From Cytophagales bacterium (lineage in GTDB: Bacteria; Bacteroidota; Bacteroidia; Cytophagales; Thermoflexibacteraceae), in contig JAAFJS010000002.1 of NCBI GenBank assembly GCA_013298985.1, forward strand, positions 1 to 64,000: DNA of 64,000 bases, read 5' to 3'. The notes beneath the pieces were generated by a model that saw nothing but the letters and a program-made list of their open reading frames with translations, was not told where the DNA came from and ran no database searches. Below are positions 1 through 64,000 of this stretch, one piece after another. Positions within the stretch are counted from its first letter, which is position 1, and each line of letters opens with the position of its first letter. The translations under genes were made by a program, and so were the position numbers.

Positions 1-282
1 TTAGTTCTTTCTTAATGCTTACAGTAGTAACAGTTCAGTTAATGATGTATTTAAACTTTATTCATAAACGTAACTTAGGGGATACAACTTTATTTAGAAC
101 CTCTTTTAAATAACGCCCACCCCTCAGATTACTTAATTAAGACACGAGTCTATTAAACTTTAAACCATGAACTTTGAACATGAACCAAGCATCAAAAATG
201 GTTTTTTAAAAATTTGAGATTACTACCCAAAGTAATTATATTTGCTCCCAAATTTAAAAAACCATCTTTCCTCTTTCTTGAC

Positions 283-3201
283 ATGGAAGTTCTGATATAC
301 AACGAGTTAGATTATAGCAAAGTAAAAAAACAATTTGAGAAAACAATCAATTACCTCAAAGCTGGTGATTTCAAATCTGCTGACGTAAAGAAAATGGTCA
401 ATACGGGGTTTTATCGCGCCAAACTGGACGATACCAATCGCTTGCTTTTCAAATACACCTTGATTGATGGTAAGAAATATTTGTTGCTTTTGGAGGTGAT
501 TTTGAATCATGCCTACGAAAAGTCGCGGTTTCTCAACGGCAGTACGGTAGATGAAAGCAAACTTTCTTCGGTGCAACTGCCCGAACAACTGCTCGCTGAG
601 GAAATTACCACTGTCAATTATGTCAATGCAGGGAAAAAGACTTTTCATATTTTAGATAAAATTTTGTCCTTTGATGAAATTCAGGAGGAGATATTTAGCC
701 TGCCCAGCCCCTTGATAATCATAGGCTCGGCGGGAAGCGGAAAGACGGCACTCACCCTCGAAAAAATAAAAACCTTGCAAGGCAGAATACTTTATACGAC
801 ACTGTCTGCTTACCTTACCGAAAATTCGCAAAATCTCTATTATTCTTTTGGCTATGACAATGAGCATCAGGAAGTTGAGTTTATGTCCTTCCAAGAGTAC
901 ATGAGTGCTATCGAGATACCGCAGGGCAGAGAAATAGATTTTAGGGCTTTTGAGCAGTGGATTTGGCGTTTTAAGCAAAGCCACAAAGTCAAAGATGCCT
1001 ACAAGGTCTATGAAGAATTTAAGGGTGTACTGACAGGAGCAGTCGTGGATAAGCCCTACCTAAGCGAAGCAGAATACCTAAATCTGGGCGTGAAACAATC
1101 CATCTTCTTGGAAAGCGAACGCGCAGGCATCTATGATTTATTTACGCGTTATTTGACTTTTTTGGACGAAGGGATATACTTTGATAGCAACATTTTGGCA
1201 CAGCAATACTTAGGAAAAGTGCAAAAAAACTACGACTTTGTGGTCATCGATGAGGTACAAGACATTACCAATGTGCAACTATACCTGATTGTCAAATCAC
1301 TACACCATACCACCAATTTTATTTTGTGTGGTGATGCTAACCAGATTGTTCACCCAAACTTCTTCTCATGGACAAACATCAAAAGCCTTTTTTATAAACA
1401 AGAACTCAAAGGCAACATCATCAGGATACTGGCAACCAATTACCGCAATACACCCGAAGTTACAAAGATTGCAAACCAGCTTTTATTGGTAAAAAATGCA
1501 CGTTTTGGCTCCATAGACAAGGAAAGCACCTACTTGGTCAAGGCAAATGCCAAGCACAAAGGCGAGGTACAATTCATGGAAAACACGCCCAAAATCAAGC
1601 AAGACCTCAATCAGCGCACCCGAAAATCTGCCAAATTTGCCGTTATCGTCATGCGAAACGAAGACAAAGAAGAAGCCAAAAGATTTTTTCAGACTCCCTT
1701 ACTGTTCTCTATCCATGAAGTAAAAGGGCTTGAATATGAAAATATTATTCTCTATGACATCATTTCTAATTACGAAAAAGAGTTTCGAGAAATTGCTACA
1801 GGCGTAAACAAAGAAGACTTAGAGGCTGACATTCACTATGCAAGAGCCAAAGACAAAACGGACAAGTCCCTCGATGAATACAAATTTTATATCAACTCCC
1901 TCTACGTAGCCATCACCAGGGCTATCAAGAACCTTTACGTAATAGAGAGCAACAAAAAACACCCCTTGTTAGCACTGCTGGACTTGACTAATTTTAGTAC
2001 CCAGCTAAACCTAAAAGAGCAAGCCTCTACCGCAGAAGAATGGCAAAAAGAAGCGCGCCGATTAGAAATGCAAGGCAAAAAAGAACAAGCAGATGCCATA
2101 CGCAACGAAGTTTTGCAAATTAAGCCTGTTCCTTGGGAAATTGTTACGCGACAGAACCTCAAAGAAATCATTAAAAATGCGACCGATGAAAAAAATTTTA
2201 ATAAAAAAGCCAAAGATATATTGTATGAGTATGCCTTATTTTATAACGAATCCACCTATTTTAGAAAGCTACACAAACTCAAATACGGACCCGCAGAGCA
2301 TGGTCGCTGGCAAAAAGAAGGCGCAGGTTTCCTGAGTCGCAAGTTTTTTAATTACAAACAAGATGATATAAAACCGCTACAAGCTCTCCTCCAAAAGCAT
2401 GGTACAGATTTCAGAAACGAGTATAACCTAACTCCACTCATGCTTTCAGTCATTTATGGGGCAGAAAAAATCTTTAAAAAACTACTGGAAAGTGGTGCCA
2501 GCCTGCTACTGACGGATAATTATGGAAACAATGCTCTACGCTTGTTGTTGCTGCAAAGCCGCATAAACCCATTACAGAAAAAAAATCTCAATCATATTTA
2601 TCCACTTTTGAAAAATGAAAGCCTCAAACTCAAAATTGGCAACCGATTTATCAAGATAGACAGCCATCAGGCAGAATACCTCATGCTCAATTTTGCACTT
2701 GCCTCCTTCAAACTCCTCGCTTTGCACTATGGAGATATAGAAAGCAAGGTAGGCAAAGGATACAGCGAACCGTATTTTGAAAGCGCAGACTTCTTAGATT
2801 TTTTTGAGGGATTACCCATACAAGTCATCGCTGAATATCGTACCAAAAGAAGCTATATTTCAAGCATTTTGACTAAAAACGAAGTCTATTCAGATAGCCC
2901 CTATAATAAAAAACTTTTTTTGCGGATTACCAAAGGAAAGTACATCATTAACCCCCTCACCGAGCTGATGGTCGATGAAAACTGGGTCAAGTTTTACGAA
3001 TTGGTAGATATAGAACTGATAGAGCAACAAGTGACGGAAAAAACAGAAGAAAAATTTGATGCCGAATTTAGAAAATACGGAAAAAAAGAATTGAACAACT
3101 GGGAAACAAAAGTACAGGAAAGTCGCTTAAAAATGGTAAAAGAAATTTTTGCTAATTTTCGCACCATGCCCGTAAGTGCATCAGCAGAGGAAGACAAGTA
3201 G
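283..3201 (+). CDS. RelE/ParE-like N-terminal domain + UvrD-like SF1 helicase + ankyrin repeats
   Basis: ORF 214..3201 opens at TTG; ATG at 283 starts MEVLIYNELDYSKVKK. N-term GFYRAKLDDTNRLLFKYTLIDGKKYLLLLEVILNHAYEKSRFL resembles RelE/ParE fold; GSAGSGKTALT (Walker A), VVIDEVQDI (Walker B), CGDANQIV, NYRNTPEV, HEVKGLEYENIILYD, YVAITRAIKNLYV are UvrD-type motifs; NLTPLMLSVIYGAEKIFKKLLESGASLLLTDNYGNNALRLLL is ankyrin-like. Confidence 0.85.
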   Translation: MEVLIYNELDYSKVKKQFEKTINYLKAGDFKSADVKKMVNTGFYRAKLDDTNRLLFKYTLIDGKKYLLLLEVILNHAYEKSRFLNGSTVDESKLSSVQLPEQLLAEEITTVNYVNAGKKTFHILDKILSFDEIQEEIFSLPSPLIIIGSAGSGKTALTLEKIKTLQGRILYTTLSAYLTENSQNLYYSFGYDNEHQEVEFMSFQEYMSAIEIPQGREIDFRAFEQWIWRFKQSHKVKDAYKVYEEFKGVLTGAVVDKPYLSEAEYLNLGVKQSIFLESERAGIYDLFTRYLTFLDEGIYFDSNILAQQYLGKVQKNYDFVVIDEVQDITNVQLYLIVKSLHHTTNFILCGDANQIVHPNFFSWTNIKSLFYKQELKGNIIRILATNYRNTPEVTKIANQLLLVKNARFGSIDKESTYLVKANAKHKGEVQFMENTPKIKQDLNQRTRKSAKFAVIVMRNEDKEEAKRFFQTPLLFSIHEVKGLEYENIILYDIISNYEKEFREIATGVNKEDLEADIHYARAKDKTDKSLDEYKFYINSLYVAITRAIKNLYVIESNKKHPLLALLDLTNFSTQLNLKEQASTAEEWQKEARRLEMQGKKEQADAIRNEVLQIKPVPWEIVTRQNLKEIIKNATDEKNFNKKAKDILYEYALFYNESTYFRKLHKLKYGPAEHGRWQKEGAGFLSRKFFNYKQDDIKPLQALLQKHGTDFRNEYNLTPLMLSVIYGAEKIFKKLLESGASLLLTDNYGNNALRLLLLQSRINPLQKKNLNHIYPLLKNESLKLKIGNRFIKIDSHQAEYLMLNFALASFKLLALHYGDIESKVGKGYSEPYFESADFLDFFEGLPIQVIAEYRTKRSYISSILTKNEVYSDSPYNKKLFLRITKGKYIINPLTELMVDENWVKFYELVDIELIEQQVTEKTEEKFDAEFRKYGKKELNNWETKVQESRLKMVKEIFANFRTMPVSASAEEDK

Positions 3202-3255
3202 CGACAATAAATTATACAGCATCATTTACTGTAATGAAATTTACTGAAAAAATTG

Positions 3256-3263
3256 TACCTTTG
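3256..3263 (+). promoter_or_regulatory. Bacteroidota -7-like element TACCTTTG upstream of mtaB
   Basis: Matches TAnnTTTG consensus about 30 nt before the GTG start; no clean -33 TTTG seen. Confidence 0.4.
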
Positions 3264-3292
3264 CATCTTCAAACCAAATTAAGATTCATTGA

Positions 3293-4627
3293 GTGAAAAA
3301 AGTTGCTTTTTATACCTTGGGTTGCAAGCTGAACTACTCTGAAACTTCTACGATTGCGCGACAGTTCGAGCAAAAAGGGTATCAGAAAGTAGAGTTTACG
3401 GACACGCCCGATATTTTTATCATCAATACATGCTCGGTTACAGATAATGCTGACAAAAAATGTAGGAAAATAGTCAGAGAAGCCAGAAGCATCGCCCCTG
3501 ATGCTTACATAGCAATTATTGGCTGCTATGCCCAGCTCAAACCCAAAGAAATCGCGGAGATTGAAGGTGTAGATGCGGTGCTTGGCGCGGCTGAAAAGTT
3601 CCGCCTCATGGACTTGCTCGATGGCTTTGTCAGACCCGCGCAAGCGCAGGTTTTTGCCTCTTCGGTCGAGCAGGCAACTACTTTTCACCATTCGTTTTCT
3701 TATGGCGACCGCACGCGCACCTTCCTCAAAGTCCAAGACGGCTGCAACTATAACTGTGCTTTTTGCACCATTCCCTTAGCCCGCGGCGAAAGTCGTAGCG
3801 ATACCTTAGAAAATATTATCGCGAAGGCGCAAGAAGTAGCGCGCACTGGCGAAGTCAAAGAAATTGTGCTAACAGGCGTAAATACAGGCGATTACGGAAT
3901 TATTAATGGCAAACGAATATACCGTTTCATAGATTTATTAAAAGAATTGGACAAGGTAGAAGGAATAGAAAGATTCAGAATCTCCTCCATCGAGCCTAAT
4001 CTGCTCACTGACGAAATCATAGAGTTTGTGGCACAATCCAGCAAATTTGTACCGCATTTTCATATTCCTTTGCAGTCGGGCAGTAATAAAATCTTGCGCC
4101 TCATGTATCGACGCTATCCGCGCGAACTCTATGCGGATAGAATCCAGAAAATCAAGACATTCATGCCAAACTGCTGTATCGGGGTAGATGTGATTGTGGG
4201 CTTTCCTGCCGAAAGCCATGAAGATTTCTTGGAAACTTACAATTTTATCAATGAGTTAGACATTTCTTATTTGCACGTTTTTACCTATTCCGAACGCGCC
4301 AATACAGTTGCGATTAAGTCCAAAGAAGTCGTGCCAAGCAAAGTGCGTAACGAACGTTCTAAGATGCTGCATATTCTTGGTGAAAAGAAAAAAAGGCTTT
4401 TTTATGAGCAAAATGTGGGGCAGACAGCTACTGCACTTTTTGAAAATGACATAGAAAATGGAAAAATGCACGGATTTACAGAAAACTATATTCGCGTGAG
4501 TGCAAAGTACGACCCTCTGTTAATCAATGAGTTAAAAACAGTAGCACTCACCTCTATCAATGAAAAAGGCTTGATGGACGTAGAGGAAGCGATATTGGAG
4601 AACTCCTTGTTTTTGACAACACACTAA
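3293..4627 (+). CDS. mtaB: tRNA (N6-threonylcarbamoyladenosine(37)-C2)-methylthiotransferase MtaB
   Basis: MKKVAFYTLGCKLNYSET N-term, radical SAM motif CNYNCAFCTIP, GVNTGDYG; GTG start. Confidence 0.93.
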   Translation: MKKVAFYTLGCKLNYSETSTIARQFEQKGYQKVEFTDTPDIFIINTCSVTDNADKKCRKIVREARSIAPDAYIAIIGCYAQLKPKEIAEIEGVDAVLGAAEKFRLMDLLDGFVRPAQAQVFASSVEQATTFHHSFSYGDRTRTFLKVQDGCNYNCAFCTIPLARGESRSDTLENIIAKAQEVARTGEVKEIVLTGVNTGDYGIINGKRIYRFIDLLKELDKVEGIERFRISSIEPNLLTDEIIEFVAQSSKFVPHFHIPLQSGSNKILRLMYRRYPRELYADRIQKIKTFMPNCCIGVDVIVGFPAESHEDFLETYNFINELDISYLHVFTYSERANTVAIKSKEVVPSKVRNERSKMLHILGEKKKRLFYEQNVGQTATALFENDIENGKMHGFTENYIRVSAKYDPLLINELKTVALTSINEKGLMDVEEAILENSLFLTTH

Positions 4628-4777
4628 CTCGCTATAAGTAGTTATGAATTATTAGTTATGAATTATGAATTGATATAATTTGCTAATAATCAACGTTTTA
4701 TACAAAATTTATGGTAGTCTGTAACAAGTAATGCTAAACGCTGTGTGCAACACCTGCAACGCAACAAAAAATTTAAA

Positions 4778-5956
4778 ATGGACGAAAACAAACCATCTTT
4801 TAATTATCAATTCTTTCAGCAAGAACCACCAAAACCCAAAAATCGTTATTGGTTACACCTTCTTTTATTTGTAATCACCTTGATAACCACTACTTTGTCA
4901 GGGGCAGAATGGATGACAGGCAGGTCTTTTTTTTACGGAAAAGAACTGCTTGGTCTGAGTAATTTTTGGGCGGGGCTTTATTTTTCACTGCCTTTTTTGG
5001 GCATACTCACCGCGCACGAGTTTGGGCATTATTTCACTGCCAAATACTACAAAATCAATGTTTCCCTGCCTTTTTATATCCCAATGTGGGTAGGCTTTTT
5101 GGCTTCGCTTTCCATAGGCACGATGGGTGCGTTTATTCAGATTCGCGAGCAGCTCAAATCCACCAAACAGATTTTTGATGTGGGCATTGCGGGACCTTTG
5201 GCAGGTTTTGTTTTTGCTATCCTCTTGCTTTGGTACGGTTTCACGCATCTTCCTCCTATCGAGTATATTTTCCAGATTCACCCCGAATACAAGCAATTTG
5301 GCTTCCGCTATGCTGATTATGCGTATAAAAACAACCCTTTTGGCGCAATAGGTTTGGGAACAAACCTGATTTTTGAGTTTTTCAAAACCTACGTGGTCGA
5401 AGACCCAAAGCTGATTCCTCACGCCTACGAAATGGCGCATTACCCCTTTCTTTTTGCAGGTTATTTGGCACTATTTTTTACGGCACTGAATCTCATTCCG
5501 ATAGGGCAACTGGACGGCGGACACATTTTGTACGGACTTATTGGTGCAAAAAAACATAAAATTACCTCTTTGGTTTTGTTTGTGATTTTTATTTTTTATG
5601 CAGGCTTAGGCACATTCCAGCCCTCAGAAGTAACACTGGAAACGGCTTGGTACGTACTTCCTTACATTGCGTTTTTGTTTTTTGTTTTCTACAAAGTTTT
5701 TCCTAACAAACTGACAGTGAGCATAGTAGCATTGAGCATTTTTGTAGGGCAAATTATTTTTGGCTTTTTATTTCCCACCATTCAGGGCTATTCGGGCTGG
5801 TTGGTTTTTGGTTTTATTTTGGGAAACTTCTTGGGCATCACGCACCCACCTGTCGCGCACGAACACACCTTAGACTGGAAAAGAAAGGTATTGGGCTGGC
5901 TGGCACTGATTATTTTTATCTTGTGCTTTTCTCCTGAACCTTTTATAGTGCGGTAA
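4778..5956 (+). CDS. site-2 protease family (M50) membrane metalloprotease
   Basis: HEFGH motif, LIPIGQLDGGHI motif, multiple TM segments; ATG at 4778 preferred over ORF start 4745. Confidence 0.88.
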   Translation: MDENKPSFNYQFFQQEPPKPKNRYWLHLLLFVITLITTTLSGAEWMTGRSFFYGKELLGLSNFWAGLYFSLPFLGILTAHEFGHYFTAKYYKINVSLPFYIPMWVGFLASLSIGTMGAFIQIREQLKSTKQIFDVGIAGPLAGFVFAILLLWYGFTHLPPIEYIFQIHPEYKQFGFRYADYAYKNNPFGAIGLGTNLIFEFFKTYVVEDPKLIPHAYEMAHYPFLFAGYLALFFTALNLIPIGQLDGGHILYGLIGAKKHKITSLVLFVIFIFYAGLGTFQPSEVTLETAWYVLPYIAFLFFVFYKVFPNKLTVSIVALSIFVGQIIFGFLFPTIQGYSGWLVFGFILGNFLGITHPPVAHEHTLDWKRKVLGWLALIIFILCFSPEPFIVR

Positions 5957-5992
5957 AAATGTATAAAATTTTATTGTCAAGAGTGCGACATT

Positions 5993-6028
5993 AAAAAAGC
6001 ATCATACGTGCGCGCATGATGCTTTTTT
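5993..6028. terminator. bidirectional rho-independent terminator
   Basis: AAAAAAGCATCAT / ATGATGCTTTTTT inverted repeat between convergent genes. Confidence 0.85.
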
Positions 6029-6029
6029 C

Positions 6030-6881
6030 CTAATATTTCATCTTTTTCAAATAATCAAAACTGATTTTGATGCTTTCCAGTGAGGGGCGTTTGCATACAT
6101 CTTGCTCCACAAAAAAATGTTTCATGCCAGCCTTACTTGCTTTTGCAAAGATTTTTTTGAAATCAATAGACCCATTTCCCACTTCTGTAAACTCTTTTTT
6201 CTCAGTGGTATCCATGTCTTTGACGTGCCAAAGTGGGAAGCGATTGGGGTATTTTTCAAAATAAACCAAAGGGTCGGCACCCGCTTTTACTGTCCAAAAC
6301 ATATCTATTTCCATAGACATCAAATCCGCAGGGACATTATCAAGCAGGTAATCAAAGAGCATTTGCCCTTCTACCTTTTCAAACTCAAAATCGTGATTAT
6401 GGTAAGCAAGATGAATGCCCGCTTTTTTACACGCCTCACCAGACTTGGTAAATAGTGCTACTAATTTTTTGAAATCTTCAAGCGTTTTGCGCTCGTTTGG
6501 TGTAGTAAATGAGCAGACCATAAATTTTTGCCCCACTGCCGCGCAGTCTTCTATCGCTTTGTCCAGTGAATTGTTTAGCATTGCTGTACTCACATGACCG
6601 CTGGGGGCTTTTAATCCGCTATTATCCAAGAGTTTTTTGAATTCGGCAGGCTTTTTTCCATAAAAAAGCCCTTCGCTATACCCCGCCAGTTCTACCTCTT
6701 TATAGCCAATCGCTGCCACTTTTTGGAGGGTGGCAATGGGGTCTTTCTCCATTTCATCGCGTACGGTATAAAGCTGCACGCCTTGTTTTTTGATACGAGC
6801 CGCCTCTGACTCGGAGGGCAAAAAAGCCAAAGCTGTTGCGCCTAATGCTGTTTTTTTTAAGAAATTCCTGCGATTTTCCAT
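6030..6881 (-). CDS. sugar phosphate isomerase/epimerase, TIM barrel, Tat-type signal
   Basis: MENRRNFLKKTALGATALAF Tat-like signal; GVQLYTVRDEM, HNHDFEFE, WHVKDM, VEQDVC motifs. Confidence 0.85.
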   Translation of the reverse strand: MENRRNFLKKTALGATALAFLPSESEAARIKKQGVQLYTVRDEMEKDPIATLQKVAAIGYKEVELAGYSEGLFYGKKPAEFKKLLDNSGLKAPSGHVSTAMLNNSLDKAIEDCAAVGQKFMVCSFTTPNERKTLEDFKKLVALFTKSGEACKKAGIHLAYHNHDFEFEKVEGQMLFDYLLDNVPADLMSMEIDMFWTVKAGADPLVYFEKYPNRFPLWHVKDMDTTEKKEFTEVGNGSIDFKKIFAKASKAGMKHFFVEQDVCKRPSLESIKISFDYLKKMKY

Positions 6882-6955
6882 TTTACTAAATGTTTATTAG
6901 TTTGTTTGCTTTATTGACATTCAAGAATAAACCGTTCTTGGATTTTGAACGTTCC

Positions 6956-6971
6956 CACCGTTAAAACGGTG
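6956..6971. repeat. hairpin CACCGT-TAAA-ACGGTG (TAAA-loop hairpin family)
   Basis: Inverted repeat with TAAA loop; related hairpins at 43027, 47207 and 47258. Confidence 0.5.
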
Positions 6972-7125
6972 AGCTATATTTAACCTACCGTTTTAACGCC
7001 GCAGTGGAACTGGTAGGAACTCAAAGAACGAGTATTTTATGAAAACCAATTAAGTAACTACGTAATTATGAATTAATCGTGGCGGCAAATCATATAAACA
7101 GTTATGAGCCAATGCTTTGCATTAA

Positions 7126-7211
7126 CTCATAATTTATAACTCATAATTCATAATTTATAATTCATAATTTATAATTCATAATTTATAACTCATAATTTAT
7201 AACTCATAATT
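7126..7211. repeat. AT-rich tandem repeat, ~14-bp unit TAAYTCATAATTTA
   Basis: About six imperfect head-to-tail copies directly after the sucA stop. Confidence 0.85.
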
Positions 7212-7218
7212 CCTTACC

Positions 7219-9978
7219 TTATTCAAAAACCTTATTGATAATTGCTGCTTGCTCTACTGCGTGTACCTTGCTGAAACCTGTGGCTGTGGAGGCACTTACC
7301 TTTCTGGAAATCAACTCCAAAGGCACGTGGCGCACCGTTCTGAGTAGATAAGCCCAGTAGCCCATGTTTTCTGGTTCTTCCTGTACCCAATACACTTTTG
7401 CTTTTTTGTACTTTTCCACTTCAGCATTGAACTGCGAGAAAGGGAAAGGGTGAATCTGCTCCAAACGGACGATGGCTACATCTTTGCGTTTGTCAGCTTG
7501 CTGTTTTTCAAGGAGTTCGTAATAAATTTTGCCTGTGCAGAATATCAATTTGCTCACTTTGTTGGCGGGCTTGGCATAGTCATCTCCTATCATTTCTTGG
7601 AAACCACCTTGTGTGAAATTCTCTAATGGAGAAACGCATTTGGGGTGGCGTAAAAGCGATTTGGGGGACATCACCACGCAGGGTTTGCGGAAATTCCATG
7701 CCAACTGTCTTCGCAATAAATGGAAGTAATTGGCTGGTGTGGTGATGTTTGCGACCACCATATTGTACTCGGCACAAAGCTGCAAGAAGCGTTCGGGTCT
7801 TGCGCTGGAATGTTCGGGTCCTTGCCCTTCGTAGCCATGAGGCAATAGCATCACCAAGCCATTCATTTTGTTCCACTTCGTTTCACCTGCGGCGATGAAC
7901 TGGTCTATCATAATCTGCGCGCCATTCACAAAATCGCCAAATTGAGCCTCCCAAAGCACCAAAGCGTTAGGGTTTGAAAAAGAATAGCCATATTCGAAAC
8001 CTAATACACCATATTCGGAAAGCAAGGAATTGTAAATCCAATATTTTTCCTGCCCTTCTTCTATTTGGTTCAGTTGGCAGTAATCCTCATTGGTTTCTGC
8101 GTCTTTGACTATCGCGTGGCGGTGCGAAAAAGTACCTCTCTCCACGTCTTGTCCTGAGAGCCTAACCATCTTATTTTCAATGAGTAATGTACCGTAAGCG
8201 AGTAATTCTCCGCTTGCCCAGTTTACCTCTTTGTCTTCAAAAAATGATTTTTGACGGTCTTTGATGAGTTTTTCTATTTGTTTGATGGGTTTAAAACCTG
8301 TAGGCAAACTTACCAAAGCCTTCATTACTTTTTCTAATGTAGTTTGAGAAACCGCAGTCGTAGGAGATTTCTCGAAGTCCTCTGGTGCAGAACGGCGCAA
8401 CTTTGCCCATTCTTCATCAAATTTCTTATCTATCTGGGGAATAGATTGTTGCTTGACCAAATTCAAACGGTCTTGGAGCAACTGCTTAAATTCGCTGTCC
8501 ATCTCACTGGCTAAGTTTGCATCGACATCTCCACGTTCCAGCAGGCGTTTATTATACAAATCCCTTGGGTTGGGGTGTTTGGCTATCACGTTGTAAAGCA
8601 GTGGTTGTGTGAATCTTGGCTCGTCGGTTTCATTGTGTCCATGCCTACGATAGCAAACCATGTCTATAAAAATATCTTTTTGAAACTTTTGACGGAACTC
8701 TGTTGCCAGCTCTACCGCAAAAACCACCGCCTCTGGGTCATCACCGTTTACGTGCAATACAGGCGAATCAAGCATATTAGCAACGTCCGTACAATAATTG
8801 CTGGAACGTGCATCTTCGAAATCGGTCGTAAAACCTACCTGATTGTTAATCACAAAATGAATCGTACCGCCTACGCTGTATCCTTTGAGTTCTGACATCT
8901 GAACTACCTCATACACAATGCCTTGCCCTGCTACCGCCGCATCACCATGAATCAAAATAGGCACCATTTTCGTATTGTCGCCTTCGTAATATTTGTCGAT
9001 TTGCGCCCGCGTAGCTCCTAAGATAACAGGATTGACGGCTTCCAAATGTGAAGGATTGGGAAGTAGGTGAATATCAACGACTTTGCCGCCCGTAGTGGGG
9101 TAGGTATTGGTGTAACCCATGTGGTACTTCACGTCGCCTTCGCCTACGGCATATTCTGCGTGCTTGCCCTCAAATTCGCTAAAAACCTCCTCATACGTTT
9201 TTCCAATAATATTTGTCAAAACGTTCAGTCGCCCGCGATGCGCCATGCCAATAATCAATTCTACCGCGCCCAGCTCTGCCGCTTTGTTAATGATAGCGTC
9301 CATGGCGGGAATGGTGGATTCGCCACCTTCCAAAGAAAATCTTTTTTGTCCTAAAAACTTGGTTTGCAAGAAGTTTTCAAAAACGACCGCTTCATTTAGC
9401 TTCTTTAAAATGCGTTTCTTTTGGTCTGATTTTGGGTCAAAATTAAGGTATTGCGCTTCTATTTTGTCTTTGAGCCAATCATAAATCTCTGGTTCTCTGA
9501 TGTAAGTAAATTCAAAACCAATGCTCCCCAAGTAAATTTTCTCCAAAGCCGCTACTATTTTTCGCAAGGTCGTCGTGCCAAGCCCTAAAGCCTTGCCTGC
9601 CATGAACTCCGTATCTAAATCTGCCTCCGAAAGTTTAAAATCTTTCAAATCCAGCATTGCCTTTCGGTCTTTACGCGGGCGAATTGGGTTGGTTTTGGAT
9701 TTCAAATGTCCGCGAGAACGATACGCCTGAATCAGGTTGCGAACCCATAACTCCTTCTGTGCCACAGCATAAGCATCTGTGGTGGGTGCTTCTGCATGAC
9801 CGTTGCCATGTCCGTTGGTTTCGCTGTCGCTATATGCGATTGAAAAGTCAAAACCTGCAAAAAACTGTTGCCAAGTTTCATCTACCGAAGTAGGTGCGGT
9901 TTTATATGCCTGATACAGCTCATCTACGTAAGCCACATCTGCGTTGGAAAGGTTAGAGATGTACGAAAATTTATCCAT
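7219..9978 (-). CDS. sucA: 2-oxoglutarate dehydrogenase E1 component
   Basis: MDKFSYISNLSNADVAYVDELYQAYK; GMAHRGRLNVL, HGDAAVAGQGIVYE, LLPHGYEGQGPEHSSARPERFLQ. Confidence 0.97.
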   Translation of the reverse strand: MDKFSYISNLSNADVAYVDELYQAYKTAPTSVDETWQQFFAGFDFSIAYSDSETNGHGNGHAEAPTTDAYAVAQKELWVRNLIQAYRSRGHLKSKTNPIRPRKDRKAMLDLKDFKLSEADLDTEFMAGKALGLGTTTLRKIVAALEKIYLGSIGFEFTYIREPEIYDWLKDKIEAQYLNFDPKSDQKKRILKKLNEAVVFENFLQTKFLGQKRFSLEGGESTIPAMDAIINKAAELGAVELIIGMAHRGRLNVLTNIIGKTYEEVFSEFEGKHAEYAVGEGDVKYHMGYTNTYPTTGGKVVDIHLLPNPSHLEAVNPVILGATRAQIDKYYEGDNTKMVPILIHGDAAVAGQGIVYEVVQMSELKGYSVGGTIHFVINNQVGFTTDFEDARSSNYCTDVANMLDSPVLHVNGDDPEAVVFAVELATEFRQKFQKDIFIDMVCYRRHGHNETDEPRFTQPLLYNVIAKHPNPRDLYNKRLLERGDVDANLASEMDSEFKQLLQDRLNLVKQQSIPQIDKKFDEEWAKLRRSAPEDFEKSPTTAVSQTTLEKVMKALVSLPTGFKPIKQIEKLIKDRQKSFFEDKEVNWASGELLAYGTLLIENKMVRLSGQDVERGTFSHRHAIVKDAETNEDYCQLNQIEEGQEKYWIYNSLLSEYGVLGFEYGYSFSNPNALVLWEAQFGDFVNGAQIMIDQFIAAGETKWNKMNGLVMLLPHGYEGQGPEHSSARPERFLQLCAEYNMVVANITTPANYFHLLRRQLAWNFRKPCVVMSPKSLLRHPKCVSPLENFTQGGFQEMIGDDYAKPANKVSKLIFCTGKIYYELLEKQQADKRKDVAIVRLEQIHPFPFSQFNAEVEKYKKAKVYWVQEEPENMGYWAYLLRTVRHVPLELISRKVSASTATGFSKVHAVEQAAIINKVFE

Positions 9979-10044
9979 TTGCTATTGATGAATTATCTGT
10001 TGCGTTATTTATGGTTTGTTAGCGTAGAGGTAAGTATAAATTGT

Positions 10045-10093
10045 ATTGTAAAAACACATTGTAAAAACACATTGTAAAAACACATTGTAAAAA
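10045..10093. repeat. 13-bp tandem repeat ATTGTAAAAACAC x ~3.7
   Basis: Direct reading; lies just upstream of sucA. Confidence 0.95.
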
Positions 10094-10220
10094 TTTCACA
10101 AAAATAAGGGTTTAAAAGAAATATAAAAATTGTGTATTCGTTTATACAAATATCATTGATTATGAATGATTTACAAGCGTTTTAAATTATAAAAAAGGAA
10201 AATAATCATTAAAAAGTATT

Positions 10221-11894
10221 TTACCACCACTTTTTATGATTAACAAAGTACATATCGACTTCGCCTTTATTTTTTACGCTAATTTTTCCGCGATAAGTAC
10301 AGTCAAAATGGTGTTTGACCAAATCATGGGTGTTTTCTGAGATATTTACGCGCCCTGGCTCGCCGCCTGACTCCATTCTGCTGGCAAGGTTTACAGCATC
10401 TCCCCAAATATCATAAGCAAACTTGGACTCGCCCACTACGCCCGCCACAATCGGACCCGTATTGATGCCGAGCCGTAGCTCAAAATAATGTTCGTTTCGC
10501 AGTTGTTTTTTTTCAGCAAGTACGCGCATATATTGCTGCATTTCGAGGGCGGCACTTACTGCGTCAATCGCATTCGTGGAGTTTGGCTCAGGAATCCCAC
10601 CCGCGCACATATAGGCATCGCCAATCGTTTTGATTTTTTCCAAATTGTACTCCTTGCAGATACGGTCAAATTCACTAAAAATGGTATTGAGTTCTCTGAT
10701 AATATCGTCAGGAGTCATTTTTTCTGCAATGCTGGTAAATCCCTTAAAGTCTGTAAATAAGACAGTTACCATTTCGTAATGACGCGGTGCGGCATAGTTT
10801 TTCTCTTTCAGTTCTTCTGCTATTTTGGCGGGCAAGATATTTAGCAATAGTTTTTCCGATTTTTCCTTTTCTTTTTGGAGGTCTTTGCCTCTCATTTCCA
10901 GTTCGTCTGCTTGTTTTTGAATCTGAATATTTTGTTCTGCTAACTTTTTATTGGCAATGTTTCTGCTTCGGAACAGGGAAAACAAAAAGACGCTAAAAAT
11001 GATGAGTAAAGCAATACCGCCATAAGAAAAATACAACTGTGTTTGTATGCGTATGCGCTGCTCTTCCTCTGCTAATGCTTTGGTTTCTGCCAGTTGTGCC
11101 TCAGAATTAGCACGTTCCAGCGAGTCCGCTTGCAATGTCAGTTCCCTCCCTAATTTATTTTTTTCTTTCTCTATGGCAAAAATCCTGTTTTGCAAACTTC
11201 TTTTTTGTGTTTCATTCATGGTGATTGTTGCCTCTAACTGCTCTTTGGTCGCTTTTAGCTCATTGTCATACTTGTCTATTTTATTAGAATTGGGCGTACT
11301 TTTGAGCTGGGAAGACAGTCCCTGATACATTTGGGCGTTTGCCACATCACCTTTCCCATTGTAGGCATCGGCAAGCAATTCGTAGCTTTTGAGTTGGGAA
11401 GAAAAAATATTATTTTGCTGGGCTATCTGCAAAGACTTTTTGAACTGCTTTATCGCTGCATCAAAATTTTTATTTTTATTTTTTTCTGTAAATCCTATCC
11501 GATTGATGACCAGCGTTTGCGCCTGTGCTGCGCCCAGTTTGGCGTGATAATTGGCAGAAATGTTAAAGTTTCTGATGGCTTTGGAAGGGTCGTTGGTTCG
11601 GTAATAAGCATCTCCTAATTCCTCATACGCGGTTGCGCGGAGGGCAAGGTCGTTCACATGGTCAGCAAGTTCTGTTGCTTGCTGAAAATATTTGAGTGCT
11701 TCGCTTTCTCGTTTTTGTTCAGAATATACTTTGCCTAATTTGATTGCTTCCAAAGCAGCAGCTTTATTATCGCCTCTTTGGATTGCCTCCGTAAGTTTTG
11801 CCTCGTCTTGTGCAAAGCAAAAAAGCATAGAAAATATTAAAAACACCCATGTTAATAGGATTTTAGCCCTAAATGTAGTGTAAAAGTAGTGCAT
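10221..11894 (-). CDS. class III adenylate cyclase with N-terminal TPR region, coiled coil and TM segment
   Basis: Signal, TPR-like repeats, TM FSYGGIALLIIFSVFLFSLF, cyclase motifs VLFTDFKGFTSIAEK, EKIKTIGDAYMCAGG, YDIWGDAVNLASRMES. Confidence 0.93.
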   Translation of the reverse strand: MHYFYTTFRAKILLTWVFLIFSMLFCFAQDEAKLTEAIQRGDNKAAALEAIKLGKVYSEQKRESEALKYFQQATELADHVNDLALRATAYEELGDAYYRTNDPSKAIRNFNISANYHAKLGAAQAQTLVINRIGFTEKNKNKNFDAAIKQFKKSLQIAQQNNIFSSQLKSYELLADAYNGKGDVANAQMYQGLSSQLKSTPNSNKIDKYDNELKATKEQLEATITMNETQKRSLQNRIFAIEKEKNKLGRELTLQADSLERANSEAQLAETKALAEEEQRIRIQTQLYFSYGGIALLIIFSVFLFSLFRSRNIANKKLAEQNIQIQKQADELEMRGKDLQKEKEKSEKLLLNILPAKIAEELKEKNYAAPRHYEMVTVLFTDFKGFTSIAEKMTPDDIIRELNTIFSEFDRICKEYNLEKIKTIGDAYMCAGGIPEPNSTNAIDAVSAALEMQQYMRVLAEKKQLRNEHYFELRLGINTGPIVAGVVGESKFAYDIWGDAVNLASRMESGGEPGRVNISENTHDLVKHHFDCTYRGKISVKNKGEVDMYFVNHKKWW

Positions 11895-12060
11895 TTGATT
11901 CCTTTTTTGATTGGTCTTTGAGATTGATAATTTTGCCTTGAATAAACGGTGGGTAAATCTAAGTAAAGATACTTTGAAAAAAAAATAAGAGAGATTTAAT
12001 TTTTTCTGTAAAACCCAAGTACACGATAGGTAAGCCTTTTTTTTAATATAGTCAAGAAAA

Positions 12061-13272
12061 CTACAACTTTTTTAATACTTTTCTTTCTTTCCCCTCCAAG
12101 TCAATAAAAACGAATGTAACCTCTCTTTTTCCCTCAAATACACCTTCTAAATCTAAGAATATCTCACAAATATTTTTTCCTAAAACCTCATAATTATCTA
12201 TTTTTTTGATGGTAAACCCTACTTTTATGCCTTCTTTTATGGCATTAGTTCCTTCCCAAACAGCCCCCACTTTGAGCAAATCACCTTCACTTTTCAGTGC
12301 AAAATCCAGCTTTGTGCTGGCTGAGGGTTTATATTCGATTTTATGGTCTTTACTTATGTCTTTGAAAGGTACAAAGTAAAATTTTTTGTTTATATAATCT
12401 ATCGTCATGCTTCCATACTTTAACACCTCCGCACCTATGCGTGAGTTGGGGTTGGTCTGTGTAGCTACACTGACATTATAAAAATACAAATCGTTGATTC
12501 TGAGGCTATCAAACATGAGCAAGTGCTTTGTAGTATCTTGCTCAAATCCATGCAATCCCGCCGTACTTGCTCCTGTTGCTTGCGAAATTAGGTGTTTTTT
12601 TATCTCTGTTTCTTCTGTAAAAAATGCAAAACTACGCAGACTCATTGCGTAAAATTCATCATCTCCCGTATCTATAAAAATCTGCTCATTTGCCTTGGGA
12701 AAAGGACTAATTTCTATGATGGGTGTACTCTGACGCGCTTCTAAGATTAAATTTGAGGCACTTTTTGCGGGCAGACCCAATTTTTCAATCTTATCCGTTA
12801 AAATCATTTCTTTTCGTTCCAAATTGATATTTAAAATGCTGTTTACCAAGACATTACTCCCTATAATGCCTTCTATCCCAAAGCACGAAAGCAAGCCTGC
12901 ATTGAGGTCTGCAATCATTCCTACCACATTTTCAAAATGAACCTTACCAATTAAAAGATGGGGGATTTGGACATAATTGGTGCTGTCCAAGCGTTGATTC
13001 ACGTCCGCCAGTAGGTCTTTTTTAAGGACTTGGAAATTCAGTTCGGCTTGTAACTCTTTGGTAATGAGCAGAGGTGCGCCCGTATCTACTATAAACCGTC
13101 TGGTTTTTCCATTTAACTGGACAGGAATGATAATTTTGTTTTTCAGAAACTCAAATTTGATGGTATCTATGTAGTTTTTGCTTATGATTTTGCCTTGATG
13201 AAACAAATCTGGCTGGGCGTAAGCTATTGAAAATGTGTATATTAAAAATATAAATAGAAAAGATTTTTTCAT
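12061..13272 (-). CDS. retropepsin-like aspartyl protease family protein with PDZ-like C-terminus
   Basis: RRFIVDTGAPLLIT and IFIDTGDDEFYAMS motifs; C-term EGIKVGFTIKKIDNYEV PDZ-like; signal peptide. Confidence 0.75.
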   Translation of the reverse strand: MKKSFLFIFLIYTFSIAYAQPDLFHQGKIISKNYIDTIKFEFLKNKIIIPVQLNGKTRRFIVDTGAPLLITKELQAELNFQVLKKDLLADVNQRLDSTNYVQIPHLLIGKVHFENVVGMIADLNAGLLSCFGIEGIIGSNVLVNSILNINLERKEMILTDKIEKLGLPAKSASNLILEARQSTPIIEISPFPKANEQIFIDTGDDEFYAMSLRSFAFFTEETEIKKHLISQATGASTAGLHGFEQDTTKHLLMFDSLRINDLYFYNVSVATQTNPNSRIGAEVLKYGSMTIDYINKKFYFVPFKDISKDHKIEYKPSASTKLDFALKSEGDLLKVGAVWEGTNAIKEGIKVGFTIKKIDNYEVLGKNICEIFLDLEGVFEGKREVTFVFIDLEGKERKVLKKL

Positions 13273-13418
13273 TCACTTTGGGTTTTGGTTAGCTCGCAGT
13301 TGGGTGATTGTTTTCACTTTTTTTTCCAAAAATAACAAATTTTCTTTTGATTGTGTTGCGATAAGCCAAATGATGAAAAATAGTCAATAATTCCTATCTT
13401 TGCGCCAAAGAAATACCC

Positions 13419-14654
13419 ATGAAATTTGAAAATTACCATATTGCGGAGGAGATTAAGCAAAGTTTAGCCGAGCAGGGCTTCAAACGACCCACAGACATTC
13501 AGTTTAAGTCAATCCCGCCGATTTTGAAGGGGGAAGATGTGCTTGCAGTTGCCCAAACAGGCACAGGAAAAACTGCCGCTTTTGCCATTCCCGTTTTGCA
13601 TCTCCTCCAAGAACGCCAAAAACCAAAAGAAGCAGGCGAAATCAAGTGCTTGGTTATGTTGCCCACGCGCGAGTTAGCCGCCCAGATAGCCGAAGTTTTT
13701 GAGCAGTTGGGCAAATATACGAGGCTCAGTATCGTATGCCTGCATGGGGGCGTGGAGCAAGCACCTCAGATTGAAAAGCTAAAATATGGCGTAGATGTGC
13801 TGATAGCCACACCAGGGCGAATGTTTGACTTGGTGAGCCAAAAACACATTAAGCTGACCAAGGTAGAGATTTTGATACTTGACGAAGCAGACCAAATGCT
13901 CGACATGGGTTTTTATAAAGACATTCAAGATGTGATTAAGTTTTTGCCCAAACATCATCAAACGCTATTTTTTTCTGCCACGATTGATATGAAAATCAAG
14001 GATTTGGCTTACTCTATCGTTCGCAACCCCATTCGGATTCAGCTTTCGCCCAAAGACCCCGTTTCTAAAAATATTACTCACTCGGTTGCTTTTATCGAGC
14101 CTGACGATAAGCGGGCTTTTCTGGAAAGGTTAGTCAATGAACACCCCGAAAGCAAAATGCTCGTCTTCGTGCGTACAAAGGTGCGCGCCGAACGAGTTGC
14201 CGCCGCCATGCTGCGTGTAAATATTCGCAGCCTGACCATGCACAGTGGCAAGGAACAAGATGACAGGGTGGAGGCGATGACTGCTTTCAAAAATGGAACA
14301 GTGCAGATGCTGATAGCTACTGACGTGAGTGCCAGAGGGATAGACATTGCCAATGTGGATTATGTGGTAAACTATGATATGCCCGAAGTACCTGAAAACT
14401 ACGTACATAGGATAGGGCGGACGGGGCGAGGTATCCAAAAAGGGTTTGCGGTTTCGTTTTGTAGTGAGGAAGAAAAACCTATCCTGGCACAAATAGAAAG
14501 CTACATGGGCAAAGCTATCAATGTATTAGATATTGCCAAAAAAGATTATGCCCAAACACTTGATTTGTCGGACGATAACGACAAAAATTGGCGAAAACTG
14601 ATGCGCGAGGCGGATTACCAAGACCCCAAAAAGAAAAAAAACAAAGGGAAGTAA
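13419..14654 (+). CDS. DEAD-box ATP-dependent RNA helicase (RhlE-like)
   Basis: AQTGTGKTAAF, PTRELAAQ, DEAD, SAT, ARGIDIANVDYVVNYD, HRIGRTGRG. Confidence 0.95.
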   Translation: MKFENYHIAEEIKQSLAEQGFKRPTDIQFKSIPPILKGEDVLAVAQTGTGKTAAFAIPVLHLLQERQKPKEAGEIKCLVMLPTRELAAQIAEVFEQLGKYTRLSIVCLHGGVEQAPQIEKLKYGVDVLIATPGRMFDLVSQKHIKLTKVEILILDEADQMLDMGFYKDIQDVIKFLPKHHQTLFFSATIDMKIKDLAYSIVRNPIRIQLSPKDPVSKNITHSVAFIEPDDKRAFLERLVNEHPESKMLVFVRTKVRAERVAAAMLRVNIRSLTMHSGKEQDDRVEAMTAFKNGTVQMLIATDVSARGIDIANVDYVVNYDMPEVPENYVHRIGRTGRGIQKGFAVSFCSEEEKPILAQIESYMGKAINVLDIAKKDYAQTLDLSDDNDKNWRKLMREADYQDPKKKKNKGK

Positions 14655-14713
14655 TATTTTTACTTTTTAGAAATTCCTGATAATGTGTATCAAAACGAAA
14701 AAATCACAACATT

Positions 14714-15298
14714 ATGTCATTAAAAATTAGTATTATTTCCACTTCGCCCAGAAAAAACAGTAGCTCGCTTCGCGTGGCAAAACAAATCAAGCAACTACTT
14801 GAAAATAAAGCGATTGAAAATGTCCAATTAGTAGATTTTGAAAACTATGATATTCCTCTGGTGGGGCAGGGCGAGCTGAACAAAGACCAACTGACTGATT
14901 TTCAGCAACAACTCATCAGCACTTGGGCTGGCGGCGAACTCGTATTTTTCATTGTTCCTGAGTACAACTGGACAACCAGCCCTCAGCTTATCAATGCGGT
15001 GCATCAGCTTGGTGGAGAGCCTTTTAGCTATCTTTTTGATGAAAAAACATTTGCTTTTTGTGGCGTTTCGTCAGGGCGCGGGGGCAGAATACCTGCGATA
15101 GAAATGACGACCCTGTTCAATAAAATTATTAGCTTTACCAATAAATATGCTGTGGTTTCGCCCAAAATCTATGAATCTCACGACACTGCCAAAAATATAG
15201 ATGAAAATGGAAATTCTTTGGGTAATGCCTTGTATGACAAGCCCTTGGCGCAGTTTGTCGATTATTCTATCAAGATGGCAGAAAAGTTGAAAAGTTAA
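14714..15298 (+). CDS. NADPH-dependent FMN reductase / NAD(P)H-dependent oxidoreductase
   Basis: Flavodoxin-like fold: ISIISTSPRKNSSSLRVAKQ, VPEYNWTTSPQLINAVHQL. Confidence 0.85.
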   Translation: MSLKISIISTSPRKNSSSLRVAKQIKQLLENKAIENVQLVDFENYDIPLVGQGELNKDQLTDFQQQLISTWAGGELVFFIVPEYNWTTSPQLINAVHQLGGEPFSYLFDEKTFAFCGVSSGRGGRIPAIEMTTLFNKIISFTNKYAVVSPKIYESHDTAKNIDENGNSLGNALYDKPLAQFVDYSIKMAEKLKS

Positions 15299-15334
15299 AA
15301 TGGTTTTTGTGGTTTGGGGTTTTTCTTAATGATA

Positions 15335-17257
15335 CTACGGACAAAGTTTGAACCCAACTACCAGAATATCATCTATTTGGCTATGCTCGCCTCCCATCCA
15401 TTCGGTCATGGTGCGTTCTAAAACTTCCTTTTGTTTTCTCATCTGTTGCTGTTCTAAGGTAACGTTCAGCAGCATTTCTTTCAAACGTTTTTTCATAAAT
15501 TTTCTGCCATTTTCGCCGCCAAACTGGTCTTGGTAGCCATCAGAAAACATATAAAAAAACGAAGGGCTATGCGTGGAAGAGGCATAGCTTACTATGTGCT
15601 TGGTATAAGTGCGCTGCCTGTCGTTTAGCGTACCACCTACGGGTAGTTTATCACCATCTATTTCGTAGATTTCGCCGTCCTGAATATAAATTAAGGGGTT
15701 TTTTGCCCCTGCAAACTCTATGATTTGTTTTTCTTTGTCTATCACACAAATAGCTACGTCCATGCCGTCGCGGTTTTCTTTGTTTTCCTGTTTAAACTCT
15801 TTTTTGATGTTTTGATTGAGATGATACAAAATCTTATCGGGGGCAGTAACTCCCTGTAAATGAACAATTTGGTTTAGGTAAGTACAGCCAGCCATACTCA
15901 TAAATGCCCCAGGCACGCCATGCCCCGTACAGTCCGCTGCCACGACTACGGTGCGATTGCCCAAGTGTGCAAACCAATAAAAATCCCCACTCACGATGTC
16001 GCGTGGTTTAAACATAATAAAATAATCGTTTACACTGCTGTTAAGTTGCTCTATATGAGGCAGAACGGCGTGCTGAATCCGCTTGGCGTAGTTGATACTA
16101 TTGGTAATATTGCGGTTTTTCTTTTCAATCTGCTCTTTTTGTCGAGTAACTTCGGCGGTGCGTTCCTGCACGCGACTGAGCATCAGCCCCAAATCTTTGG
16201 AAAGTGTGCCAATCTCGTCTTGGGTGCGAATCTGCGTGATTTGCGTTTCGGGTGCAAAGTTACTTCTGATGGTGTCATGAATGGAATCAGAAAGCTGAAT
16301 AATGGGACTTGCCAAACGCTTGACCACAAAATAAATTGCCAAAATATTGAGCAAAACACTCAAAATAATAATGGCAAAAAGTGCAAATTTGACTTTCCAA
16401 TTCACGATTTCGGCTTCTCTAAGTATCTTTTTATCAATGAGTTGTAGCCTGTGGCTGATGTGATTGGAGGTAATACTCAAATCTCTTCGCAAACCACTGT
16501 TGTTATGAAAACCTATTTTTTCGTCAGTGCGTACCAATTCCAAAAAAGCATTGAAGTAGTCTTGGAGGGCTTCCTCCGCTATCAAAGTTTCGGGCGAGAT
16601 GGGCATCGTGCTGATTTCGCTTTGCAACGCAATGACGTACTGGCGTACCTTTTGGGCATAAATTGTTTCCTTGCGAATGATATAATCTTTTTCATAACGC
16701 CTGATAGTCAGCACTTTCACTTGGTCAGCCTTGTATCTGGGGTCTTCTAATTTATGAATATTTGTCCTCATTTCGCCTTCCAGTCCGTAGTCTTTGAAGC
16801 CGCGTTCTTTGATAAAAAACACCAAGCTATCAAAAGTTTGTTCGTAAGTGTCCAGCACTTCCCTTACGCTGTCTATCTGGATAGAAATATCTTTGGAGAT
16901 GGTTTTTACGCTTTTTTGGAGGGTAGAGAGGTCTGTATTGAGGTGTTCGAGCATTTCCTTGTGTTTGCTGATGTAAATGCTCTCGTCAGTGGCATAAAAC
17001 TGAGGGTTTATAGCCTCGTAGCTGATAAAATCTTTCTCTAAGCTATTGATTCCCTTCACTTTCATATTGACGCGGTGTAGCTCGGCTATGATTCTGTCAA
17101 TCTGATTTTCCTCTTTGTCAAACCAAATTACTGATACAATCAAGGCAAGCGTGAGTACAAAAAATAAGCTAAACGCCAAAAGTATCCTAAACTTGAGGGT
17201 TTTTCGAGAAGCATTTGCAAAGAAATCAGTAAAAAATGTCGTTATAGCTAAGTACAT
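15335..17257 (-). CDS. SpoIIE-type PP2C-like phosphatase with HAMP domain and N-terminal sensor
   Basis: IMFKPRDIVSGDFYWF, ADCTGHGVPGAFMSM, DGYQDQFGG; HAMP-like region after TM. Confidence 0.9.
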   Translation of the reverse strand: MYLAITTFFTDFFANASRKTLKFRILLAFSLFFVLTLALIVSVIWFDKEENQIDRIIAELHRVNMKVKGINSLEKDFISYEAINPQFYATDESIYISKHKEMLEHLNTDLSTLQKSVKTISKDISIQIDSVREVLDTYEQTFDSLVFFIKERGFKDYGLEGEMRTNIHKLEDPRYKADQVKVLTIRRYEKDYIIRKETIYAQKVRQYVIALQSEISTMPISPETLIAEEALQDYFNAFLELVRTDEKIGFHNNSGLRRDLSITSNHISHRLQLIDKKILREAEIVNWKVKFALFAIIILSVLLNILAIYFVVKRLASPIIQLSDSIHDTIRSNFAPETQITQIRTQDEIGTLSKDLGLMLSRVQERTAEVTRQKEQIEKKNRNITNSINYAKRIQHAVLPHIEQLNSSVNDYFIMFKPRDIVSGDFYWFAHLGNRTVVVAADCTGHGVPGAFMSMAGCTYLNQIVHLQGVTAPDKILYHLNQNIKKEFKQENKENRDGMDVAICVIDKEKQIIEFAGAKNPLIYIQDGEIYEIDGDKLPVGGTLNDRQRTYTKHIVSYASSTHSPSFFYMFSDGYQDQFGGENGRKFMKKRLKEMLLNVTLEQQQMRKQKEVLERTMTEWMGGEHSQIDDILVVGFKLCP

Positions 17258-17369
17258 GAAATAATGTCGTTATTTCAAAATGTAAATTTATACTTTGTCC
17301 AAGAGGAGAAAAACAGTATAGAAGGGAGTGTATATTTTTACAAAAATAACGAAAAAAATGACAATCTTA

Positions 17370-17693
17370 TTATTTTGTGTAGAAAAATTCTTCCATACTC
17401 GCCCACCATTCTCCCGCTTGGCAGGTTTCCAGAGGTTGCTGGCAGGGGATAGTCAGTTCCCACCATTGCTGGGTGATAGGGTCAGCCGCGATAGCCGTCA
17501 TGTCTGCTGCGTGGTCAGTTCCCACGTATTCATAGTAGCTAAACAGCAAACCATCTCTATAAAAAATACTGTAATTGGTGATATGAGAAGCCCTGATTCG
17601 GTCTAATACGCCTTCCCAAACGGCTTCGTGTAGCTTTTTGTACTCCTCCAATTTCTCAGGTCTGAGCTTGATAATGTTTCCGTAGCGTTTCAT
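17370..17693 (-). CDS. L-rhamnose mutarotase family protein
   Basis: MKRYGNIIKLRPEKLEEYKKLHEAVWEGVLDRIRASHITNYSIF ... DPITQQWWELTIPCQQPL. Confidence 0.88.
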   Translation of the reverse strand: MKRYGNIIKLRPEKLEEYKKLHEAVWEGVLDRIRASHITNYSIFYRDGLLFSYYEYVGTDHAADMTAIAADPITQQWWELTIPCQQPLETCQAGEWWASMEEFFYTK

Positions 17694-17785
17694 AAATTTT
17701 TACAGTTTTGAGTAATTATACGAAATAAAATTAATTAAATTTGTCAAAGAACCAAAAAACAAACTGCCAATCCAATATTTTTCCA

Positions 17786-18508
17786 ATGAAAATTTATCAT
17801 CAAGACCTCAAATACCTCTTAATCATAGACATAGAAACAGTTGCCTGCGCGCCCTCCTATGCAGAAATGCCCGAAGCACTGCGCCTTTTTTGGGACAAAC
17901 GCGCCAAAATCTATGCAGAGGAAACCCCAAGCTCCAGCGATGCCTTTGCCAAATATGCTTCCCTGCACGCCGAGTTTTCCAAAGTGGTCAGCATTGGCAT
18001 TGGTTTTTTTAACCTCAGCGACAAAGACGAGCTGGGTTTGCGCGTCAAATCGCTGGTCAATGAGGACGAAAAACAGTTGTTAGTGGATTTCAAAGACCTC
18101 TTAGAGAGGCGTTTGACCAAGAGAAAGCGATTCGTCGCGCACAATGGGCGCGAGTTTGACTATCCGTTTCTCTGCCGCCGCCTGCTGCTGCATGGGCTTG
18201 GCTTGCCCCCTATTTTTCAGAATCTCCGCAGCAAGCCTTGGGACAATCCGCACTTGGACACGATGGAAATGTGGCGATTTGGCGACAGAAAAAACTTTAC
18301 TTCCCTGCGCCTGCTTGCCCATTTATTTGACCTGCCACCCTACCAAGACCAGATAGACGGAAGCATGGTTTCTGCTATCTATCACCAAGAGAAGGACTTA
18401 GACCGCATCTCTGCTTACTGCCGCAATGATGTGATTATGACTGCCCAGCTCTACCTATGCCTCCAAAACTTCGCCACCGTCAAGGCAGCAAATATCGTAG
18501 AAGTGTAA
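17786..18508 (+). CDS. predicted 3'-5' exonuclease (PolB/RNase H-like, DEDD)
   Basis: LLIIDIETVA, VAHNGREFDYPFLCRRLL, DPP/YCRNDVIMTAQLYL; ATG at 17786 preferred. Confidence 0.85.
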   Translation: MKIYHQDLKYLLIIDIETVACAPSYAEMPEALRLFWDKRAKIYAEETPSSSDAFAKYASLHAEFSKVVSIGIGFFNLSDKDELGLRVKSLVNEDEKQLLVDFKDLLERRLTKRKRFVAHNGREFDYPFLCRRLLLHGLGLPPIFQNLRSKPWDNPHLDTMEMWRFGDRKNFTSLRLLAHLFDLPPYQDQIDGSMVSAIYHQEKDLDRISAYCRNDVIMTAQLYLCLQNFATVKAANIVEV

Positions 18509-18513
18509 AATCA

Positions 18514-18785
18514 GCAAGGAAAATCAATATTGACCCAAAATACACCATAGTAGGAAAGAGAAAAGGATTCATTGACCTTGGGGCGAAAATGATAGCCGCA
18601 GAGAATACGCCCCTTTTGTGCATATAGACATAAAAACTAACGGAAAAGTATATCTCCAACATGATGGAACAGACCTTACTATCGCCCTAAGATTAGTAGA
18701 AAGAAGAATACCCAAATCTTCCATTGTGATAGGGTATCGTTCCTTACACCAGAGAAAATTTATTGAGGATTTTGGCTGTTGCCTA
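18514..18785 (+). pseudogene. fused remnant of xisH (5' part) and xisI (3' part)
   Basis: One frame reads SARKINIDPKYTIVGKRKGFIDLGAKMIAAEN (XisH-like DP..I..IDLGAE..IAAE core); next frame reads EYAPFVHIDIKTNGKVYLQHDGTDLTIALRLVERRIPKSSIVIGYRSLHQRKFIEDFG (XisI C-terminal half). Confidence 0.7.
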
Positions 18786-18811
18786 AAAGTAAATCAATTG
18801 ATTGCTTACAC

Positions 18812-19276
18812 TCATAAGTCCCTGATAGTCAATATATATTTGCTCTTGGGGAGGTATTCTATTTCTAAGGGAGTTTGAGGAGTAATTTCTTCTAAGTCAT
18901 ATATTTTCAAATCCAAATTATCTATGGTAAGTCCATTAGTCAATTTCATAATGATTTTATCTCGTTTCTTTTCTGAAGAAGTAATGAATACTTTTTCAAC
19001 ATTTTTTATGTCATAGGCTTCATCTAATTTGAGGCGAGGTATTTTTAAGGTTAGATAGCAAACAATATAACACAATAAAGTTGCACCAATTATAGCAAAA
19101 AGACTTACAATTAATATTTCATACAAAAACTCTTTATATTTCTCCCAATCTTTTATTGTCAGAAATGTATTAACAATGAGTCCAATAATAGGTATAAAAA
19201 TAAATACCATACGAGGAGCTTTACAAATATCACTAATCCGTTTTTTATCTTCAATACTAAGCCTTTTAGTTATCAT
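18812..19276 (-). CDS. hypothetical protein with two predicted TM segments
   Basis: ORF 154 aa; hydrophobic IFIPIIGLIVNTFL and IVSLFAIIGATLLCYIVCYL. Confidence 0.55.
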   Translation of the reverse strand: MITKRLSIEDKKRISDICKAPRMVFIFIPIIGLIVNTFLTIKDWEKYKEFLYEILIVSLFAIIGATLLCYIVCYLTLKIPRLKLDEAYDIKNVEKVFITSSEKKRDKIIMKLTNGLTIDNLDLKIYDLEEITPQTPLEIEYLPKSKYILTIRDL

Positions 19277-19454
19277 TAGGACTTACGCAAAAATTTGAAA
19301 CTAATGAAATATACGCTTAAAACGCCTTAAAATGTAAATTTTGAAAACGAGCAAAACGAATTTTGCCTAATTTAGCAGGCACGATATTTTTTTGCTGTTT
19401 TTAGCCTCACTATAAGCAGTTAAAGTGTCTAAAAGAACCTCTGCGTAAGTCCTA
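19277..19454. mobile_element. 178-bp MITE with 13-bp TIRs, 5-bp TSD ATCAT
   Basis: TAGGACTTACGCA (19277-19289) and TGCGTAAGTCCTA (19442-19454) are perfect inverted repeats; ATCAT at 19272-19276 and 19455-19459. Confidence 0.85.
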
Positions 19455-19564
19455 ATCATTTTACTTTTAAAAAATTGAATTGAAATAACTAACGAAACAC
19501 GCACAAAAAAGTTGTTAAAAATAATTTCCCTCTTTTTTCAACACTTCACAATCAAATATAAATA

Positions 19565-20044
19565 TTATTCAAATACATCATCAATCTTGATATCTACTTG
19601 TAAAACAACATCTTGAATCAGCCCACTGTGTATGTAAGTGCGATTGCCTTGTGCGTCAAAAATAATGACTTGGTGTAAAAGAGGATTCAGAAGCCAGCAG
19701 GATTTTACACCATTAGCAAAATAGCTTTCAAATTTATCTATCAATTCTTTTGTTCCTTGTTGAGGTGAAATAATTTCTACTACTAACAATGGAGGTGTAA
19801 TTACCTCTAATTCATCATTATTCCAATTAATTTTTATTTGTGGATACACACAAAAATCAGGAATAGAAGCCCATCCATTTAGCTTTAATGATAGCTGACT
19901 GAATGAACGAAACTTATCTTTATGTTGAAAAAAGATTCCCCCTAAATTAGAGAGGATTCCTGCGTGGTTTCTGCTTGGCATATCTATACTTATTTCTTCT
20001 GTATTTAAAACTTCGTCTATGATTAAACTCATGGTATTCATCAA
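19565..20044 (-). CDS. Uma2 family (DUF820) restriction-endonuclease-fold protein
   Basis: PDFCVYPQI..., PPLLVVEIISPQQGTKELIDKFESYFANGVKSCWLLNPLLHQVIIF matches Uma2 pattern. Confidence 0.85.
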   Translation of the reverse strand: MMNTMSLIIDEVLNTEEISIDMPSRNHAGILSNLGGIFFQHKDKFRSFSQLSLKLNGWASIPDFCVYPQIKINWNNDELEVITPPLLVVEIISPQQGTKELIDKFESYFANGVKSCWLLNPLLHQVIIFDAQGNRTYIHSGLIQDVVLQVDIKIDDVFE

Positions 20045-20322
20045 TTTTAGTCAAAGATAAGAAAAATAAAATAATTTTCCTCTTTTTTCAACTACCTACC
20101 CAAAAAATGCGTAAATTTCTTTAAAATTATTACACTTTTGTACTTTCTATCCTGACAAGGTAAAATCCTTATTTTTTTTGAAAATCTGTAAAAAAAATTC
20201 CTTGAAAAATTATGGAAAACAAGGCTATATGTGCATCATTAGATTGTCATAAGGCTTTAAATCCATCTTTTTGGGTAATAAAACAAATAAATGTATTTAT
20301 AAGAAGCTAACCCTTTGGTTTT

Positions 20323-20964
20323 ATGAAAAAAATAGTTTCAAAACATTGCTTAATAAGAAATCTCAAATTAATTGTTATGCTTGTTTTTTGGGGCTGTAAT
20401 TCTCCTGAAATATCAAAGTATAAAGAACTAAAATCTTATCCTAAGAAGAAAACTGTGTTTGAAATATTACATATGGAAGACGACAGTATATCATTGGACA
20501 CTCAAAATGTTGCTATTTTGAATAAAAAAATCTTATTTACGTATGTAAATGAAGCTAATAAACCAGAAAAAATGGAGTTATTTCATCTTTATGAGTTTGA
20601 TTTAGAGAATGATTCTATGATGAGAACTACTTTTATCAATTATGATATTTGCAGGGATTCTATTAGAGGATTTTACACGTCAGAATCGTATTTTGGAGAA
20701 ATAAAAACATACCAAATTAAGCATAAAAATTACCAAATATTGAAACAACCACAATGGTTTTTTACTAAATCTACACAACCAAATCTTATGACTTTCTACT
20801 CTATGGAATTTGGTCAAATCGCAAGCCTAAGTACAATACAAGGTAAAAGGAGTAGTAAATTGAAATTTATAATAGATGAAGCAGAAAATAAAGATTTCAA
20901 TGAAGTTTTAGATAGCTTAATTTTAGACAAAAAATTCTTCAATATGGTTTTAAAACATAAATAG
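20323..20964 (+). CDS. hypothetical lipoprotein
   Basis: ORF 213 aa with lipobox-like LVFWGCNS. Confidence 0.6.
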   Translation: MKKIVSKHCLIRNLKLIVMLVFWGCNSPEISKYKELKSYPKKKTVFEILHMEDDSISLDTQNVAILNKKILFTYVNEANKPEKMELFHLYEFDLENDSMMRTTFINYDICRDSIRGFYTSESYFGEIKTYQIKHKNYQILKQPQWFFTKSTQPNLMTFYSMEFGQIASLSTIQGKRSSKLKFIIDEAENKDFNEVLDSLILDKKFFNMVLKHK

Positions 20965-21202
20965 TAGAAATTGAAAATTTTGGTCAAAAGTTATCAGTTT
21001 ATAATGTCTATATTAATTCGTTTAAAAACCTTATTATCAACAGATTAATATATGATATAGGCAAGGCAAAAGTCTGAAATTCATAGAAATTTATAAACAA
21101 TTAAGTATAAACTTGACGTAATTATAATGAAACAATCGTAACGGCGAACCGTTCAAACCATTTCAAACTAAAAAATAAACCATAAACTAATAGTAAAAAT
21201 AT

Positions 21203-24200
21203 ATGTCTAAACTCAACAAAATCAAAGTATTACCACTTGTGATTCTTCTTATGTTCCTTGCCTTTGCCTGTGGCAAGTTTGGCAAAGATGCTATCAATGT
21301 TACCAATCGCAATTTTTCCGAAGAGATTGCTACTCAGCAAAACTTGGTGTTTACCTTCAATACTAATATCGTGAAGGACTCACTCATAGATATTTGGAAG
21401 CAAGATGAATATGTAAAGTTTGTCCCCGAAATCAAAGGAAAGTACAAGTGGACAGCCGCCAACGAACTCGTTTTCTCCCCCGAAGCGGGCTTCAAGCCAA
21501 GCACAGACTACAAAGCAGAAATCACTGACAAGGTGTTGAGCAGTTCCACAGAAAAATTAAAATTGGGAGATGACATTACATTTTCCTTTCACACACCTTA
21601 TTTGAGCCTACTTGGAACAGATATTTTTTGGGTAATGAATAAGCAAAATACGCCCGAATTGCGTATGAACCTCAATTTTAACTATCCTGTAAACCCTGCG
21701 GAAGTGGCGCAACTGACCAAAGTGGCGATTGGAGGCGCAGAGGCGGGCTACAAAGTCAATACTTCGGAAACCACCGAATCAGTCCAGTTGGCGGTGCCAC
21801 AGGGCGCGCAAACTTTTGATAAAAAGGCACTCAAAGTCAGCTTGGCATCAGGCTTAAAAACGCCACAGGGCGAAAAATCAGCAACTGACTTGCTCTTTGA
21901 GGCAGAGATTCCTTCCAAAGATGATTTTAAAGTGTTGCAAATCACAGGCGAAACGGACGAGGATACGCCTTACATACGCGTCTATGCAAACCAAGCCGTT
22001 CAGCCCAATCCCGAAGACTTAAAACGCTTTTTAAACCTTTCTCCCTCTATTAGTTACGAGGTAGAAAAGACAGATTTTGGCTTTACCCTCAAAGGTGGTT
22101 TTGAGTTTGGCAAAAACTACCAACTCACTATCGACAAATCTTTGAAAGGTGTTTTTGGCGGTAGCTTAACTTCTAATATGCAGCAAACGGTCATCTTTGG
22201 CGACCTCCAGCCCAGCATTGCCTTTGCCTCCAAAAAGTCTATCTACTTGACTAACAAAGGAAACAAAAATATTGGCTTGCGAATTACCAGCGTTCCGCGC
22301 GTGCGCGTGCAGGTCTATAAAGTATATGCCAACAATATTTTGGGCTACCTCCGCGACCAAGGCTATTACTTCGAAAATGACTACGATTACGAGTATTATG
22401 GTAGTTTCGAAAACTATGGAGATGTGGTTTTTGAGCAAACTTATGAAACCAAAAACCTGCCCAAAGCAGACGGTTTGCACCTGCTCACGATGAATTTTAT
22501 GGACAATAAACCCTCATTCAAAGGCATTTACGTTCTCAAAGTTACTTCTGATGACGAAAATTATCGCAGTGCGACTCAGCTACTTTCTTTGTCCGACATT
22601 GGCTTGATAGTGAAGCATACACCCAATAGCGTTTTGGTTTTTGCCAACTCTATTATCAATACCCAACCCATTGGGGGCGTGAATGTTACGCTGGTGAGTA
22701 CCAATAATCAGGAAGTTTATAATGCCACTACGGACAATGATGGCGTAGCAAAGTTTCCTGATTTGAAAACCAAAGCAAGCGGTTTCAGGGTGAGTATGGT
22801 TACAGCAAACAAAGAAAATGATTTTAACTATCTTTATTTCACGCAAACCGAAGTCAGTACCTCACGCTATGATGTGGGTGGTATTCGTGAGAATGAGGCT
22901 GGTTATCAGGCATATATCTACGGCGAGCGCGACCTGTATCGCCCTGACGAAACCATGAATTTGAAAACCTTAGTGAGGAATAATCAGTGGCAGCCCATCA
23001 CCGATTTGCCTATCAAAATGCGGATTTTGATGCCCAATGGAAAGGAATTTGTCAATAAAAAAGGCACGCTGAACAAGCAAGGCTCGTTTGAAACTTCGGT
23101 CAAAATTCCTGCAAGTACAGTTACGGGTGCATACACTGTGGAGGTCTATACTTCCAACGACATCTTGCTCAATTCCAAGAACATAAACGTAGAGGAGTTT
23201 GTGCCTGACCGCATCAAGGTCGAGGCAAAAACGAGCAAGGAAGTCGTTAAAATTGGCGAGGAATTGACCGTAGATGGACAGGCATTGAACCTTTTTGGAC
23301 CTCCCGCCAAAAATCGAAATTATGAGATGGAAATGCAGCTACAACGCAAATATTTTAGCCCTGAAAAGTTTCCTGATTACAACTTTGCTTTGAACGGCAG
23401 AAATGATGTGAGCTATGAAAATGTACTTCGCACAGGCACTACCAATGAGGAAGGACGTTTTGCGGAAACTTTTGAGATGCCCACCAACTACAAGAATATT
23501 GGTATGCTCGAAGGCAAGGTTTACATTTCTGTTTTTGATGAGTCAGGGCGCAAAGTGAACCGTTCGCGTACCTTCACCATGCTCACCCAAGATGTGTTTT
23601 TTGGCATCAAAGCCTTTGATTATTACGTAGATACACGCCAACCACTGAGTATTCCTGTGGTCGCAGTAAACCACTTGGGGCAGGTAGCCACTAACGCGAA
23701 GGCAAAGGTGCAAATCATTCGATACCAGTGGCAAAATGCCTTGGAAAATGGAAATTCGGGTTATCGTTACGTTTCTCAGAAAAAAGAAATTGTAGAAAAA
23801 GACATGAGTGTAAGTGTCAATGGTACAAGCACTTATATTCCTTTCGTGCCTTCACAATCTGGTGAATACGAAGTGAGAATTTCCACCGCAAACGCAGCAG
23901 AAAGCTATGTAAGTCGCTCGTTTTACGCGTATGGCTGGGGCGCAACTTCGGGAACTTCTTTTGAAATCAATAAGGAAGGCGAAATTGACATTACCTTAGA
24001 CAAAGACAAGTATGCAGTGGGCGAAGACGCAAAAATTTTGATGAAAACGCCTTTTGCAGGAAAAGTTTTATTGACCATCGAGAAAGACAAGGTGTATGAT
24101 TATTTCATTGTAGAAACGGACAAGAAAGCAGCTTCTTTTACCTTGCCTATCAAAAAAGAATACTTGCCAAATGCCTATATATCAGCTACTTTGATAAAAC

Positions 24201-26620
24201 CTGCGGACAATTCATCAATTCCGCTTACGGTGGCTTATGGCTACAAATCGTTGAAGGTAGAAGACCCAAGTAGCAAAATTGCGCTTCAAATCAAAGTGCC
24301 TCAGCGCATTAGGGCAAAAACGAAACAAGAAATTATAGTACAAACAGATAAAAAACAATCGGATATAGAAATTACGATTGCGGCAGTAGATGAGGGCATT
24401 TTATTGTTAAAAAATTCACAAAATCCTGACCCACACGATTTTTTCTATCAAAAAAGAGCATTAGAAGTCAATTCCTACAATATTTATCCGCGTTTGTTTC
24501 CCGAATTAAAGTCCATGCAGCGTAGCTATGGTGCGGACGGTTACGATTTAGGCAAAAGGCTCAACCCAATGGCAAATAAGCGCATCAAGCCAGTTTCGTT
24601 TTGGAGTGGCACGCTGAAAACGGACGGAAGCGGGCAGGCAAAGTTTACGATTGATGTTCCCCAGTTTTCTGGCGACCTCCGCATTGTGGCAGTAGCGGCA
24701 AAAGATAATGCTTTTGGCATGAGTGCTACCAACATGAAAGTAGCTGACCCTTTGGTAGTTAGCACTTCTCTGCCTTTATTTTTAAGTCCAAATGATGAGA
24801 TTTTAGTGCCTGTAACCCTGACCAATACGTCTGATAAAAATGCAGAAGTTACTGCCAAAGTAGGCGCAACAGGCTCAATGGAACTGACAGGTGATAACTC
24901 CCAAAGCGTTTCGATTCCTGCGGGAGCTGAAAAACAGGTTTTCTTCAAGGCAAAAGCAAAAAATGAAATTGGAACGGCTCTGATTAATGTGGAAGTGAGT
25001 GGTTTAGGCGAAAAATTCAGTGAGAAAATAGACATGACTGTTCGCCCAAGCACTTCATTGCTGAAAACAAGCGGTTCAGGCTTGGCTGAAAGCGGAAAAG
25101 CGGTCAGTATCGACATGAAGGCAGATTACATTCAAAATTCGGTCAAAGGGAAATTGATAGTGAGCCGTTCGCCTGTGGTTGAGTTTGCCAAAAACTTAAA
25201 TTATTTGGTGATGTATCCTTATGGCTGTGTGGAACAAACAATTTCGACGGCTTTTCCACAAATTTATTTTGCAGATTTGATAGATGATTTACAGCCCACG
25301 CAAGCGAGCAACGCGATGGCAAAGCAAAATGCCTACTTCAATGTGCAAGAGGCGATTAGGAAGTTACAAACCATGCAACTGTATGATGGCTCACTGTCGT
25401 ATTGGCAGGGCGGAAGCGACCCAAGCTGGTGGGGAACTGCCTACGCGGGGCATTTTTTGATAGAAGCACGCAAGGCGGGGTTTGAAGTAGATACGAAGTT
25501 TTTAAATCAGGTGTATAGCTATTTGAGCAGTCAGGTAAAACGCAAGAATACAGAGGTTTACGAATATTATGATGATGGAAACACCAGAAAAGCCACGCGA
25601 ATCGCACCCAAAGAAGTTTTTTATTCATTGTATGTACTTGCGCTCGCTGGCAGGCAAGATGTAGCCACCATGAACTACTACAAGGCAAATCAGCAGTTGG
25701 TTTCTTTGGATTCAAAATACTTATTAGCAAGCAGTTACTTCCTCGCGGGCGACCAAGCGGCGTACCGAAAATTACTGCCACCAAGTTTTAAAGGAGAGCG
25801 TTCTTTTACAGCCTTGGGCGGTAGTTTTTATTCCTACATTCGCGACGAGGCAATCTCTCTGAACGCATTGATAGACACTGACCCGCAAAACTCGCAGGTG
25901 GGCATCATGGCAAAACACTTGGCACAGCAAATGAAGCAAGCACCTTACCTGAATACGCAAGAAAGTGCTTTTGGCATCTTGGCACTGGGCAAACTGGCAA
26001 AAAAAGCCGCCGCGACCAATGCTACCGCAGTCATCTATGCTGATGGCGCAAAAGTGGGCGATATGACAGGTAAAACCCTGACAATGAATACACAAGTGCA
26101 AGGCAAGCAAATAAAAATAGAGGTCAGTGGCGGAAATCTATACTATTTCTGGGAAATGGAAGGGCTAAACACCACAGGCGCGTACAAAGAAGAGGACAAT
26201 TTTCTAAAAGTGAGGAAGGAATTTTATGACCGCAGCGGCAACCGATTCTCTGGGACTAATTTCAAACAAAATGAGTTGGTGGTAGTCAAACTTATCTTGC
26301 AAAGTACGGGCGGTGCAGTGCCTAACGTGGTGATTACTGATATGTTACCTGCGGGATTGGAGATAGAAAACCCCCGCTTGGGTGGCGGGGGCGCAGGCAT
26401 CAACTGGATTACCAATGCCGCCAATGCCGAGCATTTTGACTTCCGCGATGACCGCGTGAATATCTTTGCCGCCGCCAGCCCTACGGAAATCAAGAGTTTT
26501 TACTATGTCTGTCGCGCAGTGAGCCGAGGCACGTTCAAGATGGGTCCCGTCAGTGCAGATGCCATGTATAATGGTGAATATCACTCTTATAACGGTGCAG
26601 GAACGATAACGGTGGAGTAA
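21203..26620 (+). CDS. alpha-2-macroglobulin family lipoprotein (bacterial A2M)
   Basis: Lipobox LAFACGK; MG2 domain YIYGERDLYRPDETM; PYGCVEQT thioester motif (CxEQ); 1805 aa. Confidence 0.93.
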   Translation: MSKLNKIKVLPLVILLMFLAFACGKFGKDAINVTNRNFSEEIATQQNLVFTFNTNIVKDSLIDIWKQDEYVKFVPEIKGKYKWTAANELVFSPEAGFKPSTDYKAEITDKVLSSSTEKLKLGDDITFSFHTPYLSLLGTDIFWVMNKQNTPELRMNLNFNYPVNPAEVAQLTKVAIGGAEAGYKVNTSETTESVQLAVPQGAQTFDKKALKVSLASGLKTPQGEKSATDLLFEAEIPSKDDFKVLQITGETDEDTPYIRVYANQAVQPNPEDLKRFLNLSPSISYEVEKTDFGFTLKGGFEFGKNYQLTIDKSLKGVFGGSLTSNMQQTVIFGDLQPSIAFASKKSIYLTNKGNKNIGLRITSVPRVRVQVYKVYANNILGYLRDQGYYFENDYDYEYYGSFENYGDVVFEQTYETKNLPKADGLHLLTMNFMDNKPSFKGIYVLKVTSDDENYRSATQLLSLSDIGLIVKHTPNSVLVFANSIINTQPIGGVNVTLVSTNNQEVYNATTDNDGVAKFPDLKTKASGFRVSMVTANKENDFNYLYFTQTEVSTSRYDVGGIRENEAGYQAYIYGERDLYRPDETMNLKTLVRNNQWQPITDLPIKMRILMPNGKEFVNKKGTLNKQGSFETSVKIPASTVTGAYTVEVYTSNDILLNSKNINVEEFVPDRIKVEAKTSKEVVKIGEELTVDGQALNLFGPPAKNRNYEMEMQLQRKYFSPEKFPDYNFALNGRNDVSYENVLRTGTTNEEGRFAETFEMPTNYKNIGMLEGKVYISVFDESGRKVNRSRTFTMLTQDVFFGIKAFDYYVDTRQPLSIPVVAVNHLGQVATNAKAKVQIIRYQWQNALENGNSGYRYVSQKKEIVEKDMSVSVNGTSTYIPFVPSQSGEYEVRISTANAAESYVSRSFYAYGWGATSGTSFEINKEGEIDITLDKDKYAVGEDAKILMKTPFAGKVLLTIEKDKVYDYFIVETDKKAASFTLPIKKEYLPNAYISATLIKPADNSSIPLTVAYGYKSLKVEDPSSKIALQIKVPQRIRAKTKQEIIVQTDKKQSDIEITIAAVDEGILLLKNSQNPDPHDFFYQKRALEVNSYNIYPRLFPELKSMQRSYGADGYDLGKRLNPMANKRIKPVSFWSGTLKTDGSGQAKFTIDVPQFSGDLRIVAVAAKDNAFGMSATNMKVADPLVVSTSLPLFLSPNDEILVPVTLTNTSDKNAEVTAKVGATGSMELTGDNSQSVSIPAGAEKQVFFKAKAKNEIGTALINVEVSGLGEKFSEKIDMTVRPSTSLLKTSGSGLAESGKAVSIDMKADYIQNSVKGKLIVSRSPVVEFAKNLNYLVMYPYGCVEQTISTAFPQIYFADLIDDLQPTQASNAMAKQNAYFNVQEAIRKLQTMQLYDGSLSYWQGGSDPSWWGTAYAGHFLIEARKAGFEVDTKFLNQVYSYLSSQVKRKNTEVYEYYDDGNTRKATRIAPKEVFYSLYVLALAGRQDVATMNYYKANQQLVSLDSKYLLASSYFLAGDQAAYRKLLPPSFKGERSFTALGGSFYSYIRDEAISLNALIDTDPQNSQVGIMAKHLAQQMKQAPYLNTQESAFGILALGKLAKKAAATNATAVIYADGAKVGDMTGKTLTMNTQVQGKQIKIEVSGGNLYYFWEMEGLNTTGAYKEEDNFLKVRKEFYDRSGNRFSGTNFKQNELVVVKLILQSTGGAVPNVVITDMLPAGLEIENPRLGGGGAGINWITNAANAEHFDFRDDRVNIFAAASPTEIKSFYYVCRAVSRGTFKMGPVSADAMYNGEYHSYNGAGTITVE

Positions 26621-26626
26621 ATAGCC

Positions 26627-26680
26627 AAAACTTTATCGTTGATAATTTTTGTATTAAAAAATTATCAACGATAAAGTTTT
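26627..26680 (+). terminator. perfect 24-bp stem-loop terminator
   Basis: AAAACTTTATCGTTGATAATTTTT / AAAAATTATCAACGATAAAGTTTT after the A2M stop. Confidence 0.8.
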
Positions 26681-26733
26681 AATCACAATGCGTGTTAGTT
26701 TCCATACGCAAAAATACAATTTCTATATAAATT

Positions 26734-26823
26734 TTAAACAATGGGGAGTTCGTCAAGGGTGCTTTTGCATTTGAGATTGAGAAAGAGCAAGGCTGTAAAG
26801 CAGAGATAGAGGATAGTTTTCAT
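26734..26823 (-). pseudogene. truncated duplicate of a lipoprotein N-terminus (29 aa)
   Basis: Encodes MKTILYLCFTALLFLNLKCKSTLDELPIV*; 33-bp identical block with 27295-27327. Confidence 0.75.
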
Positions 26824-26865
26824 AGAATTAAATGTGTTTAAAGTGTGAAAAATGAATTAAATAAA

Positions 26866-27384
26866 TTAGTCAAATTTGATATCAAATCGTCCTTGTGTAA
26901 TTTTAATAGTATCACATTTGCCATTATACAAACGAGCCTCAAATCGTCCTGCCACGATATAGTTTTTCATATCATATTTGATAATTTCAATAATGCCCTC
27001 TTGAATATATCCATTATATCGCACATATTGGCACCCTCGATTTAAATCATCAAAATCAATAATATGATTTACTCCGTCCAGTATATATTTCCCTGTTCCA
27101 CCAAGTTTTCTAATAAAAATACCAGCCCCCTGGTCAGTACTACCTTTTATGCGATAGGTAGATATGCTAAAAGTTCCCCCATTTGGCTGAAGGAATGGTT
27201 GGAAGTTAGTGGTCAGCCCTGCCCTTCCTTCAGGTTGCCATACTTCTCCATTGAGCAAGAATGCAAATGTACCTTTCCCTTCCTGCGTTTCAGGGGGGAG
27301 TTCGTCAAGGGTGCTTTTGCATTTGAGGTTAGCAAAGCAAAGAGCGCATAGCAGTAACATGATGAGATAAGTTGTTTTTCTCAT
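26866..27384 (-). CDS. hypothetical lipoprotein (DUF6252-like)
   Basis: MRKTTYLIMLLLCALCFANLKCKS lipoprotein signal; KGTFAFLLNGEVWQPEG typical of Bacteroidota lipoproteins. Confidence 0.7.
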   Translation of the reverse strand: MRKTTYLIMLLLCALCFANLKCKSTLDELPPETQEGKGTFAFLLNGEVWQPEGRAGLTTNFQPFLQPNGGTFSISTYRIKGSTDQGAGIFIRKLGGTGKYILDGVNHIIDFDDLNRGCQYVRYNGYIQEGIIEIIKYDMKNYIVAGRFEARLYNGKCDTIKITQGRFDIKFD

Positions 27385-27771
27385 ATTTTTAAGGATTTAT
27401 AATGGTGATAAAATAAAAAAACTGTTGTATGCCAGTAAAACATACAAAGATTAAGACGAAGAAAAGCAAAGAAAAATTTGGAAGTGCGGAAAAAAGCTTG
27501 TTAAAAGTTTTGCAGTTTTGTTTTAATGGTAGATATTTGCATGATACATTTTGTTTTATTTGTTTAAAAATAAGATAAAAATAGTAGAAAAACAAGTAAG
27601 AAATAAAAACTTATTGTTAAATTTTAACCCCTAAAAAAGACTTACAAATTGATAAATAAATCTTCTTCTTTTGCCTGTGGGCAATTACTAATTCACCTGT
27701 AGAGTATCACCTAAAAAGCTGAAAGTTAAGAAAGTAACACTATAAAAACTGCTACTGGGCAGCACTTTTCT

Positions 27772-28386
27772 TTACCATTTCTTATTAAAAATCTCTGACA
27801 AAATAAACGCCTGGCGGACAGATTGAGGGTTTTTAATCATTTTGATAAGGGCTTCGTTCCTGACCTCTTTTTTCTCCTCATATTCCTTGTATCGTTTCAG
27901 TTCTTTTTTTAGCTCGGAGATTTCGTCTTTATGTCCAGAAATTTCTTTGAGTTGCGTTTTTTCCTTTTTGGTAGGCATTTCTTTGACTTCCTCTATCTCT
28001 TTGGCAAGGAGTTCTTTTTCTTTGAGCAGCGGTCTTTTGCCCGACATATCCATCAGGGACGAGTTGTTATTGCCGTCCAGTTTGATTTCTCGTTCCTTCA
28101 ACATTTTTTTGAGCTGGGCGGGGCGCACAGTTACCATTTCGCTGGGCGAAACGCCCATGTTCATTCTGGATTTGGGCGCATTTTGCTCAAATTTTTTCAA
28201 AATATCCTCGAATGAAACTTCCTTTTCGACCACCACTTCCTTATTTTGTATCTGTGCCACAGGCGAGTTAAACTTTTCGGGAGCCTTGTTCACTTTTTCT
28301 GTGGGCTTAGACTTAAACAGATAAAAAAGTATGCCGACAATCAGCGCAAAAACTATTTTCAAGATTTCATCAAATCCATCTTCCAT
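27772..28386 (-). CDS. hypothetical membrane-anchored coiled-coil protein
   Basis: N-term TM ILKIVFALIVGILFYLF then charged coiled coil. Confidence 0.55.
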   Translation of the reverse strand: MEDGFDEILKIVFALIVGILFYLFKSKPTEKVNKAPEKFNSPVAQIQNKEVVVEKEVSFEDILKKFEQNAPKSRMNMGVSPSEMVTVRPAQLKKMLKEREIKLDGNNNSSLMDMSGKRPLLKEKELLAKEIEEVKEMPTKKEKTQLKEISGHKDEISELKKELKRYKEYEEKKEVRNEALIKMIKNPQSVRQAFILSEIFNKKW

Positions 28387-28472
28387 GATTGAATCGCGTT
28401 TAAATATTTTATTTTAAACAAAAATAGTAAATTTGTTCGAATTAAATAAATGCAAACTACAATTTATTTCTC

Positions 28473-29447
28473 ATGTTTCGCACCGAACTTATCGCAAACC
28501 CCTATTCGCAATCCATTAATCTACAAAATACACTTTTGTTGATGGGTTCTTGCTTTTCTGACAATATCGGTAAGTTATTGCAAATCAATAAGTTCAATGC
28601 TCTCGCAAATCCTTTGGGCGTAGTGTATAATCCTCTTTCTATTTTTTATTTGTTGGAAAATAGCCTGCAAAAAAAAGAATTTGCTGCCAATACCTTTGTT
28701 CAGCACCAAGAAGTTTGGTATAATTACCATTTTCATTCTGAAATTTCTGCACTCAAAAAAGAAGATTTGGAAAACAAAATGAGTGAAAAACTGACTCAGG
28801 TAGCGCAAGGACTTGGCGCAAATCCGTTCGTGGTTCTTACCTTTGGGACTGCCTTTGCCTATCGCCTGAGAGAAAATGGGGAATTGGTAGCGAATTGCCA
28901 TAAAATGCCTTCACAATTATTTGAAAAAGAACTCCTCTCCGCCGAGCAAATCGTTTCTGCTTTTGAGAAATTGCATGAAATTTTACCCCAAAACACGCCT
29001 ATTATCTTGACTGTCAGCCCTGTACGCCATCTCAAAGAAACGCTATCTCTGAACTCAGTGAGCAAAGCTGTACTGCGAATTGCCTGCCACCAGCTCACCC
29101 AAAAGTTTGAGAATGTAAGTTATTTTCCTGCCTTTGAGTATGTGCTTGACGACCTGCGCGACTACCGTTTTTATGAGGCAGATATGCTCCACCCTAACGC
29201 CCAAGCAATTGATTATGTGTTCTCTAAGTTTGCAGAAACCTATTTTGATGCGCCCACGCAAACCTTCCTACGAAAGTGGGAAAAAATCTATAAATCATTA
29301 CAGCACCATGCTTTTTATCCTGAAACGGGAACGCATCAGCTATTTTTAAAAAATCTGCTCCAACAGCTGATGGCGATTCAGGAAATAGAGGTAAGCAGCG
29401 AAATTGAGTTTGTAAAACAGCAAATAAAAGATAATTTTGGTAATTAA
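28473..29447 (+). CDS. GSCFA domain-containing protein
   Basis: LLLMGSCFSDNIGKLL, FGTAFAYRL, TVSPVRHLKETLSLNSVSK. Confidence 0.92.
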   Translation: MFRTELIANPYSQSINLQNTLLLMGSCFSDNIGKLLQINKFNALANPLGVVYNPLSIFYLLENSLQKKEFAANTFVQHQEVWYNYHFHSEISALKKEDLENKMSEKLTQVAQGLGANPFVVLTFGTAFAYRLRENGELVANCHKMPSQLFEKELLSAEQIVSAFEKLHEILPQNTPIILTVSPVRHLKETLSLNSVSKAVLRIACHQLTQKFENVSYFPAFEYVLDDLRDYRFYEADMLHPNAQAIDYVFSKFAETYFDAPTQTFLRKWEKIYKSLQHHAFYPETGTHQLFLKNLLQQLMAIQEIEVSSEIEFVKQQIKDNFGN

Positions 29448-29592
29448 CTATCTGATAAACTATATTTTATAAAAAATGAAGTTTGTAAATTGTGTATTAA
29501 ACTTTGTAACGACTACCAAATAAAACCCACCACTTATAAAAATCTTACTTTCATGCTTTTCATTTTTTTTAACTTTGAATTAAAAAGGGTAA

Positions 29593-30084
29593 TTGATGAA
29601 AAAAATAACCTTCTCATTTCCAATATTTTGTTTCTCATTTCTTTGCTTTGCGCTATCCGCTTTTGGGCAAGAGAAATACGAAGAATATTGTAATCAAAAG
29701 TTTAACTATTGTATTTCTTTCCCTGCCTCCCTGCTTAATCCTAAGCCCGATTTGGCAGGAGTAGAGGGCAGAGAATGGAGAGCAAAAAAGGGCGAAGCAA
29801 AGGTATATGTTTTGGCAAGAACGAAGGAAGAAGCTATCGAGCCGAGTCTGGGCTTTAAAAGCGTTTATACCGACGTAACTTACAGTAAAGCAGTAACTTA
29901 CGAAGTAGTCAAGAAAGATTGGTTTGTAGTTTCGGGCTATACCGAAGACGGCAATATCTTTTACTCCAAGGTCATTCTAAAAAATAAGGTGGTCTATTAC
30001 GTGTGCTTGGAATATCCTAAAAGTGAGAAAAAAACTTGGGACAGCCAATGCGGAAAAATAGCTAATTCATTGATTATTAAATAA
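29593..30084 (+). CDS. hypothetical secreted protein
   Basis: Signal peptide FPIFCFSFLCFALSAFGQ. Confidence 0.6.
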   Translation: MMKKITFSFPIFCFSFLCFALSAFGQEKYEEYCNQKFNYCISFPASLLNPKPDLAGVEGREWRAKKGEAKVYVLARTKEEAIEPSLGFKSVYTDVTYSKAVTYEVVKKDWFVVSGYTEDGNIFYSKVILKNKVVYYVCLEYPKSEKKTWDSQCGKIANSLIIK

Positions 30085-30090
30085 AAAAGT

Positions 30091-30546
30091 ATGTGCGACT
30101 TTGACAAAGGTTTTATTTTATGCACTTGCAAGGATAAACCCATAGTACATAACAAAAATTCGAGGCGATACAAAAAAGAACAGGCAAATGTTCCTACGCT
30201 GTATCGCTGGTATCTGTCTGCATTTAACGGATACATAAGCGAAGAGATTGAGGGCGCGCCGATGATGGAAGGAATCTATGAGTTCCCTGCTGAAAACATT
30301 GGCAAGGGGCTGACAGAGGAATGGGTTTTGCTCAACCTAAATGACAGAAATTGCTTTGATTTTGACTACACACCCCAAGAGGGCGACAATCTTGTGATTA
30401 ATGCTGACCAAAAATCATGGATTTATCTTTCTTTTATTTTCCGCAATCAACGCTGGGAAATAGGTCATTATGAGCCATTTGATTCTATTAGGACTATGAA
30501 GATAGAGGGAAAAATAGCGCAAATAGAAGAAAAAGAGGAAGCGTAA
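30091..30546 (+). CDS. hypothetical protein
   Basis: ORF 151 aa tightly spaced between co-directional ORFs. Confidence 0.6.
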   Translation: MCDFDKGFILCTCKDKPIVHNKNSRRYKKEQANVPTLYRWYLSAFNGYISEEIEGAPMMEGIYEFPAENIGKGLTEEWVLLNLNDRNCFDFDYTPQEGDNLVINADQKSWIYLSFIFRNQRWEIGHYEPFDSIRTMKIEGKIAQIEEKEEA

Positions 30547-30550
30547 AAAT

Positions 30551-31093
30551 ATGAACAGTAATCACTTACTAAATCAAGCAATTCAGGAAGCGTTCTTGCA
30601 AAGCAATGTCATAGATTATGCTCATTGCTACTACGTAGAGCTGCTCTATCAGCCCACTTTTACGAGCAGTTTTTTCTTGCAATTAGCTTGGGAAAAAGAT
30701 ACATTGCATTGGTACAGAAGTATTTGGTTAAGAGAAAGGGACGAGGAGATGCTGGACACTTGGTTAGCTTATCTCAAAGAAAATGAAGAAATATTGCCTT
30801 TGGAATTGACTTTTTTCAAAGAAAACGGCAAGGAAAACCCTCTCATTGCCAATGATTTGATGACAGAAATCAATCGCTTGGCTGTGAAGCCCGTTTTTTT
30901 TGATGATGGAAACTGGGGCAGGGACGGAGCAGAAATTACCTTGAAAATAGGAACGCCAAAGTCCGAGATTACCTATCACTGGCACACCTGCGCTACTCCA
31001 GAAACATGGGAATCTTTAAATAAATTAGTAGAAGTTATTTTGTTAATTAACAGAAAATTAAGTAGTTATGAGGGATTTGCTCCCTATAGATAA
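30551..31093 (+). CDS. hypothetical protein
   Basis: ORF 180 aa starting 5 nt after the previous stop. Confidence 0.6.
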   Translation: MNSNHLLNQAIQEAFLQSNVIDYAHCYYVELLYQPTFTSSFFLQLAWEKDTLHWYRSIWLRERDEEMLDTWLAYLKENEEILPLELTFFKENGKENPLIANDLMTEINRLAVKPVFFDDGNWGRDGAEITLKIGTPKSEITYHWHTCATPETWESLNKLVEVILLINRKLSSYEGFAPYR

Positions 31094-31114
31094 GTACCTG
31101 ATAATGACCAAAAA

Positions 31115-31504
31115 ATGAAAAATAGATTTACCAAAATATTGTTTATGAGCATTTTAATAGAAATATTTACAGCCTGCTTTACGCCGAAAATCGTAGAAAG
31201 CTGTTTCACCGAAGCCAATTACGAGCAGACGCGCAAGTATTGTAAGTGGAAACTCCAAACCGCAAAGACCATCAAGGTCATAATAAGTGGCGGCTACGAA
31301 CTCAAAATGGGTGAAAATCAAGAAATTTTATTCCAAGAAAAGGGCTATTCCATTGCCAAAATTTCCAAAGGCGAAGGAATCGTTTTGCTTCCTGTCAAGC
31401 AATCTAAAAAGTTAGAGAATAAAGTAAATACTGCTTTTTGCGACTTGGTAAAAACCGCAACTATTTGGGGGACAAGGTATAATGACCATTTCAAAGAAGA
31501 CTAA
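31115..31504 (+). CDS. hypothetical lipoprotein
   Basis: LIEIFTACFTPK lipobox-like. Confidence 0.55.
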   Translation: MKNRFTKILFMSILIEIFTACFTPKIVESCFTEANYEQTRKYCKWKLQTAKTIKVIISGGYELKMGENQEILFQEKGYSIAKISKGEGIVLLPVKQSKKLENKVNTAFCDLVKTATIWGTRYNDHFKED

Positions 31505-31689
31505 TTCCTCCAGATTATTTTGAGGTACATATTACATTTCTCGTCTTGCTGACCATTCTTTTTTTTTGTTTTTTTCATTATCTTTGCATTAGGGTAGTTA
31601 TATTTTTGCTTATCTTTGTTTGACTAACTTCCTTTTTTTGTAAACAATAATGATAAAAACATTTTTAATTATTTCCAAACATTAATTTT

Positions 31690-32220
31690 ATGAAAATTGA
31701 CAACAGCAAATACGACGATATGTTTTTTCAGGCAGACCAGCAAATCAAAGACAATCAGATTACGCAGGCTATCAAGACTTTAGAGGCGATAATCGAGGAA
31801 AATGATGAATATGGGAGGGCATACAACCACTTGGGCTGGGTCTATGAAACGAAGTACCGCAGCTACGAAGAGGCGGAGGAGTGCTACAAAAAAGCGTTGA
31901 AGTTTTCGCCCGAATATACACCTATCTATCTAAATTACGCCTATTTCCTTTCTAATCAGCACAGATTCAAAGAGTTAGAAGCACTCTTGGACAAGGCTTT
32001 GCACGTATCAGGCATTTACAAGCCAAGTATTTATAACGAATACGGCATCATGTACGAGCTTTCCGAAAGATTTGATTTGGCGATTGATTACTACAAAAAA
32101 GCTATTTTTAGCTGTACTGACAACAATAACATCAAAACCTATCAAGATTCCATAGAACGCTGTAACCAAAAGAAGCAACTCTTCGCGCCCCCACATAGCG
32201 GAGGCAGGGCAGGCGAGTAA
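31690..32220 (+). CDS. tetratricopeptide repeat protein
   Basis: AYNHLGWVYETKYRSYEEAEECYKKALKFSPEYTPIYLNYAYFL TPR pattern. Confidence 0.85.
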   Translation: MKIDNSKYDDMFFQADQQIKDNQITQAIKTLEAIIEENDEYGRAYNHLGWVYETKYRSYEEAEECYKKALKFSPEYTPIYLNYAYFLSNQHRFKELEALLDKALHVSGIYKPSIYNEYGIMYELSERFDLAIDYYKKAIFSCTDNNNIKTYQDSIERCNQKKQLFAPPHSGGRAGE

Positions 32221-32358
32221 TGCTAAATACACATTTCCTGGCGGCAACCGAGAACAAGTAAGAAAACGAGATAGTTTGGCACGCTTTTGAAAGTATTAAA
32301 TAAAATTTTCCTATTTTTTCATAAAAAAGTTCAATTTTTTTGGCAAAATATTCTTTTT

Positions 32359-32377
32359 GTTAAACTAATTGTTTAAC
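32359..32377. promoter_or_regulatory. dyad GTTAAAC-TAATT-GTTTAAC overlapping -7-like TAACTTTG
   Basis: Perfect 7-5-7 inverted repeat; TAACTTTG at 32374-32381. Confidence 0.4.
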
Positions 32378-32439
32378 TTTGATACCATATATCATTGAAA
32401 TTAAGGGAGATTACTCAAAAAGAACCTACTAAAAATACT

Positions 32440-35400
32440 ATGAATAAATACATTTTTCTTCTCGTTTTATGGCTTGGAACAGCTATTCAGGTACAATCCA
32501 ACTCGCTAAAAAAGACCTCTGACGTACCTTCTGAAATGCGTTTTGCGGAAATGCAACTCATCATTGACCAAGAAGCAAGGGAGATGATTCAAGACAGGGT
32601 AGATATTCATTTGCAAACAGTGCATTATAACGTTTGTGTTTCGCGTGCAAAGCTGTTTTTTCCGCTTATTGAGCAAATCTTAACCAGCCAGCATACCCCC
32701 ACAGACATCAAATACCTAAGCATACCTTCCAGCTTGGTATTTCCTAACTTTGAGGCTCCTGATGGCAGTAAGGGCTTGTGGCAAATTAGCGACAGCTTGG
32801 CTCCACACATTGGCTTAGTGGTGAATGACCAGATAGATGAGAGAATGAATGTTATTGCTTCAAGTGAGAGCATTGCCAAACACCTCAACGAGAAAAACTA
32901 TCTTTTGCGTAACTGGGTTTATACGCTGATGAGCTACCGCATGGACTTAGTAGATGCCGTAAACCAGATGGACAAGGCATCATTTGGCGCAAACCAGCTT
33001 TATATTACAGGGAAAACACCCAAAGAGATTATAAATTTGTTGGCGTATGTGATTGCCTACAAAGACAAGATAGAGGCTGCGCCTGTGCCTAAATTGGAGT
33101 TTTTGACGTATAATGATTCCAAAGGCAAATCGCTGGCACAAATCGCTAATTTTACAAGTCTTTCCTACGAACAGGTCAAAAACTTTAATCCATGGCTTTT
33201 GACGGAAAAAATCCCTACTTCCAAAGATTTTCCTGTGCTTTTGCCTGTAAATAAGTCCGCCAAATCAGATTTAAAACGATTGATAGAAAGCAAAAAGATA
33301 AAGAGTGAGGCAAATAATTTGTTTGACACTACCAAATATCCAATTTTAGTAGGCAAAACTGTAAAGCCATACAGAGATAAAACTTATACTTTTGTAATGG
33401 CAAATGGCTTGAAAGCAATCATTGCGGGCGAAGGCGACAGAACGGCAGACTTGGCTGATGTGGCTGATATTAGCCCCGAAAAGTTTAGACAGCTAAACGA
33501 GATGACTGATTTTGATGATGTGAAGCAAGGGCAGGTGTATTATTTGGAGAAAAAAAATAAGAGAAGCGACCTCAAAGAACACATCATGGAGGCGGGCGAA
33601 AGTTTTTGGGACGTAAGCCAGCGTTATGGTCTGCGAATAGCTACGCTGATAGCCAACAATAGACTTACTGAACGTGATACGGCAAAAGTGGGTCGCGTGG
33701 TATGGCTCAAAGAAAAACGCCCTGAAAGTTTCCCTGTGGAATACAAGCAGTTAGCGCAAAATCCTATTTATGTGCAGCCTGATAATGAGGTAATAAACCC
33801 AACAAATAATAATACAGCAAAGCAAGTAGTAAAAACGGATAACCCCTTGCCCACTGTTACCAATACTACTTCGCCCGCAGATACTGATTCTACTTATATG
33901 GTCAAAGCAGGGGAAACGATTGTAGAGGTTTTCAAAAAAACCAATGTGCCTTTTAACGAATTGGTGGCACTCAATGACCTGAAAACGCCTAACGTGTATG
34001 AAGGGCAAATATTAAGGCTGAAACCTTCGGCAGTAGTCAAAAATAATGGTGCAAATATTCCTGTCAATACAGACCCTACCTTTGTGCCGCCTACGGCTGA
34101 GGAGGTTGCCGCCTTGCAAATGACTGTTGCCAAATCAGATTCTATCAAACCTAATGCAGAAGAACATACAGTTGCCAAAGGTGAAACTTTGTCAGGCATT
34201 GCAAGCAAATATGCCTTAGTAACCAATGACTTAAAAAAATGGAACAAGTTAGATGCCAAAGGAGGCATACGCGTAGGGCAGAAACTCAAACTCAAAGCCC
34301 CTGCCGCCAGTGCCATGACTGATAATACAGCTAATAACCTGATTGCCAAGACAGATAGTGCAGAAGTAGTGCATACGGTTATTGCCAAAGAATCACTTTG
34401 GGGAATTGCTAAAAAATATGGTGTAACCCAAACTGACATCGCAAAAATTAATCAATTAGATGAAAAAGCACCTGTCATCAAAACAGGTCAGAAATTGACG
34501 ATTAAGCGCAGAACTGCCCCAAGAAATGCAATGGAACAACAGTTGCCAGTTACCAATAATCAGTTACCAGTAACCAGTAACCAACAACCAGTAATCAATA
34601 ATCAGCAACCAACAAACCAACTACCAACTACCAACAATAACCAACAACAAGTGGAAGGAGTAAACCCCAAAAATGATTTGCCGTATGTGGTCAATCCGCC
34701 TGCTTCGGAAAATGATATTGTAGAGGTCAATCCATCAGTAGATTATTTTGGAAGTTTGAAAAAACGCTATTATTTGGACAATGAGGACATTGCGAAATGG
34801 AATGGTATTCCTATGGAAGAGGTCTTAGACGGTACTATTCCCTCAGACAGAAGGACGTTAGTAGTTTCACAAAAAGGCTATAATATGTCTTTGCTCAGTG
34901 GAAATACGGTCGTTTATCCAAAACAAACGGAAACCGCACCAGTAAAGCAACAACCTGTGTATAACCCAACAACACCTGTGAACAACGCAGGTACGCAACC
35001 TGTGTATAACCCAGCATCAGGAGGCAGCACGCCGCCGCCGCAAATGGGAACAGGTACCCAGCAGGTAAATGGAAGTGGCGCGACTCAAAAAATACCTATC
35101 AATGCTTTTTCAGATAATTTCTTTGCTATCAAAGACAAATACAAACTTACTGATGAAGATATTGCGCGTTTGAATCCAACTATTTCTATGGAGGCAATCA
35201 AAAGTGGTTCTATTCCTTACGAAATTACCGAATTGGTCGTGGCAGGTTCAGGTAGCGGCGCAGTTACCCAGACGCAGCAAGTCCCTGATTATGGCACAGG
35301 AACGAGTGGAGGCACTAATCCTGTGGCAGATGTTCCCACAGGCAGCCCTGTTACTATTCCTGCCGACCAAGCAATCATTCATACGGTGAGCTACAAAGAA

Positions 35401-36270
35401 ACCATTTATGGAATAGCACAAACCTACAAAGCCAATCCTGATAGCATTGGTATTTGGAATAACTTGAAAGAGGGAAAAATAGACAATGGGCAGCAACTGA
35501 TTGTGGGTAGAAAACCTGCACAAGTTGTATCAAATCCTGTAAACATCACGCCTCCGCAGCAGGCAATCGTAACACCCAATTTTCATATTTTGAAAAAAGG
35601 TGAAACGCTTTATGGTGTAGCCAAAACGTACCAAAAAGACATGAAAGAATTGGCTGATTTGACTCCCAAACTTGCTAAGAACTTGATTTTGAAAGAAGGA
35701 GATACCATTTTCCTACAAAAACCTGTGGAAAAAGGCACTTTGTCATCAACGCCCATGAACCAAAATGAAGGATATTATACCGTTCAGGAAGGTGATGATA
35801 TGTATAAAATCTGCGAAAAATTTAAAATCAAACCTTCTGACCTCAAAATCTGGAACAAAATAGGCGCAGGTGTCGGTGTTACCAAACCAATTCCCGTAGG
35901 AACGAAGCTGGTAGTAGATGCAGATTTGGCGGATATGCTCAAAAATAAAATGGGTGAATTGCCCGCCTCCAATATGAACGACGAGCCAATCTATCATTTT
36001 GTCAAAAAAGGTGAAACGCTGTCTGCCATTGCCAAAAAATACAATACCGCCACTAATGACCTCAAAGCAATGAATAACAAAGCTGACGGAAACCTGAGAG
36101 AAGGGGAACAACTGCTGGTCGGGAAAATATACTACCACACTGTCAGCAAGGGCGAAACGCTGACTGCCATTGCCCAAAAGTATAAAATCAGTAACGACCA
36201 ACTCAAAGCACTGAACAACAAAAAAGACAATGTGGTAAAAGAGGGAGAAAAATTGATTGTGGGCAAATAG
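32440..36270 (+). CDS. multi-LysM protein with MltD-like (degenerate) transglycosylase domain
   Basis: About 10 LysM-like units (e.g. HTVAKGETLSGIASKYALVTNDLKKWN); SLT-like YLSIPSSLVFPNFEAPDGSKGLWQISDS; ATG at 32440 preferred. Confidence 0.88.
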   Translation: MNKYIFLLVLWLGTAIQVQSNSLKKTSDVPSEMRFAEMQLIIDQEAREMIQDRVDIHLQTVHYNVCVSRAKLFFPLIEQILTSQHTPTDIKYLSIPSSLVFPNFEAPDGSKGLWQISDSLAPHIGLVVNDQIDERMNVIASSESIAKHLNEKNYLLRNWVYTLMSYRMDLVDAVNQMDKASFGANQLYITGKTPKEIINLLAYVIAYKDKIEAAPVPKLEFLTYNDSKGKSLAQIANFTSLSYEQVKNFNPWLLTEKIPTSKDFPVLLPVNKSAKSDLKRLIESKKIKSEANNLFDTTKYPILVGKTVKPYRDKTYTFVMANGLKAIIAGEGDRTADLADVADISPEKFRQLNEMTDFDDVKQGQVYYLEKKNKRSDLKEHIMEAGESFWDVSQRYGLRIATLIANNRLTERDTAKVGRVVWLKEKRPESFPVEYKQLAQNPIYVQPDNEVINPTNNNTAKQVVKTDNPLPTVTNTTSPADTDSTYMVKAGETIVEVFKKTNVPFNELVALNDLKTPNVYEGQILRLKPSAVVKNNGANIPVNTDPTFVPPTAEEVAALQMTVAKSDSIKPNAEEHTVAKGETLSGIASKYALVTNDLKKWNKLDAKGGIRVGQKLKLKAPAASAMTDNTANNLIAKTDSAEVVHTVIAKESLWGIAKKYGVTQTDIAKINQLDEKAPVIKTGQKLTIKRRTAPRNAMEQQLPVTNNQLPVTSNQQPVINNQQPTNQLPTTNNNQQQVEGVNPKNDLPYVVNPPASENDIVEVNPSVDYFGSLKKRYYLDNEDIAKWNGIPMEEVLDGTIPSDRRTLVVSQKGYNMSLLSGNTVVYPKQTETAPVKQQPVYNPTTPVNNAGTQPVYNPASGGSTPPPQMGTGTQQVNGSGATQKIPINAFSDNFFAIKDKYKLTDEDIARLNPTISMEAIKSGSIPYEITELVVAGSGSGAVTQTQQVPDYGTGTSGGTNPVADVPTGSPVTIPADQAIIHTVSYKETIYGIAQTYKANPDSIGIWNNLKEGKIDNGQQLIVGRKPAQVVSNPVNITPPQQAIVTPNFHILKKGETLYGVAKTYQKDMKELADLTPKLAKNLILKEGDTIFLQKPVEKGTLSSTPMNQNEGYYTVQEGDDMYKICEKFKIKPSDLKIWNKIGAGVGVTKPIPVGTKLVVDADLADMLKNKMGELPASNMNDEPIYHFVKKGETLSAIAKKYNTATNDLKAMNNKADGNLREGEQLLVGKIYYHTVSKGETLTAIAQKYKISNDQLKALNNKKDNVVKEGEKLIVGK

Positions 36271-36313
36271 AATTTGACATATTCAGTTTATATCTGCTAA
36301 CTCGTTTTAAATC

Positions 36314-36353
36314 AAATGGCATCAAATCTTTGAAAAGGTTTGATACCATTTTT
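36314..36353 (+). terminator. stem-loop terminator
   Basis: AAATGGCATCAAATCTTT / AAAGGTTTGATACCATTTTT imperfect inverted repeat after the LysM gene. Confidence 0.7.
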
Positions 36354-36610
36354 GTTTCTAACGCTGGTAAGGTTTTTCTATTTTTAAATGTATCTTATTA
36401 TAAAATTTTGATAATCAATATTTTATAATAAATCAGCACATCATTTGCTTCTAACATCAAAAATTTGAAAAAAAAATATACTTCGCGTAGGGGTATGGCG
36501 AGGTTGAATTGTCTTAGTAATGAATTGAAACTTAAAAGCACAAAAAGTATTTTTGAGGTCAAACAAAATTATTTTAAAAACTTAAACCTTTTTTTAACAA
36601 ATTAATTGAT

Positions 36611-37333
36611 ATGAAAACAAATCAGATTTTTATTCTTTTGGCGGTTTTTACGAGTGTCATATTATTTTCTGCCTGTCAAAAATTATCGGACGTTGGCACG
36701 TTCCAAGATGCTACACAGACTTATAATTTCAACAATTTCAGCAAGTTGCAGATGAGTAGTGCCTTCAAAATCAACGTTCAGCAAGGAAATGTGTTTGCCA
36801 TTAGTGTCCGAGGCGACCGCCGCAACTTAGATGATTTGCGTGTACAAGTCGAAAGCGGCGTTTTGAAAGCTGACTATTACCCAAATACTAACAAAAACCG
36901 TCAATATACGACTGAGTTTACCATTACCATGCCCGCGTTAGAAGGCGTAGATTTCTCAGGTGCAACAACTTCTGACATTAGCGGATTTGCAGGGAATGAC
37001 CTTTTATCTATCAGATTGTCAGGGGCTTCTGTCAGCACTTTTAGCGTACAGCCCAAACAAGCAAGCATCAATTTGTCAGGGGCTTCTCAGCTCAAGCTCA
37101 CAGGCAATGCACAAAAAGTAAATGCAGACATTTCAGGAGCTTCCATCTTAGAATCATTCAGTTTTGCCATAGAAGAAGTACAAGTGAAAGTGGCGGGCGC
37201 AAGCAAAGCCTCCATCAATGTAAGCAAGGTGCTAAACGCAGAGGCAAGTGGGGCAAGTCATATCCGCTATGTAGGTAATCCTGCGACAGTTACGAGTAAT
37301 GTTTCTGGTGCAAGTAGCGTTTCCAAAGAGTAA
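36611..37333 (+). CDS. GIN domain (DUF2807) lipoprotein
   Basis: LFSACQK lipobox; repeated SGAS motifs, NVSGASSVSKE end. Confidence 0.9.
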   Translation: MKTNQIFILLAVFTSVILFSACQKLSDVGTFQDATQTYNFNNFSKLQMSSAFKINVQQGNVFAISVRGDRRNLDDLRVQVESGVLKADYYPNTNKNRQYTTEFTITMPALEGVDFSGATTSDISGFAGNDLLSIRLSGASVSTFSVQPKQASINLSGASQLKLTGNAQKVNADISGASILESFSFAIEEVQVKVAGASKASINVSKVLNAEASGASHIRYVGNPATVTSNVSGASSVSKE

Positions 37334-37358
37334 AAAACGGAGTTTATATTTGATTATC

Positions 37359-37403
37359 AAAAACTGTCGGCAAAGTTTTTACAACTGTTGCTGACAGTTT
37401 TTT
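37359..37403 (+). terminator. stem-loop terminator
   Basis: AAAAACTGTCGGCAA / TTGCTGACAGTTTTTT. Confidence 0.8.
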
Positions 37404-37585
37404 ACTCACCCAATTTAGGTTTTCCCTCTTGTTAGTGTTCACAAAGCGCACCAACAAACCCAGTGGGTGGAATTTGCCATCTTGCGCCGTTGTTTGTGGG
37501 GATATAAATAACACTGTAAAGGTATTATCTTCTTTTTGTTTTTTCAAAAGCAAACTTCTTAAATTTGCAGAAAATATGTAATATT

Positions 37586-38164
37586 ATGTTTCAAATCCAT
37601 AAATTATTCCTTCAACTACACCGTATTGCTTGGGCAATATTGCTTTTTAATCTTCTTTTTTGGATTTCTACAAAGATTAGTTTTACCCCAGAAATAGTTT
37701 TTGGTGTAAAGATGCTTATATGCCTTTCTGGTGCATTACTTTTCTTTTTTAATATTAGACCTTTTCGCCAAGTTGCCCAATACTACGCAATTTATCTACT
37801 TGTTCCTTTGTTTATTTGGTTAAGCTGGCTCATTGATGGGATTATGTTTGCAGTTGTATCTGCTATTCCCTTTATGTTTGTCATTACAGATAACTTGAAA
37901 ATAGAAAAAGGGGAATATGCTGTTTATCAAAAGTTTACAGGATTTTTAACACCTTGTTGTGTCTATGAAGTAATAGAAAATAAGTTTTTTCTGTTCAATA
38001 AAAGAATCATTAATATTGATGGGCGAGATAAAAGTATCAATTTTTCAAACTTTAAAGTTATTTCTGAAAATAATAGAAAAGAAATATACTTCCAAGTAGC
38101 AGACTATGACAATGCTAAGGATATTTTTACAGAAAAAGACACAAGTGTTGTTGTTTTAGATTAA
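37586..38164 (+). CDS. hypothetical membrane protein
   Basis: Multiple hydrophobic segments; ATG at 37586 preferred. Confidence 0.55.
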   Translation: MFQIHKLFLQLHRIAWAILLFNLLFWISTKISFTPEIVFGVKMLICLSGALLFFFNIRPFRQVAQYYAIYLLVPLFIWLSWLIDGIMFAVVSAIPFMFVITDNLKIEKGEYAVYQKFTGFLTPCCVYEVIENKFFLFNKRIINIDGRDKSINFSNFKVISENNRKEIYFQVADYDNAKDIFTEKDTSVVVLD

Positions 38165-38399
38165 AAAATAGATGATTAGCCCTTATTCCAGTTTTTCCAA
38201 ATTTTTATACCTTTGGTTATTTTCCCTATACCAATATCAATGTTCTTACTAATAAATTTTATTGATAATCAATAAGTTGCAAAATAATTTTCTCATTCAA
38301 ACTTACTTTATTATTAAACAATATCCAAAAATAGTTATTAATTTGCAAAAGCGAGCAAGAAGTTTATACATCAAAAATGTGCCACAAAAAAATTGAATC

Positions 38400-39908
38400 A
38401 TGTATCATAAAATTTTTACACTGCTTTTCTTTTTAAGCAGCTTGACTTTGTTGGCTCAAAAAAATAGCCCGCCCAATGTTGTCATCATCTATGCTGATGA
38501 TTTAGGAATTGGCGATTTGAGCTGCTATGGCGCATTAGCTGTCCAAACTCCTAATATTGACCGCCTTGCTGGGCAAGGATTACGCCTTACCAATGCTCAC
38601 TGCGGGGCAGCTACTTGTACGCCCTCGCGCTATGCTTTACTCACTGGCGAATATTCATGGCGACGTAAAAATACTGACATTGCCGCGGGCAATGCCCCCA
38701 TGATTATTACGCCTGAAATATACACGATGCCTGATTTGTTCAAACAAGCAAGCTACAAAACGGGGGCGATTGGTAAGTGGCATTTGGGACTTGGCACTGA
38801 GCAATCTCAGAACTGGAACGGGTTGATGAGTCCAAATCTTGCTGATATTGGCTTTGATTACTCTTATATCATGGCTGCCACAGGCGACCGCGTGCCTTGT
38901 GTCTATTTGGAAAATGGACGAGTGGTCAATCTCGACCCTACTGACCCGATTCAGGTCAGTTACACCACGCCATTTGAGGGCGAACCTACTGGCGCAAAAA
39001 ATCCAGAAATGCTCAAACTCAAATTGCATCATGGTCATGACCAAGCACTTATCAATGGTATTTCACGAATAGGATTTATGAAAGGGGGCAAGTCGGCACT
39101 CTGGGTTGATGAAACTATTGCTGATACGCTTACACACAAAGCCGTTTCTTTTATCGAAAAGAACAAGGAAACTCCTTTTTTTCTCTATTTTGCTACACAC
39201 GATATTCATGTACCGCGCACACCTAATCAACGATTTGTAGGCAAAACTGACATGGGAGCAAGAGGAGATGTCATAATGCAGTTAGATTGGTCAGTTGGAG
39301 AGATTCTCAATACCCTTGACCGAATGAATCTAACTGATAATACGATTGTTATTTTGAGTAGTGATAATGGTGCGGTGATTAATGATGGCTATGCAGATGA
39401 ATCTGTGGAACGTTTGGGAAATCACACGCCCTCAGGTGTTTACAGAGGAGGCAAATACAGCATCTTTGAGGGTGGGGCAAGAGTACCGACTATCATCAAA
39501 TATCCTCAAAAAATAAAAGCTGGACAGTCAGATGCGCTCATGAGCCAAGTAGATTTGATGCGTTCTTTTGCTCATTTATTGGGTCAATCCATGCCAAATG
39601 GAGCAGCACCAGATAGTGAATCGCAGTGGGCTGCATGGTCGGGTAAAGATACAAAAGGGAAGAAATATCTATTAAAAGTGAATATCACGAAAGATTTGTG
39701 CATTATTTCTGGTGATTGGAAATATATTGAGCCAAGTAAAAATACTGCCTATTTTGCAAATACCAATACTGAAATCGGGAACAATATTCAACCACAACTT
39801 TATAATTTGAAAACTGATAAAGGCGAAAAAACAAATGTGGCTTCGCAATACCCTAATATAGTCAAAAAACTTCAAAAGAAACTTCAAAAGATTAAATTAA
39901 ACAACTGA
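38400..39908 (+). CDS. arylsulfatase-type sulfatase
   Basis: VVIIYADDLGIGDLSCYG; active-site CTPSRYALLTG; IGKWHLG; DNGAV. Confidence 0.95.
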   Translation: MYHKIFTLLFFLSSLTLLAQKNSPPNVVIIYADDLGIGDLSCYGALAVQTPNIDRLAGQGLRLTNAHCGAATCTPSRYALLTGEYSWRRKNTDIAAGNAPMIITPEIYTMPDLFKQASYKTGAIGKWHLGLGTEQSQNWNGLMSPNLADIGFDYSYIMAATGDRVPCVYLENGRVVNLDPTDPIQVSYTTPFEGEPTGAKNPEMLKLKLHHGHDQALINGISRIGFMKGGKSALWVDETIADTLTHKAVSFIEKNKETPFFLYFATHDIHVPRTPNQRFVGKTDMGARGDVIMQLDWSVGEILNTLDRMNLTDNTIVILSSDNGAVINDGYADESVERLGNHTPSGVYRGGKYSIFEGGARVPTIIKYPQKIKAGQSDALMSQVDLMRSFAHLLGQSMPNGAAPDSESQWAAWSGKDTKGKKYLLKVNITKDLCIISGDWKYIEPSKNTAYFANTNTEIGNNIQPQLYNLKTDKGEKTNVASQYPNIVKKLQKKLQKIKLNN

Positions 39909-39943
39909 GCAAATCAAAATGCTCTTTTGGTATTATCAATTCC

Positions 39944-41410
39944 TTATTTTCTTCTTTCCACGTGCTTGTCCAAAAGGCGTTGCGTTTCATTTTTGGCAAT
40001 TTCGGTTTTACTCGCGCTAAAAAGTAATTGCTTTGCTTCCCTTGCGCTATCCTCCACTTCTACGATTGGTTTTGGATAGTCCAAGCCTAACCTGAACTTA
40101 TAAAGATGTTGCTCCAAATGCGTCATTTTCCAAGGCTCGATAGCCAAATAAGTGGGCAGGCTTTGGAGTTCGGGCAACCACTGCTTGATAAAAATTGCCT
40201 CTGGGTCATGCTCTAATGCCTGTTTGGTGGGGTTATAAACTCGGAATCGCGAAGAAGTCCCCATCACGCCCGCCTGCATTTGGAACTGACAATAGTGAAT
40301 CCCCGCTTCATAATCCAGAAACTGCCTCGCCAAATGAGCTACTCCCGCCTGCCAAGGTTGTAACAAATGGTGCGTCAAAAAAGACACTAACATTGCCCTC
40401 ATTCTAAAATTGAGATAGCCTGTTTCATTCACGCAGCGCATACAAGCATCTATCAGTGGAATCCCCGTTGTACCTGTTTCCCAAGCATTTACCCACTCAG
40501 GGCGCACTTCTTGGCGGACTTTCCCAAGTGTGGGGTGGAGGCTCTGAAATTCCATGCTACAATCCATCTCAAACCGTTGTATGAAATGACAGTGCCAATG
40601 CAAGCGCGATTCAAAATTTTTAAGCGGAAATTGGTATGAAAAAGGCAACTTTTGCTTCTCCTCAAGCACGAATTGATATACTTGGCGAATGGAAATATTA
40701 CCCCAAGTCAGGTAAGGCGAAATCCTGCTACAAGACTTTCTGCTTTCTGTGGGCTTGGAAATGTGCTTGGTGTAGCTCAGGGCGCGCTCCTCTGTAAAAC
40801 CTTGCAGATAACGCCATGCAAAACAAGCCCCACCTTTCTGTAATTGATGCTTAACTACTTGCTTATCAAGATTTAACAAATGATAATTTTCAAAAAAACT
40901 ATCTTCTACCTGTATCGTTTTTAGCTTGTGCAACTCTATTTTTTTGATAGGTTCTTGCATCATCGCTGTCCACTGCTCACTCCAGCCATTCCTATTTTTA
41001 AGCCCGCGAACTACACCATCTCTCTGACTCTCAATCCATTGGATACCGTTATATTTACAAAATTTGGCAAAGTTTTTATCTCTGTCAAAGGTAACTTGCT
41101 GCCCCGTTTCTTGGTGGGAATAGACAGCATTGATTTTATAAATTGTTAAAATTTTTTCAAATACGGGAATAACCTCATTTTCAAAGACATAGACCTTGGT
41201 GTGGAAAGATAAAAGCATTTTTTGAATTTCCTGTAAAGATTCTTTTACAAAATTCCAATGTCGCGCCGAATGTTCGGGCAAGGCAATAACAGAAGGCTCA
41301 AAAAAGAAAAGAAAAAGTGTAGGCAATCCCGATTCAATCGCCTGATAAAGAGGCAGATGGTCGTGCAAGCGCAAATCTTTTTTGAACCAAACAATATTGA
41401 TAGTTTGCAT
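39944..41410 (-). CDS. deoxyribodipyrimidine photolyase / cryptochrome family
   Basis: INIVWFKKDLRLHDHLPL; TGIPLIDACMRCVNETGYLNFRMRAMLVSFL; YNPTKQALEHDPEAIFIKQWLPEL. Confidence 0.92.
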   Translation of the reverse strand: MQTINIVWFKKDLRLHDHLPLYQAIESGLPTLFLFFFEPSVIALPEHSARHWNFVKESLQEIQKMLLSFHTKVYVFENEVIPVFEKILTIYKINAVYSHQETGQQVTFDRDKNFAKFCKYNGIQWIESQRDGVVRGLKNRNGWSEQWTAMMQEPIKKIELHKLKTIQVEDSFFENYHLLNLDKQVVKHQLQKGGACFAWRYLQGFTEERALSYTKHISKPTESRKSCSRISPYLTWGNISIRQVYQFVLEEKQKLPFSYQFPLKNFESRLHWHCHFIQRFEMDCSMEFQSLHPTLGKVRQEVRPEWVNAWETGTTGIPLIDACMRCVNETGYLNFRMRAMLVSFLTHHLLQPWQAGVAHLARQFLDYEAGIHYCQFQMQAGVMGTSSRFRVYNPTKQALEHDPEAIFIKQWLPELQSLPTYLAIEPWKMTHLEQHLYKFRLGLDYPKPIVEVEDSAREAKQLLFSASKTEIAKNETQRLLDKHVERRK

Positions 41411-41576
41411 GACTTTACTAACCAATTGTTCGCCTGATGGTTCAAAGTTTTAGTAAAATTTCGCTTTTGTCAGGTGCTTTTCCCTCCTAACAAGGTAAGA
41501 AAGAGGTTCGTCTGATAGTTTTTTGCTCATACTTAGGTGAATTAATCTACTTTATTTTTAGTTTTTAAAGAACAAA

Positions 41577-41608
41577 AGAAGTTCCATTTTCAGAGAAATG
41601 GAACTTCT
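41577..41608 (-). terminator. perfect 13-bp stem-loop downstream of the esterase
   Basis: AGAAGTTCCATTT / AAATGGAACTTCT. Confidence 0.65.
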
Positions 41609-41630
41609 AATAAATTTTAATACGCCACAG

Positions 41631-42923
41631 CTATTTCGCCAATAGTTTTTCTAAAAGCCAATTCGCCACTGCCTCATTCTCTTCTGGATACGTCCAATGT
41701 CCCGTTTCTTGATACAGTTTCAATTCTTTGGGCGACGAAATCGAGTTATAAGCCGCCCACATAGAAGTTGGCGGGCAGGTTTCGTCATTGAAACCCATAG
41801 AATAAAAGCAGGGAACTTTGAGCTGTTTTGCGAAATTCACGACATCAAAATAGGCGGCAGTTTTGATTTTTGCCTCTGTGTGGTGATGTGGGTTATTTTT
41901 GTCAAAAATATGAGGCCAGCCACCCGCCCTTCCTTTGAGGTAGCCTACCATATCGGACATGGCAGGATAAGTAGGTGCAGTCCACCTGACGCGTGGGTCA
42001 AGCGCGGCAGTAACAATGGACAATGCACCACCTTGACTGCCACCTGTAACGGCTAAGTTTGTGCCATCAAACTGAGGCATATTTACCAAAAAATCATTGG
42101 CACGCACACAGCCCAAAAACACTCTTTTGTAATAATATAGGTCGCGGTTATCCAAGTTGTACGTAAAGTATTGATTAGTCCAGCCCGCACCCAAATCGGC
42201 GTACACGCTTGCGTCCATGGTAACAGGAATACCATGAATCCCTATTTCCAAGGTGATGATTCCTCTTTCGGCAGTTTTTGTATCTCCCTGATAAGCTCTA
42301 ATTCCTGCGCCAGGCACACGCAAAAGCGCAGGATACTTGCCTTCTTTTTTGGGTACGCACAAGATGCCATACAAACGTACCGTACCACCCTCGCGAAAGT
42401 TTTGAAGATTGAGGTGATACACATTGACCGTTTCAGTACAGCGTTCGGGCAGTAGGGTCATCTTGGCATCTAAGGGAACTTTGGCGAGGCTGGCTTTGGC
42501 GTTGTCCCAAAACTGAACAAAATCGCTTGGCATCTCGACTGCAGGTTGTATTTTTTCAGGCTCAAAAGCTGCCGTTGCTAAGTTTCTGTATTCCTTGCCG
42601 TCTATTTTGGCAATGACGGTGCAGCGTAGGAAACCAGCAGTAGTCATCGTTCCTCCGTCAATTTTCAAATTACCTTCTTTGAGAACCGTACTGTCTTTTT
42701 TGGTTTCAAACTTCTCTGCGCCAAGCTGATAAACGATTTTAGCATTTTTCAGAAGGTTGCCATTTTTCAGCACCATGACCGAAAAAGAAACTTTTTCACC
42801 CAACTTATAAGTCCAATCTTCGTGGTCAGGGGCTACGATAACTTTTATCATTTTTTCCGCAGGCTGGGCGAAAGCAATGATAGCAGAAAATAAAAGGCTT
42901 AAAGCCAAAAAAATCTTTTTCAT
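41631..42923 (-). CDS. acetylxylan esterase / cephalosporin-C deacetylase family
   Basis: AXE1-type: GGSQGGALSIVTAALDPRV, GFNDETCPPTSMWAAYN, GHWTYPEE. Confidence 0.9.
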   Translation of the reverse strand: MKKIFLALSLLFSAIIAFAQPAEKMIKVIVAPDHEDWTYKLGEKVSFSVMVLKNGNLLKNAKIVYQLGAEKFETKKDSTVLKEGNLKIDGGTMTTAGFLRCTVIAKIDGKEYRNLATAAFEPEKIQPAVEMPSDFVQFWDNAKASLAKVPLDAKMTLLPERCTETVNVYHLNLQNFREGGTVRLYGILCVPKKEGKYPALLRVPGAGIRAYQGDTKTAERGIITLEIGIHGIPVTMDASVYADLGAGWTNQYFTYNLDNRDLYYYKRVFLGCVRANDFLVNMPQFDGTNLAVTGGSQGGALSIVTAALDPRVRWTAPTYPAMSDMVGYLKGRAGGWPHIFDKNNPHHHTEAKIKTAAYFDVVNFAKQLKVPCFYSMGFNDETCPPTSMWAAYNSISSPKELKLYQETGHWTYPEENEAVANWLLEKLLAK

Positions 42924-43026
42924 AAAACTAAATTTTTGATTTGTAAAAGGAAATAGGTTTTTAAGTAGTTATGAGTGATTAATTATGAGTTGTGAGTTAA
43001 TATTTTCATATTCAAATATTTGTATC

Positions 43027-43040
43027 GTCCCTAAAGGGAC
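43027..43040. repeat. hairpin GTCCC-TAAA-GGGAC (TAAA-loop hairpin family)
   Basis: Inverted repeat with TAAA loop, followed by TTTCTACAAA and CGCCCACAGTGGAACT. Confidence 0.5.
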
Positions 43041-43265
43041 TTATTGAAATATAATTTACCCTAATTTTCTACAAAGCTGTTACGCCCACAGTGGAACTAC
43101 TAATGGTACTAAAACAACAGAACTCTTATTCCTGTTGATATATTTAAGTAGTCTTCTAATATGATTTATTTGCCTATTAAGTTTAAAAAGAAATAGCATT
43201 TTCGAAAAGTTAGAAAAACTTTGCGAAAATACTATTTCTTTATCTTTTTTTTAGCTATTATTTTT

Positions 43266-44345
43266 TTATCTGCTCGCCTGAATCTTGATAGATTCGTCGT
43301 GAATCAGTTTGAAAAGTTGAGCAGTAAAATCCTTGTCCAAGTTCATTTTCTCGCCCCATTCAGGTCTGGTATTGAATACTTTTGTCCATCTATCTACTTG
43401 GAAAACAGTGATTTTGTTTGTTTTTTTGTAATCACCAATTTTCTCTACGAGGGACATTCTCGCCGCCAAAATCTCTAAAATTTCTCTGTCGATGCCATCT
43501 ATTTTGCTGCGAAGGTCGTCCAGTTGCGTATTAAATTCCTGATTTTCTGTGGTTGGGCGTTTGATTTGGAGTTCTTTCAAAATCTCATGGAGGCGCAAAG
43601 GCGTAACCTGCTGGCTGGCATCACTCCATGCGTTGTCGGGGTCTATGTGGGTTTCAATCATCAATCCGTCGTAGTTCAAGTCCATGGCGCGCTGTGCCAG
43701 TGGCAAAATCAGGTCGCGCTTGCCTCCGATATGGCTTGGGTCGCAGAAAATAGGCAATTCGGGCAGTAGGCTTTTCAGTTCAATCGCTATCTGCCACATA
43801 GGAATATTGCGGTATTTCGTTTTCTCAAAAGAAGAAAAACCTCTGTGCAAAGCGGCTAATTTGGTGATTCCCGCCCCTGCAATGCGCTCAATGCCGCCCA
43901 GCCAAAGCGAAAGGTCTGGATTGATGGGGTTTTTGACAATCACAGGAATATCTACGCCGCGCAAGGCATCAGCGATTTCCTGTACCGTAAATGGATTCAC
44001 CGTACTGCGTGCGCCTATCCAAAGAATGTCGACCTCGTGCTTTAATGCCAGCTCAACGTGCTGTGCGTTAGCTACTTCGGTGGCAGTAGGCAAGCCCACT
44101 TCTTTTTTGACTTCTTTGAACCATTTTAAGCCAATTTCGCCCACACCCTCAAAGCTGTTAGGGCGAGTGCGCGGCTTCCAGATGCCCGCCCGCAAGATGT
44201 CAATGCCCGAATCGGTCAGTGCCTTGCAGGTGGTGAGTAGCTGGTCTTCGGTTTCTGCACTGCAAGGTCCTGCAATGACTACTGGTTTTTTGTCGCCATT
44301 AGGCTGTTTTTTACCAATCCAAGATTCTAATGTACTGATGTTCAT
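43266..44345 (-). CDS. bifunctional 3-deoxy-7-phosphoheptulonate synthase / chorismate mutase type II
   Basis: VVIAGPCSAET, RAGIWKPRTRPNSFEG, CDPSHIGGKRDLI; C-term chorismate mutase LRSKIDGIDREILEILAARMSLVEKIGDYKK. Confidence 0.95.
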   Translation of the reverse strand: MNISTLESWIGKKQPNGDKKPVVIAGPCSAETEDQLLTTCKALTDSGIDILRAGIWKPRTRPNSFEGVGEIGLKWFKEVKKEVGLPTATEVANAQHVELALKHEVDILWIGARSTVNPFTVQEIADALRGVDIPVIVKNPINPDLSLWLGGIERIAGAGITKLAALHRGFSSFEKTKYRNIPMWQIAIELKSLLPELPIFCDPSHIGGKRDLILPLAQRAMDLNYDGLMIETHIDPDNAWSDASQQVTPLRLHEILKELQIKRPTTENQEFNTQLDDLRSKIDGIDREILEILAARMSLVEKIGDYKKTNKITVFQVDRWTKVFNTRPEWGEKMNLDKDFTAQLFKLIHDESIKIQASR

Positions 44346-44396
44346 ACAATTTGATGTTTGTTATTCGATTTTTTTGATTTAGACATTGGTTAAAAC

Positions 44397-44435
44397 AAAA
44401 AGGCTTACTGCTCATAATGAACAGTAAGCCTTTTT
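44397..44435 (-). terminator. attenuator terminator in the DAHP synthase leader
   Basis: AAAAAGGCTTACTG / CAGTAAGCCTTTTT perfect 14-bp arms with T-run, 52 nt before ATG 44345. Confidence 0.9.
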
Positions 44436-44475
44436 AGATTTATGTTATTGCAACGCATAACAATCAGCTTTCTGC

Positions 44476-44538
44476 TCATACGATTGTGTCGTACCAGAAG
44501 TAATAAAAGCTAAAATATGTGTTGGCAGTTGGATTCAT
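44476..44538 (-). CDS. aromatic-amino-acid-rich leader peptide MNPTANTYFSFYYFWYDTIV
   Basis: 20-aa ORF with Y-F-S-F-Y-Y-F-W-Y run, between a promoter and a terminator upstream of the DAHP synthase gene. Confidence 0.88.
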   Translation of the reverse strand: MNPTANTYFSFYYFWYDTIV

Positions 44539-44568
44539 TGAAAAATTATGTTTTTACTTATTTTTTGA

Positions 44569-44599
44569 CAAATGTATTGCTTTTTTAATATTTCACAAA
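44569..44599 (-). promoter_or_regulatory. Bacteroidota-type promoter TTTG-N19-TACATTTG
   Basis: TTTG (44596-44599) and TAnnTTTG (44569-44576) with 19-nt spacing, 31 nt before the leader peptide ATG. Confidence 0.8.
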
Positions 44600-44658
44600 T
44601 TTATGCACTATTTTTTTGAAATTATTTTAAAACATTTTCATCAACTTCTTAAAAAAAT

Positions 44659-45150
44659 CTAATATTTCACTTTCACGCCATGATAGCTTTCCTGCTGTTC
44701 GTAGTCCTTGCGAAGTGGAAAGCCCTGCCAATCAGCAGGAAGCAAGATGCGGCGCAAGTCCAGATGCCCCTCAAAATGAATCCCCAGCAAATCGTAAGTT
44801 TCCCTTTCATGCCAATCCGCAGTGCGCCAAATGTGCGAAAGCGTGGGTACGCAAGGCAGAGGCTCATCAGGCTGATTGCGAGGCACTTTGACTTTGAGGG
44901 TCAGAGAGGTAGCTCTTAAAATGGAATACAAATGATAAATTACTTCCAACGTGCTTTCACTCGCGCCATGGTCAATGCCAGTGATGCAAGCTAAATGGTC
45001 AAAACCGTTTTCATGCAATATTTTGCCCGCTTCTGCTATTTTTTCTACTCGAATATGTAGATAGGGTTGCATCACTTTTTCATTTGCCTCGATGATGACA
45101 TCATGCCCTAAGTGCTTAATTATTAAGTTTTTAATTTCCTCAAACTGCAT
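44659..45150 (-). CDS. nuoC: NADH-quinone oxidoreductase subunit C
   Basis: LEVIYHLYSI, TLSHIWRTADWHERETYDLLGIHFEGHLDLRRILLPADWQGFPLRKDY. Confidence 0.93.
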   Translation of the reverse strand: MQFEEIKNLIIKHLGHDVIIEANEKVMQPYLHIRVEKIAEAGKILHENGFDHLACITGIDHGASESTLEVIYHLYSILRATSLTLKVKVPRNQPDEPLPCVPTLSHIWRTADWHERETYDLLGIHFEGHLDLRRILLPADWQGFPLRKDYEQQESYHGVKVKY

Positions 45151-45337
45151 TTTTTGGAATTGTATAATTTTAAGTAGCAAGAAAAATAAAAGTATATTAA
45201 ATGGTTCGACACACCAATTTAGGCGAATGATTTTAACCATTGCATCTGTTAGCGAAGCGCGCCTGCAACAATTCTTTGGTGCGCTTGGATAACACCAAAA
45301 ATAGTAAAATGCTTGTGGTGTTTATTCTATTTTTGTT

Positions 45338-45523
45338 TTAACTCATTTCAATATTTTTAAAAAGTTGATTATGTTGTTTTCTAAAAATACTTTGCATCAT
45401 AAATTTAATTGGCAAAACTGATTTAAAGTCAATTTCTTCGTCAATAATTGTATAGTCGTTATCTGTTTTTAAGGTAAATTCCATTTCAATCTTAGTCAGT
45501 TTAAACACAGAGGCTTTCATCAA
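45338..45523 (-). pseudogene. C-terminal fragment of an SRPBCC-like protein
   Basis: LTKIEMEFTLKTDNDYTIIDEEIDFKSVLPIKFMMQSIFRKQHNQLFKNIE resembles SRPBCC C-terminus; truncated where the transposase sequence begins. Confidence 0.45.
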
Positions 45524-45534
45524 AATACTGTGGT

Positions 45535-46338
45535 GCTAAAAAAGGAAGTGGCTCAGTACTCTCTCTTGTAGAGGAAGAGATTATCTGCCAGACCCGTTTA
45601 AAAACGCTACGCTCCTTAGATGATTTGTATGTAGTGCTTAAAAAGCAAATGGCGCAACTGACCCGTTCCAATCTGCACCGTTGTTTGCAGCGAAACCAAC
45701 TGAGCCGTTTAAGTGCTATTTTGCCTAAAGAGGCTGGCACAGAAAAAAAGAAATTCAAAGATTATCCTATAGGTTATCTGCCTATAGATACGGCTGAAAT
45801 TCATATTGCCAAGGAGAAATATTTTCTTTTTGTGGCTATAGACCGCACCTCCAAGTACGTTTATGTGGAAGTATATGACAACAAAAGGATAGAAACGAGT
45901 AAGGTTTTTCTTGAAAATGTAATTGCTCATTACCCCTATCAGTTGGATAAGATACTCACTGACCATGGTATGGAGTTCACCTATGAGTTGCTCTTAGAAG
46001 AAAAACGTCCCAAAGATAAAATACACGCCTTTGATGCGCTCTGCCAGAAACATCAAATAGAACACCGTTTGACCCTTTTCCGCCATCCTTGGACGAATGG
46101 GCAGGTAGAACGCATGAACCGAAAAATCAAAGAACACACCACTTACAAATTTTATTATGAAAATAGCCAACAATTCAAAGAACATTTGTATTATTACTTG
46201 CTGGAGTATAACTTTCATACCCCACTCAAAGGACTTAAATTTAAAACTCCTTTTGAAAAAATACAAGATGAATATAAGACAAATCCAAGTATTTTTAAAC
46301 AAAACCCTGACCTCTTAATTGTGGGACTAAACAGGTAG
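45535..46338 (+). pseudogene. IS481-type transposase, 5'-truncated
   Basis: GSVLSLVEEEII...LTRSNLHRCLQRNQLSRL, IDTAEIHIAKEKYFLFVAIDRTSKYVYVEVY, LTDHGMEFT, HPWTNGQVERMNRKIKEHT (DDE core); N-terminal HTH region missing. Confidence 0.82.
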
Positions 46339-46343
46339 TTAAC

Positions 46344-47030
46344 TCATAGATAATACATTGGAATATTTTTCTCTCCTTTGGCAAAAGCGCGTGCGGCTTG
46401 GTCAGCCCTGCGATGAGGCTCACAAATGCGGTAAGTAGTTGATAAGCTGAGAATTACCTCACAGGAGTTCTCTAAGTTTATCAGATGACCCGCACTCACA
46501 AAAACGGGCTTGATGCCGTTCTGAGAACGCAAAACTCTCCCAATTTCCTCATTTTCAAGGAATAAAGAAATATAACTTCCTTTTTCTTGCCCCAATACAC
46601 CTTCGTACTTGAGCAGTGGCTCTTTTGCACAGCCAATCGTGGGTAAATGGCTCTCCAATCCTACCAAAGAGGCAACGCCCAGCTTGCGCGGGTGAGCAAT
46701 TCCATGCCCATCTATGAGCAAAAGAGAGGGCTTGAGCGCATATTTTTCTTGGACTGACCGAATGAGTGCCAGCAAAACAGGTGCTTCGCGAAAGCTAAAA
46801 AACTGAGGAATGTAGGGGAAAGGAGTGCTTTGCAGGCTTACATAAATCCCCAAATGCTCGCCATTCCAGCGTTGGGCATCTAAGGCTACATACGCCTGCT
46901 CGCCCACGTACTGCACGTCCAAGCTAAATATAATGTCTTCATTTTCAGGAAAGTAGCTATCTTCTTTGCTGGGAATAATGACCTTTTTTGCCATTTCCCT
47001 TTGTTGATTTTCTAAATCCGTAGTATCCAT
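46344..47030 (-). CDS. nfi: deoxyribonuclease V (endonuclease V)
   Basis: SLDVQYVGEQAYVALDA, LLIDGHGIAHPRKLGVASLVGL, GRVLRSQNGIKPVFVSAGHLI. Confidence 0.92.
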   Translation of the reverse strand: MDTTDLENQQREMAKKVIIPSKEDSYFPENEDIIFSLDVQYVGEQAYVALDAQRWNGEHLGIYVSLQSTPFPYIPQFFSFREAPVLLALIRSVQEKYALKPSLLLIDGHGIAHPRKLGVASLVGLESHLPTIGCAKEPLLKYEGVLGQEKGSYISLFLENEEIGRVLRSQNGIKPVFVSAGHLINLENSCEVILSLSTTYRICEPHRRADQAARAFAKGEKNIPMYYL

Positions 47031-47206
47031 GTTGGTTGAGTTTTCAAATTGCTAAGTAATTCAACATTTTTTAGTAATTCAACAAAAATAAACATTCTTA
47101 TAAAAATACGCCGTAGGTGTTAAATATTGGTAGCAGCTATGATTCCCAGAAGATTAATAACTCCGTTAGGCAATTCCATTGGGGAGTGCATAAATAGTTG
47201 AATATG

Positions 47207-47224
47207 AAACTCCTAAAGGAGTTT
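47207..47224. repeat. hairpin AAACTCC-TAAA-GGAGTTT
   Basis: Direct reading; identical copy at 47258-47275. Confidence 0.85.
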
Positions 47225-47257
47225 ATGAGCATCGCCATTACTATTTCTACCAACATA

Positions 47258-47275
47258 AAACTCCTAAAGGAGTTT
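47258..47275. repeat. hairpin AAACTCC-TAAA-GGAGTTT
   Basis: Direct reading; identical copy at 47207-47224. Confidence 0.85.
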
Positions 47276-47391
47276 AGTAACAATTATTTTTGTTGAACTA
47301 CTTAAATTTTTCGTTTCTAAATACCTACAGTGCATTTTTTATTTTTGTTGAATTACTTAGCAAGGATTTTTTTTACGCTACAGTCCATAAA

Positions 47392-48762
47392 TTAGGCTGG
47401 AATGGCAATGTCTTCCAGTTCTTTCAGGTTGGAGAATAGCTGCTCGTCTGTGAAATAATGGTCTTGTAGCTTTCCTGCAAAATAGTCTTCATAAGCCTGC
47501 AAATCAAAGTGTCCATGCCCACAAAGGTTAAACAAGATGACGCGTTCTTTGCCGTCGCGTTTTGCCTCTTCTGCTTGGCGAATCACGGAAGCAATGGCGT
47601 GATTTGCCTCTGGTGCGGGCAAAATGCTCTCTGCTTTGGCAAATAGTACGCCTGCCCTAAAACATTCTAACTGCTGAATCGCCTCTGCTTGTACCAATCC
47701 ATCGCGCATGAGCTGGCTCACCACAGGGCTACCTCCATGATAGCGCAAGCCGCCCGCGTGTACCGCAGGAGGCATAAAGTTATGTCCCAAGGTAAACATA
47801 GGCATCAAGGGAGTCATGCCAATCGTATCGCCAAAATCATATCGGAACTCTCCTTTGGTCAGCTTGGGGCAGGAAGCAGGCTCAGATGCCAGCAACTTGA
47901 CCTTTTTGCCATGTACTAATTTTTGATGCAAAAATGGCAAAGAAAGACCCGCAAAGTTCGAGCCGCCGCCAAAAGGTGCAATGACGACATCAGGAAAATC
48001 GCCCGCCATTTCCATTTGCTTGACTGCCTCCAAGCCCACGATGGTTTGGTGCATCAATACGTGGTTTAGCACACTTCCCAGCGAATAGTTGGTGTCTTCG
48101 CGCATGACCGCACGCTCAACCGCTTCAGAGATAGCAATGCCCAAGCTGCCGTTAGAGTGAGGGTCAGCCGCCAGAATTTGTCTTCCTGCCGCCGTTCTGT
48201 CGCTTGGCGAGGCTATCACTTCTGCGCCCCAAGTGTTCATCATAATTTTGCGGTAAGGCTTTTGGTGGTAGCTGATTTTGACCATGTAAACCTCCAATTC
48301 CAAGCCAAAATGCTGACAGGCATAGCTCAAAGCACTTCCCCACTGTCCTGCGCCTGTTTCCGTAGTGATTTTTTTAATCCCTGCCTGTTTATTGTAATAA
48401 GCCTGCGGAATGGCTGTGTTGGGCTTGTGCGAACCGCTTGGGCTTCCGCCTTCGTACTTGTAGTAGATTTTTACGGGTGCGTCAAGCAGTTTTTCAAAAT
48501 CATAGGCGCGAAATAGAGGGGAAGGTCGCCATTTTTTGTAAATATCGACCACCTCATCGGGCATATCAATCCAGCGTTCCTTGGAAACCTCTTGCTTGAT
48601 AAGTTCCATCGGGAAAAGTGGTGCTAAATCTTCGGGACCTACAGGCTGCTTGGTGCCAGGGTGTAGCGGCGGCAACAACGGCGTAGGCATATCAGCCTGA
48701 ATGTTATACCACTGATGCGGCATTTCATTTTCGGGAAGAATAATTTTTCGTAGTTTACTCAT
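47392..48762 (-). CDS. TrpB-like PLP-dependent enzyme (TrpB2 type)
   Basis: RPSPLFRAYDFEKLL, YYKYEGGSPSGSHKPNTA, TTETGAGQWGSALSYA, GGGSNFAGLSLPFL. Confidence 0.92.
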   Translation of the reverse strand: MSKLRKIILPENEMPHQWYNIQADMPTPLLPPLHPGTKQPVGPEDLAPLFPMELIKQEVSKERWIDMPDEVVDIYKKWRPSPLFRAYDFEKLLDAPVKIYYKYEGGSPSGSHKPNTAIPQAYYNKQAGIKKITTETGAGQWGSALSYACQHFGLELEVYMVKISYHQKPYRKIMMNTWGAEVIASPSDRTAAGRQILAADPHSNGSLGIAISEAVERAVMREDTNYSLGSVLNHVLMHQTIVGLEAVKQMEMAGDFPDVVIAPFGGGSNFAGLSLPFLHQKLVHGKKVKLLASEPASCPKLTKGEFRYDFGDTIGMTPLMPMFTLGHNFMPPAVHAGGLRYHGGSPVVSQLMRDGLVQAEAIQQLECFRAGVLFAKAESILPAPEANHAIASVIRQAEEAKRDGKERVILFNLCGHGHFDLQAYEDYFAGKLQDHYFTDEQLFSNLKELEDIAIPA

Positions 48763-48822
48763 ATTTACTTGATAGTTAAGAGATTAAATAAAAATAAATT
48801 AGTTGGTTGGCGGAATTTAAGA

Positions 48823-49677
48823 CTATTTTTCAGTATTCTCTTCCTTTGTATTTTCTTTTTTTCTCAGTTGCCTGAACTGATAAACTATTGCCAAGTGATG
48901 CGAAGGCTGTAACTGTGGGTGCGTATTGAGCGAATAGAGCAACTCAAAGGCATAAAAAGAAAATGAAAAACCATAGCTACTGATAAAAGGCTTGGTCGAA
49001 ACTCCTGTTCGGAAGGCAAGTGTAGGGATAATTTTATACTCCAAACCTGCCTTGAAAGTTTGTGGGAAATTGATGTCCTTTTCCGTTTCCAAATTCAAGA
49101 TTAGCTTTTGGATAGGGCGATAAGAAATGCCTGCTTTCATCACCACAGGGAGGCGTTCGTCCTGAAAATCAGCCACTTTCGCCTGATTAAAGTTATAAAT
49201 ATGTGCGCCCATAAAAATCGTTTCGGTCAGCTTCATTACGCCCCCAAACTCTAAGGCTATCATGCGTCGCGTGCCTAAGCCTTCGATGGATAGCTGAAAG
49301 TAGTTGGCGCGCAATCCGATACTTACATTGCTGATTTTGTGGCTGATACCTGCGGAAAAATTGGTTTCGCGGTATGCCTCACTCCCAAACTGCGAAATGG
49401 TCAGCCCGCCTGCCATGCCGAACTTTGTAGGCGCAACGATTCCCGCCGCAACGGTATTGAACCCAACCATGCTAAATCGGTTATCAAAAGAAGTGAAGGC
49501 AGAAGTTTTGTCAATCCATGCCAGCCCGCCAATGTTGTTAAAGATAGACCACTGGTCGTTTAGGGTTACGGCGGCATTGCCCATACCCGCCGCCCTGCCT
49601 ATGCCGAAGGTGCGGATTTGGGCGCATAACTGCTGATTGGATACAAAAATTAACAAAAAAATGAAGAGGAAACGCAT
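48823..49677 (-). CDS. PorV/PorQ-like outer membrane beta-barrel protein
   Basis: Signal peptide; GRAAGMGNAAVTLNDQWSIFNNIGGLAWI is PorV/Q-like; alternating beta strands. Confidence 0.65.
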   Translation of the reverse strand: MRFLFIFLLIFVSNQQLCAQIRTFGIGRAAGMGNAAVTLNDQWSIFNNIGGLAWIDKTSAFTSFDNRFSMVGFNTVAAGIVAPTKFGMAGGLTISQFGSEAYRETNFSAGISHKISNVSIGLRANYFQLSIEGLGTRRMIALEFGGVMKLTETIFMGAHIYNFNQAKVADFQDERLPVVMKAGISYRPIQKLILNLETEKDINFPQTFKAGLEYKIIPTLAFRTGVSTKPFISSYGFSFSFYAFELLYSLNTHPQLQPSHHLAIVYQFRQLRKKENTKEENTEK

Positions 49678-49913
49678 ATTTCTAAGCGGTTTTGCTTTAT
49701 AGATTTTCAAGATGATGATGGATTTAAACAAAATTGTATAAATTTAGGTTAAAATACATAAAATTTATGTTTTAAAATGATTTTTTTCTACTTTTGAAAA
49801 GCGTGAAAAAAGATAACATTTTCATATCTTGCGTACCTTTCTACTTGATAAAACAGGCAAAACGAAATTAATCATTCATAATTAATATTTATCATTAATC
49901 ATTTAAACTGAAA

Positions 49914-50501
49914 ATGAAACGTAGAGATGCTATTATGCGAGTTTCCACCATGATGGGTGGTACACTCGCCGCACCTTGGCTGACCTCTGTACTGAGTGGT
50001 TGCTCGAACACCGCAGAGGAAAAGCAAGTGATTTTGGAGGCTTTCACCCCCGAAGTGAAAGGAATGTTGGCAGAAATAGCTGACACCATCATACCTACCA
50101 CCTCTACTCCAGGGGCAAAGGAAGCAAAGGTACATGATTTTATTGCGGACGTTATCGCAGATTGCTTTAACGAAAAAGACCGCAAAAACTTTTTTTCTGG
50201 CTTAAACGAGTTTCAGAAAAAATGTCAGGAAACCAATAAAAATGCCTTTGAAAAATGTGATGAAAAACAGCGCATCGACTTCCTCAACAAAATGGAGCAA
50301 GAAGCAAAGGACTACAAAGAGGCAAACAAAGACAACAAAGAAGCGGAGGCTCACATCTTTGCTACGCTGAAAAGCATGACCTTAACGGGCTACTTTACTT
50401 CTGAAATAGGCGCGACCAAGGCACTAAATTACTTGCACATTCCTGGCAAATACCAAGGCTGCATACCTTTGGAAAAAGGACAAAAAGCATGGGCAACTTA
50501 A
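49914..50501 (+). CDS. gluconate 2-dehydrogenase subunit 3 family protein
   Basis: MKRRDAIMRVSTMMGGTLAAPWLTSVLSGC signal; LAEIADTIIPTTSTPGAKEAKVHDFI. Confidence 0.88.
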   Translation: MKRRDAIMRVSTMMGGTLAAPWLTSVLSGCSNTAEEKQVILEAFTPEVKGMLAEIADTIIPTTSTPGAKEAKVHDFIADVIADCFNEKDRKNFFSGLNEFQKKCQETNKNAFEKCDEKQRIDFLNKMEQEAKDYKEANKDNKEAEAHIFATLKSMTLTGYFTSEIGATKALNYLHIPGKYQGCIPLEKGQKAWAT

Positions 50502-50730
50502 AATAATGATGAATTGATAATGAAAATTACTAATTTTTTTCTTTTAAAATTTAGTAACATTTTTCAATCGTAGTTAAAAAAAAATAGTAGTCTGCAACAA
50601 GTAACGCTTGTTGTTGGTGAAAACACACAACAACGGCATCAAAGCATTACATCTTGAATACTACCTAAAAATATCAATCTTAATACTTCATTCGTAATTA
50701 TTTATTTGTAATTAGTAATCATAAAAATAT

Positions 50731-52440
50731 ATGGCTGATTTAAAAGTAAATTATAATTTGAAAGCCAAACAGCAGAATACTTATGACGCTATTGTTGTTG
50801 GTTCAGGCATTAGCGGCGGCTGGGCGGCAAAAGAGCTTTGTGAGAAAGGGCTAAAAGTCCTTATGCTCGACAAAGGTTGGAACTTAGAGCATGGCAAGTA
50901 CGAAAATGCCTTCAAACAACCTTGGGAAACCAAATATCGCGGACGCATCACTGACAAGCAACGTCAGTCGCACCCTTTCCTGAGCCGCGATTATCCTTAT
51001 AATGAACACAGTGAGAAATACTGGTTCAATGACGAAGATGCGCCTTACGATGAAACGAAGCGTTTTGACTGGTATCGCCCTAATATTGTAGGCGGAAAAT
51101 CCATCATGTGGGGGAGGCAGTCTTACCGTTTTAGTGAGATGGACTTCGAGGCAAACGCCAAAGATGGTATTGCCGTAGATTGGCCTGTGCGCTACAAAGA
51201 CCTTGCGCCTTGGTACGATTATGTGGAGCAATTTGCAGGCATTAGCGGACAAAACGAAGGCTTGCCACAGCTGCCCGATGGCAAATTCCTCCCGCCTATG
51301 GAGCTAAACTGCTTAGAAAAACAAGTGGCAGGAAAAATAAAGGCAAACTTCAAAGACAGAATTATGACCATAGGTCGCGTGGCAAACCTGACACAAGCCA
51401 TCAATGGTCGCGCTGCCTGCCAATACCGCAATTTGTGTAGCCGCGGCTGTAATTATGGTGCTTATTTCAGCACACAGTCTGCTACGCTTCCTGCCGCCAT
51501 GAAAACAGGCAACTTGACAGTTCGCCCGCTTTCCATAGCCAGTGAGGTTATTTTTGATGAAAAAACACAAAAAGCAAGCGGCGTAAGGGTAATAGATGTA
51601 GATTCCAAAGAAACGATTGATTTCTTTGCAAAAATTATTTTCTTGAATGGCTCTACGCTTGGCTCTACCTTGCTGATGCTCAACTCCATGTCCAGCCGTT
51701 TCCCTAATGGCTTGGGCAATGACAGCGACCAATTAGGCAGAAACCTGATGGACCACCATTTCCGTTGTGGTGCAAGTGGAACAAGCGAGGAATTCCAAGA
51801 CCAGTATTATTTTGGAAGACGTGCCAACGGTTTCTACATTCCCAGATTCCGCAATATCGGCAAAAATGACAGAGAATACATCAGAGGCTTTGGCTACCAA
51901 GGCGGTGCAAGTCGCACAGGCTGGCAGAGAGGCATCGCCGAAATGGGCGTAGGCAAAGATTTCAAAGAGTCTTTAATCGCCCCAGGCAACTGGACAATAG
52001 GCATGACGGGCTTTGGCGAGGCTTTGCCTTATGCTGAAAACCGCGTAACCCTAAACAAGCAAAAATTGGATAAATGGGGTATGCCAACGCTGACCTTTGA
52101 CTGCGAGTTTAAGGAAAATGAAACCAAAATGCGTAAGGACATGATAAATGATGCCGCAGAAATGCTCGAATCAGCAGGCATCAAAGATGTCAAAACTTAT
52201 GACAATGGCTCTTTCCCTGGCATGGCTATCCACGAAATGGGAACAGCGCGCATGGGCAAAGACCCCAAAACGTCAGTTTTGAATGGTTTTAACCAAATGT
52301 GGGCAGTGAAAAACGTATTTGTTACTGATGGTTCGTTTATGACTTCCGCAGGTTGCCAAAATCCTTCTTTGGGCTACATGGCGTTCACTGCTCGCGCTTG
52401 CGACTACGCAGTGAAGGAACTGAAAAAAGGCAATATTTAA
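50731..52440 (+). CDS. GMC family oxidoreductase
   Basis: YDAIVVGSGISGGWAAKELCEKGLKVLMLDKG; C-term HEMGTARMGKDPKTSVLNGFNQMW. Confidence 0.93.
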   Translation: MADLKVNYNLKAKQQNTYDAIVVGSGISGGWAAKELCEKGLKVLMLDKGWNLEHGKYENAFKQPWETKYRGRITDKQRQSHPFLSRDYPYNEHSEKYWFNDEDAPYDETKRFDWYRPNIVGGKSIMWGRQSYRFSEMDFEANAKDGIAVDWPVRYKDLAPWYDYVEQFAGISGQNEGLPQLPDGKFLPPMELNCLEKQVAGKIKANFKDRIMTIGRVANLTQAINGRAACQYRNLCSRGCNYGAYFSTQSATLPAAMKTGNLTVRPLSIASEVIFDEKTQKASGVRVIDVDSKETIDFFAKIIFLNGSTLGSTLLMLNSMSSRFPNGLGNDSDQLGRNLMDHHFRCGASGTSEEFQDQYYFGRRANGFYIPRFRNIGKNDREYIRGFGYQGGASRTGWQRGIAEMGVGKDFKESLIAPGNWTIGMTGFGEALPYAENRVTLNKQKLDKWGMPTLTFDCEFKENETKMRKDMINDAAEMLESAGIKDVKTYDNGSFPGMAIHEMGTARMGKDPKTSVLNGFNQMWAVKNVFVTDGSFMTSAGCQNPSLGYMAFTARACDYAVKELKKGNI

Positions 52441-52463
52441 TAGCTCGAACAAATAAAAAAATG

Positions 52464-52502
52464 AAAAAGACATCTTCCGTAGTTTGGGAGGTGTCTTTTT
52501 TT
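52464..52502 (+). terminator. stem-loop terminator
   Basis: AAAAAGACATCTTCC / GGAGGTGTCTTTTTT. Confidence 0.8.
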
Positions 52503-52949
52503 ATTTGGGCTTTTCAGTGTTTAAAAATATGAGTTACTACGATATTCAAATAGCTCAAAAACATCTTTATAAATTGGATATTGGCAGAGAGTAAACACAA
52601 AGAGATAGATTATTAAGATATTTTTGATTTGATAATTTCTATTATTTGCCGTTTTCTTTCCTTTTTGGAATCATCATAGTTCTGTTTACTAAAATTGCCT
52701 TTTGCATATTTTTGATTATTAATAATGACTAATTTCTTGATATGTAAATACACTCCTCCACAAAATTTTCCCTCAAAATAGCAAACTTTTTCCCAAGTTT
52801 ATTACTTTTAGAGTTGCAAATCAAAAGCATATCATTTCCTACAACAAATTCCATTTCTGAGTTAATATTTTTTGTATTTTACTAAAATCAAGTAAATTAC
52901 AGCAAAAAATTCATCGTTTATTACTTTTTAATTCATCAATACTTTATTT

Positions 52950-55900
52950 ATGAAACAACGATTATCCTTATTTGTGTTGCTTGTATTGTCGCAGGCAATT
53001 TTTTCTGTACCTACTTACGCACAGAAAAAAGGAGTTACTCCCACTGCGGGCGTGAGCAAAATGTACGACAGCACCCTTTACAATGCGCTGGAATGGCGCA
53101 ATATCGGTCCCTTCCGAGGTGGGCGTTCCAGTGCAGTAGCGGGCGTAGAGGGACAGCCTAACGTGTATTACATGGGTAGCGTAGGCGGTGGCGTGTGGAA
53201 AACCACAGACGCAGGCAACTCTTGGGCAAATATCTCTGATGGCTACTTTGGCGGCTCTATCGGCGCAGTGGCAGTGGCAGAGTCCGACCCAAACGTGATT
53301 TACGTAGGCGGTGGCGAAAAAACGGTGCGTGGCAACGTTTCGCATGGCTACGGTATCTGGAAAAGCTATGACGCTGGCAAAACTTGGGAATATGTGGGTT
53401 TGCGTGAAACTCAGCGCATTTCTCGTATTCGTATTCACCCAAAAAATCCTGATATTGCTTATGCCGCAGTGATGGGACACCTTTTTGGTGCAAACGAAGA
53501 ACGTGGCGTTTATAAAACCACAGATGGTGGAAAGACTTGGAAAAGAGTGCTTTTTGCTAATAATCAAGCAGGTGCAGTAGATTTGATTCTCGACCCCAAT
53601 AATCCAAGAATCATATTTGCAAGCACTTGGAAAGTGATTCGCACGCCTTATAGCATGGAAAGTGGTGGCGAAGGCTCGGCACTTTGGTACAGCACTGACG
53701 GTGGCGATACTTGGAAGGACATTTCCAAAAATAAAGGGCTTCCCAAAGGGACTTGGGGCATTGTGGGCGTTACCGTTTCCCCCGTCAATTCCAATCGAGT
53801 ATGGGCAATCATTGAGAACCAAGAAGGTGGCGTGTATCGTTCTGATGATGGCGGCACCACTTGGGCAAAGGTAAACGATAACCGCAATCTGCGGCAAAGG
53901 GCGTGGTATTATTCACGCATTTTTGCAGATACCCAAGACGAAAATATGGTTTATGTCGTCAATGTGAGCTATGGTGTTTCCAGAGATGGCGGCAGAAATT
54001 TTGAGATGAAAAACGCACCACATGGCGACCACCACGATTTGTGGATTTCTAAGCAAAATCATAACTACATGGTGATTGCTGATGACGGCGGCGCACAAGT
54101 TAGCCTTGATGGTGGGGAAAATTTCACCACTTATCACAACCAGCCTACTGCCCAGTATTACAGAGTTACTACGGACAATAGTTTTCCATACAGAATTTAT
54201 GTTGCCCAGCAAGATAATTCTACACTTCGTGTAAAGCACAGAAGCACCAGTTTTGAAGGAATTACAGAAAAAGACTGGGAAATTACGGCAGGTGGCGAAA
54301 GTGGACACATTGCCGTCGACCCCAAAAATAATGACATCGTGTATGGAGGCTCTTATGGTGGCTATTTGACCAGAGTCGACCACAAAACAGGCGAGGAAAG
54401 AACGGTAGATGTTTATCCTGACAACCCGATGGGCGACGGTGCAAGTGCCATGAAATATCGTTTTCAGTGGAACTTCCCGATTTTCTTTTCTCCTCACAAT
54501 CCTAATGCGCTTTATACCGCAGGTAATCACTTGTTCAAAAGCACAAATGAAGGACAATCTTGGGAAAAAATTAGTCCAGATTTGACTAAAAACGAACCTA
54601 CAAAAATGATTAGTTCTGGCGGTTCTATCACCAAAGACAACACTGGGGTAGAATATTACTGCACAATTTTCGCTGCTTGCGAGTCGCCTTACGAAAAAGA
54701 TTTGCTTTGGGTAGGCTCTGATGATGGTTTGATTCACGTAAGCAAGGACGGTGGAAAAAATTGGGACAATGTAACTCCTCCCAAAACTATCATGCCCGAA
54801 TGGTTGATGATTAACAGCATTGACCCGCACCCATTTGTCAAAGGTGGTGCTTATGTGGCAGGTACGCTTTACAAAGGCAATGATTTTCAGCCTTATTTGT
54901 ACAAAACCTTAGATTACGGAAAAACGTGGACAAAAATCACCAATGGTATTCCTAAGTCGCACTTTACCAGAGTATTACGTGCTGACCCCGCAAAGCAAGG
55001 CTTGCTTTATGCAGGAACAGAAACAGGAATGTATATTTCCTTTGATGATGGCGCAAACTGGCAATCTTTCCAGTTAAATTTGCCTATTGTTCCGATTACC
55101 GATTTGGTCATCAAAGACGGCGATTTGATAGCGGCAACGCAGGGCAGAAGTTTGTGGCTCATAGACGACCTCGCCCCTTTGAGAGAGCTAAAACCTGAAC
55201 ACAAAGACAAAAACTTAATCGTTTTTAATCCAAGAAAAACGTATAAAATAGATGGTGGTAACTTTGGAAACCCCAAATTGGTAGGAAAAAACCCTCCAAA
55301 CGGTGCTACTTTCCAATATTACCTCAAATCTGCGCCCGATTCTGCCAATGTATTGAGCATCGAGATTTTGGATAGAAATCAAAAATCTATTAAAAAATAC
55401 GCTTCTAACGCCAAAGAAAAAGCAGATATGGTAGAAGCAAAAACAAATGGCAATCGCTTTACGTGGAATATGCGCTACCCCAATGCAGAAACTTTTGACG
55501 GCATGATTGTCTGGAATAGAGGTGGCTTGACGGGTCCAATGGCTGTTCCAGGAACTTACTACGCCAAAATCAGATTTGGGAAAGACTCGACCACTGTATC
55601 TTTCGAAATCGTCAAAGACCCAAGACTAAGCGTAACCCAAGAGGACTTGCAAGCGCAGTTTGACTTCCTCATGGAAATCAGGGACAAACTCACCGAAACG
55701 CACAAGGCTATCAAGGACATCAGAAGCGTGAGAGGGCAAATGAACGCCTACAAGCAGTTTTTGGACAAGGACAAGCACAAACAAGTCCTCGACAACATCA
55801 AGGATTTTGACAAGAAAATGACGGAAATAGAGGAAAAACTCTACCAAACCAAGAACCGCAGTGGACAAGACCCGCTTAACTTTCCTATCCGCCTGAACGA

Positions 55901-56117
55901 CAAACTAAGCGGCGTAGCTGGTGTAGCCAATAGTGGTAATTTCCGCCCGACTGACCAAGCCTCTGATGTGAAAAAAGACCTCACAGGCAAGATAGATGGC
56001 GAACTTAGCAAACTCAAATCTCTCTTTGCCAATGACTTGCCTAAATTAAACGAGTTGATAAAGCAACAAAACATAGACCCATTGATGTTGAAGAAGGAAG
56101 AGAAGAAATCGCAATAG
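52950..56117 (+). CDS. BNR/VPS10 (sortilin-like) beta-propeller secreted protein
   Basis: Signal peptide; repeated (S/T)xDGGxTW motifs such as VWKTTDAGNSW, GVYKTTDGGKTW, ALWYSTDGGDTW. Confidence 0.92.
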   Translation: MKQRLSLFVLLVLSQAIFSVPTYAQKKGVTPTAGVSKMYDSTLYNALEWRNIGPFRGGRSSAVAGVEGQPNVYYMGSVGGGVWKTTDAGNSWANISDGYFGGSIGAVAVAESDPNVIYVGGGEKTVRGNVSHGYGIWKSYDAGKTWEYVGLRETQRISRIRIHPKNPDIAYAAVMGHLFGANEERGVYKTTDGGKTWKRVLFANNQAGAVDLILDPNNPRIIFASTWKVIRTPYSMESGGEGSALWYSTDGGDTWKDISKNKGLPKGTWGIVGVTVSPVNSNRVWAIIENQEGGVYRSDDGGTTWAKVNDNRNLRQRAWYYSRIFADTQDENMVYVVNVSYGVSRDGGRNFEMKNAPHGDHHDLWISKQNHNYMVIADDGGAQVSLDGGENFTTYHNQPTAQYYRVTTDNSFPYRIYVAQQDNSTLRVKHRSTSFEGITEKDWEITAGGESGHIAVDPKNNDIVYGGSYGGYLTRVDHKTGEERTVDVYPDNPMGDGASAMKYRFQWNFPIFFSPHNPNALYTAGNHLFKSTNEGQSWEKISPDLTKNEPTKMISSGGSITKDNTGVEYYCTIFAACESPYEKDLLWVGSDDGLIHVSKDGGKNWDNVTPPKTIMPEWLMINSIDPHPFVKGGAYVAGTLYKGNDFQPYLYKTLDYGKTWTKITNGIPKSHFTRVLRADPAKQGLLYAGTETGMYISFDDGANWQSFQLNLPIVPITDLVIKDGDLIAATQGRSLWLIDDLAPLRELKPEHKDKNLIVFNPRKTYKIDGGNFGNPKLVGKNPPNGATFQYYLKSAPDSANVLSIEILDRNQKSIKKYASNAKEKADMVEAKTNGNRFTWNMRYPNAETFDGMIVWNRGGLTGPMAVPGTYYAKIRFGKDSTTVSFEIVKDPRLSVTQEDLQAQFDFLMEIRDKLTETHKAIKDIRSVRGQMNAYKQFLDKDKHKQVLDNIKDFDKKMTEIEEKLYQTKNRSGQDPLNFPIRLNDKLSGVAGVANSGNFRPTDQASDVKKDLTGKIDGELSKLKSLFANDLPKLNELIKQQNIDPLMLKKEEKKSQ

Positions 56118-56274
56118 GGAAAACTACACCTCAAAAATTTGAGCATTTCTACTCACTATTTTTGAGCAAAGTATGTTATAGGTTAAGATATAAAAACCTC
56201 CTAATTTTGTAACATCATAAGATATAAAAAATCTTATAAAGATATTATTAAGGGGGTAAATTTGAAACAAATGA

Positions 56275-56313
56275 CATTCAGTCCTTTCTCTTTGAGGAGG
56301 GACTGTTTTTTTG
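56275..56313 (+). terminator. stem-loop terminator
   Basis: CAGTCC TTTCTCTTTGAGGA GGGACTG followed by T-run. Confidence 0.65.
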
Positions 56314-56536
56314 TGTTCTTTTTTAGCTTATTATTAGCACAACTCAAAGAATTAAGCTAAAAAAGAATAAAAAACGAAGTATATCAATGGACGGCAGTGT
56401 AAAATTTTAGAACGGTTCGCCACTGCGATTGTAAAAGATGTTTACCTGCTTTAATAAGTAGCTGTTTAGCATCATTTTTTGTAAAAAAACTAACCAATAT
56501 CCACCCAAAACAATGCGTGAATATTGGTTAGCAACA

Positions 56537-59038
56537 TCAAACTGCCTGCGCTGGCTTTTCAGTTTTGTTGGTATCTTCCAGTTTAAAATTCATGGGTTGG
56601 CTCACTTTTTCTGTGGTCAGAGCCAGATTCAGCACATCATTGACCGTTTCTACATAATGGAATTGCAAATCTTTGAGGTAATCTTTTTCTATTTCGTCAA
56701 TGTCTTTTTTGTTTTTGACGGACATGAGTATTTCCTTGATGCCTGCGCGTCGTGCCGCCAAGACTTTTTCCTTGATGCCTCCCACAGGCAATACCTTCCC
56801 ACGAAGCGTAATTTCGCCCGTCATAGCCAGTTTTTCCTTGATTTTACGCTGGGTATAGACTGATGCCAAGGCAGTAAACATGGTAATTCCTGCCGAAGGT
56901 CCATCTTTTGGCACTGCGCCCGCAGGTACGTGAATGTGCAAATCATACTGACTAAAAATGCGATAATCAACGCCAATATCCTCAGCATTGGCGCGCAAAT
57001 AGGAAAGTGCCGCCATTGCTGATTCTTTCATTACCTCGCCAAGCTGACCAGAAATCGTCAATCCGCCACGCCCGCGACTGAGGCTGGACTCGATAAAGAG
57101 GATTTCTCCGCCCGCCTGCGTCCAAGCCAATCCTGTGGCTACGCCTGCGGTATTGTTGTCTTGGTAAATTTCCTTGTCAAAAATGGGTACGCCCAATATT
57201 TTTTCTATGTCTGCATCTTTGAGGTTTTTGTTGTATGTTTCCTCTAAGGCAACTGATTTGGCGATATTGCGGACAACTGAAGCCAATTTTTGCTCTAAAT
57301 TTCGTACGCCCGACTCGTGTGTATATTCGCTGATGACTTTCTGAATAGCTTTATTGTCAATAGCAAAGTGCTTTCCATTCAAGCCATGGTCTTTCCTGAG
57401 CTTGGGCAGAAGGTGTTTTTTGGCAATTTCCAGTTTTTCCTCTTGCGTGTAGCCATTTATTTCTATGATTTCCATTCGGTCGCGCAGGGCGGGGTGAATG
57501 GAATCCAGCGAGTTTGCCGTTGCGATAAATAGCACTTTGGAAAGGTCATAATCTACCTCCAAATAGTTGTCCATGAAAGCGTTATTCTGCTCTGGGTCAA
57601 GGACTTCGAGCAAGGCAGAAGATGGGTCGCCTCTAAAATCGCTACCTACTTTGTCGATTTCATCTAAGATAAAAACAGGATTGGAAGACCCTGAACGCTT
57701 GATATTCTGCAAGATACGCCCCGCCATCGCCCCTACGTAGGTCTTGCGATGCCCGCGAATTTCTGCCTCGTCATGTAGCCCGCCCAAGGACATACGCGCG
57801 TATTTTCTGCTCAAAGACTCCGCGATGGACTTGCCCAAAGAGGTTTTCCCAACGCCAGGAGGTCCATAAAAGCACAAAATTGGGCTTTTCATGTCATTTT
57901 TGAGTTTTAATACTGCCAAATACTCTAAAATACGTTCTTTGACTTTTTTAAGTCCATGGTGGTCTTTGTCTAAGATTTTTTGAGCATTTTTTAGGTCAAA
58001 ACTGTCTTTGGTGTATTCATTCCAAGGTAGGTCAAGCAGAAATTCCAAATAGCCCAGTGCCATCGGGTACTCGGCGGCGGCTGGATTCATGCGCGTGAGC
58101 CTATCTACTTCTTTCTTGAAATGCTTTGCCACGGTTTCAGACCATTGCTTTTTGCTTGCTCTTAGTTTGAGGTTTTCGATGTCCTGCTCTGTGTTTTCAT
58201 CGCCCAGCTCGTCTTGTAGCACCTTGATTTGTTGGCGAAGGAAATAATCCCTCTGCTGTTGGTCGATGTCTGTGTGTGTTTTAGAGTGGATTTCCTTCTT
58301 GATTTCCAAGAGTTGGATATCCTTCCACATATATTCTAAGAGCTTGGTAGCGCGGTCTTTGATGTTGGTAAATTCGAGCAATTCCTGCTTTTCCTTGACC
58401 TCAGCATTGACATTAGAGCAAAGAAAATGAATAAGAAAGTTAAAACTTTCGATATTTTCTAAGGCAATTTGTGCTTCTTGGGGCAGTTCAGGATTAAGTT
58501 TGATAATTTTTTGTGCCGCTTCCTTCAAAGACTGTGTGAGTGCTTTGGTTTCGCGTTTGTTTTTCTCCAAAGGCGTGTCTATCACATAGTTCACCTTTGC
58601 GGTCAGGTAAGGCGTATCTTTGATTAACTCACTGATTTCAAACTTCTTAATCCCTTGAATAATAATAGTAGTGTTGCCGTCGGGAAGCACCAATAATTTG
58701 AGAATCCTCGCCAGCGTACCTATCTGGTAAATATCGTTGAGTGTAGGCTCGTCGGAGGTAATATTTCGCTGCGCCACCACACCAATCAATCGGTCTGCTT
58801 TGTATGCTTTTTTGACTAATCGGATAGATTTTTGCCTTCCTACGGTAATAGGAAGCACCATACTTGGGAACAAAACAGTATTTCGAATCGGGAGAATGGG
58901 CAATTCGTCAGGATATTGTTCGTCCGTTCTTTCTTCTTCTTCCGCGGAGATAAGAGGGATAAACTCCTCAGAATCATTGCTCGAAAGAAGGTTTGCGCCG
59001 CCCCAAAGTAAATTTGTATTTTTGGACTGTTTTGCCAT
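56537..59038 (-). CDS. lon: ATP-dependent protease La (Lon)
   Basis: [52 protein letters not shown], catalytic [11 protein letters not shown] at 59038 preferred. Confidence 0.97.
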
Positions 59039-59277
59039 ATTTTCAGTTTGTCTTGTCTTTTTTCTGCCAAATTGACATCTATTATCCATCATCATTGGAA
59101 CGAATTTGGCAGAATGGTATTTTATCAAAATTAAAAGAAGAACTACAAAATTACATCTATTTATTGATTTTTATTGTATTTTCACATTTTAAAACACAAT
59201 TAAATAAAAGATAGCGAGATGGAAGCTCTCCATTAGTCAATCTCTGTGCCACTGTCCCAAACCAAAAAATAAATTTT

Positions 59278-60666
59278 ATGGGTTTACAAGACCTCATTCT
59301 TGCGCCGATTTATTTTGCTATTTTGTATGGATTATTTTCTGCTTTTCGCAGAAACTACACCAATAAACTTAACCGCAACTATTTTTTGCAGGCTTTGCAG
59401 GCAAAGTTTGCTGGGGCTATCGCGCTGGGGCTTATCTATTATTACTACTATGATGGCGGCGATACTACGCTTTATTTCGAGTTGGCAAGGTACATCAGAC
59501 GTAGTTTTTATGAATCACCTGCTACTTTTTTCCGAATTGTTTTTGGACCTATGGACCCGTATGATGGCTCTCTCACCCCTTATGTAGGCGCAAATATGTT
59601 TTATGCAAAACGAGATGCAGAAACTTTTTTTTTCATACGCATCATTTCCATCTGCAATCTAATTTCGTTTGATACCTACTCAGTTTCTGCCATGTTGCTC
59701 GCTACTTTTAGCTTTATTGGCTCTTGGGCGGTTTATTTGGTGTTTATTGATGTTTACCCTAATCTTACCAAGCCCTTGGGTTGGTCTATTTTGTTTATTC
59801 CTTCTGTCGTATTTTGGGGGTCAGGCATGATGAAAGACAGCATTACATTGGGGTCTATTGGGCTGGTATTCTATGGATTCTATCATGTTTTTGTCAAAAA
59901 GAAAAAAAGTATTTCCAAAGGTGGCATTGCCTTGGCATTTGGTTTATTTGTTATCATTTCGGTACGGGCGCACTATCTGTACTGCCTGATTCCTGCGCTG
60001 ATGCTTTGGGTGTATCTCAAATTTAGGGAAAATATCAAGTCAAAAGCCTTAAAAATAATTGCTACGCCGTTTTTGATTGTGATAGGATTGGTGCTTGGCT
60101 ATTTTACTTCCATCAAACTCAACGAAGAAAGTGCCTATAACATTGATAATCTGGCGACTAAAACCAAAGTTACTTCTTCATATTTACAAGATGTGGGCAA
60201 AGGCTCTGCTTACAATATCGGAGAATATGATGGCACAATTAGTGGTATGGTGCGCCTTTTCCCGCAGGCGGTAGGCACTGCGCTATTTCGTCCGTTTTTG
60301 TGGGAGGCGCGCAACCCTGTTTCCTTGATTGCTTCCTTAGAATCTACACTTTTTTTATTTCTTACCCTGCGTCTATTCTACAAAGTAAAATTCCGACGAC
60401 TTATTCGCATTGTTTTTGCCGAACATCTTGTTTTTGTAAGTTTGGCTTTTGCGGTAGCCTTTTCCTTTTCGGTGGGGATTGCTTCTGGGAATTTTGGTAC
60501 GCTGGTAAGGTACAAAATCCAGATGATGCCTTTCTATCTTTCCGCCTTGGTGATTATCACGAATCTGACGCGAAAAGTAAAAAAACAAACAGTGATTGTG
60601 CAAAGACAGCGCATCATGCCTCCCGAACCGCCTACTGCTGAGGAAGCCGAAAAACCTGTGGAATGA
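59278..60666 (+). CDS. polytopic membrane protein of unknown function
   Basis: ORF 462 aa with about 10 hydrophobic segments; conserved-looking PSVVFWGSGMMKDSITLGSIGLVFY. Confidence 0.65.
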   Translation: MGLQDLILAPIYFAILYGLFSAFRRNYTNKLNRNYFLQALQAKFAGAIALGLIYYYYYDGGDTTLYFELARYIRRSFYESPATFFRIVFGPMDPYDGSLTPYVGANMFYAKRDAETFFFIRIISICNLISFDTYSVSAMLLATFSFIGSWAVYLVFIDVYPNLTKPLGWSILFIPSVVFWGSGMMKDSITLGSIGLVFYGFYHVFVKKKKSISKGGIALAFGLFVIISVRAHYLYCLIPALMLWVYLKFRENIKSKALKIIATPFLIVIGLVLGYFTSIKLNEESAYNIDNLATKTKVTSSYLQDVGKGSAYNIGEYDGTISGMVRLFPQAVGTALFRPFLWEARNPVSLIASLESTLFLFLTLRLFYKVKFRRLIRIVFAEHLVFVSLAFAVAFSFSVGIASGNFGTLVRYKIQMMPFYLSALVIITNLTRKVKKQTVIVQRQRIMPPEPPTAEEAEKPVE

Positions 60667-60973
60667 GTGAAGTTTTACTACAAAGTGTGATTTTTAGCAG
60701 ATTGTGTAGGTGAAAAAAACACGTATGATAAAAAAACTTAAAAAATGAGGGCAAGATGGCAAGTTCCATACAGTAGAAAAAGTCTATCAAGCAATGAAAG
60801 ATAATCAACACTAATACTTTTTTTATATTGATTACCAATTTTTTAACACCTCGCTTGTATCATAGTGGAATTAGGGTGAGCCATAGAACACTTCATACTG
60901 AAACTCAAAAGGTCTTTAAGCTACAATTATTAGTGCAAATTTGATTAGGTAATTAATTATGAATTACCGCTTT

Positions 60974-62044
60974 TTACATCAATTTACTCACCAAATACGC
61001 CAAATCTGCTTGGGTATGCAAACTGCTCAAAACTACCCGCGTGATGAGTTCGCTGTTGGGCTTCGGATAGGGGAAAGAAGAAATCAAAATATTGTTTTCC
61101 AATAATTTTTCATACAAACTGTTTTTGGAAGTTCGGAAAACAGGATAGGCAGGCGTAAAGTCAAATAGCTGTAAATCTGCGGTTTGCCCGATAAAAAAAG
61201 CAATATTTGTTTTCAGTTTTTCTAATTGCCTTTGATAAATAGATTGTGATTTCAAAAACGCATATAGGTATGCAGGCAGGGCAGGCGAAGCACCACTATA
61301 AAAAATGCTTTTCTGTAACGTTTGGATTATTTCTTTGTTGCCAAGCACCAAGCCTGCGGACATTCCTAATGCTTTTCCCATCGAGGCTACGACTACTTTA
61401 TTGACAAAAGGCAAGTCAGGAATTTGAGAAAAAATACCACTTCCGCGTTCGCCCACAATGCCAATGCCATGTGAGTCGTCTGCAATCAAAATCACTTGTT
61501 TATTTTGAGAGGAAGCCCATTCATTTATTGCTGTAAGCCATTGAAAATCATGGACTTTACCGTTCAGTGAATCCACTGCATTACAAACAAGCACCAGAGA
61601 GTTTTTAGAAGTTGAGGTGGCGTTTTTGATGCTTTGCACCCAATCCTCAAAGCGGTGGTGGTCGTTTGGGTTTTCCAATCCCGAAAAAACGGCGGGGTGC
61701 GTATGGGGTGCATAGAGGATTTGGTAGCCTTGTGCGCCAAGTTCACGAATCCACTGGGCGACGAGCTGACCCGCCAAAAAGCCCGAAGACATGGTAAGGC
61801 TTGCGGCTGCTCCCGTCCACGCGCAAAGGTAATTTTCCATTTCCTCAAAAACTTTCAGCCGAAGATTGGAGGTGCGCGAGCTACCGTAGTTTGTGCCGTA
61901 AATGCTGATTCCTTCGTGGATAAGTGCCTGAAAATCTGTATTAACTGCCATACCCAAGTAGGAAGTGCCACTAAAAAACAGCAATTCTTCTGTTTCAGTT
62001 TTCACTGTCCTGCTTGGGTGCTGGGTGGAAAAAAAAGTTTTCAA
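60974..62044 (-). CDS. alpha-oxoamine synthase / 8-amino-7-oxononanoate synthase-like PLP enzyme
   Basis: YGTNYGSSRTSNLRLKVFEEME, DDSHGIGIVGERGSGI, VVASMGKALGMSAG. Confidence 0.88.
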   Translation of the reverse strand: MKTFFSTQHPSRTVKTETEELLFFSGTSYLGMAVNTDFQALIHEGISIYGTNYGSSRTSNLRLKVFEEMENYLCAWTGAAASLTMSSGFLAGQLVAQWIRELGAQGYQILYAPHTHPAVFSGLENPNDHHRFEDWVQSIKNATSTSKNSLVLVCNAVDSLNGKVHDFQWLTAINEWASSQNKQVILIADDSHGIGIVGERGSGIFSQIPDLPFVNKVVVASMGKALGMSAGLVLGNKEIIQTLQKSIFYSGASPALPAYLYAFLKSQSIYQRQLEKLKTNIAFFIGQTADLQLFDFTPAYPVFRTSKNSLYEKLLENNILISSFPYPKPNSELITRVVLSSLHTQADLAYLVSKLM

Positions 62045-62045
62045 T

Positions 62046-62606
62046 TTATACCGTTAAAAGTTCTTTTTCCTTGGCTACCATCATTTCGTCTAACTTCTTA
62101 ATGAACTTATCTGTAAGGACTTGCACTGTTGCTTCTGCCTTTTTGACATCATCTTCGGGCGTGCCTGTCTTGACCAATTTTTTCAAAGATTCGTTGGTGT
62201 CTTTTCTGATGTTTCGCACCTTGACTTTGGCATCTTCTATTTCGTTTTTGACCTGTTTGACCAATCCCTTGCGCCTTTCTTCGCTGAGGGGCGGGAAGGA
62301 AACACGCAAAGTGCCGCCTTCGTTTTTGGGAGAAACGCCCAAATCGCTGTTTTGAATGGCGCGTTCTATTTCTATCAAGGAAGTCTTATCAAAAGGCTTG
62401 ACCAGCAGGGTGCGAGCATCAGCAGACGTTACCGAAGCCATCTGCGGCAGGGCATTTTGCATACCATAAAAATTTACCATAATTCCGTCCAGCATACTGG
62501 GAGAGGCTTTGCCAGCCCTCACTTTCAGCAATTCAGCCGCAGTATGGCTAATAGTTTTATCCATTGAGCCTTCTGCATCTTTGAGATTTTTATTTATATC
62601 ACTCAT
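62046..62606 (-). CDS. frr: ribosome recycling factor
   Basis: LLKVRAGKASPSMLDGIMVNFYG, LRVSFPPLSEERRKGLVKQVK. Confidence 0.97.
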   Translation of the reverse strand: MSDINKNLKDAEGSMDKTISHTAAELLKVRAGKASPSMLDGIMVNFYGMQNALPQMASVTSADARTLLVKPFDKTSLIEIERAIQNSDLGVSPKNEGGTLRVSFPPLSEERRKGLVKQVKNEIEDAKVKVRNIRKDTNESLKKLVKTGTPEDDVKKAEATVQVLTDKFIKKLDEMMVAKEKELLTV

Positions 62607-62623
62607 TATTTTTATTAATTTAT

Positions 62624-63331
62624 TTACATACTAATTAACGTTCCCACTTCTTCTCCTTGTACCAATTTCAGCAAATTTTCAGCAATATTCATGTCAAAAA
62701 CCACAATCGGCAAATTATTTTCTTTGCAAAGCGTGAAGGCAGTCATGTCCATCACGTTGAGGTTCTTGTTGATAACCTCATCAAAGGAAACTTTGGTGTA
62801 GCGTGTGGCTGTAGGGTCTTTTTCGGGGTCAGCCGTATAAACACCATCCACGCGTGTGCCTTTTAGCACCACATCTGCCTCAATCTCGATAGCGCGCAGA
62901 CTTGCCGCACTGTCCGTTGTGAAATAAGGATTGCCCGTTCCCGCCCCAAAAATAACGACTCTGCCTTTTTCTAAGTGCCTCACCGCCCTGCGCCTAATAA
63001 AAGGCTCGCAGACTTGGTTAATCGGAATAGCAGACATCAGGCGCGTGTAAAGCCCTACTTTTTCTAAGGCACTTTGCAACGCCATGCCGTTGATGAGGGT
63101 TGCGAGCATACCCATGTGGTCGCCCTGCACGCGGTCTATGCCTATGCGTTCTGCCTGTCCGCCCCTAAAAATATTGCCACCACCAATCACAATCGCCATC
63201 TGTACGCCCAGAGAAGTTGCCCGCTTGATTTCCTGCGCGTATTCTTCTAAGCGGCTGGGGTCAATCCCATATTTCTTGTCGCCCATCAAGGCTTCGCCAC
63301 TCAATTTGAGAAGTATTCTTTTATATTTCAT
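62624..63331 (-). CDS. pyrH: UMP kinase
   Basis: [61 protein letters not shown]. Confidence 0.98.
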
Positions 63332-63418
63332 GTTAGGTCTTTGTAGCTTAAATTTGACAAAGATATTAAATTTATCTTTTTTACAAATCTTTTTTTATAT
63401 TTGAAAAATTATTCATGT

Positions 63419-64000
63419 ATGCTTAGACCTTTCATTTCGCCCTCCACACTTCAGCACTTGAGAATCCCATTTTCATTTTTCTTGTTGCCCGTTTATTTAT
63501 TTGCACTCAGTGTTTCGCCAACTATAGATTGGACAAAGGCTTTGCTTGCCTTTGTCGCGCTTCACCTATTCGTCTATCCCGCCAGCAACGGCTTCAATTC
63601 GTACTACGACAAAGACGAAAAAAGTATTGGCGGCATAGAAAAACCGCTGCCTGTGAGCAAGCAACTCCTGCACATCTCCTTAATTTTTGATTTGATAGGT
63701 TTAAATATCTCATTTTTAGTAAGTTGGGAGTTTGCATTGGCTATACTCATCTATGGTTTAGTTTCCAAAGCATACAGCCACCCCGTCATTCGCCTGAAGA
63801 AATATCCCATCAGTAGCTTGCTCACCATTGCGATTTTTCAGGGAGGCTTTATTTTTTTGGCAACCTACCAGTGCGTGAACCAAGTAGCTGTAAATCAACT
63901 TTTTGAAATACCAATTCTCCTGCCTGCGTGCCTGAGTTCGCTGATGTTGCTTGGCTCTTACCCCATGACGCAAATCTATCAGCATGAGGAAGATAGCAAG
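63419..64000 (+). CDS. UbiA-like prenyltransferase (partial, runs off window)
   Basis: Read directly (not in ORF track because no stop): MLRPFISPSTLQHLRIPFSFFLLPVYLFAL...YPASNGFNSYYDKDEKSIGGIEKPLPVS with N...YDKD motif. Confidence 0.75.
   Translation, partial: MLRPFISPSTLQHLRIPFSFFLLPVYLFALSVSPTIDWTKALLAFVALHLFVYPASNGFNSYYDKDEKSIGGIEKPLPVSKQLLHISLIFDLIGLNISFLVSWEFALAILIYGLVSKAYSHPVIRLKKYPISSLLTIAIFQGGFIFLATYQCVNQVAVNQLFEIPILLPACLSSLMLLGSYPMTQIYQHEEDSK

What the first reader, a model, noticed from the sequence alone, without database searches (positions are those of the whole stretch)
283..3201. RelE/ParE-like toxin fold fused to a UvrD-type helicase and ankyrin repeats
The first ~85 residues carry a pattern typical of RelE/ParE toxins (FYRAKLDDTNRLLFKY...KKYLLLLEVILNHAYEKSRFL), followed by a full set of SF1 UvrD-like helicase motifs and a C-terminal region with ankyrin-like repeats. 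No obvious antitoxin ORF is adjacent. A single polypeptide combining an RNase/toxin-like fold, a nucleic-acid motor and a protein-interaction module is a plausible defence or RNA-surveillance effector.
Basis: partly seen in the sequence, partly recalled or inferred. Interest (0 to 1): 0.72.

Follow-up and report, generated by a model that had tools for sequence, protein, structure and literature searches.

The report
RelE-like domain fused to helicase
One bacterial gene joins a domain built like a known mRNA-cutting toxin to a nucleic-acid motor and a protein-binding tail; intact relatives move between distant bacteria and sit on plasmids, including those of Shigella, but what the protein does is untested and I found no paper describing it.

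Summary
Window 283-3201(+) encodes a 972-aa protein: a RelE/YoeB-like N-terminal domain (~1-95), a complete, compact UvrD-like SF1 helicase (119-560), a helical block, about two ankyrin repeats and a conserved C-terminal domain. The N-terminal call rests on an AlphaFold2 model whose best PDB matches are nearly all YoeB/RelE/YafQ/ParE toxins, and on a YoeB profile score that none of 150 shuffles reaches. YoeB Arg59, Arg65 and His83 have conserved counterparts (K47, R53, H76); Glu46 is D/E/Q. It is a fixed family, not a one-off fusion: full-length homologues (40-64% identity) occur patchily in Bacteroidota and on plasmids of Pseudomonadota and Deinococcota, including about 100 Shigella records. 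A sister group keeps RelE+helicase but carries TPRs instead of ankyrins. In one genus 25 of 65 species have the gene; gene-free species keep the flanks, so it is dispensable, yet all domains are under purifying selection. No antitoxin or obligate partner was found. Best reading: a self-restrained, probably ribosome-directed effector with a helicase motor and an exchangeable sensor tail, possibly anti-mobile-element defence. Its activity, and any role in defence, are unproven.

The parts
283..3201 (+). whole gene, 972 aa plus stop
   Evidence: full-length homologues
283..567 (+). RelE/YoeB-like N-terminal domain, residues 1-95 (K37, R45, K47, R53, E71, H76, Y78, R82 conserved)
   Evidence: sister proteins
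568..636 (+). poorly conserved linker, residues 96-118
637..1962 (+). UvrD-like SF1 helicase core, residues 119-560
724..747 (+). helicase motif I / Walker A, GSAGSGKT (148-155)
1243..1263 (+). helicase motif II / Walker B, VIDEVQD (321-327)
1330..1344 (+). helicase motif III, GDANQ (350-354)
1438..1449 (+). helicase motif IV, NYRN (386-389)
1714..1737 (+). helicase motif V, HEVKGLEY (478-485)
1903..1923 (+). helicase motif VI, YVAITRA (541-547)
2005..2217 (+). conserved helical block, residues 575-645 (W..EARxLExQGKxEQA)
2353..2577 (+). about two ankyrin repeats, residues ~691-765
2578..2997 (+). conserved C-terminal domain of unknown fold, residues 766-905
2998..3198 (+). variable tail, residues 906-972

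Best explanation
The gene encodes a single-protein effector that needs no separate antitoxin. Its N-terminal domain is a YoeB/RelE-type ribonuclease fold that most likely works at the ribosome (cleaving or occupying A-site mRNA) and is held inactive inside the large protein. The ATP-driven SF1 helicase and the C-terminal ankyrin tail (TPR in the sister group) act as sensor and switch: an abnormal nucleic acid and/or a foreign protein releases or positions the RelE-like domain, shutting down translation. The benefit is probably defence against phages or other mobile elements, or stability of the carrying plasmid. Shown here: architecture, family, mobility, dispensability, purifying selection on all domains, retention of most YoeB active-site positions. 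Inferred: RNase activity, ribosome targeting, self-inhibition, trigger and benefit.
For: RelE/YoeB fold and profile match; R53, H76 invariant and 47 K/R in 14 diverse homologues, matching YoeB Arg65, His83, Arg59 (YoeB mechanism PMC3814384). Intact helicase motifs. RelE+helicase pairing kept while the tail is ankyrin here and TPR in the sister group, and the tail is the less conserved part. Horizontally spread, on plasmids, patchy, cleanly absent in relatives. dN/dS 0.06-0.12 in every domain, so the RelE-like domain is not decaying. No antitoxin partner.
Against: No catalytic or toxicity data. The general-base position (YoeB Glu46) is Q in 4 of 14 diverse homologues. Foldseek E-values are only ~1e-3. 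Defence-gene neighbours are not clearly above control windows. Low dN/dS in the tail does not look like an arms race. Self-inhibition is pure inference; the full-length model is too poor to show domain contacts.
Confidence: 0.42

Rival explanations
1. Translation quality control: the RelE-like domain docks the protein in the empty A site of stalled ribosomes, and the helicase pulls on or unwinds the mRNA to rescue the ribosome; no killing is involved.
For: Ribosome-directed fold joined to a motor that also matches viral SF1 RNA-helicase models (PF01443); strong purifying selection.
Against: Dispensable, patchy and mobile, unlike core rescue factors; active-site residues conserved beyond what docking alone would need (inference).
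Confidence: 0.22
2. DNA-processing helicase of mobile elements (replication, repair, recombination or transfer) in which the RelE-like fold is only a nucleic-acid or protein-binding adaptor.
For: Helicase is nearest to PcrA/Rep/UvrD DNA helicases by structure search; frequent on plasmids.
Against: Many copies are chromosomal with no replication or transfer genes alongside; YoeB-type R and H residues are kept.
Confidence: 0.25
3. The N-terminal domain is not truly RelE-like; the fold match is a chance resemblance of a small alpha/beta domain.
For: No significant Pfam or PDB sequence hit for the window's own N-terminus; modest Foldseek E-values.
Against: Nearly all of the 28 best fold matches are one superfamily; 0 of 150 shuffles reach the YoeB profile score; weak independent Pfam hits of sister proteins to YoeB and HigB.
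Confidence: 0.06

Closest known systems
YoeB/RelE ribosome-dependent mRNase toxins (BECR fold, RelE/ParE superfamily; PF06769, PF05015, PF05016)
   Same: Fold of the N-terminal domain; counterparts of YoeB Arg59, Arg65 and His83
   Different: Those are ~85-aa stand-alone toxins with a neighbouring antitoxin; here the domain is the front of a 972-aa helicase and no antitoxin is found
UvrD/PcrA/Rep SF1 helicases
   Same: All six motifs and best structure matches
   Different: Motifs IV and V are only ~90 residues apart, so a full 2B subdomain is probably missing (inference); extra RelE-like and ankyrin parts; accessory, not housekeeping
GajB of Gabija (PADLOC hits)
   Same: UvrD-type helicase in a defence setting
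   Different: Hits cover only shared SF1 motifs; no GajA-type partner seen next to the copies whose neighbours were read
Fused self-inhibited toxins such as CapRel (PMC9712102; comparison from own knowledge)
   Same: Proposed logic only: toxin domain and sensing/restraining part in one polypeptide
   Different: Unrelated toxin domain (small alarmone synthetase type) and no helicase
TRANK1 (eukaryotic)
   Same: UvrD-like helicase together with TPR/ankyrin repeats (from memory, a lead only)
   Different: Homology not tested; eukaryotic sequences could not be searched here

Membership tests
RelE/ParE (BECR-fold) superfamily, domain level | beta-alpha-beta-sheet RelE fold | tested here: met
   AlphaFold2 + Foldseek, profile test
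RelE/ParE (BECR-fold) superfamily, domain level | YoeB-type active site (Glu46, Arg59, Arg65, His83) | tested here: inconclusive
   R53, H76 invariant, 47 K/R, but position 34 is D/E/Q; H76-His83 pairing is by eye, beyond the profile alignment
Type II toxin-antitoxin module | adjacent cognate antitoxin | tested here: not met
   no shared small partner in plasmid or genome neighbourhoods; upstream side of the window copy not available
Type II toxin-antitoxin module | ribosome-dependent mRNA cleavage and growth arrest | not testable with these tools
   needs expression and cleavage assays
SF1 UvrD-like helicases | motifs I-VI | tested here: met
SF1 UvrD-like helicases | 2B subdomain | tested here: inconclusive
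   ~90 residues between motifs IV and V; helicase part of the model too poor to judge
Ankyrin-repeat proteins | tandem ankyrin repeats | tested here: met
   about two repeats; sub-threshold here, above cut-off in Deinococcus and Thermus homologues
Gabija (GajAB) | GajA OLD-type nuclease encoded next to GajB | tested here: not met
   none in the annotated plasmid neighbourhoods or downstream in the window
Known anti-phage defence systems | specific match to a described system and/or enrichment near defence genes | tested here: inconclusive
   no specific PADLOC match; neighbours versus control windows not decisive

The most novel reading that the evidence does not exclude
RelE-UvrD-(ankyrin/TPR) proteins are an undescribed, cross-phylum class of single-gene immune effectors: a helicase-driven sensor that unleashes a built-in ribosome-directed RNase, with an exchangeable repeat tail setting what it detects.
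Probability: 0.28. Interest if true: 0.8.

Novelty: new variant of a known kind. Interest (0 to 1): 0.56.

Why it matters
RelE-type toxins are normally tiny and kept in check by a separate antitoxin. A stable, widely exchanged protein that carries such a domain together with a nucleic-acid motor, and no antitoxin, would show another way to control the same chemistry and could link toxin-antitoxin and helicase-based immunity. Copies on ordinary environmental plasmids make it easy to test in laboratory strains, and an unnamed member on Shigella and some E. coli plasmids gives the question wider relevance.

Tried and rejected
Searches of the N-terminus alone in Pfam and PDB sequences gave only chance hits; the signal came from fold, profile and sister-family comparisons. 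A first profile comparison with YoeB was weak and improved after cleaning the alignments and adding the sister group. PADLOC GajB/NERD-UvrD hits rejected as generic SF1 similarity. An HD-domain gene immediately downstream in 14 loci of one genus looked like an operon partner, but it occurs in 50 of 65 species, many without the helicase gene, and keeps its place when the gene is absent: rejected. Defence-island enrichment: 125 neighbours versus 123 control proteins in PADLOC, not decisive. The full-length AlphaFold model is poor (pLDDT 60, pTM 0.40) and was not used for domain contacts. Phage records gave one short, generic helicase match. One IMG/VR contig (L124) matches over the same residues and identity as the Shigella plasmid copies; it may be a plasmid piece rather than a virus, and I did not read it. 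Paper searches for the domain combination and for a Shigella plasmid gene of this kind found no description.

Full report
WHAT IS THERE. The finding's coordinates hold a single intact ORF, 283-3201 (+), 972 aa, starting at ATG 283. Homologues begin at the equivalent residue, so the TTG at 214 is not needed. Downstream lie ordinary chromosomal genes: an MtaB-like methylthiotransferase, a membrane protease, a sugar isomerase-like protein, and sucA at 7219-9978 (identities by inspection). The contig begins at window base 1, so nothing is known upstream of the gene beyond 282 bases; the contig is 90,561 bases long.

DOMAINS. Pfam sees the UvrD-like helicase (PF00580 3.4e-8; PF13361 5.4e-8; PF13245 6.3e-8) and weak ankyrin repeats (PF12796 3.2e-4). 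All six helicase motifs are present. Only about 90 residues separate motifs IV and V, which suggests that a full 2B subdomain is missing (inference). About two ankyrin repeats occupy residues ~691-765; a further conserved domain of unknown fold follows (766-905), then a variable tail. In the Deinococcus and Thermus homologues the ankyrin hits pass Pfam's cut-off.

THE N-TERMINUS. Nothing significant is found for residues 1-120 by sequence against Pfam or the PDB. An AlphaFold2 model from 13 aligned sequences (mean pLDDT 81.6, 88-94 in the core) has the order beta-alpha-(extended)-beta-beta-beta. Foldseek against the PDB ranks YoeB/ParE (6n90), YoeB (2a6r, 7v6w), RelK (3oei), YafQ (4mmj) and Helicobacter RelE-family toxins first; apart from two chains of the insecticidal protein Txp40 (7xbj), the 28 best matches are RelE/ParE-superfamily toxins or their complexes. 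E-values are modest (1.5e-3 at best), so two sequence tests were added. First, a profile of the N-terminal family (including the sister group) against 25 YoeB sequences from related genomes scores 27.45; the highest of 150 column-shuffled controls is 20.8, and the reversed profile scores 10.7. Second, sister proteins match RelE-superfamily Pfam models on their own, though below Pfam's cut-offs: L053 to YoeB_toxin at 0.0039, L051 to HigB-like at 0.013. In the alignment R53 falls on YoeB Arg65 and K47 on Arg59; D34 lies near Glu46; H76 matches His83 by eye, outside the aligned stretch. In 14 diverse homologues R53 and H76 are invariant, position 47 is K or R, and position 34 is D, E or Q. YoeB uses Glu46 as general base, His83 as general acid and Arg65 for the transition state (PMC3814384). 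Most of the active site is therefore kept; RNase activity is plausible, not shown.

THE FAMILY. No full-length homologue was found in the 58 other genomes of the window's own genus, family and order that were searched. Of 136 plasmid records with a match, 126 cover at least 80% of the protein; 101 records are Shigella (flexneri, sonnei, boydii, dysenteriae; most plasmids are of the size of the virulence plasmid), and a few copies there are broken. The plasmid copies carry only generic names ('UvrD-helicase domain-containing', 'AAA family ATPase', 'ankyrin repeat' or hypothetical). A more distant sister group in Crinalium, Euhalothece, Cetobacterium and Paraclostridium keeps the helicase and a RelE-like N-terminus but has TPR repeats in place of ankyrins (in the last two the RelE-like call is by alignment only). 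In the tree the Methylosinus plasmid copy groups with g99, across phyla, with 100% SH-aLRT support: horizontal transfer.

DISPENSABLE, BUT UNDER SELECTION. In g99 many copies sit between an SRPBCC gene and a small gene/HD gene/metH block. In gene-free species the same flanks are contiguous (L126: SRPBCC to 7254, small gene from 7258, HD gene from 7682), whereas L093 has the 3-kb gene exactly between them. The same spot also carries a helicase/methylase/ATPase cassette (L086, L087), an Abi-like gene (L089) or an antitoxin/PIN pair (L096), and an OLD-like ATPase in a gene-free species (L135) (identities by inspection, except the L086 methylase, BREX-PglX-like). Other copies lie at a hydrogenase locus or beside HicAB. 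Among g99 copies median dN/dS is 0.078 (RelE-like), 0.064 (helicase), 0.096 (575-645) and 0.116 (ankyrin and C-terminus); dS is near saturation, so the ratios are rough. The RelE-like domain is kept about as strictly as the motor.

PARTNERS. No neighbour is shared across hosts. The HD gene that follows it in 14 g99 loci occurs in 50 of 65 species, often without it. No antitoxin-like gene travels with it. Toxin-antitoxin genes lie near several copies (DUF1778-GNAT in Deinococcus, MntA-HepT at L041 and HepT at L102, AbiE-type at L038, HicAB at L045 and L090, some by inspection), but there was no matched control for that, and the PADLOC comparison with control windows was not decisive.

HOW IT PROBABLY WORKS. 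The pieces fit a self-contained effector: a ribosome-directed RNase-type domain restrained within a large ATP-driven protein whose helicase and repeat tail sense a trigger. The swap of ankyrin for TPR with the front half unchanged suggests that the tail sets specificity. A comparable logic is known for the fused toxin CapRel (own knowledge; PMC9712102 listed, not read). Rivals are a ribosome-rescue machine and a DNA helicase whose RelE-fold domain is only an adaptor. I put 0.42 on the first and 0.22-0.25 on each rival.

NOVELTY. The 2025 survey of RelE/ParE multidomain toxins set aside many multidomain proteins because no antitoxin could be identified or because a family had too few members, and its main text contains neither 'helicase' nor 'ankyrin' (PMC11980606; its supplementary tables were not available). 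Other full-text searches found no description of the combination. Most subscription papers and preprints are not held, so an earlier description cannot be excluded. I file it as a new variant of a known kind.

Noticed in passing
plasmid records (not fetched): A full-length homologue (about 40% identity, residues 1-911) is carried on plasmids of all four Shigella species (101 records) and 13 E. coli records, annotated only generically; a few copies are broken.
   Followed up: partly
L051, L053, L050, L054: Sister proteins with a RelE-like N-terminus and UvrD-like helicase but TPR repeats at the C-terminus, in Cyanobacteria, Fusobacteriota and Bacillota.
   Followed up: partly
window 283-9978; L034, L035, L044: In three Bacteroidales loci the gene directly follows sucA-sucB on the same strand, and in the window sucA lies about 4 kb away; coincidence or an old shared location.
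   Followed up: no
PHROG phrog_1967: A phage 'DNA helicase' family matches the helicase part of these proteins (1.9e-36 for L053) and has room for an N-terminal domain before it; whether phage members are also RelE-like at the front was not checked.
   Followed up: no
G387:C18:25312-28099 (L103): The gene appears split by a frame change into two ORFs in this species, a likely decaying copy (or an assembly error).
   Followed up: no
L086:1-7706 and L087:838-8846: Three-gene cassette (helicase with PLD-like part, PglX-like methylase, RecF-like ATPase) directly upstream of the gene in two species; looks like a restriction-type defence system.
   Followed up: partly
L124 (viral contigs): One IMG/VR contig encodes a homologue with the same match range and identity as the Shigella plasmid copies; it may be a plasmid piece filed as a virus.
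   Followed up: no

Follow-up and report, generated by a model that had tools for sequence, protein, structure and literature searches.

The 64,000-nt stretch of DNA analysed here (the window) carries, upstream of a gene for DAHP synthase fused to chorismate mutase, a leader that is very probably a ribosome-mediated transcription attenuator controlling the only DAHP synthase of its genome. The anatomy of this element, its conservation, its mutually exclusive pairings and its single target enzyme can all be read from the sequence, and re-reading the minus strand placed the promoter, the leader ORF, the terminator hairpin and the DAHP synthase ATG exactly where a preliminary description of this DNA had put them (Table 1). 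The mechanism would be of the textbook trp type; what is unusual is the target gene, in the Bacteroidota genus Thermoflexibacter, where alone this aro version of the attenuator was seen. The nearest named relatives are T. ruber DSM 9560 and two MAGs, and because the genus is common to them and to the window's genome, we assign the window to a Thermoflexibacter species (Cytophagales). Conservation was judged on these four genomes only, in which the controlled protein is 89-90% identical.

Table 1. Features of the attenuator and of related trp elements; positions are those of the window unless a genome and contig are given.
Feature	Position	Strand	Evidence or remark
Promoter TTTG-N19-TACATTTG, Bacteroidota-type	44569-44599	-	Sequence; motif kept in 4/4 Thermoflexibacter genomes
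Promoter parts	TTTG 44599-44596; gap 19 nt; TACATTTG 44576-44569	-	
Leader peptide ORF MNPTANTYFSFYYFWYDTIV	44476-44538	-	Stop UGA 44478-44476
Segment 1, aromatic codons, partner of segment 2	44488-44511	-	1:2 hairpin energies, four species
Segment 2 CGTATGAGCAGAAAGCT, leader stop codon inside, antiterminator 5' strand	44466-44482	-	Identical in 4/4 genomes
Post-stop stretch of the preliminary description, GCAGAAAGC	44475-44467	-	
Segment 3 GGCTTACTGTTCAT, antiterminator 3' strand and terminator 5' arm	44417-44430	-	Pairing counts, folds
Intrinsic terminator AAAAAGGCTTACTG/CAGTAAGCCTTTTT, 3:4 hairpin and U-tract	44397-44435	-	-24.3 kcal/mol
DAHP synthase/chorismate mutase, controlled gene, ATG 44345	43266-44345	-	PF00793 + PF01817
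trpE/trpG attenuator L165	G000:C37:2437-2526	+	Trp-codon leader, stop codon inside antiterminator
trpE/trpG attenuator L178	G000:C30:14012-14110	+	Trp-codon leader, stop codon inside antiterminator
trp attenuators of other species, L166-L168, L177, L191-L193, L195, L197, L199, L201, L202, L204, L207, L208			Same design

The aromatic leader and its gene

The controlled protein, of 359 aa, joins a type I-beta DAHP synthase to a type II chorismate mutase. It is the only DAHP synthase found in the window's genome, where the other PF00793 match is KdsA; in the genus no second DAHP synthase was found, and PF01474 is absent. That the leader controls the pathway's only entry enzyme would explain why it holds codons for all three end products. 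For pheA and hisG, comparison within the genus revealed no conserved leader. An ORF some 3 kb away from the DAHP gene (47392-48762, minus strand) resembles by eye a tryptophan synthase beta subunit of the TrpB2 type, and a model scan of the window gave no strong attenuator match before it.

Codons 8-16 of the leader comprise 4 Tyr, 3 Phe and 1 Trp, and the core that they belong to, YFSFYYFWY, is invariant before the DAHP synthase/chorismate mutase gene in all four available Thermoflexibacter genomes, with 96% identity over the core codons as against 66% over the N-terminal ones. First-order Markov sequence (4 Mb) simulated with the base composition of the leader's intergenic region (25.6% GC) contained no ATG ORF of 8-45 aa with at least eight aromatics in any 10 residues, and six ORFs with at least seven; on both strands of the real window, the aromatic leader is the only ORF with at least eight in 10. 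The element thus has what an attenuator calls for at its start, a short and apparently translatable aromatic-rich ORF upstream of a biosynthetic gene. When more than 100 DAHP/chorismate mutase locus records (some genomes being included twice) were scanned for aromatic leaders, eight of 10 was reached only by Thermoflexibacter.

Weaker candidate leaders were observed elsewhere. In two Microscillaceae-like genomes (L023 and L115, in G058 and G063), the conserved candidate MENIKHNI[SA]PRFYYYCRFSFCYWWR lies 231-152 nt before the DAHP/chorismate mutase start, and a similar one, ..KYYYCNKSLGYYWWRW.., is found upstream of DAHP/chorismate mutase in L015 (G027). At these three candidates no clear intrinsic terminator and no model match were seen, and they are possibly aromatic leaders with another output.

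Within Thermoflexibacter, one leader departs from the common form. In the incomplete MAG G002 (62% completeness) it reads MNLSFNAYFSFYYFWYGNRMSRKLIL (L002/L159, G002:C15), where the frame is shifted by a 2-nt difference that follows the core, so that the stop comes 20 nt later. The difference may be a genuine change or an assembly error; a ribosome at the displaced stop would still cover most of segment 2, with a spacing different from that of the other three.

Identity along the four-genome alignment is concentrated in islands (segment 2, 100%; terminator, 91%), between and beyond which the sequence drifts (spacer, 65%; DNA downstream of the terminator, 47%). The promoter has the form TTTG-N19-TAnnTTTG throughout, 58-61 nt ahead of the leader ATG and always with a gap of 19 nt. 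Conservation in relatives, which the preliminary description had named as a check, is therefore borne out: core, promoter, antiterminator strand and terminator are kept in all four genomes, and flanks and spacer are not.

The same comparison bears on a simpler reading of the hairpin and U-tract between the leader ORF and the DAHP synthase gene. Since nuoC (44659-45240) lies upstream of the leader on the same strand in the window, the hairpin might only be the terminator of nuoC and the aromatic ORF a chance reading frame. The upstream neighbour, however, differs in each of the four genomes, being in G003 a different gene of the same orientation and in G002 and G001 a divergent one, and yet the whole leader is conserved; moreover, a conserved promoter stands between nuoC and the leader, and an ORF of this kind, with its conserved core, is not expected by chance. 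We consider this reading extremely improbable and take the hairpin, because the neighbours differ and are divergent in two of the four genomes, as part of the DAHP gene leader rather than the end of a nuo transcript. As nuoC adjoins the DAHP gene in the window's genome alone, a local rearrangement is suggested; beside nuoC lies an ORF (45625-46338, plus strand) that by eye is integrase- or transposase-like.

Alternative pairings and the proposed switch

The segments of Table 1 can form three mutually exclusive pairings. One of them (1:2), in which the leader codons pair with the antiterminator strand, is absent from the preliminary description and completes the classical 1:2 / 2:3 / 3:4 set. 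In the window the computed energies are -12.9 kcal/mol for the 1:2 hairpin, -17.5 for the 2:3 duplex and -24.3 for the 3:4 hairpin; over the four species the 1:2 hairpin ranges from -10.7 to -13.7 kcal/mol, and in the other three the 2:3 duplex reaches up to -23.6 kcal/mol. The antiterminator strand had been described as the stretch just after the leader stop; that stretch does take part, but its extent was drawn too short, for the strand begins ahead of the stop codon and includes it. The pairing covers 13-14 positions in the window; in the other three species it covers about 17, one mismatch included. As expected of an attenuator, the predicted antiterminator would exclude the terminator by using its 5' arm, together with a strand that is masked when a ribosome stands at the leader stop.

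Compensatory changes in the terminator, which the preliminary description had suggested looking for, were found: among seven aro and trp sequences three pairs changed on both sides, and 95.9% of the cells are paired. In the same aro and trp alignment, 87.8% of the antiterminator cells are paired, compared with 35-46% when the strands are slid. Its covariation score was reached by 459 of 500 shuffles and is uninformative, because the 2:3 pairs are almost invariant. When the pairing of the spacer with segment 3 was set against shuffled sequences, 38, 21 and 24 of 2000 were as strong in three species; for the DNA after the stop codon of G002 the number was 1861 of 2000, and the test failed there because the stop is displaced by 20 nt.

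For the masking folds the ribosome footprint was taken, in line with toe-prints in general, to extend 12 nt beyond the first base of the A-site codon. At the stop codon it covers the core of segment 2, TGAGCAGAAAGCT, and a stall at any aromatic codon leaves this core free, even at the last one, Tyr16, because that codon lies 15 nt ahead of the stop. With the window RNA extended to the end of segment 3, the antiterminator had a probability of 0.86-0.91 for stalls at codons 8-16 and of 0.00 both with a ribosome at the stop and without a ribosome. In three of the four species the free RNA of this length also forms the antiterminator (0.71-0.88), so the behaviour without a ribosome is uncertain. 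The full leader transcript always favours the terminator at equilibrium (0.83-0.99), and the switch must therefore be kinetic, a demand that is shared with the known trp and phe attenuators.

With this in mind, the following sequence of events may be proposed, in which we infer the transcription start, termination in vivo and the response to each amino acid. Transcription would begin about 20-25 nt ahead of the leader ATG. With charged Tyr-, Phe- and Trp-tRNA in good supply, the ribosome would reach the UGA inside segment 2 and cover that segment, upon which the terminator would form and transcription would stop near 44397. Scarcity of any one of the three amino acids would make the ribosome stall at codons 8-16, leaving segment 2 to pair with segment 3 and so to block the terminator. 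If the leader is not translated, its codons could hold segment 2 in the 1:2 hairpin and the terminator would form, though this last state is uncertain. The classical pheA/trp-type attenuation proposed in the preliminary description is thus supported by conservation, the compensatory terminator changes, the masking folds and the match of a model made from trp elements only (see below).

A leader that is translated might also act through translational coupling, or its peptide might itself have a function, the terminator being constitutive with partial read-through. Other roles are indeed possible for Bacteroidota leader genes (PMC4833913), and the terminator is strong at equilibrium. However, 130-166 nt separate the leader stop from the DAHP start, a distance beyond the reach of simple coupling, the segment with 100% identity is just the one required for pairing with the leader codons as well as with the terminator arm, and the geometry of stop codon and antiterminator recurs at trp genes with Trp-codon leaders, all of which makes such a role very unlikely.

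A narrower form of attenuation deserves more weight, although we hold it to be rather less probable than sensing of all three amino acids: the leader may sense one or two of them, for example Phe and Tyr, the Trp codon being structural. The 7:1 ratio of Tyr and Phe codons to Trp codons speaks in its favour, as does the C. glutamicum leader AroR, which PMC11802643 reports to respond to Phe and not to Tyr. Against it, the Trp codon is invariant in the four species and stands among those whose stall frees segment 2, and the trpE leader of the window's own genome likewise has a single Trp codon.

Relation to the trp attenuators of Cytophagales

In three of the four Thermoflexibacter genomes, a Trp-codon leader with a near-identical terminator lies upstream of trpE. 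A model built from aro and trp elements (R1) and run over 148 Cytophagales genomes recovered, across several families, many trpE/trpG leaders in which WW or WWW runs occur; examples are MKLNVHNGWWWSISRKM, MSAFNTIWWWRAHLNKMDE and MIKTNSYNLAWLWWQTKFSC, of which the third sits before trpG in the window's own genome. In most of these trp elements a strand resembling GUGAACAG, in which the leader stop usually lies, pairs with the terminator arm CUGUUCAC, with 91% of the antiterminator cells paired, compared with 30-58% when slid; the pairing is kept in 4 aro and 18 trp elements. The trp terminators show strong covariation (19 cells changed on both sides), a score reached by none of 500 shuffles. 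Attenuators of trpE/trpG with Trp-codon leaders and the stop codon inside the antiterminator are thus widespread in Cytophagales.

A second covariance model (R2) was made from 18 Cytophagales trpE/trpG elements and contained no aro sequence, though these elements were first gathered via R1 or gene context, which makes the set less than fully independent of the aro ones. R2 finds the window's aro element with 69.2 bits (E 4.7e-11), the same terminator on the opposite strand scoring 40.4 bits. Only aroG-CM, trpE (61) and trpG (58) exceed 57 bits in the window's genome, the next match having 40.4; the aro elements score 67.5-69.5 bits, against at most about 43 for ordinary terminators and reverse-strand controls, and of 77 DAHP/chorismate mutase locus records from Cytophagales and their relatives, none but the four Thermoflexibacter loci match above 44 bits. 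The many weak matches of R1 and R2 (about 30-43 bits) were rejected as ordinary terminators by their gene context.

The aro element may derive from a trp element by duplication or may have reached a like design by convergence; its identity is 57% to the trpG elements of the genus and 59% to those of a sister genus, with a tree support of 0.53 over about 90 nt. Together with the similar attenuators at trpE and trpG it would belong to a small aromatic regulon. One may tentatively speculate, with less than even confidence, that, in the ancestor of Thermoflexibacter, the only DAHP synthase gene acquired a copy of a Bacteroidota trp attenuator, in whose leader an all-aromatic run then took the place of the Trp codons. 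According to this speculation, one leader would sense three end products and would form, with trpE and trpG, a three-site attenuation regulon replacing a TyrR/TrpR-like repressor system. E. coli divides the aromatic control of DAHP synthase among three isozymes and repressors; the present element would suggest how, in a lineage with a single DAHP synthase, one enzyme can answer to all three aromatic amino acids. It would also suggest a route by which attenuators spread between operons, the leader codons changing and the switch being kept, and the comparison puts leader-peptide attenuation in Cytophagales on firm ground. The prediction is testable, because a type strain has been designated for T. 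ruber (GEY, DSM 9560).

Comparison with known systems

The ilv and thr leaders are known examples in which one leader has codons for several amino acids, and the E. coli trpL and pheL leaders (PMC11802643) share with the window's element a design of regulatory codons, alternative 1:2 / 2:3 / 3:4 hairpins and an intrinsic terminator. These E. coli leaders serve trpEDCBA and pheA and are not all-aromatic.

Against Rfam the window's element gave no meaningful match, either at the gathering cut-offs or up to E=10; the matches to Thr_leader, mir-14 and rliE are terminator-like chance hits and were discounted, their likeness being that of hairpins in general. Among Bacteroidota, leader-peptide attenuation is represented there by Bacteroid-trp, RF01692 (PMC2864571), also a peptide leader RNA and with a similar terminator arm (AAAAAGGCUUG). 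This family (gathering 49 bits) gave no window match at gathering and none up to E=10 in 44340-44620, and whereas its members have a Trp-codon leader upstream of trp genes, the window's element has codons mainly for Tyr and Phe, with one for Trp, and targets DAHP synthase/chorismate mutase. Among the Cytophagales trpE leaders L208 passes the family cut-off and L201 matches weakly; since L208 is the only one to pass among the trp leaders scanned, RF01692 could be extended. Clues to leader-peptide attenuation have also been described in Flavobacterium psychrophilum, where they lie ahead of amino acid operons (PMC9723704).

In a search of mostly open-access literature, no account was found of the Thermoflexibacter element or of an all-aromatic leader of DAHP synthase/chorismate mutase. 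The novelty implied in the preliminary description, attenuation at the first shikimate step in a Bacteroidota background, holds in part, as RF01692 and two further systems are precedents. An attenuator was predicted in B. thetaiotaomicron, also a member of Bacteroidota, before the operon pheA > hisHb > aroA(I-beta)-aroQ > tyrA, which contains the same DAHP synthase-chorismate mutase fusion (PMC1173090, Table 7); there the predicted attenuator precedes pheA, whereas the Thermoflexibacter fusion gene has a leader of its own. The other parallel is aroF of C. glutamicum, a DAHP synthase gene that is likewise preceded by a ribosome-mediated attenuator with aromatic codons, in the leader AroR (Neshat et al. 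2014, as given in PMC11802643 and PMC4046766). C. glutamicum, however, is an Actinobacterium in which, according to these texts, a short Phe-Tyr-Phe run with a reported Phe response governs one of two DAHP synthases, whereas here, in a Bacteroidota genus, eight aromatic codons of three kinds stand before the sole DAHP synthase, fused to chorismate mutase.
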